From a virus: a stretch of 40,054 nucleotides of DNA. Shown here piece after piece: positions 1 to 40,054 of this stretch; the first letter of the stretch is position 1, and every line of letters begins with the position of its first letter. A program made the position numbers and the translations under genes. The notes under the pieces were generated by a model. That model searched no databases and was not told the DNA's origin. It worked only from the letters and a program-made list of their open reading frames with translations. The DNA lies in the IMG/VR virus record IMGVR_UViG_3300045922_000947, positions 1 through 40,054 of that record, one strand, 5' to 3'.

Positions 1-105
1 CTTCCAGCCATCGGATTTTGGCTTGATGCGTCCCGGTGGATTTGCCCACCAGGTCACAATCTGCGAGAGTGGAATGAGATCGAGTTTGAGTGGTGTTCCG
101 TTCAT
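1..105 (-). CDS. ParB-like protein, N-terminal fragment (duplicate of the gene at 39364-40032)
   Basis: This is the first 35 codons of the ParB-like gene whose full copy lies at the other end of the window. It is cut by the window edge and exists only because the circle was opened here. The start ATG (complement 103-105) follows a GAGAGGAG ribosome-binding site. Confidence 0.9.
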   Translation of the reverse strand, partial: MNGTPLKLDLIPLSQIVTWWANPPGRIKPKSDGWK

Positions 106-127
106 TGCATACTCCTCTCAAAAAGAC
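1..127. repeat. 127-bp terminal direct repeat, left copy
   Basis: The first 127 bases are identical to bases 39928-40054. An exact 127-base overlap is what a de Bruijn assembler using k=127 leaves at the ends of a circular contig, so I read it as an assembly overlap and not as a biological terminal repeat. The unique circle would be 39,927 bp. Confidence 0.95.
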
Positions 128-182
128 CTGTCACAGCGAATTCGGGAAGATCGTCGTAGTCGAGCATGTCGTCACGGTTCAT
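102..182 (-). CDS. 26-residue acidic peptide linking two genes
   Basis: A 26-codon frame fills the gap between the gene at 179-727 and the ParB-like gene. Its ATG overlaps the upstream stop as ATGA, its own stop overlaps the ParB-like start as ATGA, and an AGGGG sequence precedes it. The peptide begins MNRDDMLDYDDLPEF and is strongly acidic. The double coupling argues that it is translated. Its coding sequence also carries the ribosome-binding site of the ParB-like gene, so its translation may control that gene. It could be only a coupling leader without a function as a protein. No homologue is recognised. Confidence 0.5.
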   Translation of the reverse strand: MNRDDMLDYDDLPEFAVTGLFERSMQ

Positions 183-727
183 TGCACACCCCTGTGGAAT
201 TTCAAGACGGGCATGGCGATGTGCGTGGCGAGCGTTTCGAGCCAGTCGGGGTCAACCGCAAGGCTACCGGTCATCTCCTCCGGCTCAACGATGGCAGTCA
301 GTGGCGTGCCATAGGCGATTGCATCGATGGGTGAGACATCCGGATCGTGCAGAGCGATGATTGCTGTACCAGGTAGCCATGGCCGGGCCTGCTGGATCAT
401 CGTCCGGTCTGGCTCCAGGATCACGTGATCGGCATAGTCGCGCGCATCGCTGGTCAGCGACATTTGCCAGTTCTCATGCATGGTCACGAGCCCGGCCTGG
501 GCGAGCGCAAGTTCGGTCAGGCAGAGTTCCGTGCTGAACGGTCCCCAGCGCGTCATGCGGAACGGCGCATTGACGACCTTCCGGCGTTCACGGTAGGCCG
601 CAGCGGCGAGCGCAAAGATCGCCTGGTGCATCGTGACGCGGTCCACCAAGCCGGGGTGAGCGCCGAGCCAGGTGATGACGACAGCGGCGTCAATCGTTGC
701 CTCGTCAGTTGTCCGTTCTGTTCTCAT
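179..727 (-). CDS. Hypothetical protein, possibly Panacea/SocA-like fold
   Basis: A 182-residue protein in the leftward early operon. Residues about 30-80 carry a helical stretch ending in RWGPFSTEL and then AQAGLV, which resembles the (Y/W)GPF/V signature of the Panacea (DUF4065, SocA-type) winged-helix domain found in antitoxins and phage proteins. The match is by eye and weak. No toxin-like partner is adjacent. The start ATG has only a distant AGGAG (11 nt), so a nearby alternative start is possible. The stop overlaps the ATG of the following 26-residue peptide as ATGA. No signal peptide or membrane segment is seen. Confidence 0.75.
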   Translation of the reverse strand: MRTERTTDEATIDAAVVITWLGAHPGLVDRVTMHQAIFALAAAAYRERRKVVNAPFRMTRWGPFSTELCLTELALAQAGLVTMHENWQMSLTSDARDYADHVILEPDRTMIQQARPWLPGTAIIALHDPDVSPIDAIAYGTPLTAIVEPEEMTGSLAVDPDWLETLATHIAMPVLKFHRGVQ

Positions 728-770
728 GGCGTCTCAGTCTCCTGCGTCCTCAACGGTCACCCCTCTCATC

Positions 771-1199
771 TCAAACACGCTCACCGTCACTGCCAATCAG
801 CACGCGCAATGCCCTGGCGCCTCGCCGGGATGCCCGGCATTTCGCCAGCCAGTAGGACACCTCCTCAGCCGGCATCGTGTGAGCGATCGCCTGTGCGACG
901 GTGACGCAGGTACTGAGATCGCGGACGTATCGCGTTGCCAGGGCGATCAAAGCAGCACGAATCCCCATCTCGTAGGCAACCTCCCATTCCTGGCCAGGAT
1001 CCGGCAATACCCCGAGCCGGGCCAGCACCGGCGCGAGTGGCACCACGCGCGGCCAGGTGATCGTGACCGTCCGACCACCGTGACGGCCGCGCTCCTCGAT
1101 GATGAGCCGGCGATCGAGATCGCTGGGTGTGCCATCAGGGCCGGCTGGGGCAACATGTCGGACGCGATACCGTGGCATTGAGATCGTGACATTTGGCAC
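771..1199 (-). CDS. Hypothetical protein (142 aa)
   Basis: A leftward early gene starting at GTG (complement 1197-1199), chosen because GGAGG lies 6 nt upstream. The N-terminal half is rich in beta-type sequence with several Arg and Pro residues (MPRYRVRHVAP). The C-terminal half is helical and ends in a basic segment with one Cys. I do not recognise a family. It sits in a run of small genes that follow the primase-helicase, so a role in replication, recombination or host takeover is possible but unproven. Confidence 0.7.
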   Translation of the reverse strand: MPNVTISMPRYRVRHVAPAGPDGTPSDLDRRLIIEERGRHGGRTVTITWPRVVPLAPVLARLGVLPDPGQEWEVAYEMGIRAALIALATRYVRDLSTCVTVAQAIAHTMPAEEVSYWLAKCRASRRGARALRVLIGSDGERV

Positions 1200-1228
1200 C
1201 TCATCCCTCCTTCCAGCGTTTCACCAGT

Positions 1229-1657
1229 TCAGCGCCGCCGGATGACGAATTGCCGTCCATCTGGTTCGTCGAACAGATATTCCGCATTGCTGCCGTCCGC
1301 GAACGCGATGATGAGACGTTTCGTGAACGAAACATCCCCGTACTCATAGAACGTGGCAAACATTGCCCGTCGCGTGAGGAAATGGTCCACGGTGATCTCG
1401 GCACCATTAGCGTCCATATCGACGGGATCCATCTCGTTGCGATCATGACGAAATGACCGGGGACGCCACCCACCGAGGATGGCATCGACGTTTCGACGCC
1501 AATTCTGGCCCGATGTGATGGCCCGAATGGATTCGTCCTCCGAGTAACCATCGGAACGTAACAGCGCAATGGCGGCGAACAACAACCAGCGCTCGGGCTC
1601 AGTGAGAGGCCCAAAATCGTATGTTCCGGGAGGGATAGGCCAGATGCGCTCTGTCAT
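1229..1657 (-). CDS. Hypothetical protein (142 aa)
   Basis: The start is the ATG at complement 1655-1657, with GGGGAGG 8 nt upstream. The frame stays open to 1846, but the extra N-terminus would be basic and low in quality and would displace a plausible small gene (1657-1791). The protein begins with a Pro-rich segment (PIPPGTYDFGPL), then a helical middle (ERWLLFAAIALLRSDGY) and a C-terminal beta-rich region (SFTKRLIIAFADGS). That order resembles small phage proteins of unknown function. The start overlaps the upstream stop as TGATG. Confidence 0.75.
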   Translation of the reverse strand: MTERIWPIPPGTYDFGPLTEPERWLLFAAIALLRSDGYSEDESIRAITSGQNWRRNVDAILGGWRPRSFRHDRNEMDPVDMDANGAEITVDHFLTRRAMFATFYEYGDVSFTKRLIIAFADGSNAEYLFDEPDGRQFVIRRR

Positions 1658-1791
1658 CAGTCGTCCTCCCCGTCGATTCCGTCCTGGCGCGCTGTAGCGT
1701 TCGTAGCGCCACGCACCCCTTCGCGATATGTGTGTGATTCGCAGCACGTGAAACGTGGCTCTGCGAGCCTCTGGACGCGCGACAGGGCCAT
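1657..1791 (-). CDS. Small Cys-containing acidic-tail protein (44 aa)
   Basis: A 44-codon frame fills the 186 bp between the VRR-NUC gene and the 142-residue gene. It starts MALSRVQRLAEPRFTCCES, and ends in an acidic tail (DGIDGEDD). The stop overlaps the next start as TGATG, the coupling pattern used by many genes here. The ribosome-binding site is poor (AGGA directly before ATG). The competing frame gives a basic, shadow-like product. A real small gene is the better reading, but a non-coding gap is possible. Confidence 0.4.
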   Translation of the reverse strand: MALSRVQRLAEPRFTCCESHTYREGVRGATNATARQDGIDGEDD

Positions 1792-1842
1792 TCCTGGCGC
1801 TGTTGACCACGCAGTGTACGTTCGCCATGTACGGACGGGGGG

Positions 1843-2433
1843 TCATAGCAGGTGCCTTTCCGCGAGGACGCGATCGATGGCCTGGTCGTGGGTGACGTTC
1901 TCGTTCTCTCCGAGCATCGCGAAAATGTCCTCCAGCACGCGCACGAATTCCAGGTCACTGAGCCGGTCGTGGACGTCGCGGGGGATTTGCCAGGCAACGC
2001 CCGAGCAGTTGCCACAGAGGGAAAACCCACGCCAGATGACCATGGCTGGCGCAAAACAGACGACACACCCTGGTTCCCATGCCATTTTTTGCTCCGTCCA
2101 CTCTCTCGCAAGGAATTGGATCGCCTCATCCAAGCTCACCTCACCCGGACGTGGCGGCTCGCGCACCACCCACGTCTCGATACCGGCATCGCGAAACGCT
2201 GCGAGCCACCGGTCCTGCTCGGGGGTGAGGCGGCCTCGTGGCGATTTGCATTCGGCGACGATCAGCCGGGGTCCACGGAGCATGACCAGGTCGGGGAACC
2301 CTGCGCCGTCCGCGCTGACCGGTGTGCGCCAGCCGTGCGCCGTCTGGCCAGGCCGGAAATGGGCAACGAGATAGCCGAGACGGCGGGCGGCACCGATGAC
2401 AGCGTCCTGTAAAACGTTTTCTGGAACATCCAT
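1843..2433 (-). CDS. VRR-NUC-type nuclease with C-terminal Cys cluster
   Basis: A 196-residue protein of the PD-(D/E)XK superfamily, VRR-NUC branch, which cleaves DNA, often branched. An N-terminal helix (ENVLQDAVIGAARRLGY) is followed by GAGFPDLVML, which supplies the metal-binding Asp, and LIVAECKSPRG, the ExK motif, then the helix EQDRWLAAFRDAG and the strand WVVRE. The C-terminal third holds CVVC and CGNC pairs and may bind zinc. The ATG at complement 2431-2433 is preferred over an upstream frame extension that would overlap the preceding gene. The position within the replication cluster suggests resolution or processing of replication intermediates. The extra C-terminal module is unusual for this short family. 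Confidence 0.85.
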   Translation of the reverse strand: MDVPENVLQDAVIGAARRLGYLVAHFRPGQTAHGWRTPVSADGAGFPDLVMLRGPRLIVAECKSPRGRLTPEQDRWLAAFRDAGIETWVVREPPRPGEVSLDEAIQFLAREWTEQKMAWEPGCVVCFAPAMVIWRGFSLCGNCSGVAWQIPRDVHDRLSDLEFVRVLEDIFAMLGENENVTHDQAIDRVLAERHLL

Positions 2434-2437
2434 GATG

Positions 2438-2764
2438 CTATGACCTCGCAACAACCGGTAATGCACCACAGGCCGGACACGGCACACCGAGCTCACGTGG
2501 TCCGCCACAGTTCCAGCAGGTGAGCCGTTTCCCCTGCTGACGGATCATCGTCTCCCGTGCACGGCGAGCCCGTTGCCAGACCTCCTCAGGATCGTTCGAC
2601 CATCCACCGATCGCGGCGATGACCTCCTGCCGGCCCGCAAAACCGAGCTGCCGTAGCCGTTTCCAGCACTCAGTCCAGGAGATGAGCCGGGACGGTTCCG
2701 GAACCGGCGCTGGGTCTGGCGTCCGGTCATGAACAGGACGTCCGCCGATCGTTAGAACGGGCAT
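2438..2764 (-). CDS. Hypothetical protein with C-terminal zinc ribbon
   Basis: A 108-residue protein. A Pro-rich N-terminus (PDPAPVPEPSRL) leads into a helical region and then a C-terminal CWNCGG...CPACG arrangement, a typical four-Cys zinc ribbon, so nucleic-acid or protein binding is likely. It overlaps the upstream gene by 13 bp and lies next to the nuclease gene. No catalytic motif is seen and no specific family is recognised. Confidence 0.75.
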   Translation of the reverse strand: MPVLTIGGRPVHDRTPDPAPVPEPSRLISWTECWKRLRQLGFAGRQEVIAAIGGWSNDPEEVWQRARRARETMIRQQGKRLTCWNCGGPRELGVPCPACGALPVVARS

Positions 2765-3069
2765 GAGGCACTCCCCTCATTCCCAGTGACCGTATCCTGG
2801 GCCAGGCCGATCACGTCGCAGAGCCGTTCGTAGGCCGCGAGGGTTGATTGCCAGATGTCCTCGCGATGGCCATAGAGGTGATCGTCCTCGGGCGTTTCCC
2901 ATAACCACGTCCACTGCGCGAGCAGTTTGCGTTCGAGCGCAACCTGTTCCTGCAACGCTGCAGCGAGCGATGCCTGCAGCGCAGCGATCAACGCTCGCCG
3001 TTGTGGTCCCTCCGGCAATTTCCCGAGGTTGGTCAGTAACACGAGTAACGCATCAGTCTGGCGAGTCAC
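2752..3069 (-). CDS. Hypothetical helical protein (105 aa)
   Basis: An almost fully helical, Leu/Ala-rich protein (ALIAALQASLAAALQEQVALERKLL) that may form a coiled coil, with a Trp-rich centre (QWTWLW). The ATG overlaps the stop of the J-domain-like gene as ATGA, so the two are translationally coupled and could act together near the origin. No family is recognised. Confidence 0.75.
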   Translation of the reverse strand: MTRQTDALLVLLTNLGKLPEGPQRRALIAALQASLAAALQEQVALERKLLAQWTWLWETPEDDHLYGHREDIWQSTLAAYERLCDVIGLAQDTVTGNEGSASCPF

Positions 3070-3482
3070 GGCGATTTCCTCTCACGATGCTGGCGAAGTT
3101 CCTGGTACGCCTGCTCGATGCCGGTGAGATCCTCCCGATCGGGGTGAGCGGCAAGGATCTGGTAGGCCGCTTCAACGAGTTCCCAGGGCGCAGTTGGACG
3201 AAGATGCAAAACGGCATAGGGATCCCCATGGGAATCGTGATCACGATCAAACGATTCCCTGTCTCGCCGGTAGAGGATGATCTCGACATCGTGGAACCAG
3301 GAACGGCAGAGCGCGATCGCGTCCTCAGCGCAGCGCTGATGAATCCACCAGACCCGGTCCTCTGCCCGCCATCGCCGCCACCGGCCAGGAATCGTTCGTT
3401 TCAGGTCGGCACAAAACGCGGCGTCGTACGGCGACCGGATGGTCACGCTGCCATCCTCCTGGTACCGAACCAGCACCGTCAT
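3066..3482 (-). CDS. J-domain-like protein beside the putative origin
   Basis: A 138-residue protein. The C-terminal half reads DPYAVLHLRPTAP, then a helix (ELVEAAYQILAAHPDRE) with the HPD tripeptide, then a helix ending in AYQEL. This is the order of a short J domain, which stimulates the ATPase of Hsp70/DnaK. The N-terminal half (about 1-70) is a separate Trp-rich domain that I do not recognise. The start at complement 3480-3482 follows GGGAGAGGG. The frame extends 8 codons upstream into the iteron region, but without a better ribosome site. The gene lies immediately beyond the iterons, so its product may recruit host DnaK to remodel an initiator complex. That role is inference. Confidence 0.65.
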   Translation of the reverse strand: MTVLVRYQEDGSVTIRSPYDAAFCADLKRTIPGRWRRWRAEDRVWWIHQRCAEDAIALCRSWFHDVEIILYRRDRESFDRDHDSHGDPYAVLHLRPTAPWELVEAAYQILAAHPDREDLTGIEQAYQELRQHRERKSP

Positions 3483-3507
3483 GCGGCGGCCCTCTCCCGC
3501 TTCCAAA

Positions 3508-3771
3508 TGTTGGACATGTTGGACAAATGTTGGACATATTTGTCCAACAGGATATGACCGATATCTCTCGGATGTTTTTTGTGAACGTACACCATGTTGG
3601 ACATGTTGGACATGTTGGACAAAAACGGGGGGTTTTGCAAGCGTTTGCTGTTATAACTCCCAGAAATGTCCAACATGTCCAACACCCTGTACGTTCACAA
3701 AATTTCTGGCGTATCTTTCGGTCAAATCATGTTGGACAAATACGTCCAACATTTGTCCAACATGTCCAACA
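3508..3771. other. Putative replication origin: 13 iterons in a 105-bp-armed inverted repeat
   Basis: Thirteen copies of the 9-mer TGTTGGACA or its complement (one with a single change) occur at 3508, 3517, 3528, 3541(inv), 3595, 3604, 3613, 3667(inv), 3676(inv), 3730, 3743(inv, variant), 3754(inv) and 3763(inv). Several are head-to-tail at 9-bp spacing. The arms 3508-3612 and 3667-3771 are inverted copies of each other, matching at about 87 of 105 positions by hand count, around a 54-bp centre with AAAAC/GTTTT and an AT-rich ATAACT stretch. A second element, TTTTGTGAACGTACA, occurs once per arm. The array runs up to the stop codon of the primase-helicase. This fits an iteron-controlled origin. 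A large operator for a regulator is the alternative. Confidence 0.75.
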
Positions 3772-6102
3772 TCACGCGTCCTCCGCGAGGGCGACGGTGC
3801 CGAATGGGTCAACGACGATACGGCCGTTTTTCACCGCGGCGTCAAATACCCTGGCGAAATCTGTCCCGCTCCAGCGCCGGTTGCTGCACTGGATCTGCAG
3901 ATCGCGCCGGCGCATCGGGCCACGCCGCGACAGGACGGCAACCATCCGTTCCTCAATCAGCGTGTCGATCCGTCCGCCCCAGGTCGGCATCAGGCGAGCC
4001 ACGTGCCGCCACATCCAATCCACGGCCGCGATCGCCGGCTCAAGATGCTGCAGGCCAACCGCTCGCGCTCCGTCAGTGACCGCGTGAATCAGTGCGAGTT
4101 TCTGGATGAGGACCGCGTGCCGGACACGCATCGCGTCCTCCTCCTCTGTTCCCGGTTCTCGCCGGTAATCGTCCTCGTACCAGGCACGCCACCGTTCCTG
4201 GGCACGTGCATCCAGCCGCAGCATGGTTCCGGCATCGTAGGAACGCACCGTGTTCCACAACTCCCGCCAGAGCTGTTCTGCTGCGCGCTGGTCGAGATCA
4301 GGAGGCGATGGCAGCGGACCGCGGGCGTTGCCACAGACATAGAACCAGCGATTGGCGAACCCTGAATGGATATCCTCGTCCGTCATCAGTCCCGCCAGCG
4401 TGCTCGGTTGCGTCCCGGACACGATCGACAAAAACGGGTACCGGGCCTCAATCGGGTTCGCCTTCGTCAAATTCGTCAGCACCGGAGGCGTGTCAAACGC
4501 CTCGATCAACACCGGGATGATCGTTTGCGTCCCCTTCCGTCTCGCCTGGCCGATCAGCCGGCTCAACTCAGTCAGGTAGAGCAACACATTCGGGTTCTCG
4601 CTCAATACCTGAATGAGCCCTTCCGCGCTTCCGACGTCGGTGGCCACGCGCACCTCGGGGTTGACGAGGCGCGTGTCGTTCGCGTTCCAGCCGGTCATAA
4701 ACCGCATGCCGCGTTTGATCGCCGTGTCCTTCCGGCTCCGGCCAGAACGCCCAATCAGGAGGGTGTACAGGTTCGGGAACAGCGGGTCGGCTCCATAGGC
4801 AATGCCAATACGCCGGCCGGTAATGGCACCAGCGATGGTCATGCCCACCCCATAGTGATAGGCACGTGGTGCCTCAGTCGTTGGCTGCATCACTGCCACG
4901 TAGGCCCTGATCCAGCCAGACAGGCAGGCGTCTGGCAGTTCCTCAAATTCAGGAACCTGCTCTGGCTCATCGTCGGCGAGCGCGACACGCTGACCGATAA
5001 CCAGCCGGGGGGATGTCGCCGCCCGGATCGGCGCGAGCCGTGCATCGAGCCACTGGTGAATCTCGACCGGGAGAAGCCGTGCGAGCGCTGTGTACCCGGC
5101 CGTCGCGCCACCCACACGCATGCGCTCGTAGGTCGTCTGTACTGCCCGCAACCGGTCGGCTCGCTCCGGATCGTCTGCGGCGAGCGCATCGACGATCGAC
5201 GTCGCAGTCGCCTCTCCAATCCCTGCTTTCGCCAACAGCCCAGCGATCCCCAGCGCCAGCAGGTGCCGGCTCCCCTCGTGCCAGAATGGCCGGAGCACCT
5301 CGACCATCGCCGTCACATCCTCTGGAGCGATCGGCATCGATGGCGATTCACCGGCAGAGCCATCAACGGATCCCCGGCCGGGAGCCGGATGTGTCGCCTG
5401 GGGCAACGCTGCCTGGACAACCGCCCGCAGGTCCGCAATCGTCACCCAGCCGTCACGCTGCGCTAGCAACACGACCGGGCGCGGTTCGACGCCCTTCAGG
5501 TTCACCGTGCCAGGCAGACGGACAATCCGCGTCCCAGCATCACTCACCTGGGGATCGGCCAGCCGGTATCCCGCGACGGCGTTGATGCGCTCAACAAGGG
5601 TTTTGTGCAACCGTCGTAGTTCGGGGATCGCTTCCGGCGGATGCGATGCGAGCCGGACGCAGGCGCACAGGCCATGGCCGGTATGAATAAGAAGATGCAC
5701 CGGCAGCCCGAGTGACACGAATACCCCCTCAACTGCTGCACGCAGGCCAGCAATGCATGGACCCAGTGCCTCGTTGCTCAGCCGGTAGACCTCAGATTTT
5801 TCTAGGCCCAACCAATCACTCAGATCAAAATCAAATGGCAACCACAGAACCTGTCCCACGTTCTCCGCCCGGCGCCCGCTCCAGCGCGTGATCCGGCCGG
5901 CGTAGAACAATCCCGATGCGATATACAGCTCATCACCATTCAGCTCGCAGTCCGCTACCTCATCAATCCGATAATGGGCGAAGCGGCCGCTACCCTCCGG
6001 TCTGACCAGCACCGGCTCCAGAGGTGAATCACCCATGGGCTCAGGAACGGAGCGACCGTCCAAATCTGGGAGGATGATGCGGACCGCCTCGCCCGTACGC
6101 AT
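3772..6102 (-). CDS. PrimPol/DUF3987-type primase-helicase
   Basis: A 776-residue replication protein. Residues about 80-230 look like an archaeo-eukaryotic primase: the DxD metal motif in LPFDFDLSD (D91, D93), HTGHGLCA (about 140-146) and DAGTRIVRLPGTVN (about 188-201). A linker and a helical primase C-terminal region (about 258-345) follow. A DUF3987-type helicase domain runs from about 390, with P-loop LIGRSGRSRKDT (449-460), Walker B-like VLLYLTEL (about 506-513) and an arginine near R585. The P-loop has Asp directly after Lys, where Ser/Thr is usual. The start overlaps the upstream stop by one base as TAATG. The gene ends at the iteron array. It probably primes and unwinds the phage origin. 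Confidence 0.85.
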   Translation of the reverse strand: MRTGEAVRIILPDLDGRSVPEPMGDSPLEPVLVRPEGSGRFAHYRIDEVADCELNGDELYIASGLFYAGRITRWSGRRAENVGQVLWLPFDFDLSDWLGLEKSEVYRLSNEALGPCIAGLRAAVEGVFVSLGLPVHLLIHTGHGLCACVRLASHPPEAIPELRRLHKTLVERINAVAGYRLADPQVSDAGTRIVRLPGTVNLKGVEPRPVVLLAQRDGWVTIADLRAVVQAALPQATHPAPGRGSVDGSAGESPSMPIAPEDVTAMVEVLRPFWHEGSRHLLALGIAGLLAKAGIGEATATSIVDALAADDPERADRLRAVQTTYERMRVGGATAGYTALARLLPVEIHQWLDARLAPIRAATSPRLVIGQRVALADDEPEQVPEFEELPDACLSGWIRAYVAVMQPTTEAPRAYHYGVGMTIAGAITGRRIGIAYGADPLFPNLYTLLIGRSGRSRKDTAIKRGMRFMTGWNANDTRLVNPEVRVATDVGSAEGLIQVLSENPNVLLYLTELSRLIGQARRKGTQTIIPVLIEAFDTPPVLTNLTKANPIEARYPFLSIVSGTQPSTLAGLMTDEDIHSGFANRWFYVCGNARGPLPSPPDLDQRAAEQLWRELWNTVRSYDAGTMLRLDARAQERWRAWYEDDYRREPGTEEEDAMRVRHAVLIQKLALIHAVTDGARAVGLQHLEPAIAAVDWMWRHVARLMPTWGGRIDTLIEERMVAVLSRRGPMRRRDLQIQCSNRRWSGTDFARVFDAAVKNGRIVVDPFGTVALAEDA

Positions 6103-6596
6103 TAGCTCACTGCCTCCCAGGTCTCATCGTCTGCCTGGACCGGCATGATCGTCCCGTCCACCAATTTGCTGTATTTCGGTTTGCCGTCCTCGCCGACAGA
6201 TTCTGACGGCCGGAGCGTTGCCATGAACTCCTTGCCGATCAGATTGAAGAGGTCGTATTGCTCGCCGGGATCGAGCTCACGCCGCTCGGCAGCACGGATG
6301 ACCTGACCGAGGATCGCGCGCCGGCCGATCGAAAGGCTCACCATCGGGGCCACCTTTTTGCCGTTGCCCTTACCGCCGATGATCTGGAGCTCCAAACGGG
6401 TCATGCGTTGGGCGCCACCACCGAACTGGTCCGATTTGGGCATGTCGAACGGTTTCGCGATTCGCAGGATGCGTAGCCGGTACTGCCCGAGCGGAGGGAC
6501 GATGTAAAGATTTCGGACGATCGGTTCCTCCTGGCCGTCAGGCGAGAGCCAGACGCCAGGATCGTTTTGCGTGTTCGTGAGAACGAGATCGCTCAT
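6102..6596 (-). CDS. OB-fold-like replication accessory protein, possible SSB
   Basis: A 164-residue protein directly upstream of the primase-helicase. Alternating strands (YRLRILRIAKPF, RLELQIIGGKGNGKKVAPMVSL) and an absence of catalytic motifs resemble the small OB-fold proteins that sit beside phage primases and bind single-stranded DNA. A role as SSB is a context-based guess. The start at complement 6594-6596 follows GGAGG at 9 nt. The frame is open further upstream, but with no better signal. Its stop is shared with the primase start. Confidence 0.65.
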   Translation of the reverse strand: MSDLVLTNTQNDPGVWLSPDGQEEPIVRNLYIVPPLGQYRLRILRIAKPFDMPKSDQFGGGAQRMTRLELQIIGGKGNGKKVAPMVSLSIGRRAILGQVIRAAERRELDPGEQYDLFNLIGKEFMATLRPSESVGEDGKPKYSKLVDGTIMPVQADDETWEAVS

Positions 6597-6645
6597 CGCG
6601 TGGTACCTCCAACTTCGCTTCGCGTACGGTGAACGACATCGCGGG

Positions 6646-6933
6646 TCAAACAACACGTTGGTCGATAGGCACCTCCTCTCGTGCAAACTGGGCCGCGCTG
6701 GTGGCAAGATCGGCCGGATGCAGGCCGGTGCACTCGCGCAATACCTCGTAGAGCATCAACAGGTCGTCGTCGTTGCGCACGCGTACCGGCACGCCGAGCG
6801 CGCGCGACAGCGCAGCGCTGGCTGCGGCGTACCCCTCGGTTGCGTAGGGCCTGAGCTGATTTGGCAAATTCACGTAGACGGATGCCATTTTGACGAGATC
6901 GCTACTGGTCACGTGACACGGCAATGGGGTCAT
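6646..6933 (-). CDS. Hypothetical early protein (95 aa)
   Basis: A 95-residue protein with the start fixed by AGGAGG 7 nt upstream and an ATGA overlap with the preceding stop. The middle is a helical, Ala-rich segment (EGYAAASAALSRALGVPV), followed by VRNDDDLLMLYEVLRECTG. No family is recognised. It is the third of three tightly coupled small genes between the regulator and the replication genes. Confidence 0.7.
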   Translation of the reverse strand: MTPLPCHVTSSDLVKMASVYVNLPNQLRPYATEGYAAASAALSRALGVPVRVRNDDDLLMLYEVLRECTGLHPADLATSAAQFAREEVPIDQRVV

Positions 6934-7163
6934 TGTTGTGCCTCCTGCAGTTCGTTCCATGCCGCCGTGAGCTGGTCGCCGGCAGCGCGATAGAGCCTGG
7001 CGTAGCGCTGCGCTGCCTCTGGCCGGCCGAGCGACAGCGCCCACCGGACCATCGCCTCCCAGAGCGCTGCGTCGCTGCAGGCGCGCGCGTATTGCTGCTC
7101 GGCGAGCCAGCGACGTCGCGACGGCCCCGCGTGGTGGCTGGGACGGATGCTGTTCCACTTCAT
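6930..7163 (-). CDS. Hypothetical helical early protein (77 aa)
   Basis: A 77-residue, Arg/Ala-rich helical protein (RRRWLAEQQYARACSDAALW, then AAQRYARLYRAAGDQL) that resembles a single tetratricopeptide-like hairpin. The start follows GGAGGAGG and overlaps the upstream stop as ATGA. The upstream frame extension to 7418 is antisense-like and was not used. Function unknown. Confidence 0.7.
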   Translation of the reverse strand: MKWNSIRPSHHAGPSRRRWLAEQQYARACSDAALWEAMVRWALSLGRPEAAQRYARLYRAAGDQLTAAWNELQEAQQ

Positions 7164-7363
7164 CGCGCCACCTCCTCCGGGAGACGGCAGACGAGGAACG
7201 CCGCGTAGGCGCCACCTGGCAGGGTTGGTGGGCAGACCTGCACCGAGATGACGTCGCCGCCAGATGCCTCGATCGTGGCGATCCGGCGATTGACGGCGTC
7301 GGCGAGCCCAGCGGGATCGCCGCTGGTGATGGCCCAAATGCGTGTTACGAGTAGGCCGATCAT
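7160..7363 (-). CDS. Hypothetical early protein (67 aa)
   Basis: A 67-residue protein with GGGGGAG 8 nt upstream of its ATG. The sequence shows a strand-helix-strand order (LVTRIWAITSGDP, GLADAVNRRIATIEASG, VISVQVCPPT) and ends AAFLVCRL. It resembles small alpha/beta proteins that occur in phages and sporeformers, but I cannot name the family. Two hairpins lie in its leader (7380-7436). Confidence 0.7.
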   Translation of the reverse strand: MIGLLVTRIWAITSGDPAGLADAVNRRIATIEASGGDVISVQVCPPTLPGGAYAAFLVCRLPEEVAR

Positions 7364-7379
7364 GTGCTATACTCCCCCT

Positions 7380-7397
7380 GGAACGTTCCTCCGTTCC
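7380..7397 (-). promoter_or_regulatory. Leader hairpin with GAGGAA in the loop
   Basis: On the minus strand GGAACG and CGTTCC form a 6-bp stem around the loop GAGGAA. It lies 17 nt upstream of the ATG of the 67-residue gene. The loop contains a ribosome-site-like sequence. It could regulate translation or stabilise the transcript. Confidence 0.4.
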
Positions 7398-7411
7398 CAA
7401 CATGTCCCCCT

Positions 7412-7436
7412 GGGCCACGTGCCTCCCACGTGGCCC
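7412..7436 (-). promoter_or_regulatory. 10-bp perfect hairpin with GGAGG loop
   Basis: GGGCCACGTG and CACGTGGCCC pair perfectly around the loop GGAGG (minus strand). No T-run follows on either strand, so it is not a standard intrinsic terminator. It lies between the stop at 7443 and the gene starting at 7363. It is the strongest of several loop-GGAGG hairpins in this genome. Confidence 0.6.
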
Positions 7437-7442
7437 GGTCCG

Positions 7443-7757
7443 TTACGCTGCCTGATCTAAACGTTGCTCGTCCTCCGCTGCCTCACGGGCGATCCGCCGG
7501 ATCCACGGCGTGACCGCACCGGCGCCGGCGAGGGCGCCGATCAGGCGCAGGACGTTGTCCTGCTGCGCTGCCTGCGCCGGCAGCATCCGGTAGCTCTCCT
7601 GCACGCGTTCCATGTGCGCACGCAGGAGCTGGTGCTCGCCTGGATCGACCAGGCCATCGCCCAGCACCTGCTCGACCGTGCGCACGAGCGCCCGCAGGCG
7701 CGCGCCATGCTCCTCAACGGCCTCACAGTGCCGGGTCGATCCGCGGGGTACGGGCAC
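7443..7757 (-). CDS. Hypothetical helical protein (104 aa)
   Basis: The GTG at complement 7755-7757 follows a near-perfect AAAGGAGGT at 7 nt, which decides the start. The product is helical (EEHGARLRALVRTVEQVLG) and ends in a second helical region (LRLIGALAGAGAV, then IRRIAREAAEDEQRL). The frame stays open far upstream, with gene-like sequence back to about 7883 (TPTWPPGVAVWPRKRSYVQ). A longer form beginning at a weak GTG at 7881-7883 is possible. Between 7758 and 7980 I see no other frame that I can support. Confidence 0.55.
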   Translation of the reverse strand: MPVPRGSTRHCEAVEEHGARLRALVRTVEQVLGDGLVDPGEHQLLRAHMERVQESYRMLPAQAAQQDNVLRLIGALAGAGAVTPWIRRIAREAAEDEQRLDQAA

Positions 7758-7980
7758 GGTTTGACCTCCTTTCTGCGCGAATGCGCCGCGCAACTCCTGG
7801 ACGTACGATCGTTTCCGTGGCCACACGGCCACACCGGGCGGCCAGGTCGGTGTCCCGGCCAGATAGCGCAGGTCGCCCCGCACTAGCCGCGCTACCTGGC
7901 AGGCCAGGCCTAACCGCCCGGTGTGGCCGCCTCGCAGGTGCGAGACGGCCGGGCTCGGGAATTGGGAGGGGGGGAAGATA

Positions 7981-8091
7981 TCACGGCAAATCGTCGCGAT
8001 CGTCTGGCCAGCACGCGGCCAAAGCCAGGGCGACGATGGTGCTGAGGATAAACGCAGCAGCGATGCCGAGGACGAAACTGGACCAGTCCAT
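7981..8091 (-). CDS. Small single-span membrane protein (36 aa)
   Basis: A 36-codon frame with a GGAG ribosome site 7 nt before the ATG. One hydrophobic segment (FVLGIAAAFILSTIVALALA, residues 6-25) is followed by an acidic tail (CWPDDRDDLP). The size and layout fit a small inner-membrane protein such as those involved in superinfection immunity or holin control, but no family is recognised. It lies in the early operon downstream of the regulator, away from the lysis genes. Confidence 0.55.
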   Translation of the reverse strand: MDWSSFVLGIAAAFILSTIVALALAACWPDDRDDLP

Positions 8092-8410
8092 GGGCGATCT
8101 CCAGTGGGAGGAGCGGGGACCGCGGCCAGCCACCAGGGCAGCCAGGCAGTTGGCTGGCCGGCGGCCCCCGTTTGTCGCCCCGCGCGACTCGATTGGCACT
8201 CTTGGCGCGTCCCCTCCATTTGCCTGGCTGCCGGCCGCACCGTGCAGCCACGCGAGGCGGCCGGCGTGCGTCCACCTGGCGTGGCCGTCCCCGATCCGTG
8301 GATGCCGCCCCCGGCCGCCGTGGCCCGGCCGGGTTTGGCAGGGAGGATCAGGGGGATGCGCGTTGTCTGAACGTTGGAGAGGGGGCAGAGTGCCACGGCG
8401 AGGCTCCGGA
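8092..8410. other. 319-bp stretch without a clear gene
   Basis: Between the regulator and the small membrane protein, a minus-strand frame opens with GTG near 8396 and runs on, but it has no ribosome site and its product is rich in Pro, Arg and Ser, like an out-of-frame translation of GC-rich DNA. The sequence is very GC-rich with many GGCCGG/CCGGCC words and could form strong RNA structure. I see no promoter or terminator that I can defend. Confidence 0.4.
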
Positions 8411-8665
8411 TTATCTGGGTACCCGTGAACTGGGTACCCGATCAGCCGGTTGATGAACCGGCGCAAAAATCTCATCAGCCTCTACACCGAGCAGGGCGGC
8501 GATGCGCTCAGCGAGCTCGCGGCGAATTGCGTAGTGCCCGTGCAGCACGTCGCTGGCGTACTGGCGGCTGACACCGAGCCGTCGCGCCAGCCAGGTAACA
8601 CTGCGTCCCTGCTCCCGCAGGGTGGCGAGGCCGTTGGTTGTTTTGTACCGTCCGTTGCGTTCCAT
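8411..8665 (-). CDS. Cro/CI-type HTH regulator
   Basis: An 84-residue protein with a helix-turn-helix at residues about 22-44 (SVTWLARRLGVSRQYASDVL), then a helical segment ending LLGVEADEIF, the classic Cro/C1 (HTH_3) layout. It binds operator DNA as a dimer. The ATG (complement 8663-8665) has no ribosome-binding site, and the promoter at 8672-8700 would start transcription at or within a base or two of it, so the mRNA should be leaderless. It heads the leftward early operon, so a Cro-like role is as likely as a CI-like one. The last codons overlap a direct repeat of CTGGGTACCCG. Confidence 0.85.
   Translation of the reverse strand: MERNGRYKTTNGLATLREQGRSVTWLARRLGVSRQYASDVLHGHYAIRRELAERIAALLGVEADEIFAPVHQPADRVPSSRVPR
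8417..8439. repeat. Tandem GGGTACCC palindromes
   Basis: The 8-bp palindrome GGGTACCC occurs at 8417-8424 and 8432-8439 within an 11-bp direct repeat (CTGGGTACCCG) at 15-bp spacing, just inside the 3' end of the regulator gene. The repeat gives the protein a duplicated RVP tail. It may be an operator or only a coding duplication. Confidence 0.5.
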
Positions 8666-8671
8666 GCCCGC

Positions 8672-8700
8672 ATCATACACGCTGGCGACGATGTTGTCAA
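8672..8700 (-). promoter_or_regulatory. Leftward early promoter, leaderless
   Basis: On the minus strand, TTGACA (complement 8695-8700), a 17-bp spacer and TATGAT (complement 8672-8677) make a near-consensus sigma-70 promoter. The expected start point, 6-8 bp downstream, falls on the ATG of the HTH regulator at 8665. The spacer ends in AGCGTGT, a word also present at the same place in the divergent promoter. Confidence 0.85.
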
Positions 8701-8749
8701 GTGTGCCGTGCTGATTGAGATTTACACAGGTTTTTCTCGTTCTGGGGTA

Positions 8750-8778
8750 TTGACAAACTGCACGTAGCGTGTTATTCT
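8750..8778 (+). promoter_or_regulatory. Rightward promoter of the plus-strand operon
   Basis: TTGACA (8750-8755), a 17-bp spacer and TATTCT (8773-8778) form a strong sigma-70 promoter diverging from the leftward early promoter. The spacer contains CACG-TAG-CGTG and ends in AGCGTGT, abutting the -10. It drives the genes at 8839 and 9176. Confidence 0.85.
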
Positions 8779-8791
8779 ATAGGCAGATGAG

Positions 8792-8810
8792 GGGGCTGGG
8801 AGGCAGCCCC
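8792..8810 (+). promoter_or_regulatory. Leader hairpin with GGAGG loop
   Basis: GGGGCTG and CAGCCCC form a 7-bp stem around the loop GGAGG, about 8 nt after the expected transcription start and upstream of the true ribosome site (GGAGGAACGGCA before ATG 8839). It may protect the 5' end or act as a decoy or standby ribosome site. Confidence 0.5.
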
Positions 8811-8838
8811 GAAGGGAAACAGGAACGGAGGAACGGCA

Positions 8839-9135
8839 ATGGTGACGACCGACGAGATCCGTGATCAGATCGCAGAGGCTGGCGAGGCGTTCGATGTGTA
8901 CGTTTCCGTCGAGGGTGGCCCGTACCACCTGACCGCACGCAACCTCGACGCGCGCGGCGCCGCGTACCAGGCGTTCTGGACGCTGAGACGAGCCGGGGCT
9001 CGCCGGCGGGGCAACCGGCACACGCGCGCGTGCGCTGCAATCGTTCCGGCACAGGGTGGCGCCGGGTATCTCTATTCGATCGGCCAGGATGGTCAGGTCT
9101 ATAGCGCAGGCACGTGCGAGGCACGTATCGCGTAG
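8839..9135 (+). CDS. Hypothetical protein, paralogue of the next gene (98 aa)
   Basis: First gene of the rightward operon, with GGAGG 7 nt before the ATG. The core shows a strand (DVYVSVEGGPYHLTA), a helix with AYQAFWTLRRAG, and a C-terminal beta pair (AAIVPAQGGAGYLYSIGQDG). The following protein has the same order (KLWLAVGDEPWNAVF, AREAYWTLDAA, AAVVFWIDREGRIWCMSG), so the two look like diverged duplicates. No family is recognised. Because the operon diverges from the early genes, a role in the lysogenic or delayed programme is possible. Confidence 0.75.
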   Translation: MVTTDEIRDQIAEAGEAFDVYVSVEGGPYHLTARNLDARGAAYQAFWTLRRAGARRRGNRHTRACAAIVPAQGGAGYLYSIGQDGQVYSAGTCEARIA

Positions 9136-9175
9136 CAGGGCTCCGGAGGGGGGCGAAGTGACGGAGGAGACCGAA

Positions 9176-9745
9176 ATGTTCGGCACAGTCAATTTCGACG
9201 ATGTCAAGCAAATCGTTGGCGACCTGGCGAACGGGCAGCCCGTGAAGTTGTGGCTGGCCGTCGGGGACGAGCCCTGGAACGCGGTGTTCGAGGGCGCGGC
9301 CAGCGACGTGGCGCGCGAGGCGTACTGGACGCTGGACGCGGCGCCACGCCCGGCCGAGGTGATGGTCGGCCCGGCCAGCGGCCGCGGCGCTGCGGTTGTG
9401 TTCTGGATCGATCGCGAGGGGCGAATCTGGTGCATGAGCGGGGTCACCGCCCAGGGCCAGCTATTCCTCGACTACATGCGCGCGGCGCATGAGGCGATCG
9501 ATAGCGGCAACACCGGGGAGGCAGACCGGCTCTACCGCGAGGCGGTCGCGCAGTTCGGCGAGTTTCCTCGGTTCCGGTGCGGTCATTGGGCGTCGCCGCG
9601 GGATCAGTTGGCGGCGAAACTGGATGATGAGACGTGGGAATGGCTCAAGGGCCGAACAGAGTCATCCCGATGCGACGAGTGCCGGGAGCGACTGCTGGAC
9701 TTCCGGACGGACGTGCTGGAGCACAGCAGCCTCCAGCCGTCCTAA
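9176..9745 (+). CDS. Hypothetical protein, paralogue with C-terminal Cys/His extension (189 aa)
   Basis: The ATG at 9176 follows GGAGGA at about 7 nt. An in-frame GTG at 9158, also with a GGAGG upstream, would add six residues. The N-terminal 90 residues repeat the strand-helix-strand core of the preceding protein. A helical segment (FLDYMRAAHEAIDSGN, GEADRLYREAVAQFGEFP) and a CGHW...CDEC cluster follow, which may bind metal. A strong intrinsic terminator lies 8 bp after the stop. Function unknown. Confidence 0.75.
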   Translation: MFGTVNFDDVKQIVGDLANGQPVKLWLAVGDEPWNAVFEGAASDVAREAYWTLDAAPRPAEVMVGPASGRGAAVVFWIDREGRIWCMSGVTAQGQLFLDYMRAAHEAIDSGNTGEADRLYREAVAQFGEFPRFRCGHWASPRDQLAAKLDDETWEWLKGRTESSRCDECRERLLDFRTDVLEHSSLQPS

Positions 9746-9753
9746 TCGCCGAC

Positions 9754-9789
9754 GTGCCCGGTGGGGTCGCCACCGGGCACCTGTTTTTT
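9754..9789 (+). terminator. Intrinsic terminator abutting the next ribosome site
   Basis: GTGCCCGGTGG and CCACCGGGCAC form an 11-bp stem with the loop GGTCG, followed by CTGTTTTTT. The T-run continues directly into GGAGG, the ribosome site of the HTH gene at 9801, so readthrough or antitermination would be needed to express that gene from the 8750 promoter. Confidence 0.92.
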
Positions 9790-9800
9790 GGAGGATGATG

Positions 9801-10571
9801 ATGACCGGTCAATCCTACGATCCCACCGTCCAGCGCGCGCTGGATGAGATCGCAACCACGCGATCGCCAGCCGCGATCGAGGCGATCGTCCGGCGCGCCG
9901 TGCACGAGGCGTACCGGCTTGGACGCGCTGATGCCCTCGCCGGGCTCATCACGGCGACCGAGCTATCCAAACGGATCGGCGTCTCGCGATCGTCAATCAG
10001 CCGGGCGGCACACCGGCTCGGTGTCGGCTACGCGTTGGACGGTCGATTGCTCCTGCTCGATGCCGAGGGCGCCGAGCTGGTCCGGCGCAACGTCAGCAAC
10101 AAACCAGGTCGCCGGCCGAATCTGGTTGCCGATGCCACCACCGAACATCTCGATTGGTTTGAGCAGCCGGCGCACCTCGCGCAGCCGTTGCAGGTTGACA
10201 TCGGCCTCGCCACCGATCCGGCCACCCGAGTAGAGCAGGTGAAACGCATCGAGACTGAGCGTGGGATTGTCGAGCCGTTGCAGCAGGTAGGTCGCAGCGC
10301 TATCGCGCAATTGCCCGCGCCAGGCGTTGCCCGAGTAGACGGGCAGATCGACCACCACCCCGTCCGGGTAGATCACCGGCCAGCGCACAAACTCGGCATA
10401 CGTCGATTCGCTCGCGCCGATGTGCGAGAGTGGTGTCCTCAGGGTGAAATAGCCCGAGAGCATTACGTCCATGCGGCGAGTTCCTCCTCATGGTCCCCAG
10501 TCTCTGCCGGGAGTTGCGCCTCCAGCGGGCGCTCACGTTCGAGCCGGTCGCGCACGAGCACGATCACGTAG
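9801..10571 (+). CDS. HTH regulator with apparently foreign C-terminus
   Basis: The start is the third of three ATGs, with GGAGG 6 nt upstream. Residues 1-105 look genuine: a helical N-terminus (IEAIVRRAVHEAYRLGRAD), a helix-turn-helix at 51-74 (TATELSKRIGVSRSSISRAA) and a short beta wing (GRLLLLDAEG), ending NKPGRRP. That is where small phage regulators of this kind usually stop. The rest of the frame (about 106-256) is antisense to the csf2-like gene, has low-complexity Arg/Ser content, and is probably not native. I infer that a rearrangement near 10,100-10,120 removed the original stop. The native-like part is about 9801-10118. Confidence 0.7.
   Translation: MTGQSYDPTVQRALDEIATTRSPAAIEAIVRRAVHEAYRLGRADALAGLITATELSKRIGVSRSSISRAAHRLGVGYALDGRLLLLDAEGAELVRRNVSNKPGRRPNLVADATTEHLDWFEQPAHLAQPLQVDIGLATDPATRVEQVKRIETERGIVEPLQQVGRSAIAQLPAPGVARVDGQIDHHPVRVDHRPAHKLGIRRFARADVREWCPQGEIAREHYVHAASSSSWSPVSAGSCASSGRSRSSRSRTSTIT
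9993..10472 (-). CDS. Csf2/Cas7-like RAMP protein, 3'-truncated
   Basis: 159 codons, with GGAGGAA 8 nt before the ATG. Residues 5-118 resemble the Cas7-family protein Csf2 of type IV CRISPR systems: SGYFTLRTPLSHIG, a beta hairpin (WPVIYPDGVVVDLPVY), SGNAWRGQLRD (the RAMP-type loop and helix), FHLLYSGGRIGG, LREVRRLL and MFGGGIGNQI. Cas7 subunits bind guide RNA along an effector filament and are usually 200-350 residues. Here the frame beyond about residue 118 is antisense to the HTH gene, so the 3' half seems lost. It overlaps the upstream gene by 10 bp. The family call rests on motif memory, and a different RAMP is possible. Confidence 0.6.
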   Translation of the reverse strand: MDVMLSGYFTLRTPLSHIGASESTYAEFVRWPVIYPDGVVVDLPVYSGNAWRGQLRDSAATYLLQRLDNPTLSLDAFHLLYSGGRIGGEADVNLQRLREVRRLLKPIEMFGGGIGNQIRPATWFVADVAPDQLGALGIEQEQSTVQRVADTEPVCRPAD

Positions 10572-10927
10572 GACGTCTCGCGTTCGAGGATCCGCAGCAC
10601 CTCGCGCTGCCGTGCGTAGCCGAGCAGGCTGGTGAGAAATTCCCGGCGTGGTGGCTCGGCCCCGGCGCGCGTCGGGAATTCCCCGGCGAGGGCCGCAGCC
10701 ATCCACCGCGGCTGCAACGTGTCGCAGCCGAGCGATTTTTTCAGCACCTCGACAAACCGGGCCAGTGTCGCCGAGCGCATCGCTGCCGCCCGGACAAATC
10801 GTTCCACCCGGCTCCAGACGTCTGGGCCGATTTTCAGCCGGGCAGGATTCCGGCTGCGCCAGACGGCGTAGACGAGGGCACAGGCCACGGCGGTGTCCTC
10901 GTCGTCCACGTCAAACCCGAATCGCAT
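10463..10927 (-). CDS. Helical protein between Csf1- and Csf2-like genes, candidate Cas11-type small subunit
   Basis: A 154-residue, nearly all-helical protein (VACALVYAVWRSRNPARLKI, DVWSRVERFVRAAAMRSATL, FLTSLLGYARQREVLRI) ending in an acidic tail. Of two tandem ATGs, the second (complement 10925-10927) has GGAG at 6 nt. It overlaps the stop of the csf1-like gene by about 17 bp and the start of the csf2-like gene by 10 bp, so all three are coupled. In type IV-B loci the gene between csf1 and csf2 encodes the small helical Cas11 subunit. Position, size and helicity fit that, but no sequence motif proves it. Confidence 0.6.
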   Translation of the reverse strand: MRFGFDVDDEDTAVACALVYAVWRSRNPARLKIGPDVWSRVERFVRAAAMRSATLARFVEVLKKSLGCDTLQPRWMAAALAGEFPTRAGAEPPRREFLTSLLGYARQREVLRILERETSYVIVLVRDRLERERPLEAQLPAETGDHEEELAAWT

Positions 10928-11669
10928 CATTCGCTCCTTGCGCCGGTCCCTCAGCAATGAGGCACCCGAGCGCAACGTAATCCGGCTCACGCAGGCGCCA
11001 CGGGCGTAGCGCATCCTCCAGCGCTCGCCAGTGCGCCGGACCGATCCGCCGGATCGTCTCTGGGTGATAGGTGCCGGCCTCGATCTCACGGCGACGGGCG
11101 CCGGCAGCGAGCAGCGCCTCAATGCTCGCCACGCATCCGGCAAACGCCTCGCGATCGATCCAGACGCGTGCCTCCTCGTACTGCACCGGATACCGGTCAC
11201 GGCTCTGCGCGATCAGGCAGCGAAACAGTAGGTGTTTTTGTTTGCTCGTGGGGATCGCAAACACAAACGGTGGGTCCGGGGGGTCGAGCAGCAGCGATCG
11301 CCACCGGCGCGCATCCGGCGTTTCGTGGTGCCCGGCCCAGACGGCGTGCGCATAGCTGCGAAACGAGAAGGGGTGTTTCGCAACAAGATTCAGGTCGGGT
11401 CGCATCGCCACGTAGCGTTCCCACGTCTCGCGCCGGGATACGGCTGCGCACCCCTCGCAGACCGTCCAGGATGCCGGGCAGGGCGAAAGGGTGACGTTGG
11501 TAAACGTTTCCGGGAAACTGTCACGCCGGTCCCAGCCACTGCCGCCCGTGTCGCCACCACAGAGCCAGCAGCGCGGATCGTGTGCGACACGGACGCGGTC
11601 ACGCGCCATCGACGGGGGGAATGGCAACAATCCGAGCTGTTCAGCCACGAATTGCGATGCCGTTGGCAT
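10911..11669 (-). CDS. Csf1-like zinc-finger protein of a type IV CRISPR module
   Basis: A 252-residue protein. Two CxxC pairs (C34/C37 in DPRCWLCGG and C71/C74 in CEGC) would hold one zinc ion. Then come KHPFSFRSYAHAVW, DPPDPPFVFAIPTS, KQKHLLFRCLIAQSRDRY, PVQYEE and AAGARRREIEAGTYHP. The CxxC...CxxC start, the PP-x-PFV strand, the KHxLFR turn and the x-REIxxGxY helix match my memory of Csf1, the Cas8-like large subunit of type IV systems. The ATG overlaps the holin stop as TAATG with no ribosome site, so translation depends on holin translation. An effector subunit coupled to a lysis gene is unexpected. The family call is not certain. Confidence 0.6.
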   Translation of the reverse strand: MPTASQFVAEQLGLLPFPPSMARDRVRVAHDPRCWLCGGDTGGSGWDRRDSFPETFTNVTLSPCPASWTVCEGCAAVSRRETWERYVAMRPDLNLVAKHPFSFRSYAHAVWAGHHETPDARRWRSLLLDPPDPPFVFAIPTSKQKHLLFRCLIAQSRDRYPVQYEEARVWIDREAFAGCVASIEALLAAGARRREIEAGTYHPETIRRIGPAHWRALEDALRPWRLREPDYVALGCLIAEGPAQGANDAIRV

Positions 11670-11932
11670 TAGCCGCGCGCCGTCGTTTTCACGCCTGAGT
11701 ACAGCCCGCTCGCCGCGAGACCGGCCAGCAGCCCGCCGAGTGCCACGCGCGCCCAGTTCCCCTCGTACCCCCCGAGCACGTTCCCCCATGCTGCGAGTAG
11801 TGCCAGCACCACGCCAGCAATCAGGGCAAACACCGGCGCCCAGCGCACCGGCAGCCCAGCACGTTTTGCAACCTCAACGATCCCGACCGTGACCGGGCTC
11901 AGGATCAGTGCTGCACTCGTGAGTTCGTCCAT
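11669..11932 (-). CDS. Holin
   Basis: An 87-residue membrane protein with two or three hydrophobic spans (AALILSPVTVGIVEVAK, WAPVFALIAGVVLALLAAW, WARVALGGLLAGLAASGLY). The first hydrophobic segment leading into VEVAKRAGLP is typical of small phage holins, which form the membrane lesion that lets endolysin reach the cell wall. GAGAGG lies 6 nt before the ATG, and the gene overlaps the upstream one by 59 bp. It follows the endolysin by two small genes, which supports the role. Confidence 0.8.
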   Translation of the reverse strand: MDELTSAALILSPVTVGIVEVAKRAGLPVRWAPVFALIAGVVLALLAAWGNVLGGYEGNWARVALGGLLAGLAASGLYSGVKTTARG

Positions 11933-12125
11933 CCTCAGCCTCTCTTCGTGCTAACGATTCCAAAAACACCTCAGCCGCTCGTTCGTAGAACCGCCGCAGA
12001 TGCGGTCCGAGCGACGACCACGATGGCGCAAGCGCGAGATCGATTCCTGCCTCCTGCTCCGCCAGCAACACCGCCAGGTGCAGCAGCTCACCGTCCGTCG
12101 GGCTCGGCAGGTGCTGGCCACGCAT
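11874..12125 (-). CDS. Hypothetical lysis-cassette protein (83 aa)
   Basis: An 83-residue helical protein (GELLHLAVLLAEQEAG, LRRFYERAAEVFLESLARRE) with a charged C-terminal tail. It lies between the Cys-rich protein and the holin, overlapping both. The start at complement 12123-12125 is chosen from the overlap layout, since the frame is open upstream and the ribosome site is weak. No membrane span is present, so it is not a second holin. Function unknown. Confidence 0.6.
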   Translation of the reverse strand: MRGQHLPSPTDGELLHLAVLLAEQEAGIDLALAPSWSSLGPHLRRFYERAAEVFLESLARREAEDGRTHECSTDPEPGHGRDR

Positions 12126-12300
12126 GCGCAGTCCCCGATCCCCCGCAGAACGGGCAGGGTGTTTCCCACCAGGTGCTCGTGACGACGCGTTCGCCATCCC
12201 AGACGGCGTTGGCACACTCGCAGGTGCCGGTACCGTGGCACCAGCAGCACGGTCGATGGTCATGCACGGTCGTGCTCACCGTGGTCAGGCTTTGCATCAC
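12088..12300 (-). CDS. DnaJ-type Cys-rich zinc protein (70 aa)
   Basis: A 70-residue protein with CCWCHGTGTCEC near residue 18 and CPFCGGSG near residue 49, two CxxCxGxG repeats like half of the DnaJ zinc-binding region. A GTG start overlaps the endolysin stop as GTGA, with GGAGG at 9 nt. The ATG one codon later is equally possible. Proteins with such repeats bind zinc and often act as small chaperones or adaptors. The position right after the endolysin is unusual. Confidence 0.65.
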   Translation of the reverse strand: MMQSLTTVSTTVHDHRPCCWCHGTGTCECANAVWDGERVVTSTWWETPCPFCGGSGTAHAWPAPAEPDGR

Positions 12301-13841
12301 GGCCGGCTACCTCCGGCAGGCCGCGGCTTGGCCGGCCCAGCAGGATCGATAATCCGCCAGCCGCCATCAAACTCGTAGACGCGCGTTCCGTCCGGCAATT
12401 CACTGTAGCCGGCGATGCGCGGGTAGAATCCGGTCGCCTCGCCGTGCGCGCGCCAGATTGCCGAGATCGACGCCGGGTTCTCTGCCGCCTTCGGGCTGTA
12501 CGTCAGCGTGCGCCCGTCCACCTGCAGCCGGCCAAACCATGACTTCAGGACCTCCGGATCGTCCTCCGGCCGCGCCGGTCGCGGCGATTGCGCCGGTGGC
12601 TGCGGCTGCGGCACCTCTGCAGCTTGTTCCTGGTAGCGCCGCAGGTAGTCGCGCACGTCGTTGATCAGCCGGTCGGTCATGGCGATCACGACCTGGCCGG
12701 GGCACGGTTTCGTCCAGCCCATCACCTCGCCATGCCACAGGATCGCCTGCACGCCGTCGTGATTTTTCGGCCAGACATACCAGGGTAGCTTCATCTTGCT
12801 GTCGAGGCGCCAGGCAATAAGCTGCACCAGCGCGCGGTACTGTTTTTCCGTGACCGGTGTGTCGTACTGGCCCGACAGTTCGATCGCCTCGGTGTCGCGA
12901 TTGAAGATGTTCACCCCGACCGGGTCGCTGAGCGCGTATTTCCGGTACCAGTCCACCGCGTCGCCATTGACGAGCAGTTTCCCATCAGGGCTGATCGCTG
13001 GTCCTGACGCCCACGGCGACCGGCGACCGTCAGGGTCGTTGTACCGGTCGATCACGCCGTCCAGGTCGCCGTCCAGCGCGCCGCCGATCCCCCAGTCGGT
13101 CAGCGCGTCGAGCCCGTGCCCGCTCGTTGCACGGAAATGGCTGCGCGTCCCGAGCAGCGTCCCGGCCATGCGATGCAGCACGACGCCGCGGAACCGGCGC
13201 GGCCCGTAATCGCCGTACCCGTGACCGGCCGGCTTCTCGATGTATTGATCAATCCAGTTGGGCTTCGGCACCCGGCCGAACACGACATTCTCCGCCATCA
13301 TTGCTCCCCCTCGCGGCTCGCCAAACAGAATGCCGAGCCAGCGAACAATTTTCCCGTGGTACTGAGGATCGGTCGCCCATTTCCCCGTCAGGTCGCGAAT
13401 CGTCCGGACGGTACCGGCCCAACCGGCGGCGATCACGGCTCTGTAGCGGGGATCGTCCTCTGCAATGTCGCGGCCAAGAACCTGACGCCATAACGCCGAT
13501 GCCTGGCTTGCTCCGAGCGTGTACACCAGCATATGAGCGACGTGCGCTCTGGCGGCATCTTTGCCGCTAGAAAATGCCGGACTCGCTGCATCCTGATTCG
13601 GATCGCCGGTGATTCCGAGCCCGGCCGGATTGCGTCTCGTTTTCCACCAGTATGACGTCCAGCCAGCGGTCTCATGCGCGCTTTGCGCTGCGAGAATTGA
13701 GAACGACATACCGAAGAGCGAGCAGAGTCTCCACAATTCCTGAAGATACTCTACTGCGACAGGATCGCGATCAGCAAAGCGCAATGCCTGCTCTAATGTT
13801 CCGATTGAAGGCGCGAGGATCGGAGAATCTGCGGTAATCAC
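12297..13841 (-). CDS. Two-domain endolysin: glucosaminidase-like plus amidase
   Basis: About 514 residues. The GTG at complement 13839-13841 is preferred because GGAGG lies 6 nt upstream. The ATG two codons earlier sits directly on the GGAGG. An N-terminal domain (about 1-175) has LAAQSAHETAGW with a candidate catalytic Glu (E57) and NPAGLGITGD, as in glucosaminidase-like hydrolases. An amidase (Amidase_2/PGRP-like) domain (about 195-395) has zinc ligands in VVLHRMAG (H223), AILWHGEV (H370) and TKPCPG (C380). A Pro-rich linker and a C-terminal domain (about 430-514, SWFGRLQVDGRTLTYSP) that I do not recognise follow and may bind the wall. It cleaves peptidoglycan at two bonds. Confidence 0.88.
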   Translation of the reverse strand: MITADSPILAPSIGTLEQALRFADRDPVAVEYLQELWRLCSLFGMSFSILAAQSAHETAGWTSYWWKTRRNPAGLGITGDPNQDAASPAFSSGKDAARAHVAHMLVYTLGASQASALWRQVLGRDIAEDDPRYRAVIAAGWAGTVRTIRDLTGKWATDPQYHGKIVRWLGILFGEPRGGAMMAENVVFGRVPKPNWIDQYIEKPAGHGYGDYGPRRFRGVVLHRMAGTLLGTRSHFRATSGHGLDALTDWGIGGALDGDLDGVIDRYNDPDGRRSPWASGPAISPDGKLLVNGDAVDWYRKYALSDPVGVNIFNRDTEAIELSGQYDTPVTEKQYRALVQLIAWRLDSKMKLPWYVWPKNHDGVQAILWHGEVMGWTKPCPGQVVIAMTDRLINDVRDYLRRYQEQAAEVPQPQPPAQSPRPARPEDDPEVLKSWFGRLQVDGRTLTYSPKAAENPASISAIWRAHGEATGFYPRIAGYSELPDGTRVYEFDGGWRIIDPAGPAKPRPAGGSRP

Positions 13842-13856
13842 GCACATCCTCCATCG

Positions 13857-13865
13857 TGATATAAT
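13857..13865 (+). promoter_or_regulatory. Extended -10 promoter for the HNH gene
   Basis: TG-A-TATAAT on the plus strand is a perfect extended -10 element. No convincing -35 is present. Transcription would start near 13872, giving a leader of about 70 nt before the HNH gene. The element overlaps the leader of the endolysin gene on the other strand. Confidence 0.65.
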
Positions 13866-13942
13866 TCGACAAAAGATATGCCCGGCAGCGTCGCAGCGCT
13901 CCGGGCATCGGCACCCCATGGACCTGGTAGGAGGCCCATAGC

Positions 13943-14659
13943 ATGCCCGCTAAGTGTACACCAGTCTCGGTCATCTGCATCCACTGCGGCGACGATTTTC
14001 AAGTCAAGCCATCCAAGGCTAGGACGGCTCGTTTTTGTTCTCGCGCATGCCAGGGACGATACAAGGCTCTCATGGCGGAACAGACACGTCCGTCCGTGAC
14101 GTGCGCCTATTGCGGCAAGGAATTCAAATTGAACCCAGCTAAAGCGGTCAACCGGAAATTCTGCTCCAAGAAGTGTTTTGGGCTTGCCACGGCCGGTGTT
14201 GAGCGGCGGAAATGGTCTGAGCTGCACAATTACGTCTGCACCGTCTGCGGCCGTAAATACGCCGCACGAAGGCGATCGTCGAGATTCTGTTCTCTCGCTT
14301 GCTACGGTGAATCGCTGAAAGGGAAGAAGCCGCCCAAATACAATGGGCGCTATGTGCAGAAACGGGACGGTTACGTCTACATCCATGTGCCGGATCACCC
14401 CGCTGCGAACAAGAAAGGGTACGTAGCCGAGCACCGTATCGTTGCCGAGAAAATGCTCGGAAGGCTTCTTACGCCCGAAGAGGTTGTTCATCACATTGAT
14501 GGGAACACCTCCAACAATGACCCGAGCAATCTCGCGGTCATGACTCAGGCTGAGCACGCTGCCCTCCACATGGCGATGCGTAAGCTGCGCAACTCCGGAC
14601 GATTGCTGGCTGACCGCACCGGCGTTGACCGGTCAGCCGGTTCAGTGGTCAACCACTGA
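13943..14659 (+). CDS. HNH endonuclease with three Cys4 zinc knuckles
   Basis: A 238-residue protein on the strand opposite its neighbours. Three repeated zinc knuckles lie at C12/C15/C32/C36, C54/C57/C74/C78 and C99/C102/C116/C120. An HNH domain follows (about 138-210): YVAEHRIVAE, EVVHHIDGNTSNN (H183/H184, D186), SNLAVMT and AEHAALHM. Such proteins cut DNA at long sites and behave as homing endonucleases or packaging nickases. AGGAGG lies 8 nt before the ATG and it has its own promoter, so it looks like an inserted selfish gene between the endolysin and an upstream tail gene. The base composition is slightly lower in GC than its neighbours. Confidence 0.9.
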   Translation: MPAKCTPVSVICIHCGDDFQVKPSKARTARFCSRACQGRYKALMAEQTRPSVTCAYCGKEFKLNPAKAVNRKFCSKKCFGLATAGVERRKWSELHNYVCTVCGRKYAARRRSSRFCSLACYGESLKGKKPPKYNGRYVQKRDGYVYIHVPDHPAANKKGYVAEHRIVAEKMLGRLLTPEEVVHHIDGNTSNNDPSNLAVMTQAEHAALHMAMRKLRNSGRLLADRTGVDRSAGSVVNH

Positions 14660-14664
14660 ACCGG
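14637..14664. other. 13-bp palindrome at the end of the HNH gene
   Basis: CCGGTTCAGTGGT and ACCACTGAACCGG pair perfectly around CA, spanning the HNH stop codon. A second stem (GGCTGACCG/CGGTCAGCC) lies just upstream in the coding sequence. No T-run follows on either strand, so it could be a weak bidirectional terminator or a protein-binding site. Confidence 0.6.
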
Positions 14665-14695
14665 ATACTAGCACGCGCACGGGCAACGCTGCGAG

Positions 14696-15115
14696 TTAGG
14701 CAGTGCCGAGTGTCACGCCAGCAGGCGCTGCGACCGGCGATGTGGGCAACGGTCGCAGGCCGACCTGGCGCAATGCGCGATACACCGGCGCCATCGGTTC
14801 CAGCGCCGGCCTCACCGTCGCTGCCCAGCTATCGAGCGCCGCGTTCAGGATCGCCGCGATGTGCGTTGCCGTTTTCCCGGCCAGCGCCGTCATGTCTATC
14901 TGAATCGGCGCCTCATGGATCACCGAGATCAGCGCCTCATCGGCCGGGTTGCCAGGAATCGCCACCGACGGGTTGTACTGCGTATCGTCGTAGGCGATGA
15001 TCTGGGCTGGCAAAACGAGCAATCCTTTCCCTGACGGGTCGAACCCAGCGATCGTCGTTTCGAGCGATGTTTTGTTCACCTGGGGCTTGTAACGCGATCG
15101 GACAACGAGTGCCAT
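14696..15115 (-). CDS. Hypothetical late protein (139 aa)
   Basis: A 139-residue protein in the tail-to-lysis interval, with a beta-rich N-terminus (GFDPSGKGLLVLPAQIIAYD) and a helical C-terminus (AAILNAALDSWAATVRPAL). Its ATG overlaps the preceding stop as TGATG. Position after the fibre gene suggests a structural or fibre-assembly role, but no family is recognised. Confidence 0.7.
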   Translation of the reverse strand: MALVVRSRYKPQVNKTSLETTIAGFDPSGKGLLVLPAQIIAYDDTQYNPSVAIPGNPADEALISVIHEAPIQIDMTALAGKTATHIAAILNAALDSWAATVRPALEPMAPVYRALRQVGLRPLPTSPVAAPAGVTLGTA

Positions 15116-15483
15116 CAGCGAGCCTCCTCTGCAAATTGCGCGAGACCGGCCAGGTCAGCCGGTTCGAGCACGACCGAAAACTGCACCTCGGTGATTCCGT
15201 GGGGATTCGTCACGACCGGCTGCAGGCGCACCTGCCACGGGATACCGGTCACCTCCTCACGCCGGCGCTGCTCGGCGAGCAGAACGCTGACGGCGTCAAC
15301 GAACTGCCGGAGCAGCCCGGCGAGCGCCGGATTCGGCGGCGCCGGTGCAGGACGCACGACGTCGAGCGCCGCGGCATCGCCCGGCTCGACGATCTCAGCC
15401 GTCACCGGCTCAGCGACCGGCGCTAGCTCTGCCGTGACGACGGCGAGCCAGGACTCAGCCCGTTGTTCCGTGCTCTCCGGCAT
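15115..15483 (-). CDS. Hypothetical late protein (122 aa)
   Basis: The start at complement 15481-15483 follows GGAGG at 7 nt. The frame is open further upstream but overlaps the fibre gene. The N-terminal half is acidic and Ala/Pro-rich (VEPGDAAALDVVRPAPAPP), the middle is helical (ALAGLLRQFVDAVSVLL), and the C-terminus has strands (WQVRLQPVVTNPHG). It is coupled to both neighbours. Function unknown. Confidence 0.7.
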   Translation of the reverse strand: MPESTEQRAESWLAVVTAELAPVAEPVTAEIVEPGDAAALDVVRPAPAPPNPALAGLLRQFVDAVSVLLAEQRRREEVTGIPWQVRLQPVVTNPHGITEVQFSVVLEPADLAGLAQFAEEAR

Positions 15484-17518
15484 TCGCGACCTCCAGCAAC
15501 AGGTGTGCGAGTTCGCGCGCCTCGGCAGGGGTGAGCAGCGCGATCTCGGTGTCGATGCCGTGCCGTTCCAGGCCCAGCCGGACGGCACGCTCGGGCCGGA
15601 CCAGCCCACGCGATCGCGCGGCGACCGTGATCACCCGCACGCCGTCACGCTGCTCGACAACCAGCGCGTCGTAACGCCAGCGCGCCGGGCCGCGCGCAAC
15701 GAGCACGTCACGGCGCATCGGGCTGAGTGGCGATGTGTAGACGAGCAGCGGCCCGAGTGCGCCGTTGAGGGGATCGCTACCATCCTGGCGTGTGCCGAGG
15801 CTTGTGTTGCCAGCACCAAACGATCCGGCCGGCGCATCGCGTGTCCCGGTCGCCAGGCTTCCAGTGCCGAGCCGGACGCTGATATCCGTCCCGTCCCATG
15901 CTGCGTAGCAGATCACCTCGGTGCCGAGCGCTGCCGTCTCTGCCGTCGTGACCGTGGTGACGGCACCACCGTTGCTCTGGCAGGCGAGTTGCAGGGCGCC
16001 GGCTGCGGTGAATCGCAACGTCAGCCGGTCGGTTCCGGCACCACCACTGCCCACATCGAGCAGCGTCTGGTTCACGCCGGTGTTGACCACCCGGCGGGCA
16101 GCGAGGACGACGCTGCCACGTACTGGTGCGATGCGCCCGGCCGGTGAGAACGTCAGGGTCGTTGCCGCCCGCGTACTCGCACTGTTGTGCGCCGTCCCTG
16201 CCCAGCTATAGCCTGTGCCCATGTTGCCAATGCACGGGCTCGTCGGATACGGTTTTGCCTCGCAGCCGAGATAGCCGACGTAGAATTCTTGTGCGCTCGC
16301 CGTTGCCGTCACGACGCGCACCACGTATTTCACGGTGTTGGCGTTGGCGAACGTCGCCGTGACGTAGGGCAGGTTGTCGCCCATCGCTGCGCCGTTCGCT
16401 GGTGGCGTAAATGTCGTCTCAAACACCTCAGTTTGCGCATTTGACGCATCGAGGCCAACGATTTGCAGTTTGAGGTCGCCCGTGCCACTCCTGCGGCGCA
16501 GCGAGACCTGTGCTGTGCGCGTCTGCCCAGCGCTCACGGCAGGTGCTTTACTCGCGAGCAGGCTGAGCCCCTGGCCTGCGCTGCCTGAGGTGGTGACGAT
16601 TTTGGCGAGGCCACCATCGAGCACATTCGTATACCTGACGGCGAAATCCCCTCGTGTATCTCTGGTCACCGTCGCACTACCAACGGCCTCCCAGTTGTTC
16701 GTAATTGTGCTATTCCCGAACACAGGATCGGGGATTTCGTTTGTCGTCCCTTCCTCAATCCACGCAACGGCGCGTTCGACGCTCGGTACGATATGAGCAC
16801 TGCCGAGTTGTTGAGTGATGAGATTGAGCCAAACGCCACTACTACCATCGAAATAGGTTGATCCTGTATTAGCAAAACATGCACCGTCAATATAAATGAC
16901 CTGACCAACCTGCCAATCCTCATTGTTCGACATAATCACATGGAACGTTACTGACTCTGACGCAATTGGTAGGGTGAATGTCCAGGACAGGCGCTGCCAC
17001 ACACCTGGTAACACCGTGAATGGTGGAGACACCACAGCGCTACTAACTCCACCAGCCTTAGCGAGCATTTTTGCCTGAACGGTGTCTGAACCAAGGTTGT
17101 AGCAGTCAACGGAAAGGGTGTAGTCCTGTGCAGGAAAATAGGTGTTGGCACCTCGAAAAATAATTTGTTGCGACCCTGGGCCTGTTGCGGTGACGGTGCC
17201 CTTGAGGCTCGTCGTTCCTACAGTGGCGCGATCGCTCACGTACTGGAGAGACACGCCCGCTGACAGCCACCCACCCGCGCTCGGCTCAAACGACGGGTTG
17301 ATCGCGTAATTGATCCGCGCGCCAGGTGCAGGCTGCCAGCGTAACGCGCCCGTCCCCACGAGCGAGAACGTGCCGTTACGATCGCGTCCCGTGAGGTTGC
17401 CTGACAAATTCGCGAACATCGTCACGGGCCAGCGATTGACGACCGGCTCGGTCGCCCGCGCCAGCACGCTCGGTACGAGCACGCCATCACCGAGTTTGGT
17501 CAGTAGTTTGACGGCCAT
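15455..17518 (-). CDS. Receptor-binding tail fibre-like protein
   Basis: A 687-residue beta-rich protein, start set by GGAGG at 7 nt. An N-terminal attachment part (about 1-65) is followed by two jelly-roll segments that resemble carbohydrate-binding modules (about 70-230, with INYAINPSFEPSAGGWLSA; and about 255-420, with TNEIPDPVFGNSTITNNWE), then a laminin-G/concanavalin-like domain (about 450-610, PVRGSVVLAARRV...ICYAAWDGTDISVRLG). The last 70 residues are helical. It probably binds host surface sugar. DNA at about 16,680-17,180 is clearly richer in AT than the flanks, which suggests that the sugar-binding part was exchanged. Confidence 0.75.
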   Translation of the reverse strand: MAVKLLTKLGDGVLVPSVLARATEPVVNRWPVTMFANLSGNLTGRDRNGTFSLVGTGALRWQPAPGARINYAINPSFEPSAGGWLSAGVSLQYVSDRATVGTTSLKGTVTATGPGSQQIIFRGANTYFPAQDYTLSVDCYNLGSDTVQAKMLAKAGGVSSAVVSPPFTVLPGVWQRLSWTFTLPIASESVTFHVIMSNNEDWQVGQVIYIDGACFANTGSTYFDGSSGVWLNLITQQLGSAHIVPSVERAVAWIEEGTTNEIPDPVFGNSTITNNWEAVGSATVTRDTRGDFAVRYTNVLDGGLAKIVTTSGSAGQGLSLLASKAPAVSAGQTRTAQVSLRRRSGTGDLKLQIVGLDASNAQTEVFETTFTPPANGAAMGDNLPYVTATFANANTVKYVVRVVTATASAQEFYVGYLGCEAKPYPTSPCIGNMGTGYSWAGTAHNSASTRAATTLTFSPAGRIAPVRGSVVLAARRVVNTGVNQTLLDVGSGGAGTDRLTLRFTAAGALQLACQSNGGAVTTVTTAETAALGTEVICYAAWDGTDISVRLGTGSLATGTRDAPAGSFGAGNTSLGTRQDGSDPLNGALGPLLVYTSPLSPMRRDVLVARGPARWRYDALVVEQRDGVRVITVAARSRGLVRPERAVRLGLERHGIDTEIALLTPAEARELAHLLLEVANAGEHGTTG

Positions 17519-17645
17519 TGGCTACCTCCAGCCATGCCAGGATCAGGCTCACCATTTCCTCTGAGACGTCGCCGTTTCGAATTGCTACCGCTAATTGTCG
17601 CGCTCGCTCTCCGAGCTCGGCGACGGATGCGCACGGGTGCGCCAT
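17487..17645 (-). CDS. Small helical late protein (52 aa)
   Basis: A 52-residue helical protein (VAELGERARQLAVAIRNGDV, MVSLILAWLEVAN) with GGAGG 4 nt before the ATG. It overlaps the upstream membrane protein by 55 bp and the fibre gene by 32 bp in other frames. The well-placed ribosome sites of this gene and the next support both. Function unknown; possibly a fibre chaperone. Confidence 0.55.
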   Translation of the reverse strand: MAHPCASVAELGERARQLAVAIRNGDVSEEMVSLILAWLEVANGRQTTDQTR

Positions 17646-17851
17646 TCCGCCGCCTCCAGAATCTCCTGCAGCGCCCGGCGTAAATACTCGCGCTCGGCCT
17701 CGCAGATTTCCAGCTGCATTTTGGCATTCATCGTATCCGCGATCCGCCCCACCGTCCGGTGCTCGCTCTGGCGAAACCACCGCCGTCCCAGCCAGGCTCC
17801 CGCCCCCAGAATCGCTGCGGTTATCCATTCCCACCGGTCCCGCGCGTCCAT
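17591..17851 (-). CDS. Small protein with N-terminal hydrophobic helix and coiled coil (86 aa)
   Basis: Residues 8-22 (EWITAAILGAGAWLG) are hydrophobic and may enter the membrane. The rest is a charged helix (MQLEICEAEREYLRRALQEI) likely to form a coiled coil. AGGA lies about 9 nt before the ATG. It could be an XhlA-like lysis helper or a tail-tip component. The N-terminal span is opposite in order to XhlA, so the call is open. Confidence 0.6.
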   Translation of the reverse strand: MDARDRWEWITAAILGAGAWLGRRWFRQSEHRTVGRIADTMNAKMQLEICEAEREYLRRALQEILEAAEWRTRAHPSPSSESERDN

Positions 17852-17861
17852 TCATCGGTTC

Positions 17862-18503
17862 CTACGTCTCCACGACCAGATAGCTCCACTGCAGCGTCGC
17901 GCTCGTGCCCGGCGACGTCGTCACGACAATGTCGAACCCGTTGACCGTCCGGCTGGTGATCCGCGGGTAGCCAGCCGATTGCGCCGCCGACGATGTCGCC
18001 TGCAGCCAGACGTCGTAGCTGGTCGATGGGCGCGCCGTGCTGAACGTCAGCGTTGCCATCGTGCCAGCGCCGACACCCGACGTTCCGGTCACCACCTGAA
18101 CCTGCCCGGAATGGTCGGTGCTGCCCGACCGCACCGATGCCGTCGCACCGGTTCCGGCCGCGCTACCCGGACTCACCGACGGGCTGCCGCCACCGGTCCG
18201 CAGCGCGGCCTTGAACCGGACCGGGACGTCGAGCACGTACTCGTTCGGCGCCACACGGACGATCTTGCCGAGCACGACCGGTTTTCCGGCGACCGGCAAA
18301 CAGAGCACCTCGTCGTCAATATTCGGCGTGAATCCGGCCAGGTACGCGTACGTCTCGCCGTCGTTGGTGGTCTCGGTCAGCCGGCGGATGATCGCCAGGC
18401 CGGACGAGGTGCCGCGCCATCTGGCCCGGAACGCCGATGCCTGCCGGATCGTCGCGCGCGTCGCCTCCAGGACGGCATTCACCGCCGCGTTGATGCTGCT
18501 CAC
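17862..18503 (-). CDS. Tail-tip protein with OB-like and beta-sandwich domains
   Basis: About 213 residues. The start is the GTG at complement 18501-18503, which overlaps the preceding stop as GTGA and has GGGGGA at 8 nt. The GTG two codons earlier is also possible. Residues 40-100 (NDGETYAYLAGFTPNIDDEVLCL...GKPVVLGKIVRV) resemble the OB domain of baseplate spike-like proteins. A Gly/Ser linker leads to a C-terminal beta sandwich (about 135-213) such as is found on fibre tips. It follows the hub-like gene, supporting a tail-tip role. Confidence 0.65.
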   Translation of the reverse strand: MSSINAAVNAVLEATRATIRQASAFRARWRGTSSGLAIIRRLTETTNDGETYAYLAGFTPNIDDEVLCLPVAGKPVVLGKIVRVAPNEYVLDVPVRFKAALRTGGGSPSVSPGSAAGTGATASVRSGSTDHSGQVQVVTGTSGVGAGTMATLTFSTARPSTSYDVWLQATSSAAQSAGYPRITSRTVNGFDIVVTTSPGTSATLQWSYLVVET

Positions 18504-19582
18504 GGCCACGTTCCCCCGTCAAACTGCACGCGCGACAGTTCCACCTGCAACGGCGCTGAGTCCGGCCGGATCCCCAGCGACGCCGTCCGGATGCGCCAGA
18601 CGCCGTTGTAGCGCACCAGTTCTGGTGCCGTGAACGCCAGCCGGACCGTCTGGTACGGGTCGAGCGCCCGCGGGTCGGGGTAGACGGTAAACTGCACCGT
18701 CTCGTAGCGCTGGCGCGCCTCGTTCAGCAGCCGCGCCGCGAGCGCATCAGCGTCAGCCTGGCTGTGGATGTCCGACGTCGTCTCAACACGGACGATCTCG
18801 CGACCGACCGAGACGGTGCTCGACCGCGAGTTTGGGTCGTCGTTTCTGGCGACGGCCACCAGAGCGCCCTCCGACGGATCGTCGCGCACAACAATCACGA
18901 CGTTCGCAATTGGCGCGTCGCTTGGCGTGTACTCGACCGTCGAGAGCAGGTCGTCGTCAGTCCAGGTCGTGTACGGCTGCTGGCGCTCCGGCGGCACGTA
19001 CGGGCCGGGGCTGGTGATCGTGCCATCGCGCGTCATGAACAGCCGGTACCAGGCGATGTGGTCAAGGATCCGGTTGCATTTCTCCAAACGGGTCGTTCCG
19101 GCCGGGAACGTCCAGGCCTTGCGAAACGTGCGCGACGACGCCGGCAGCGCGACGCGCGCCAGCCCGGCGTTGTTGATCGAATTTTTTATTTCGGTCACGA
19201 CGTTCGTCCCGGCCGGCGAGGTGTTTATCGTCTTGAACGCGCTCGTGGCCATGACCATCGTCAGGTCGTCGCCGCTGTACTCGGCCTCGCTCCAGGTCGC
19301 GAACGACGTCGCCGGTGGCGTGGTGACGACGTAAGAGCCGAGTTGCCAGACCGTCTCGACCCCGTCGTCGCCGGTGTAGCCGACCGAGAGGGCCAGCACG
19401 TCGGTGAGGGGCCGGATGCGATCCGGGTCGCGGACGCGAATGCGCGCCTGCAGTTTGACGTCCCGGTCGAGGTTCATCTCGACCGACGCGTCGATGAGGA
19501 TGTCCGAGATATCCTCGATGAACGTGCCGTCGAGCTTGGTGCGCCAGAGGATGCCTCGGATCAGCAGGTCGCGCCCGCTCAT
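18500..19582 (-). CDS. Tail hub/baseplate protein (Tal or gp27-like)
   Basis: A 360-residue protein. The N-terminus (DISDILIDASVEMNLDRDVK) and repeated strand-helix layout (DVLALSVGY, VWQLGSYVVTT, CNRILDHIAWYRLFMTRDG, SQADADALAARLLNEARQRY) resemble the tail hub proteins that close the tail tube and attach fibres. The ATG overlaps the upstream stop as ATGA. No peptidase motif is visible, so it is probably structural only. It lies between the FN3-repeat tail protein and the OB-like spike protein, the usual place of the hub. Confidence 0.7.
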   Translation of the reverse strand: MSGRDLLIRGILWRTKLDGTFIEDISDILIDASVEMNLDRDVKLQARIRVRDPDRIRPLTDVLALSVGYTGDDGVETVWQLGSYVVTTPPATSFATWSEAEYSGDDLTMVMATSAFKTINTSPAGTNVVTEIKNSINNAGLARVALPASSRTFRKAWTFPAGTTRLEKCNRILDHIAWYRLFMTRDGTITSPGPYVPPERQQPYTTWTDDDLLSTVEYTPSDAPIANVVIVVRDDPSEGALVAVARNDDPNSRSSTVSVGREIVRVETTSDIHSQADADALAARLLNEARQRYETVQFTVYPDPRALDPYQTVRLAFTAPELVRYNGVWRIRTASLGIRPDSAPLQVELSRVQFDGGTWP

Positions 19583-22194
19583 GGTAGCGCCTCCGTGTAG
19601 CGCTCCTCGCGCAGGTCGACGGTCACCCGGTAGAATCCGGCGACATCATCCTCAATGCTCACCCTGACGAGCCTGCAGAAAATTTTCCGGCCCTCGTTGT
19701 CGCGGTAGCAGATCGTCGCGTCCGATGCGTGCAGGTCCTCCAGCTCCTGCTTTCGCTCGCGCGCCGTCGCGATCGCGTCGTCCGCGATCAGGCCGGACAG
19801 CGAGAACTCGCGATAGTGCGACGGGCCACGGAACGTCACCGGCGCGCGCGTGCTGCCGGCGACCGGCGGGTAGACCGTCTCGTCAATCACCCACTGGTGC
19901 GACCGTGAGTTCAGATATTTGAGCACGGCGCGCAGCGACTCGCCGAGACCGCCGGCGGCGCACAGAACGACGCCGGGGATCGTCACCTGCGCCGAACCGT
20001 AGACCGGGTCGGACTCCAGAATCTCGGTTCCCTGCTGCTGGACCTGGACGATGCCGTAGGTGTACTCGTAGGTCGCCGCCGGCAGGGTGTCCTGGAACGC
20101 CGTCGCGTTCGGGCCGGTGATGCGGGCGACGATCACCTCGTCCTCGTCCGGCCCGCCGGTCGCCGACCGCGTGATCCGGTACTCGACAAACTGGCCGGAC
20201 GGGATCGTCGTCGCGTCCCACGTGCACCGGATCGCCGTCGGCGTGAGGTCCAGCCCGACCTTCACGGCGTTGACCTGGAAATTGCTCACGGGCGGTGGCG
20301 GCGTCAGGCTGACCGTGAAATCGGTGATCGGCGAGTCGCCCTGCAGCGTCGAGCTATTTTCGACCGACACGACCAGGTCGTAGGCGGTGTTGTTGCGCAG
20401 GTAGCCGGACGGCACGTTGTGACTCGTTGCCGTTGACGTCACCCAGCCGGTGTCGTAAATCGGCGTGGATTTGCCGTCAGGGTAGATGCGTACCCGATAT
20501 TTGGCCTGCGGGCCACCCGATGTCACCGACCACTGCACGGTCGGCGTCACCGTCGTGATCGTGCTGTTATCGGCCGGGCTGGTGACCGACACGACCGGCC
20601 CGCTGGCGTAGACGAAGACCGCCTCGGTCGACTTGACGGCGTTCGCCTCGACCGTCTGCTCGCCGGAGTAGAGCGTCCCGTCGTAGCTATACGCGTCCCA
20701 GCGATAGGTCGCGAACGACGGGATGTCCGCCGAAACGGTCTGGTACTCCCACTTCCCGGTTGTCGCGTTATACGTCATTGTCCGGGTCTGCAGGACGGTG
20801 CCGTTGTTGTCCTTGATCCGGCACTTGACGATGAGCCCGGTTGCCGGCGTGTTGTCAGGGTCGCTCGCTGTGCAGCGCAATTTCGGCAGCGACGTCAGCA
20901 CCTGCGAGTTCGTGGGCGTCAGGTTCGCCGGAATGCTCGGGGCCGCGTTCGTGGTGAACGTGCGCGGGTCGCTCCAGTTGCTCCACTGGTTGTTCGTGTC
21001 GCGCCCCCGGACGCGATACTGGTAGGCCGTCCCCCACGCGAGCGTCGAAAATCCGGATTCGGCCCAGGTGATCGTAAACAGCGTGCCGGGCGCGGCGCTG
21101 CTCGCGACCGTTTTCGTGATCGTTCCCGACGTCTGCAACACCGTCCCGGACTGCGTCTCCAGCCGGATTTGGACGGCGTTCGTGCTGAGCCCGTTCTGGT
21201 GCGTCCAGCGCGCCTCGAAATTCGGCGTGACCGTCAAAATTTTGCCGGTCGGGTTGCCGTTGAGCGTCACATAGCCGAGTGCGGCCGGCGTGAACTGCGT
21301 CCACGCGCTCCACGCGCCCCATGCGCCGAACTGGTCGGACGTCCGCGCTCGCCACTCGTAGGTCGTACCGCGCGTCAGCGCTGAGCCACCATACGCGCGC
21401 GAAAATTGATTGTTCGATTTCTCGGTGCTGCTCGCCGTGTAGGTCGCGTCCCAGAGCAGCGTCGTGCCACCGAACTGGCGAACCTGAATCTGATACTGGT
21501 TCATCTGGTCGCCGGTATCGACGCCGTTGCCGGACGATGTGCCCCACGCGCCATTGAGATCACGGAAATCGCCAATAAACGTCGGCGCGTCGCTCTGCAC
21601 GCTCCCGACCGGCGCGACCAGGTTCGGCGCGTCCGGCGCGACGTTCTCCCAGCCTTCGAGGTAGACGGTCAGCCATCCCTCGGTGTGGGCAGTGTAGCTG
21701 CCAAACGGGTTCGGTGGTGGCTGCGACAACCCCGAGCGATCATAGAACTGCTCGTTGTCGCCGGTAATGTTCGCCGCCTGCACCATCGAGTGCACGACGG
21801 TGTTGCCCGTGCCGAGATACGCCACGGCATAGCGTTTGCCCGACTGGATTTTGAACGCCGTGTTGGTGGGCGCGTTGTCGGCCTGCGCGACGTTCGCCTG
21901 GTAGAGCTGGGTCTCCGGCGACGACCCGGCGAGGTTCGTGACCGAGAACGACGCCGTGTACCCGACCCGGTTCGCCGGGTTCATCGACGTGTTCGTCTCG
22001 TAGCAGGCAAACCGGACCGTCGGGTTGCTGCCCGACGCCCGGCCAAGGAACCCGGCGATTTTCGTCACCCAGACGTTGGCCGTCGCCGCGTTGAACACAC
22101 AGGCGCGCATGTAGCCGGAGCCGGTGTTTCCCGAGTCACCGTCCGGGCTGGTGCGGTAGCGTCCGTAGCGGCGGAGTGTTAACTGGTTCGGCAT
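19579..22194 (-). CDS. Large tail protein with FN3-like repeats
   Basis: An 871-residue beta-rich protein. Residues about 1-185 form an N-terminal domain. About 195-680 carry a series of FN3-like or Ig-like units (PDAPNLVAPVGSV...YEWRARTSDQFGAW; YQYRVRGRDTNNQWSNW; PSIPANLTPTNSQV; VVSVTSPADNST...AKYRVRIYPDG; PPVSNFQVNAV). The C-terminal about 130 residues (SHQWVIDETVYPPV...RVTVDLREERY) resemble a distal-tail-type ring domain. FN3 repeats on tails favour weak sugar binding. It lies after the tape measure, as distal tail and hub proteins do. The ribosome site is weak, and a plus-strand moron separates it from the tape-measure gene. Confidence 0.75.
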   Translation of the reverse strand: MPNQLTLRRYGRYRTSPDGDSGNTGSGYMRACVFNAATANVWVTKIAGFLGRASGSNPTVRFACYETNTSMNPANRVGYTASFSVTNLAGSSPETQLYQANVAQADNAPTNTAFKIQSGKRYAVAYLGTGNTVVHSMVQAANITGDNEQFYDRSGLSQPPPNPFGSYTAHTEGWLTVYLEGWENVAPDAPNLVAPVGSVQSDAPTFIGDFRDLNGAWGTSSGNGVDTGDQMNQYQIQVRQFGGTTLLWDATYTASSTEKSNNQFSRAYGGSALTRGTTYEWRARTSDQFGAWGAWSAWTQFTPAALGYVTLNGNPTGKILTVTPNFEARWTHQNGLSTNAVQIRLETQSGTVLQTSGTITKTVASSAAPGTLFTITWAESGFSTLAWGTAYQYRVRGRDTNNQWSNWSDPRTFTTNAAPSIPANLTPTNSQVLTSLPKLRCTASDPDNTPATGLIVKCRIKDNNGTVLQTRTMTYNATTGKWEYQTVSADIPSFATYRWDAYSYDGTLYSGEQTVEANAVKSTEAVFVYASGPVVSVTSPADNSTITTVTPTVQWSVTSGGPQAKYRVRIYPDGKSTPIYDTGWVTSTATSHNVPSGYLRNNTAYDLVVSVENSSTLQGDSPITDFTVSLTPPPPVSNFQVNAVKVGLDLTPTAIRCTWDATTIPSGQFVEYRITRSATGGPDEDEVIVARITGPNATAFQDTLPAATYEYTYGIVQVQQQGTEILESDPVYGSAQVTIPGVVLCAAGGLGESLRAVLKYLNSRSHQWVIDETVYPPVAGSTRAPVTFRGPSHYREFSLSGLIADDAIATARERKQELEDLHASDATICYRDNEGRKIFCRLVRVSIEDDVAGFYRVTVDLREERYTEALP

Positions 22195-22227
22195 ATGCTA
22201 CTCTTCGCGCGACAAGGAGAGGCACCC

Positions 22228-22659
22228 ATGCGTCGTCACGTGTCCATTCGCAACCTGCTGCCGTGGTTGCTCGTTCTGCTGCTCGTTCCGGCAGGTGTCG
22301 TTGCTGGTCAACGCGCAACGCCGGCGCCAGATTGCCCACCGGTCGCTACGACACCGGTCACGCTCGGCACCTACGAACTGCACGGCAATGTCTACACGTT
22401 CACCGGTACCGGCAAAACCGTCTCGCAACCGTTCACGCTGCACCAGGGGCTGGTGATCGTCTCCTACAACGCGAAGGATCCGGGCGGCATGCTCGTCGTG
22501 ATCCACACGTACCCGGACGGCAGCGCAATTCAGGGTGGCGTCATCACCGTCTGGAACAACGGGACAGGCATGGTGGCGGCGAGAACAGCCCAGGACGGCG
22601 AGTACGTCGTTCAGGTCGAGTCCTCCGGATCGTGGGACATTGTGATCGGTCAACCGTAG
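22228..22659 (+). CDS. Secreted moron-like protein
   Basis: 143 residues, with AAGGAGAGG before the ATG at 22228. An upstream in-frame ATG at 22195 lacks a ribosome site. A basic N-terminus and hydrophobic run (LLPWLLVLLLVPAGVVAG) form a signal peptide or anchor. No lipobox Cys is evident. A Pro/Thr linker leads to a beta-sandwich domain (TLGTYELHGNVYTFTG to SSGSWDIVIGQP). It is the only plus-strand gene in the tail operon and has no phage-structural look, so it is probably a moron acting on the host surface, for example in superinfection exclusion. I could not find a convincing promoter. Confidence 0.7.
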   Translation: MRRHVSIRNLLPWLLVLLLVPAGVVAGQRATPAPDCPPVATTPVTLGTYELHGNVYTFTGTGKTVSQPFTLHQGLVIVSYNAKDPGGMLVVIHTYPDGSAIQGGVITVWNNGTGMVAARTAQDGEYVVQVESSGSWDIVIGQP

Positions 22660-22667
22660 CATCGTCG

Positions 22668-25600
22668 TCACCGTTTCCGTAACTGCCGCGAGAACTCAGC
22701 AAACGTCGCGCGTGCGACGGCCTCAGGATCACCCGCGCCGCTGACGTTGATCGTCACGGTGTAGGTCGCGTTGCCACCCGGTGCGACCCTCGCCGGCGCC
22801 GCGAGGACCGGCTGCAGCGCTGCCGCCATCGCCTCGGCCGGCGACTCAGCGTTGAGCCGGATACCACGTTCGAGGCCAGCCATCAGGTACTGGCCCATCT
22901 GTTCCATGACCTTCGACGGCGACGCGATACCGGCCGCCTGTTTCGCCGCCTGCACGGCCTGATTGACGGCGTTCCAGGCCGTCCACTTGATCGCCGACGT
23001 CCAGGCGGCAATCCCGTTGTTGATCCCCTGGCCGAGCGAGTAGCCGACGTCGTAGCCCTCGTCGTAGAACGAGTCGAACGTCAGCGCGTTGATCACCGCG
23101 TTGCGCGCGTTGTTCGCCCAGCCCTTGACCGCCACGTACATGTCGGAGAACGCCGTCGAAACGTTCGTTTTCAGGCTGTTCGCCTGGTTCGTCGCAACCG
23201 TCGTCATGGCGATGAATTGCGTGGACACGCCGGTCTTCGCCGCGAGCGAGGTCGTGATCACCGACGTGGTCATCTCGACGAACGCCTTCGAGACGTTCGT
23301 CTTCGTGTTCTTTGCCCAGCCGGTGCAGATCGTGTACATGTCCTGCAGGGTCGTGTTGACCGTCGTTTCCAGCAGTTCCGTCTCGGTCGTCACCGCCGTG
23401 ATGAGTTGCGCAAGCGCGTCGAGGAACCCGCCGGAGAGCGAGACGCCCATGGTCGCGCCCTTGGATTTGAACTGGTCGGGATAGCCGTCGAGGACCAGCA
23501 GCAGTGCCGAGAAATCATCGGCGACGGCTTGGGCGATCGTCTGCCCATCGACGGTCATTTGCTCCATGAAGCTTCCGACCAGCCCGGACCCCATGTCGGT
23601 GCCTTTGGTTTTGAACTGCTCCGGGTACTGGCTGAGCACGGTGATGAGCGTCGAGAATTTGCCGACAACGGCGTTGACGAACGTCTGCCCGTCAACGTTG
23701 TCGAACTCGTCGATGAACCCGTTCCGCAGCGCCGCGCCCATCGCCCCACCACTGTTCTGTAGTTGCGTGAGCACGTCCTGCGTGGCCGGGTCGCCGAGGT
23801 TCATGGGCGGGCTGGTTTCCTGTTTACCACCGCCACCGCCGCCACCGAACGCCCAATCGAAGGCTCCCTTGATTTTGTCGATGAGGCTCTCCACAGGGCT
23901 CAGCACTGTCGTGATGACGTCGGCGAGACCCTGGAACGCGTTTTGCACATCATCCCAGCTATCCGGCAGGGCATCGACGATCGCCTGCCCGAGACCGGAG
24001 AAGAAGTTTTTGATTTCCTCCCACTTGGCGTCGATGCCGTCCTTCAACCCCTGGATGAGGTCAACGCCCTTCTGGTAGAGAACCTTCAGCGCGTCCGGCA
24101 CCAGCTCGGTGACCTTATTCCAGATGCCCGACACGAACGGCACGATCCACTGGTTCCAGAACTCGGTCATTCCGATGTACATGCCGTAGACGAGGTTCCA
24201 GCCGTCATTTTTCAGAATGGTCAATGCATCCGGAACGAGCTCGGTGATTTTGTTCCAAATTTCCTTCGCGAAGTTTTCGATATCCGTCCATTTTTCATCA
24301 ATACCGTCTTTGAGCCCCTGGATCAAATCCTTGCCCTTTTGCAGGAGCGTTTTCAACGCGTCCGGCACAAGTCCGGTTACCGTGGTCCAAATCGCGGCGA
24401 AGAACGGCGTGATCCACTGGTTCCAGAATTCTGTGATGCCGATGTAAATCCCGTAGATCAGATTCCAACCGTCAGTTTTCAAGATGGTCAACGCGTCAGG
24501 AACGAGTTCCGTGATTTTGCTCCAGATGTTTTTGGCGAAATCCTCGATATCAGACCATTTTTCATCGATGCCGTCTTTGAGCCCCTGGATGAGGTCGATG
24601 CCCTTTTGGTAGAGAGCTTTTAGCGCGTCTGGCACCAGCTCGATAATTTTGTTCCAGAGACCTGAGACAAACGGCACAATCCACTGGTTCCAGAACTCGG
24701 TGATGCCGATGTAAATTCCGTAAATGAGGTTCCAGCCGTCGGTTTTGAGAATCGTCAGCGCGTCCGGAACAAGCTCGGTGATTTTATTCCAGATGTTTTT
24801 CGCGAAATCCTCGATATCAGCCCATTTCTCGTCGATGCCGTCCTTCAATCCCTGGATGAGATCCTTCCCCTTTTGCAACAACGCTTTGAGCGCATCAGGG
24901 ACAATTTCCTTGATTTTGTCCCACACTGCGGCAAAAAATGGCACAATCCACTGGTTCCAGAACGTGGTGGCACCGATGTATACGCCATAAATCAGGTTCC
25001 AGCCGTCCGTTTTTAGAATAGTGAGCGCATCCGGCACCAGTTCCGTAATTGTTGTCCAAATGTTTTTTGCGAAATCCTCGACATCAGCCCATTTTTCATC
25101 AATGCCGTCCTTCAACCCCTGGATGAGGTCCTTGCCTTTCTGTAGTAATGCCTTGAGCGCATCCGGAACAATTTCCTTAATTTTGTTCCAAACTGCGGCG
25201 AAGAACGGCACAATCCACTGGTTCCAGAATTCCGTCGCACCGATGTACATTCCGTAGACTAAATTCCACCCGTCAGTTTTGAGGATTTTCAGCGCATTCG
25301 GCACGAGTTCCGTAATTTTTGTCCAAATGTTTTTCGCCCAGTCCTCAATATCCTTCCATTTCTCATCGATGCCGTCCTTCAGCCCCTTGACCAGGTCTGA
25401 CCCCTTATCTTTGAGCCAGCCGAGCGCGTCGCCGACCGCGCCGGGCACCTGCGACAGGAGACCTCCGAGCCACGGGAACAGCGTGCCGGTCGCGAAGCGG
25501 ATTGCGCCGTTGTACAGGCCACTCAGCAACTCGCCGCCCTTCGTCAGCAGGAACGAGACGACATTACCCCAATCCACTGCCCGGATGGCGTTCAGGATCA

Positions 25601-27620
25601 GGTTGAACGCGTCGGCGACCGCCGACGGCACGCCCTTGAAAAGCAGCGCGAGCAGGTCGACCGAGTCCTTCGCAAGGCGCGCGAAGTCGCGCCACGCTGC
25701 CGACCAATTCCCATGCACCAGGTCGTCAACGAGCTTGACGACGTCACGAATAATTCGGCCAATCTTTCCGGCAATCTCCGCAATGAGCGACCCGAATCGC
25801 TCGAACCCGATCGACTTGAAGAAGTTCCCGATCGTCCTGCCGAACTTTTCAAGCTCGCGCGACAGCACGCGGAACGCGAGGACCGGGCCACCCTTTTCCC
25901 AGGCGGCGCGGAACCGCTTGACGATCCGGATCACCCTGGCGAACGCGATCAGGATTTTCGCTAATGGCGCCGGCAACTGGTTGAGGATCTTGTGGACGCG
26001 CTCGGTGTCGCGGCCGCCAATTTTCCGCAGGCCCTCGATGAACAGCCGGATCGGCCGGTAGATCTTGCCGAACAACAACGCGAGGCGCATGACCGTTTTG
26101 CCGACCGGACCAAGCGACAGGAGTCCCTGCATCGGCTTGCCCCGGCTGATCAGGTCCACGGCCCTGAAAAACGCGCGTATCCTGCCCCACAAATGCTCGA
26201 ACCAGCCGACGATGTCCCTGATCCAGCCGGCGACCGCCCGCGCGACGAACCGGACGGCGTCGCCGAACCCCAGCCAGTTCTTCTTGTACGCGACCGCGAG
26301 CAGCGCCAGGGCGGCGACAACCGCCATGATGACGAGCCCGACCGGACCGAGCGCAACCGAGATCGCCGCGCCAAGCGCCGGCAGCAACGGGATCAGCGCG
26401 GCGATCGCCTGCGCCGCGATGCCCAGCGCGACCAGCACCGGACCGAGCGCGGCCAGCAGCCCAGCAAAAACGACGACCGCGATTTTCACGGGCTTCGGGA
26501 GTTTGTCGAACCAGCCGGCCAGCGTCGCAACCACCTTACTCAGCAATTCGATGGCCGGGACAACGACCGGCACCATCGCCGCGCCAATCTGGATGAGCGC
26601 CACCTTGATCCTCGCCATCGCCTGCTGCAATTTGAACATCGGGTCAGATGCAGCGATCTCGAACGCCTTGTCGAGGTCCCCCGTGGAATTCGCGAGCTCC
26701 TTGAAGATTTGGTCGACTTTCTCGGCGTCCTGGCCGGTGATATTGAGGAAGCCGCGCAGCGCCCGGACGTTGCCGAACACGTTCGCGATCGCCTCCTCGT
26801 TGTCACCGAACGTCGCGCTCAGGCGTCGCAGGACCGGCAGCAGACCCTCGGTGCCGAGCTGGTTCCGGAGCTCCTCGGCGCTAAGGCCGAACTCCGCCAG
26901 CGTCTTCTTCGCCTCGGCGGACGGCGAGAGCAGGGTCAGCAGCACCTGGTTAAGCGAGGTCGTTGCCTCGGCGGCGTCGAGACCGGCCTGCGTCATGACC
27001 GCGACCGCCGCGCCGACGTCGTTGAACGACACGTTTAGTTGCGCGGCCGTCGGGATCACCTGGCCGAGCGAGGCGGCCAGCTCGGCCGGTTCCGCCTTGC
27101 CCTCGCGAACGGTGGCGACCAGGACGCTGACCGCCTCCTCGGCGGTCAGGCCGGACGCGGCGTAGGCGTTCATCGCCGAGGTCGCCAGGTCGGCGACGGT
27201 CACCGTGTCACCGAGGCCGGCGGCCGCCGCCTTCGCGCTCGCCTCCAGCACGTCCATCGCCTGCGAGGCTGGGATACCGGCGCTCGTGATGAAGTACAGC
27301 GCCTCGGCGAGTTGCGTTGGTCCGATGCCAACGGCCGGCGCGAGGTCGAGTACCTGCTGCCTCAGTTTTTCGAGCTCATCTGCGGGCACGCCGACCAGCG
27401 CGGCAATGTTGGTCATCTGCTCGTTGAATCCGCCGAACGTGCGCATCGCCGCAAACCCGAGCCCGGTGATCGGCGCCGTGAGTTTCAGGCTGAGCTGCTG
27501 GCCGGCACGCTCGACGCGCTTTCCCCACTCGGCGAGCGAGGACGAGGAGCGTTTCAGCCCCTTCTGGAAATCGCTATCGTCGAGGCCGAGCTCGGCTACG
27601 AGCCGGGCGATGGTGGCCAT
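22668..27620 (-). CDS. Tape measure protein
   Basis: A 1650-residue protein, the largest in the genome. Residues about 65-350 match the TP901-type tape-measure core (GVGIGPTQLAEALYFITSAG in spirit: AVGIGPTQLAEALYFITSAG, ATSAMNAYAASGLTAEEAV, TQAGLDAAEATTSLNQVLL). A hydrophobic region (about 378-446) can insert in the host membrane. Residues 754-1198 are five 89-residue repeats. The C-terminus has ASPSKVMEQMG, common in tape measures. It sets tail length and guides DNA entry. At about 1.5 angstrom per residue the tail would be near 250 nm, an inference from the usual ratio. It overlaps the chaperone gene by 25 bp. Confidence 0.95.
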   Translation of the reverse strand: MATIARLVAELGLDDSDFQKGLKRSSSSLAEWGKRVERAGQQLSLKLTAPITGLGFAAMRTFGGFNEQMTNIAALVGVPADELEKLRQQVLDLAPAVGIGPTQLAEALYFITSAGIPASQAMDVLEASAKAAAAGLGDTVTVADLATSAMNAYAASGLTAEEAVSVLVATVREGKAEPAELAASLGQVIPTAAQLNVSFNDVGAAVAVMTQAGLDAAEATTSLNQVLLTLLSPSAEAKKTLAEFGLSAEELRNQLGTEGLLPVLRRLSATFGDNEEAIANVFGNVRALRGFLNITGQDAEKVDQIFKELANSTGDLDKAFEIAASDPMFKLQQAMARIKVALIQIGAAMVPVVVPAIELLSKVVATLAGWFDKLPKPVKIAVVVFAGLLAALGPVLVALGIAAQAIAALIPLLPALGAAISVALGPVGLVIMAVVAALALLAVAYKKNWLGFGDAVRFVARAVAGWIRDIVGWFEHLWGRIRAFFRAVDLISRGKPMQGLLSLGPVGKTVMRLALLFGKIYRPIRLFIEGLRKIGGRDTERVHKILNQLPAPLAKILIAFARVIRIVKRFRAAWEKGGPVLAFRVLSRELEKFGRTIGNFFKSIGFERFGSLIAEIAGKIGRIIRDVVKLVDDLVHGNWSAAWRDFARLAKDSVDLLALLFKGVPSAVADAFNLILNAIRAVDWGNVVSFLLTKGGELLSGLYNGAIRFATGTLFPWLGGLLSQVPGAVGDALGWLKDKGSDLVKGLKDGIDEKWKDIEDWAKNIWTKITELVPNALKILKTDGWNLVYGMYIGATEFWNQWIVPFFAAVWNKIKEIVPDALKALLQKGKDLIQGLKDGIDEKWADVEDFAKNIWTTITELVPDALTILKTDGWNLIYGVYIGATTFWNQWIVPFFAAVWDKIKEIVPDALKALLQKGKDLIQGLKDGIDEKWADIEDFAKNIWNKITELVPDALTILKTDGWNLIYGIYIGITEFWNQWIVPFVSGLWNKIIELVPDALKALYQKGIDLIQGLKDGIDEKWSDIEDFAKNIWSKITELVPDALTILKTDGWNLIYGIYIGITEFWNQWITPFFAAIWTTVTGLVPDALKTLLQKGKDLIQGLKDGIDEKWTDIENFAKEIWNKITELVPDALTILKNDGWNLVYGMYIGMTEFWNQWIVPFVSGIWNKVTELVPDALKVLYQKGVDLIQGLKDGIDAKWEEIKNFFSGLGQAIVDALPDSWDDVQNAFQGLADVITTVLSPVESLIDKIKGAFDWAFGGGGGGGKQETSPPMNLGDPATQDVLTQLQNSGGAMGAALRNGFIDEFDNVDGQTFVNAVVGKFSTLITVLSQYPEQFKTKGTDMGSGLVGSFMEQMTVDGQTIAQAVADDFSALLLVLDGYPDQFKSKGATMGVSLSGGFLDALAQLITAVTTETELLETTVNTTLQDMYTICTGWAKNTKTNVSKAFVEMTTSVITTSLAAKTGVSTQFIAMTTVATNQANSLKTNVSTAFSDMYVAVKGWANNARNAVINALTFDSFYDEGYDVGYSLGQGINNGIAAWTSAIKWTAWNAVNQAVQAAKQAAGIASPSKVMEQMGQYLMAGLERGIRLNAESPAEAMAAALQPVLAAPARVAPGGNATYTVTINVSGAGDPEAVARATFAEFSRQLRKR
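24027..25361 (-). repeat. Five 267-bp tandem repeats in the tape-measure gene
   Basis: Units at 25361-25095, 25094-24828, 24827-24561, 24560-24294 and 24293-24027 each encode 89 residues of the form KW-DIEDFAKNIW, KITELVPDALTILKTDGWNL, YGIYIGITEFWNQWI, VPDALKALLQKG, LIQGLKDGIDE. The protein units are nearly identical while the DNA differs at many third positions. A partial sixth unit (KWEEIKNFF) follows, and a related GLKDGIDE precedes the first. Confidence 0.93.
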
Positions 27621-27904
27621 GCCTCATCTTCCTCGCGCTCTTCGTCAACTGGCAGTCCAACGATCGCGCGGAACCGTTCCTCCAGCTCGTCCGCCGTCGG
27701 CGCGTGCTTCGGCACGAACGGCAGGAACTGGTCGAGTTTGAACGGGCGCCGCTTCGGGTCGCGGTGCACGTTCGCCAGCAGCGTCATCAGCATCGCATTG
27801 CGGATGTCGGCCCGCCATTCGCCGATCGGCTCGACCCGGTCGTAGGCGATCCACTGGTCGAACTCGCGCGCCGACATCCTCGCCATCATCTCCCCGCGCG
27901 TCAT
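27596..27904 (-). CDS. Tail assembly chaperone, T part of a G-GT frameshift pair (DUF4035-like)
   Basis: A 102-codon frame with RMSAREFDQWIAYDRVEPIG, the signature of gpT-like (DUF4035) chaperones. Its ATG overlaps the G-like stop as ATGA, but GGAGGG sits directly on the ATG, too close for normal initiation. The frame is open upstream to a -1 slippery site, and translation there adds SDRERFSFRLCLALGG, which fits the RLALALG-type start seen in this family. I infer that the main product is a G-T fusion of about 253 residues (135 from G, 118 from T) made by -1 frameshifting, as in phage lambda. The T part would recruit tail tube subunits to the tape measure. Confidence 0.85.
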   Translation of the reverse strand: MTRGEMMARMSAREFDQWIAYDRVEPIGEWRADIRNAMLMTLLANVHRDPKRRPFKLDQFLPFVPKHAPTADELEERFRAIVGLPVDEEREEDEAWPPSPGS

Positions 27905-28356
27905 CCCTCCGAGGGCCAGGCAGAGCCGGAAACTGAACCGTTCCCGGTCGCTAAAGGGTTGTCATCTTCGCCCTCAGCAGCCTCACCGGTCCCTTCGATC
28001 CCGGCCAGGCGCGCCGCCACGTCGCTGATGCGTTCGAGCACCCTGGCCGATTTCTCACCGATCGCGTGCGCATCGGCCTCGGAGAACAGCCGGTTACCTT
28101 GCTCGTCGCACATCGCCAGCGCCGCCAGCTTGACGCGGAACGTCGGGATGTCGAAGCGCTGCTTGCGCCCCTCCATCACGACGGAGGCGCGCAGTAGTCG
28201 TTCGCGTTCTGCGGCGGAGATGGCGCGGACGTAGACCCCATAGGCCGACCGGTCACGCGCGGTCGCCGGCGCCCACTCCGGGACCGGCACCCACTCGATC
28301 TCAACGTCGTTGGCCGCCAGAATGTCGGCCCGTGTCAGAACGATACGCTCACCCAT
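27901..28356 (-). CDS. Tail assembly chaperone, G part
   Basis: A 151-residue protein between tail tube and tape measure, the fixed place of gpG-like chaperones. Residues about 5-100 are mixed (VEIEWVPVPEWAP, YGVYVRAISAAERERL, IPTFRVKLAALAMCDEQGN), followed by helix SARVLERISDVAARLAG and an acidic tail (EGTGEAAEGEDDNP) that holds the slippery codons. It binds the tape measure during assembly and is not in the virion. A fraction of ribosomes should shift frame at L135 to make the longer GT form. Confidence 0.85.
   Translation of the reverse strand: MGERIVLTRADILAANDVEIEWVPVPEWAPATARDRSAYGVYVRAISAAERERLLRASVVMEGRKQRFDIPTFRVKLAALAMCDEQGNRLFSEADAHAIGEKSARVLERISDVAARLAGIEGTGEAAEGEDDNPLATGNGSVSGSAWPSEG
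27926..27958 (-). promoter_or_regulatory. -1 ribosomal frameshift signal (CCCTTTA plus hairpin)
   Basis: The G frame contains AAC CCT TTA, giving the X-XXY-YYZ heptamer CCCTTTA (complement 27952-27958). Four bases later CCGGGAA and TTTCCGG form a 7-bp stem (one G-U pair) with an 8-nt loop. A GAGGG lies about 14 nt upstream and could act as a stimulatory SD. The -1 frame is closed by TGA just before the heptamer and open after it. Confidence 0.8.
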
Positions 28357-28370
28357 AGTCCCTCCGGTAC

Positions 28371-28411
28371 GGGCAGGACGACACGCGCACCGGCACGCGT
28401 CAGCCCTGCCC
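28371..28411 (-). other. Intergenic hairpin after the tail tube gene
   Basis: GGGCAGG and CCTGCCC pair 7 bp, with an inner GACGCG/CGCGT(G)TC stem. It lies in the 61-bp gap between the tail tube and chaperone genes. No T-run follows, so attenuation or mRNA stabilisation of the highly expressed tube gene is more likely than termination. Confidence 0.5.
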
Positions 28412-28417
28412 CGTCAA

Positions 28418-28837
28418 TTAGCTCACCGTCACCGGCCCGCTGATCTGCAACGACACGCTGGCCGTGAGCTTCCCCTCGACCGGCGCTGAGAGTTCGAAGC
28501 CCGTCACATAGGCCGCGAACGCGAACGTCTTCGCCGGCGACGTCGGGAAGACGACCTGGAAGTTGCGCAGCGTCCGGTTGTACATGTCCGCGCGCAGGTT
28601 GACGTGCGTCGTGTGCTCGAAGTAGTTGATGTCGAAGCTGACCTCGCCACCCTCGAGCAGGGTGGGAACATACTCCCGCCAGAAGTTGCTGTCGTGACTG
28701 GTCGCCTCCTCCGTCCCCAGCGCGAGCGCCGGGCCGGAAATGTCCAGCACCTCAGCGATGGTGACGAAGTTTTCTGGCGTCGCCCCATCACCACGCTTGA
28801 GCAGGGTTCCGTGACTGTTCTTCGCTCCGGTTGGCAT
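28418..28837 (-). CDS. Major tail tube protein
   Basis: A 139-residue protein. GTLLKRGDGATPENFVTIAE and VLDISGPALALG at the N-terminus, EVSFDINYFEHTTH in the middle, and RNFQVVFPTSPAKTF, AYVTGFELSAPVEGKLTASV at the C-terminus follow the lambda gpV-like tail tube pattern (a rolled beta sandwich with the E-ATSHDSNFWREYVPTL loop). Hexamers stack to form the tail. It is placed just before the chaperones and tape measure, as expected. Confidence 0.88.
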   Translation of the reverse strand: MPTGAKNSHGTLLKRGDGATPENFVTIAEVLDISGPALALGTEEATSHDSNFWREYVPTLLEGGEVSFDINYFEHTTHVNLRADMYNRTLRNFQVVFPTSPAKTFAFAAYVTGFELSAPVEGKLTASVSLQISGPVTVS

Positions 28838-28849
28838 GTCCGCCGCCTC

Positions 28850-29200
28850 CTACCGTTTGATCGTGTAAATCCCGAATCTGACGAGGTTGCTGTTCGCCTG
28901 CAGGTACAGGTTGCCGTCCGGCTGCTGCCAGCCGGGCAGGTCGAACGGACCGAGCACGTGAATGGCGCCGGCCGCGATCGACACGTTCGTCAGGTCGCCC
29001 GTCCGGTTCTGCGGGTCCGGCGTGCTGGTGATCGTGTACGTGCGCGCGACCGTGTCCGTGTTCTGGATGATCAAAATGTCATCCCGTGTCAGCGCGAACT
29101 GGTTGAGGTTGGTCGTGTCCGCCGCCGTCATGGTCACCGCGAGACCGGCGGTCGGGTACGGGCCGGACCCGGTGGTTTTCGTGAGCGTCGTGCGTGGCAT
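28850..29200 (-). CDS. Beta-sandwich structural protein (116 aa)
   Basis: A 116-residue beta-rich protein (DDILIIQNTDTVARTYTI, VSIAAGAIHVLGPF, LYLQANSNLVRFGIY). It resembles small virion proteins found next to tail tube or capsid genes that may decorate the head or tail. No catalytic motif is present. It is separated from the zinc-finger gene by 3 bp. Confidence 0.7.
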   Translation of the reverse strand: MPRTTLTKTTGSGPYPTAGLAVTMTAADTTNLNQFALTRDDILIIQNTDTVARTYTITSTPDPQNRTGDLTNVSIAAGAIHVLGPFDLPGWQQPDGNLYLQANSNLVRFGIYTIKR

Positions 29201-29203
29201 AGG

Positions 29204-29551
29204 CTATTCCTCCGTCGTGACTGCTGGTGTTTCTGGCGTCTCGCTGGCTGCCGGTTCTGCCGTTACGCGTCGCGCGCGACGTGCTGGTGCCGTGGCCGGC
29301 TCATGCTGCTCAGCAACCGGCTGCGGGATCTCATGCACGAGCCGGATGTGCTCGGCCAGCCGGTCGGCGTCGGCGAACGTCGCCGGACACTGCGTGCAGG
29401 GGAACACGCGCTGCCGGACCGGCTGCGGGATCTGATGAACCAGCCGGATATGCTCGGCCATCCACGCCGCATCCAGGCTGTCCCGGTCGCAGTACGGGCA
29501 GCGGTAGTAGTCCCAGCCCGCGTAGACGCCCGCCGGTGTTACGGTGCTCAT
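29204..29551 (-). CDS. Protein with two tandem C2H2 zinc fingers
   Basis: A 115-residue protein. Two units of the form C-x2-C-x12-H-x4-H lie at C18/C21/H34/H39 and C52/C55/H68/H73. Both end in AEHIRLVH followed by (Q/E)IPQPV, so one is a duplicate of the other. A Thr/Ala/Glu-rich tail follows (about 85-115). This is a classic C2H2 pattern, rare in bacterial viruses. The gene lies inside the head-tail joining operon and overlaps its upstream neighbour as ATGA. It could bind DNA or RNA, or be a small adaptor in head completion. The upstream frame extension to 30322 is a shadow. Confidence 0.85.
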   Translation of the reverse strand: MSTVTPAGVYAGWDYYRCPYCDRDSLDAAWMAEHIRLVHQIPQPVRQRVFPCTQCPATFADADRLAEHIRLVHEIPQPVAEQHEPATAPARRARRVTAEPAASETPETPAVTTEE

Positions 29552-30027
29552 AGGACGATGTCCTCCTCGATCGTGATCTCGAATTCGTACCGGTAGCCGA
29601 TCGTTCCCTCGCCCCAGATGCCGTCCGTGAGGGCCACGCGCAGCGTGCTGCTGCCAAACGTCGGCCCGTGCGAGAACGACAGGTCGCCCAGGCCGAGCAC
29701 AGTGTCGTTGAACCGGTCGCGGACAAACCCGGCGAACAGGGCGTTGGGGATCGCATCGGCATAGCTCTGCAATCGCTGCAGATCGTCCGGCAGGTGTTTC
29801 CGTGGCGTGACCAGGTCGCAGCGGATCGTGTGCACCGCCAGGCGTGCGGCGTAGCCGTTGCCACGATCGGCCGTGCCGAGCCGGTGGGCGCCGGCAACCG
29901 GATACAGGAGCAGCGTCACCGTGTCGTAGTTGGCGTCGCGCGGCTGCGCCGGCTGATCGATCGCCGCCAGCGCCGGATCGGCCAGTAGATCGTTGCGAAT
30001 CTCCGTGAGCGCCGCCGCGAGGCTCAT
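29548..30027 (-). CDS. Tail terminator/completion-like protein
   Basis: A 159-residue protein with an N-terminal helix (LAAALTEIRNDLLADPALAAI), a strand (YDTVTLLLYPVAG), AVHTIRCDLVTPRKHLPDDL, a helix (LQSYADAIPNALFAGFVRD) and a terminal strand (IGYRYEFEITIEEDIV). This matches the alpha/beta layout of gpU-like tail terminators, which cap the tail tube and join it to the head. It follows the HK97 gp10-like gene, the usual order. Confidence 0.7.
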   Translation of the reverse strand: MSLAAALTEIRNDLLADPALAAIDQPAQPRDANYDTVTLLLYPVAGAHRLGTADRGNGYAARLAVHTIRCDLVTPRKHLPDDLQRLQSYADAIPNALFAGFVRDRFNDTVLGLGDLSFSHGPTFGSSTLRVALTDGIWGEGTIGYRYEFEITIEEDIVL

Positions 30028-30488
30028 CAGGCACCTCCCAGCGTCTGCTCAATGTCGTGCGCAAACACCGCGACCGCGCGGACGATCTCGGGCTCAGCGG
30101 CGTGCACCGCGTCACGGAGGAACGGCCGTGGTCGCGTCCCACGCCGCGCGATTGCGCGCTGCAGCGCATACGGGTTGACGCCGTGCCGTTTTGCCCATGT
30201 GCGCAACGGGGCAATCGGCGGCCAGTGCGGCCGCGTCCCCTCGTGGACGAACGGCGCGTAGAAGACGTTCGTGCCGACGCGCGCGTAGCGTGGTGGGATG
30301 CCGCTGTCGATCTCACGCCCAATGGAATTGCGCAACCGGCTGGTATCCACCGGCGCCAGCCCGCGCGCTTCGTTCTGCAGCGCGATCGACGCGCGGTCGA
30401 GGAACCGGCGCTGCGGCCCGGCGATCTGCGCCGGCGCGAGCTTCCTCGTCAACTCGGGGATGCCGTGGATCTGGACGTGGATCTTCAT
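30027..30488 (-). CDS. HK97 gp10-like neck/tail completion protein
   Basis: 153 residues, with the start at complement 30486-30488 overlapping the preceding stop as ATGA. The frame is open further upstream but antisense-like. It has IHVQIHGIPELTRKL, ALQNEARGLAPVDTSRLRNS, VGTNVFYAPFVHEGTRPH and RPRPFLRDAV, the well-known signature of HK97 gp10-like proteins, which bridge the connector and tail terminator. Confidence 0.85.
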   Translation of the reverse strand: MKIHVQIHGIPELTRKLAPAQIAGPQRRFLDRASIALQNEARGLAPVDTSRLRNSIGREIDSGIPPRYARVGTNVFYAPFVHEGTRPHWPPIAPLRTWAKRHGVNPYALQRAIARRGTRPRPFLRDAVHAAEPEIVRAVAVFAHDIEQTLGGA

Positions 30489-31093
30489 ACGGCCTCTCCT
30501 ACCGGCAACCGGCGCCGGTATGGATCCAGCAGTTGCCGCACGTCCGGGTCGAGTCGCGGGATCGCCTGCAGCACGCCGATCTCTGGCGCACCAGCAAGGC
30601 CGAACGGTGCATCGCGCCGTTTGAAGAGCCGCGCGACCAGCAGCGCGCACGCCTCGATCACCGGCGCCGGCACAGCCGTCGCGTAGCCCCACGTTCCCGT
30701 GATCTTCACGCCGCGCGCGACCCTGACCGGGAACAACTTCGTTGACGACGGCGCCACCCGGATTGCCACATACGGCTCGCCACGCGCCGGTGCATCGTCC
30801 GGTTCGAGGTCGTAGTCGGTGAACGCCCACGACGTCTCGTAGACCCGGTCGCCGTCGCCGTCGGTCGCAATCGCCGTCACGGAGACGGCGTCGTACGGCA
30901 GGATCAGGTAGTCCGGCCAGATGGCGGTCAGGTACCGGTCACCGGTCGTGGTGAAAAACGCCCTGCCCGTGTAGGCATCGATCTGCCGGGAGGCGGCCGT
31001 GATCATGCTGTCGAGCACGGCGTCATGCGCCGTCCCGGTCAGGTCGAGGCGCGTTTTCATCTCGGCGACGGTGAGGTACCCGTTCGTGGGCAT
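30485..31093 (-). CDS. Head-tail connector (gp6-like adaptor)
   Basis: A 202-residue protein. YLTVAEMKTRLDLTGTAHDA and DSMITAASRQIDAYTGRAFF at the N-terminus are the signature of gp6/gp15-like adaptor proteins, which bind under the portal. A beta insert (about 55-130) and helix VIEACALLVARLFKRRDAPFG follow. The ATG overlaps the upstream stop as TGATG. Confidence 0.85.
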   Translation of the reverse strand: MPTNGYLTVAEMKTRLDLTGTAHDAVLDSMITAASRQIDAYTGRAFFTTTGDRYLTAIWPDYLILPYDAVSVTAIATDGDGDRVYETSWAFTDYDLEPDDAPARGEPYVAIRVAPSSTKLFPVRVARGVKITGTWGYATAVPAPVIEACALLVARLFKRRDAPFGLAGAPEIGVLQAIPRLDPDVRQLLDPYRRRLPVGEAV

Positions 31094-31338
31094 CAGGCCG
31101 GCTCCACTCCTTGCCGGTCAGCGCGTCGCTGCCGGCCGCGAACCATCCGGTCGGCTGGGGGAGCCGCGACGTCACGCTCCCCCTGCTGCTCAGGCTCGGG
31201 CTCAGCCGTTACCGGGACGATGCAGCCGGGCGAATCACGCAGCAGCCACGCCGCCTCCTCTGGCGAGAGGTCAATCTCGTCACCAGGCGCCAGCACCCGG
31301 CTGCTGGTGCGATAGGCGTGGCAGACCCGGTAGCGCAT
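31093..31338 (-). CDS. Small head protein (81 aa)
   Basis: The ATG at complement 31336-31338 overlaps the preceding stop as TGATG, with GGAGGG at 7 nt. The core YRVCHAYRTSSRVLAPGDEI, DLSPEEAAWLLRDSPGCIVP resembles short phage proteins with a small SH3-like fold found between capsid and connector genes. The C-terminal 30 residues are acidic, then basic. Likely structural or assembly role. Confidence 0.7.
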   Translation of the reverse strand: MRYRVCHAYRTSSRVLAPGDEIDLSPEEAAWLLRDSPGCIVPVTAEPEPEQQGERDVAAPPADRMVRGRQRRADRQGVEPA

Positions 31339-31778
31339 CAGATGCCCTCCATCCGGACCAGGCACCAGACGGTGACCACCAGGTCAGCCGTCGTCCCGTT
31401 CCAGGATGCGTTCGTCGAAATCTCAGCACCGATCCGGTCGCCGGCGTTGAATTTGACCGTGTCGCGCGGTACGCGCTTGTAGGCTGACTGCTGCGTCGTG
31501 ATCGTCATCGTCGTGACCGTCTTCTCGGTGCCGTTGATCGTCGCGCCGGCCGTCAACTGCCCGGCCGTGGCGGCCGCCGACAGCCGGGCGGAGATGGCGA
31601 CGATCTCGCCGGCGAACGGCATCACGATGCTATTGACGGCGTTGGTCGCCGCCGCCGAGCCGGTGTTGCCCTCGCTGATGACGAGCGCGACGTCGGTCTG
31701 GGATGCCGCGAGATCGTCCTGCATGAACGTCAGGGCGACTAACTGCCCGCGGCTGGCATCAGGCGTCAGGAGGCTCAT
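31338..31778 (-). CDS. Putative capsid decoration protein
   Basis: A 146-residue beta-rich protein directly after the capsid gene (VALVISEGNTGSAAATNAVN, IVMPFAGEIVAISARLSAAA, FNAGDRIGAEISTNASWNG). A small beta-sandwich protein at this position is usually a cement or decoration protein that stabilises the head. No family is identified with certainty. Confidence 0.65.
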   Translation of the reverse strand: MSLLTPDASRGQLVALTFMQDDLAASQTDVALVISEGNTGSAAATNAVNSIVMPFAGEIVAISARLSAAATAGQLTAGATINGTEKTVTTMTITTQQSAYKRVPRDTVKFNAGDRIGAEISTNASWNGTTADLVVTVWCLVRMEGI

Positions 31779-31788
31779 ACGTCACCTC

Positions 31789-33276
31789 CTAGACCGTGAT
31801 GTTGTAGGCGACGGCGGCCGCCTCAATCGCAGACGCAGCGCCGGTCGGCGTGAACCGGCCGAGGCCCATCCGCAGCGTGTAGACGATGCGCGTCTGGTCG
31901 GTCGCCGGCAACCGCTCGGACTCGAGTTTCACGCGCCGGCGCCAGCCGACAACGAACCCGCGCCGGTTGAACGCGACGATCTGCCCCTTCGTGTTGTTGG
32001 CCGGGGTGTTGCTGACCATGCCAGCGGCGTTCGTCAACGGCACCGCAATCGAGCTCACGACCGGGTGGCCGATGACGCGCGCGACCTCGCCGGCAAGCAC
32101 GTTCGGGTTCGGCCGCGTCAGGTTCGCCGCGATCACCTCATCGAGCAGGGCGATCCGGTCGGCGGTCTGCGGGTCGGCGACGAACACCAGGTCGTTCGGA
32201 TCGGTCGGGTGGCCCCAGTCCACCAGGTTGGCCGCGTCGATCATCCGCGACCGCAACTGGCGGAACGTCTCCAGCGAGACGGTGCCGGCCACATCGAGAC
32301 CGTTGCCCGTGTTGTCCACCAGCGCCGCGTGCCGGATCCCGTCCGTCGCCAAATAGTGCTTGGTGTCCGGCGGATCGGCATCAACCAGGTTGATATTCCC
32401 GGTCGCAGCGTTCGTCTCGTCACCGTTGATGACGACCGAGTCGCTGTAGTGCGCCAGCGCCTTGGCAGCCTGCATCCGGAGGAACGGCACGAACGGAATA
32501 ATGGAATCCTCCTCCATTTCGCCGCTCCACATCTGGTGGATCGCGAACTTCCTCGCGTTCACCTGGACGCGGTTGCTGCCCGTTTTCACGGTCGCCATGT
32601 TTGGCGAGTTGTTGGCCGTCGCCTCTGAGACGAACAGCATCTCGGGGATATCGACCTCGACCGGCAGGTAGGTCGTCGGCGCCGTCATCTCGAACGAGTT
32701 GAGCAGCGCAAACACGCGAGAGTCGGGACGCGCGGCGGCCCAGAGCTCACCGACATATTGCGCGCCGACCAGTTGCTGGCCGAACCCGGACTCGCCGGTG
32801 TCCATCGCGCGGAGCTGGTGCTCGATCCACTCCTCGCGGCTCATGGTGCCGCGCACCGAGCGAGGGACGCGTGGCCAGAGATTGTCCAGCGCCTGCCGGT
32901 CGATCTGCCGGATTTCCTCCTCCGTCAGATACCGAGCGCTGGAAAGTTCGTGGAACGCGCGCTCCAATTCGGGGCTTGGGCCGGGGTAGAATCCGGCGTC
33001 GATTTTTCGCTGCCCCTTGAGCGACGTCTGCAGGTCGTACAGGTACTCGATATCCTCGACGGTCAGGTTCCAGCGTGCGAATTTCGATCCGGCAAGCCGA
33101 TCGTCGCCACCGGAAAATTTCATCTTGCGCACGAACGCCGGGTCGGCCAGCAGCCCGTCGAGGTGCTGTTTGACCATCTCCTCGATTTTCTGTGGCGAGA
33201 TGGCCTCGGAGACCTTTCCCTCGATCGCGCTCATGCGCTCGATGATCTGCTGTGTGAGTTCCTCAAGCGTGCTCAT
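31789..33276 (-). CDS. Major capsid protein (HK97 fold)
   Basis: 495 residues. The ATG at complement 33274-33276 overlaps the protease stop as TGATG, with GGAGG 6 nt upstream. A TTG one codon earlier is less likely. Residues about 1-150 form a helical, removable delta-like region. LPVEVDIPEMLFVSEATANN, RKFAIHQMWSGEMEEDSIIP, SDSVVINGDE, FVADPQTADRIALLDE, VIGHPVVSSIAVP and a final FNRRGFVVGWRRRVKLESER show the N-arm, E-loop, spine helix and P-domain order of HK97-fold capsid proteins. The protease just upstream would trim it. Confidence 0.9.
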   Translation of the reverse strand: MSTLEELTQQIIERMSAIEGKVSEAISPQKIEEMVKQHLDGLLADPAFVRKMKFSGGDDRLAGSKFARWNLTVEDIEYLYDLQTSLKGQRKIDAGFYPGPSPELERAFHELSSARYLTEEEIRQIDRQALDNLWPRVPRSVRGTMSREEWIEHQLRAMDTGESGFGQQLVGAQYVGELWAAARPDSRVFALLNSFEMTAPTTYLPVEVDIPEMLFVSEATANNSPNMATVKTGSNRVQVNARKFAIHQMWSGEMEEDSIIPFVPFLRMQAAKALAHYSDSVVINGDETNAATGNINLVDADPPDTKHYLATDGIRHAALVDNTGNGLDVAGTVSLETFRQLRSRMIDAANLVDWGHPTDPNDLVFVADPQTADRIALLDEVIAANLTRPNPNVLAGEVARVIGHPVVSSIAVPLTNAAGMVSNTPANNTKGQIVAFNRRGFVVGWRRRVKLESERLPATDQTRIVYTLRMGLGRFTPTGAASAIEAAAVAYNITV

Positions 33277-34421
33277 CAATGACCTCCAAATTTGGCGAGC
33301 GCCTCAGCGATTGTCGCCAGGTAGCGCTCAGCGTCTGCATCGTTCTGCTGTTCCTGCTTTGGCGTCGCTGAATCCAGGACCTCCTGGATGAGCGTTTTTG
33401 CCTGTTCGAGCCGTTCCCGGTTGCGCGCCGACAAGACCGCACCGGCCCGGTGCGCCTGCCACGCGAAGACCTCTGGAATCAACTCGGGTTCACCCTCAAC
33501 AAACAGACCGCGAATTTCCCCGGGCGACAGCGCCTCGAGGTCGCGTGCCGTGCGAAACTCTGGTGGTTCCCGGTCAAATTGCCGGTAGTGCCGGGCGAGG
33601 TGGTTGTAGACGCCGCGCCGGTCGGCATCGGGGATTTCCGTCCCCGGCTGCATCAGCCGCGCCATCGCGGCGGCGACGCCGCGCCAGACGACGCGGCCGT
33701 CGACCAGGTGGTGGGGCAGCTTGTAGGCGCGTTTCAGCGAGGGATCGAGTGAATCGTCAACCCAGGCGTGCATCATCCTCAGGACGTCCGGGTCGTTCGG
33801 CGCTTTCGCGACCTCGGCCGGCCCGTCCCACGGCGTGTCTTCCGGCGCCATCTCGGTCGTGTGTGGCGGGATCGCGCCACGCAGCGCCGGCTGTACGTCG
33901 CGCGGTTCCTCGCTCGCCGCAGCAAATTCGGCGAGGTCGCGACTCAGGGCAGCAAGCGCGGCACGCTGGCGGGCGATCAGGGCATTCGGATCGCCCGGCA
34001 CCGGCACCGCACTGATGTCGAGCAGGTCAGCCGACGTCACGATCGCGCGTGCCGGCGATTTCTCGTCAGCCGGCTGCATGTCCAGCGTCTCCCAGCCGAC
34101 CGAGACGGCATGCAGGAACCCGTCGCGATATTTGCGTTCGATCGATTGCGCGAACGGGTCGGACCGGTCGAACGTCACGGTCGCCACGAGCCGGTTATCC
34201 TCAACATTGACGTCGGCGCGACCGATCGGTGGCGCATCGTAGCTGTGCGCCCAGAGGACGACCGGGTTGCGCCGGTAATTGTCCAGGCGCCACGCGTCGG
34301 CGCGGATGATCAGGCCGTCACGTCCCGGTTCCTCGGTTGAGGCGATAAACCGCAACGGCGCTTCAGCGTCCGGTTGCGCATTCGCCTCGCGATCTAACAC
34401 GGCGCGGAGATAGTTCGGCAT
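33276..34421 (-). CDS. Prohead protease with C-terminal scaffold region
   Basis: A 381-residue protein. The N-terminal 150 residues fit the HK97 gp4 (U35) family: RNPVVLWAHSYDAPPIGRA gives the catalytic His (H59), DGFLHAVSVGWE gives the Ser (S107), and DLLDISAVPVPGDPNA is the conserved strand with acidic residues. A middle domain (about 195-300, PEDTPWDGPAEVAK...MMHAWVDDS...GVYNHLARHYRQFD) is common in phage proteases fused to other functions. A helical C-terminus (about 330-381) may act as scaffold. The ribosome site is weak (GGGGAA). A terminator-like structure lies in its leader. Confidence 0.85.
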   Translation of the reverse strand: MPNYLRAVLDREANAQPDAEAPLRFIASTEEPGRDGLIIRADAWRLDNYRRNPVVLWAHSYDAPPIGRADVNVEDNRLVATVTFDRSDPFAQSIERKYRDGFLHAVSVGWETLDMQPADEKSPARAIVTSADLLDISAVPVPGDPNALIARQRAALAALSRDLAEFAAASEEPRDVQPALRGAIPPHTTEMAPEDTPWDGPAEVAKAPNDPDVLRMMHAWVDDSLDPSLKRAYKLPHHLVDGRVVWRGVAAAMARLMQPGTEIPDADRRGVYNHLARHYRQFDREPPEFRTARDLEALSPGEIRGLFVEGEPELIPEVFAWQAHRAGAVLSARNRERLEQAKTLIQEVLDSATPKQEQQNDADAERYLATIAEALAKFGGH

Positions 34422-34434
34422 GTCCGGTTCCCCA

Positions 34435-34496
34435 CAAAAAACGAAACCGCCGGGGATACCCGGGTGGCGCGCACGTCACCCAGTCTCCTCCGGCGG
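34435..34496 (-). terminator. Branched terminator-like structure before the protease
   Basis: CCGCCGG and CCGGCGG pair 7 bp around a 36-nt loop that contains an inner GGGTG/CACCC stem, and TTTCGTTTTTT follows on the minus strand. The long loop makes it a weaker terminator than the one at 9754. It may reduce the flow from the packaging genes into the capsid genes or act as a processing site. It lies just before the protease start. Confidence 0.5.
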
Positions 34497-34571
34497 CTCT
34501 CCAGTCGCCTCTGCAGTTGGCGTGCAGGTCAATCGCCTGCACCGATTACACAACAGTGTACGAAATTTCCG

Positions 34572-34730
34572 TTAGCGTAGCCAGGGCCACCGTTTCGCGA
34601 GCAGGGCAAGCAGCAATTTGGCCGCCTCAGCCAGGCAGTACGCCACATACGGCGCATCGGCGAGACTCGCCGCGGCGTGGCTGTGCGAGCGTGGACGTTG
34701 CGACGTGATCTCTCCGTCCGGCAGGGTCAC
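34572..34730 (-). CDS. Small helical protein after portal (52 aa)
   Basis: A GTG start overlaps the portal stop as GTGA, with GGAGG 7 nt upstream, which sets the start inside a longer open frame. A polar N-terminus (DGEITSQRPRSHSHAAA) is followed by a helix (PYVAYCLAEAAKLLLALLAK) that ends KRWPWLR. The last helix could be amphipathic or membrane-active. No family is recognised. Confidence 0.6.
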   Translation of the reverse strand: MTLPDGEITSQRPRSHSHAAASLADAPYVAYCLAEAAKLLLALLAKRWPWLR

Positions 34731-36868
34731 AGCGCTGCCTCCACATCGGTGATGAACCGGAGGGTGCACCGGCAGTTCACGCTCATTGCTGCCGTGCTCA
34801 TCAGGCCGGGGCCAGGGCCGGTTGCGCCACCGACGTCGAAATTCTCGTGCAGTTTCCGGCGCTGGCCGTGCGCGAGGAAATGTTCCAGCCGCGTCCGGCC
34901 GTCTAATGTCGCCACCCACTCCTTCATCGCCACCACACCGGACTGGCGCGCGGCCTCGATCGAGCCGGACGTCGAGGCAGCAACAACCTCGGTACGCGCG
35001 ATCCGTTCGGCCTCGAAGAGCCGGTTTTGCATGACGTTCTGGACGCGCGACATGAGCTGCGGAATCCCCTCACCGTTCGCGAGGCCGTCACTGAGCTCAG
35101 ATTTCAGCGCCTGCCACGTCGTCTCATTCACCTCGCGCGCAAATCGCTGTGCCTGCCCCTCCAGCGCGCGCACGACGTGAGGATCGAGCACGTCGAACGC
35201 CATCGCCAGGTCGAGACTGGCGAGCGTCGCGTTCCCCATATCCTGCGCCACCGGTGGCAAAAATCCTTCCGGCGGTTCCTCGCCACGTGGCGTGTAGGCG
35301 GCGCGCTGAAATTCCTTGATCCAGCGTGGCATCGCAAAGATTTTTGCGAGCAGGTCGCCGGCTGACAGGCGCATGCCGTGCGCGTCGCGTTCGAGCTCGA
35401 CCTGGCTGAGCTTGGTCAGGATCGCCTGGCGCTGGCGCCGGAACAGCGACTGCACGACGTCGCGCACGCGTTCCTCGTGCGGATCGAGCACCTCAGCGAC
35501 GCGCGCGAGGTACGCAACGTGCTCGGGCGATCCGTAGGGCAGGCTGCCGGGCGCCTGGTGCTGGCGCTGCATCCGTTCCGGTGCCGGCTGCTGCTCTGCC
35601 GGCTGGGCCGGTTCCGGTGGCTGCGACGTCGCGACCGGCGCCAGATTCGACGGCGCCCACCACGCGTCGCCCCACGGGACCGGATCCAGCCCGCGCTGCT
35701 GCCGGTACTCGTTGATCGTGATCACCCCACGGTCAAGTTCCCCAGCAGCAATCTGCCAGCGTTCGGCCTCAGACTCACGCAGGACGGCGACGCCCGAGAA
35801 ATCGAATTCGGCGACGTCCGCCTGGCCGGAAAACATCGGCAAAATCTGCTCGGTAATCTCGGTGGCGATAAAGCGTGCCTCGGGGACGATCGTGTCGGTC
35901 CACACGGCGAGCCGGGCAGCGTTGACGTTCTCATAGGTGCGCTGGCCGCCGATCAGGTCAAGCGGCACACCGAACGCGCGCGCCACGTCCTCCAACGACC
36001 ATTTCAGTGCGCCCAGGAACTCGGCGTCTTTCGGGCTCAGCGCCAGTTGTTTGACGCCGATCTCGCGATCGAAGACGCCCCACCGGTGGGCATTCCTCGC
36101 CCCCTTGAACTCACGGTTGAGCACCTCCTCGAGGACCTTGCGTTCCTGCGGTGAGAAGTCGGGCTGCCCCGGCCCAGGGAACAGAAATCCACCAGCTTGG
36201 ATCCCGCGTTCGAAGAGCCCGACGTTGGCGTTTGTGGCAGCAATGGCGAGGTCAGCCGACAGCCGTGCCGCGGCAAGCGGTGACAGGCCGGCGTACTCGT
36301 TGAGGGGGTTCGGGTACCGCAACCACCATGTTTCCTCGGGCGAGAACGGGATCGGTTCCGAGCCCCATGCCTCGTAGACGAACCCCCGGACGTACCGGTC
36401 GCGATCCGGCAGGACACGGACGCGATCCGGTCGCGCCCACCACAATTCGCGCGGCGGCCCCAGCCGTGCGCCGTTGCCACGTTCGAGAAACACATAGGCC
36501 GAGCCGGTCAGGCACAGGCTCCACTCGATCATCTCGATCAGGCGGTTCCACGTCCAGAACGGATTCACGCGGCTGAACAATTCGACCACCGGTCCGGACG
36601 TCACCTCGCGCCGTTCGCCGCCCCGGACGCGATAGAAGCGCAACGGCAGGCTCGACAGCAGGGACGCACGCAGCCGGACGCAGGTGTAGACGGCGTTCGA
36701 CAGCGTTGCGTAGGTGAGGAGCTTGGTCGAGGCGATCTCGGCAGGATCGTACCCCGTTTCCTGCCGGAACGGGTCAACGACGGCAGGGCCGGTGACAAAC
36801 GCACGGCTGCCGTCGGCCTGCGCCATTGCCCGGCCGATGCGTTCACCAATCCACGTCAGCAGACCCAT
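34727..36868 (-). CDS. Portal protein fused to MuF-like head morphogenesis domain
   Basis: A 713-residue protein. Residues about 1-430 are an HK97-family portal: AVYTCVRLRASLLSSLPLRF, SGLCLTGSAY-like CLTGSAYVFLERGN, WWLRYPNPLNEYAGLSPLAA, GVPLDLIGGQRTYENVNAA and ITINEYRQQRGLDPVPWGD. A Pro/Gln-rich linker (about 435-475) leads to a MuF domain (about 560-713) with RIARTEVVAASTSGSIEAAR, VAMKEWVATLDGRTRLEH and a final VNCRC. The portal forms the dodecameric DNA channel, and the MuF part is usually a separate minor head protein. GGGGAGGG precedes the ATG, and the gene overlaps TerL by 26 bp. Confidence 0.92.
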   Translation of the reverse strand: MGLLTWIGERIGRAMAQADGSRAFVTGPAVVDPFRQETGYDPAEIASTKLLTYATLSNAVYTCVRLRASLLSSLPLRFYRVRGGERREVTSGPVVELFSRVNPFWTWNRLIEMIEWSLCLTGSAYVFLERGNGARLGPPRELWWARPDRVRVLPDRDRYVRGFVYEAWGSEPIPFSPEETWWLRYPNPLNEYAGLSPLAAARLSADLAIAATNANVGLFERGIQAGGFLFPGPGQPDFSPQERKVLEEVLNREFKGARNAHRWGVFDREIGVKQLALSPKDAEFLGALKWSLEDVARAFGVPLDLIGGQRTYENVNAARLAVWTDTIVPEARFIATEITEQILPMFSGQADVAEFDFSGVAVLRESEAERWQIAAGELDRGVITINEYRQQRGLDPVPWGDAWWAPSNLAPVATSQPPEPAQPAEQQPAPERMQRQHQAPGSLPYGSPEHVAYLARVAEVLDPHEERVRDVVQSLFRRQRQAILTKLSQVELERDAHGMRLSAGDLLAKIFAMPRWIKEFQRAAYTPRGEEPPEGFLPPVAQDMGNATLASLDLAMAFDVLDPHVVRALEGQAQRFAREVNETTWQALKSELSDGLANGEGIPQLMSRVQNVMQNRLFEAERIARTEVVAASTSGSIEAARQSGVVAMKEWVATLDGRTRLEHFLAHGQRRKLHENFDVGGATGPGPGLMSTAAMSVNCRCTLRFITDVEAAL

Positions 36869-38156
36869 CTACGCCCTCCCCGGCGACCCACGAGAACACG
36901 GGACCAGAACGTTCTGCCTGCATGAGGTCGGTCACAGCCCACACCAGCGCGTCGAGCCGGTCCGGGCTCGGCTGCCCGGGAACCCACGACGTCAGTTGAT
37001 CCTCCAGCACCGGGAACCGGCCAGCGTGGTGAATCCGGCCCTGTGCAGCAAGCGCTGACACCGGCTCAGCCCGGACGATTTTGCCACGTGTTGCGCGCAC
37101 CGGCCGGATCGGCAGGTCGCGTCTTACGCGCCGCAACGTTTCCGTTGCCATCTCGCCACCCTGGTTGACCTCGATCACGACGGCGTCCGCCTCGTAGGTG
37201 TCGTAGGCAGCAACAGCAGCCGTCGCCCATTCGAGGGGAGTGCCCCGGCGCGAGACATCGGCCAGGACGTAGAGGTGCCCATCACTGCCACGCGCAACGA
37301 CGACGATGCCGCACTCGGCACCGTCGTGCGAGCCAGGGGGATCAACGGCGACCACAACCCGGACACGCTCCACACCAGCCGGCATCGCTGGGACGCGAAA
37401 TTCCTCGATCTGGTCGAGGTGCCAGAGGGCGCCCTCGACCTCGGCTGCCCATTCGCCGAGCCGCAGCCGCCGGTAACGCACCCCGGTCAGCTGGTCGAGG
37501 CGCGCCAGGTACGCACGCCCCTCGGGGGTCCACTCGCCACGGCGTGCATCGTACAGCCAGGGGTTGTCCTCGTGGCGCGAGATGAGCATCAGGGTTTTGC
37601 CATCGTCGCACCGGCGTTTGAGCCAGTGGTTCGGCCCGGCCGGGTTGCAGTCGGCGATCAGTTGCTGGTACGGCATCACGCCGTGCCGGAGCCGGCTCGC
37701 GGCCATTTCCCAATCGGTCAGGGTGAGTTCCGTTGCCTCGTTGAGGTAGATGAGATCAAATTCACTCGATTTGATTTTCTCGGGATCGTCGAAACTGCCG
37801 AGGACGATCACGCTGCCGTTGTCGTACTCGAACGCCGGGGGACGGTGGCGCGATCCACCGTAGTAGGTCACCCGGTAGGCGTTCGGATCCGTGCCGAGCA
37901 CCTGTTCGCGATACGTCACGACGGCCGAGGCCGCCAGGGCCGTCCCGGTTTTACGCGCGAGCAAGGCACGGGCGCCGGGATACCGGGCCATCGCCAGATG
38001 CAGTTTCCAGCAGCAGGCGACCGTTTTCCCGGTTCCCGAGGGGCCAGCCAGCAGCACCTCAGGATCACGCCGGTGGAACAGCTCACGAGCAGCGCCACGG
38101 AAATCGAGCTGGATGGGTGTGCCTGCTGCCGGTGGCGATGGGAGAGCAACGACCAT
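36843..38156 (-). CDS. Terminase large subunit
   Basis: A 437-residue packaging motor. Walker A is GPSGTGKT (38-45), Walker B is LIYLNEAT (135-142), and the nuclease (RNase H-like) site has D272 in VVAVDPPGSHDGAECG, E329 in VVIEVNQGG and D402 in PDRLDALVWA. It pumps DNA into the prohead and cuts the concatemer. Length is typical for the phage terminase_6/3 type. The ATG shares its A with the TerS stop (TGATG). Packaging type (cos or headful) cannot be told from the sequence alone. Confidence 0.93.
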   Translation of the reverse strand: MVVALPSPPAAGTPIQLDFRGAARELFHRRDPEVLLAGPSGTGKTVACCWKLHLAMARYPGARALLARKTGTALAASAVVTYREQVLGTDPNAYRVTYYGGSRHRPPAFEYDNGSVIVLGSFDDPEKIKSSEFDLIYLNEATELTLTDWEMAASRLRHGVMPYQQLIADCNPAGPNHWLKRRCDDGKTLMLISRHEDNPWLYDARRGEWTPEGRAYLARLDQLTGVRYRRLRLGEWAAEVEGALWHLDQIEEFRVPAMPAGVERVRVVVAVDPPGSHDGAECGIVVVARGSDGHLYVLADVSRRGTPLEWATAAVAAYDTYEADAVVIEVNQGGEMATETLRRVRRDLPIRPVRATRGKIVRAEPVSALAAQGRIHHAGRFPVLEDQLTSWVPGQPSPDRLDALVWAVTDLMQAERSGPVFSWVAGEGVDGSADVDW

Positions 38157-38779
38157 CAGATGGCCTCGGGGTCAATGCCGATCAGGTGGACGACCGGGAC
38201 GTTGGCCGTGACCTCGCGCTGCTCGACCCACTGGCCGAGCTCGGTCGCTACCTGCTGCTGCAGCGACTGGATCTGCTTGATCAGGTCGGTATCGACACGA
38301 GGGACTTTGACCGTCTCAGTTTTGTGCTTGGTGGCGATGTGACGCTCTTCCTCGATCACCAGGCCGGTGGTTGCGCCCGGTGGCAGATCCGGATCGTTTG
38401 CGCGCGCAGCGCTCGCCGCAGCCCGTTCCTCGATGATCTGCCAGCAGCGTTCGTGCAACTCGTTGAGGCGCCGGATGCGCTCAGGTTTCCTGGCGATCGG
38501 GTGGCGCAACATCTCGCGGAGGATTTCCTCGCGTTCCTGCGCCACGAGGGCAGCGAAGTCCGGGCGAGTTTTCCATTTCGTGAGCGCGCGTCGCGAAATA
38601 CCACACTGAGCAGCAATTTCCTCATCCGTCAGGACATCGTCAGCGACCAGCCGGGCAGCGAGACGCACGCGCGGGCGCGAACAAAAGCCGGTCAACAGGA
38701 ACTTTTGCGCATCTGCCGGTACGCTCAACGTTCGCACCGCGAGCGTATCACCAGGTTTCGTTACGTTTTTGGAAACCAT
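38156..38779 (-). CDS. Terminase small subunit
   Basis: 207 residues. The ATG at complement 38777-38779 is chosen because GAGG lies 6-7 nt upstream, while an upstream TTG at 38821 has no ribosome site. A helix-turn-helix (about 46-75: DVLTDEEIAAQCGISRRALT, KWKTRPDFAALV) recognises the packaging site, a helical middle (EIRR-like RIRRLNELHERCWQIIEER) oligomerises, and the C-terminal part (LIKQIQSLQQQVATELGQW) probably contacts TerL. A hairpin places its ribosome site in a loop (38778-38796), so translation may be controlled. Confidence 0.85.
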   Translation of the reverse strand: MVSKNVTKPGDTLAVRTLSVPADAQKFLLTGFCSRPRVRLAARLVADDVLTDEEIAAQCGISRRALTKWKTRPDFAALVAQEREEILREMLRHPIARKPERIRRLNELHERCWQIIEERAAASAARANDPDLPPGATTGLVIEEERHIATKHKTETVKVPRVDTDLIKQIQSLQQQVATELGQWVEQREVTANVPVVHLIGIDPEAI

Positions 38780-38796
38780 ACCGGACCTCCCGGTAT
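38778..38796 (-). promoter_or_regulatory. Hairpin presenting the TerS ribosome site in its loop
   Basis: ATACCGG and CCGGTAT pair perfectly around the loop GAGGT on the minus strand. The 3' arm includes the first two bases of the TerS ATG, so the start codon is partly paired while the SD is exposed. This geometry suggests regulated initiation. Confidence 0.65.
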
Positions 38797-38844
38797 CACA
38801 CAGGGGTGGTCCACCGGTCAACCACAGGACCGGTCACATGAGAC

Positions 38845-38853
38845 GTTATACCA
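38845..38853 (-). promoter_or_regulatory. Candidate late promoter (extended -10)
   Basis: On the minus strand, TG-G-TATAAC (complement 38845-38853) is an extended -10 about 66 bp before the TerS ATG, without a good -35. It lies in the only sizeable gap upstream of the packaging and head genes, so it may start the late transcript. Confidence 0.45.
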
Positions 38854-38883
38854 CAACGGCCAGAATTGCCCAGAATTTCGCAA

Positions 38884-39336
38884 CTAGCGTGGACCAATGC
38901 TCGGTTCAACTGCTGGCGTTGGCACCGGTGTTGGCGTCGGCGCCGGCGCGATACAGCGCGTACCACTCGGTAGGCTCAGCGAACACGTGGGATACGGTGT
39001 CGGTGGTGGCGGCGTCGGTGGGGGAACCTGGTAGAGCCGGCCTGGAGTGGCGAACCGGGGATCGTAGTACGGGATGGGCGTCTGCGTGGGAATGGGGGGA
39101 ATCGTTGGCCAGGGTGACGGCGTTGGTGTGCGCTCGGGTGTGGGCCAGGGCGGCATGGTGACCTGGACCTCGATCACGGGTGGGAGATTGGGTGCTGGAA
39201 CCACCGGTTGTGGCGGGGGACGGAGCGTTGCCCATGAGCCAGCGATCACCCAGAGGAGGGCGACGCCGAGGAACGCAACCCCCAGCAAAAACCAGGGGGT
39301 TCGATCGGGTGAATGAGGGGCGGGACGGATGGACAT
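38884..39336 (-). CDS. Membrane-anchored Pro/Thr-rich protein
   Basis: A 150-residue protein. A short N-terminal tail is followed by one membrane span (WFLLGVAFLGVALLWVIAGSW, written here in part: FLLGVAFLGVALLWVIA, residues about 16-32). The outer part is a Pro/Thr-rich stalk (PTPERTPTPSP, PTPTPVPTPA) with a two-Cys segment near residue 115. Such stalks are typical of surface proteins in Chloroflexota. It has no packaging motif although it lies between the ParB-like and terminase genes. It may change the host envelope. GAGAGG lies 7 nt before the ATG and is partly paired in a hairpin. Confidence 0.7.
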   Translation of the reverse strand: MSIRPAPHSPDRTPWFLLGVAFLGVALLWVIAGSWATLRPPPQPVVPAPNLPPVIEVQVTMPPWPTPERTPTPSPWPTIPPIPTQTPIPYYDPRFATPGRLYQVPPPTPPPPTPYPTCSLSLPSGTRCIAPAPTPTPVPTPAVEPSIGPR

Positions 39337-39343
39337 CGCAAAA

Positions 39344-39362
39344 CCTCTCTACGTGAGTAGAG
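39344..39362 (-). promoter_or_regulatory. Hairpin covering the ribosome site of the Pro-rich gene
   Basis: CTCTAC and GTAGAG pair 6 bp around TCAC on the minus strand. The 3' arm overlaps GAGAGG, the ribosome site of the gene at 39336, so folding would hide part of it. Confidence 0.4.
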
Positions 39363-39363
39363 G

Positions 39364-40032
39364 TCACGCTCCCGACGAAGCGCCTACCGAGCGCTCGGCG
39401 AAGGCAAGAATTTCACGCTGTCGCCGGCGCCGCTCCTGAGGAGATAGGCCTGAACGGGAAACACGTTCCTCCAGCGAGTTATAACTGCCGTAGGCGAGCA
39501 ATGCGCGAAGTACCCGGTTGAGTGGCCAGTCATCCGTGACGAGGCCAAGGGCAAATGCAATCGCACGCGTTCCATAGGTCTCGCCGGCCTGAAGAAGCAG
39601 ATCAGGGTCAGCCTGGGCGAGAGCGCGTTCCATTACCCGCCGGCGAGATCTGGTCATCAGGTTCAGGGCGAGATCCCAGCCGAGATAGCCTGGCAATCCG
39701 CCGAGTTGCTTTCCCTCCCACCGTAATTTCAATTGCTCGGCTTTCCCGTAGGCAGCCTGCGCCTCCTCGTAGGAGAGAGGCGAGACGAGCGCGAGCACCA
39801 TGCCACGACCGAGTTCATGCAGTGCAGCGACACGGCGATGCCCGTCAACGAGACGGTAACGGTCGCCCTCAGCGACAACCACAACGGGCATCAGTTGACC
39901 ATTGGTGCGAATCGATTCGACAAATTCCTTCCAGCCATCGGATTTTGGCTTGATGCGTCCCGGTGGATTTGCCCACCAGGTCACAATCTGCGAGAGTGGA
40001 ATGAGATCGAGTTTGAGTGGTGTTCCGTTCAT
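39364..40032 (-). CDS. ParB-like nuclease-domain protein
   Basis: A 222-residue protein. The N-terminal ParB/sulfiredoxin-type domain (about 8-80) shows IPLSQIVTWWANP, FVESIRTNGQLMPVVVV and RYRLVDGHRRVAAL, with the GHRR box at 64-67. The rest is helical (about 85-222) and ends basic, probably a DNA-binding segment. No ParA or parS is found, so classic partition is not supported. Such proteins are common near phage terminase genes and may aid packaging or regulation. GAGAGGAG precedes the ATG, which overlaps the stop of the 26-residue peptide as ATGA when the circle is closed. Confidence 0.85.
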   Translation of the reverse strand: MNGTPLKLDLIPLSQIVTWWANPPGRIKPKSDGWKEFVESIRTNGQLMPVVVVAEGDRYRLVDGHRRVAALHELGRGMVLALVSPLSYEEAQAAYGKAEQLKLRWEGKQLGGLPGYLGWDLALNLMTRSRRRVMERALAQADPDLLLQAGETYGTRAIAFALGLVTDDWPLNRVLRALLAYGSYNSLEERVSRSGLSPQERRRRQREILAFAERSVGASSGA

Positions 40033-40054
40033 TGCATACTCCTCTCAAAAAGAC
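39928..40054. repeat. 127-bp terminal direct repeat, right copy
   Basis: Identical to bases 1-127. It carries the 5' end of the ParB-like gene and the last codons of the upstream 26-residue peptide. See the left copy for its interpretation as a circular-contig overlap. Confidence 0.95.

Follow-up and report, generated by a model that had tools for sequence, protein, structure and literature searches.

The window, by which we mean the whole stretch of 40,054 nucleotides analyzed here, is a virus record containing a complete phage genome of 39.9 kb with a 127-bp terminal repeat. An array of the nonamer TGTTGGACA begins at the stop codon of the primase-helicase gene and lies in the space before the next gene. 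Its parts and the genes discussed below are listed by position; the individual nonamer sites were located by pattern match.

3066-3482, minus strand: next gene, with an N-terminal domain and a J-domain-like C-terminus bearing an HPD motif (Pfam DnaJ E=0.005, below the cut-off)
3508-3771, no strand: iteron array and giant palindrome (proposed origin), between the primase-helicase stop and the next gene
3508-3536, plus strand: outer cluster B, three TGTTGGACA (at 3508, 3517 and 3528)
3541-3549, minus strand: outer cluster B, first site, inverted with respect to the other B sites
3564-3571, minus strand: CGAG-type element CCGAGAGA, about 20 bp ahead of outer cluster B, in the same place in relatives
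3577-3591, plus strand: 15-mer TTTTGTGAACGTACA of arm B, a perfect match to the arm A copy
3595-3621, plus strand: inner sites, three TGTTGGACA, the third unpaired
3613-3666, no strand: center, 54 bp between 105-bp arms, or 52 unmatched bp if the arms are taken as 107 bp, from the arm pairing
3629-3640, plus strand: GGGGTTTTGCAA (other strand TTGCAAAACCCC), common to the window center and the spacer of relative L009
3667-3684, minus strand: inner sites, two TGTTGGACA, additional to what most relatives have
3688-3702, minus strand: 15-mer TTTTGTGAACGTACA of arm A, a perfect match to the arm B copy
3730-3738, plus strand: outer cluster A, site 4, inverted
3743-3751, minus strand: outer cluster A, site 3, TGTTGGACG, with one mismatch
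3754-3771, minus strand: outer cluster A, sites 1-2, two TGTTGGACA; cluster A reads +++- relative to the primase gene
3772-6102, minus strand: primase-helicase, 776 aa, with AEP-like N-terminal motifs and a DUF3987 helicase-type domain
3775-4005, minus strand: C-terminal winged-helix domain of the primase-helicase, proposed iteron binder (AlphaFold2 pLDDT 80)
8411-8680: gene for an HTH protein
39364-40032: gene for a ParB-like protein (PHROG 5e-10), adjoining the terminase genes

Thirteen copies of the nonamer lie within the array, twelve of them exact and one with a single mismatch, where 0.04 would be expected per 264 bp. Allowing up to one mismatch, the whole 40-kb window contains 18 matches against 5.8 expected, and each of the five outside the array carries a mismatch. 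The arms 3508-3612 and 3667-3771 pair about an axis at 3639.5 at 87 of 105 positions (82.9%), compared with a mirror identity of 26% in the center and just beyond the arms. Six mirror pairs account for twelve of the sites, and that at 3613-3621 has no partner. Over the 107-bp arms 54 of 55 iteron positions are matched against 35 of 52 other positions, and thus it is chiefly the sites that maintain the mirror symmetry. The CGAG-type element is found in arm B only, in the non-matching part of the palindrome. The preliminary description had reported thirteen 9-mers in two inverted 105-bp arms about a 54-bp center with one further element per arm, and our measurements bear this out, the further element being the 15-mer. 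As single-strand DNA the array has a predicted fold of -98.3 kcal/mol (z = -16.8). Within the region we found a single promoter-like match, a weak one, and nothing resembling a terminator.

The N-terminal part of the primase-helicase contains the AEP-like motifs DFD, HTGHGLCAC and RLPGTVNLK, identified by inspection, and the protein matches Pfam DUF3987 (5e-20) and a PHROG helicase (2e-22). DUF3987 is a predicted helicase family of mobile elements (PMC5862659). When the C-terminal domain was compared with known structures using Foldseek the best matches were mostly winged helices, with a probability of 1.00 and TM ~0.6, none lying below E=0.001. AlphaFold applied to the whole protein gave a pLDDT of 34, and a sequence profile search found no solved structure for primase-helicases of this kind. 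Of the proteins compared, the window's proposed initiator diverges most, and used as a query it found no relatives among the viral contigs searched. The J-domain-like protein encoded next could be an accessory or initiator-remodeling cofactor. In Rhodococcus phage Mbo2 (L401) a DnaJ-type zinc-finger gene directly follows the primase.

We sought relatives sharing the nonamer by pattern scans of viral contigs for TGTTGGACA; blastn of the window array against named phages gave no match. A reversed-pattern control returned at least 120 tandem matches, so that raw tandem counts are meaningless and we have used only clusters and gene context. In five unrelated contigs (L009, L033, L050, L074, which is the same as L352, and L081) clusters of TGTTGGACA lie directly 3' of the stop codon of a prim-pol/helicase gene, and the prim-pols encoded are 18-25% identical to that of the window. 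In L009, L033 and L050 the gene-proximal cluster is ++- and the distal cluster +--, making them mirror images, with one extra minus site in L009; the clusters of L352 are +++ and ---. The outer clusters of the window, +++- and +---, are mirrored as in L009, L033 and L050, with inner sites in addition. Judged from the sequences, the giant palindrome is therefore the A/B layout of a prim-pol/DUF3987 module, enlarged by the inner sites.

The nonamer also occurs in different contexts, and the clostridial, patescibacterial and streptococcal matches were for that reason set aside as members of the module. In rumen Clostridia and Lachnospiraceae (L235, L244, L261, L291, L296, L300 and many more) direct repeats TGTTGGACA-N2-TGTTGGACA are spaced from TATAAT-like boxes as promoter elements would be; many form divergent pairs, and the repeats look like the operator of an unnamed regulator. 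As such tandems resemble promoter-type sites, the nonamer alone is not diagnostic. Nine streptococcal phages (L058, L059, L060, L079, L087, L088, L102, L103 and L105) have arrays in which TTGGACA-A is followed by two or three units of TGTCCAACA NN with a period of 11 bp. These arrays sit inside the gene of a replication protein or replisome organizer (annotated so in L109, phage phi3396, EF207558), so that the same nonamer occurs with a different initiator family. Complex arrays of mixed orientation are present in two patescibacterial MAGs (Parcubacteria and Kaiserbacteria; L258:5674-5768 and L263:4978-5056). Other tandems with a 12-bp period lie in unrelated contexts (L054:6009-6077, L067, L070, L091 and L092), that of L067 in an integrase-like neighborhood. 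Among the matches listed, occurrences of the nonamer in the literature were unrelated and of primer type.

A wider family was gathered using the L050 protein as a bridge, together with named phages. In some 20 further actinophages and prophages the prim-pol/DUF3987 gene is directly followed by this layout, built from other iteron sequences. The order is an iteron cluster ++-, usually an AT-rich spacer, and a mirrored cluster +--. Arrays of this kind are present at most of the additional prim-pol loci, those of Reyja, prophiGD17-1 (in L112) and L358 included, with the first cluster about +15 to +45 from the stop codon and the start of the second at about +130 to +290. The iterons are CGTGGACA in Gordonia phage Tarzan, CCGTGGACA in TinyDot, CCTGGAAA in Reyja, CGTGGCCA in Dulem virus 32, and GGTGTCAG and GGTGGAGG in M. 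abscessus prophage types, with TGTCGGCCA, GGTTGGACA, AGGTGGACA, AGGTGGCCA, ATGTGGACA, GTGTGGACC, TGTCGGGC, TGTCGGCC and AGTAGGACG elsewhere in the family. The arrays of L366 and L371 are degenerate, and none was found behind the prim-pol gene in L367, L370, L401 (Mbo2) or L402 (Gordonia phage Jumbo). Surveys of 397 actinobacterial genomes yielded few homologues (in 6 and 5 genomes), one of them, L358, with a clear array. It had been suggested that the array be sought in relatives, and we find it in the same place and layout behind the prim-pol/DUF3987 genes of about 25 phages.

Some of these arrays overlap annotated reading frames. In prophiGD17-1 (L112:3341-3606) the iterons overlap hypothetical genes 38 and 39, which are probably not genes. 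In Arthrobacter phage Peas (L113:5562-5790) AGTGACACAACTT-type repeats lie behind the prim-pol, within annotated gp61; the helicase part of this prim-pol aligns poorly with the DUF3987 types. The layout may thus not be confined to DUF3987-type helicases, and a number of short annotated ORFs may in fact be origin DNA.

Closely related phages with different iterons point to the likely binder. The prim-pols of L352, L353 and L354 are 77-78% identical and their arrays can be aligned. The arrays differ at base 4 of the iteron, where 5-6 of the 6 sites carry T in one phage, G in another and C in the third (TGTTGGACA, TGTGGGACA and TGTCGGACA), and the C-terminal domains are near-identical save for one helix (KRSITQAVAGRD, KREIAHAVRTKD and KRDIQRAVRNRD), with the segments SITQAVAGRD, EIAHAVRTKD and DIQRAVRNRD. 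We made eight comparisons of related phages whose iterons differ. In these, 2-7 of the 12 helix residues are changed, against 4-26% for the remainder of the region compared, and Fisher's test gives p <0.05 in seven of the eight. The three comparisons within L352-L354 are interdependent, and the contrast shrinks when the helix is set against only the other parts of the C-terminal domain. In each of five control pairs, whose iterons were verified to be unchanged, 0 of the 12 helix residues differ, as would be expected anyway for some of them, because these pairs are closer relatives, 2-3% different elsewhere. The pair L110/L365, kept outside the five verified controls, also has 0 of 12.

We also scanned the protein alignment (426 columns) in 8-column windows, with a correction for overall protein distance, and the ten windows that correlate best are all in the winged-helix helix. 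For the best of them the single-window p=0.0016 and the scan-wide permutation p=0.14, and we therefore regard the scan as supportive but not decisive. A threonine two residues ahead of RDR accompanies GGCCA in three separate lineages (L364, L384 and L396) and not GGACA, for which A, S, N or R takes that position. In phages with TGTTGGACA the helix follows the pattern T-x-[AS]-hyd-[AS]-[GS]-RDR. The window helix, QIQCSNRRW, fits this only in part, with SNRRW where the relatives have [AS][GS]RDR, and for this reason the binder in the window is assigned by homology and position. On these sequence comparisons we infer that the iterons are bound by the adjacent primase-helicase via its C-terminal winged helix.

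Further elements are shared between members of the module. A CGAG-type element lies ahead of cluster B in 13 of 19 loci against a shuffle mean of 3.9, for a pattern picked after viewing the sequences; like most members, the window has it (3564-3571). TTGCAAAACCCC is common to the window center and the spacer of L009, and in L009 a perfect DnaA box adjoins the first iteron. Together these three features favor replication over transcription. Many members have an AT-rich spacer with TATATA. The center of the window is less AT-rich than that of most members, its AT-richest 40 bp (only 26 of 40) lying in an outer cluster and not in the center.

We conclude that the array is very probably the iteron replication origin of the phage, placed 3' of its initiator gene, with the primase-helicase (3772-6102) as the protein that binds the nonamers through its winged helix. 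An origin with inverted initiator assemblies and selection on the sites had been put forward in the preliminary description, which counted the primase-helicase among the possible binders. These points, with the primase-helicase as initiator, gain indirect backing from the recurrence in about 25 phages, from the co-variation of iteron and winged helix, and from the earlier proposal of an origin in the homologous region of cluster O mycobacteriophages (PMC4351075). A start in both directions, which the preliminary description also considered possible, gains no support from the GC skew. The skew is uninformative: after detrending, its cumulative curve peaks and dips at 10.7 and 28.5 kb and has no feature at 3.6 kb.

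The array might instead be a transcription operator, at which a phage repressor such as the HTH protein or a host regulator controls the J-domain gene or the replication operon. It does occupy the gap ahead of the next gene, and pairs of TGTTGGACA lie at promoter spacing in Clostridia. However, no site with up to one mismatch occurs near the HTH gene, the one promoter-like match is weak, and neither six to 13 sites in two mirrored clusters round a spacer, placed after rather than before the prim-pol, nor co-variation with the winged helix of the prim-pol would be expected for a repressor. We regard this as very unlikely, although the iteron binder could also autoregulate, as it does in iteron plasmids. 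The co-variation in relatives speaks equally against a parS-like partition centromere bound by the ParB-like protein. Such a protein domain is encoded in the window and iteron arrays can serve as centromeres, but its gene adjoins those of the terminase and no ParA was recognized, making this scarcely credible.

The great stability of the predicted fold (z = -16.8) raises a further alternative, in which the initiator recognizes an extruded stem-loop of the long palindrome, as proposed for pRN1 and phage BIP-1; the pRN1 origin is likewise 3' of a gene encoding prim-pol, helicase and winged helix (PMC4234260). Such an origin would lack iterons and conserve structure. In the window, the mismatches between the arms fall almost entirely outside the iterons, while the relatives mirror the sites and not the intervening sequence, and their concerted iteron changes indicate sequence recognition. 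We consider a pure stem-loop origin highly implausible, since it is the sequence that is conserved and not the pairing.

Iteron origins that lie 3' of the gene for their initiator helicase are already known as a kind. In SaPI Rep/ori and SCCmec Cch2/ori the iterons lie directly downstream of the helicase gene and are bound by its C-terminal domain, and two hexamers have been proposed (PMC7581432). The window shares with SaPI the position of the iterons, immediately after the gene of the helicase. It differs in being a full phage, in having mirrored iteron clusters, and in its DUF3987-type helicase, which is joined to an AEP primase. Satellite phage P4, whose replication also uses crr, likewise combines primase, helicase and C-terminal winged helix in the single polypeptide alpha. 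In the account of alpha given in PMC4234260 (citing Yeo 2002) the winged helix binds the origin repeats, and the primase is of the bacterial (Toprim) type, whereas the window protein is AEP-like. ORF904 of pRN1 has an AEP prim-pol, helicase and winged helix with the origin just 3' of the gene (PMC4234260), as in the window; its helicase is SF3 and its origin a stem-loop without iterons.

A further parallel is the cluster O mycobacteriophage Catdawg. It has TGTTGTACA arrays in the same layout round a TATATA-rich element, and a related prim-pol with an RDR-type winged helix. The arrays are about 3 kb upstream of the prim-pol, not directly 3' of it, and the iteron differs by one base. Cresawn et al. 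describe an AT-rich element with flanking repeats between genes 12 and 13 of Corndog as a plausible origin, and the part of their paper dealing with it proposes no binder (PMC4351075). Our equation of the Catdawg region with that element rests on position and AT-richness. We found no description of the DUF3987/AEP phage family, the mirrored layout or the helix-iteron co-variation in the openly licensed literature, cluster O being a partial precedent.

Such an origin would most likely operate in the manner of SaPI Rep/ori, SCCmec Cch2, P4 alpha and pRN1 ORF904. The primase-helicase would bind the nonamers through its C-terminal winged helix, and the two clusters, pointing in opposite directions, would lead to two helicase rings assembled face to face. 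The DNA between the rings would melt, and the fused AEP primase could then start synthesis at the opened DNA.

DUF3987 primase-helicases are common in phages, and we found no description of their origin or initiation mechanism in the openly licensed literature. The module supplies a specific origin and initiator domain to study, and its sister phages with switched iterons are natural 'mutants', so that exchanging domains or iterons would put origin recognition to a direct test. More tentatively, and at somewhat less than an even chance, these modules may make up a widespread class of phage origins that has gone almost undescribed, their iterons evolving fast and in step with one recognition helix of the primase-helicase. 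There would then be a readable winged-helix-to-iteron code, and phages would fall into replication-specificity groups comparable to the incompatibility groups of plasmids. The window would represent a palindromic form in which the sites are doubled and two helicases are loaded facing each other. The module also provides a way to find origins in many uncharacterized actinophages.
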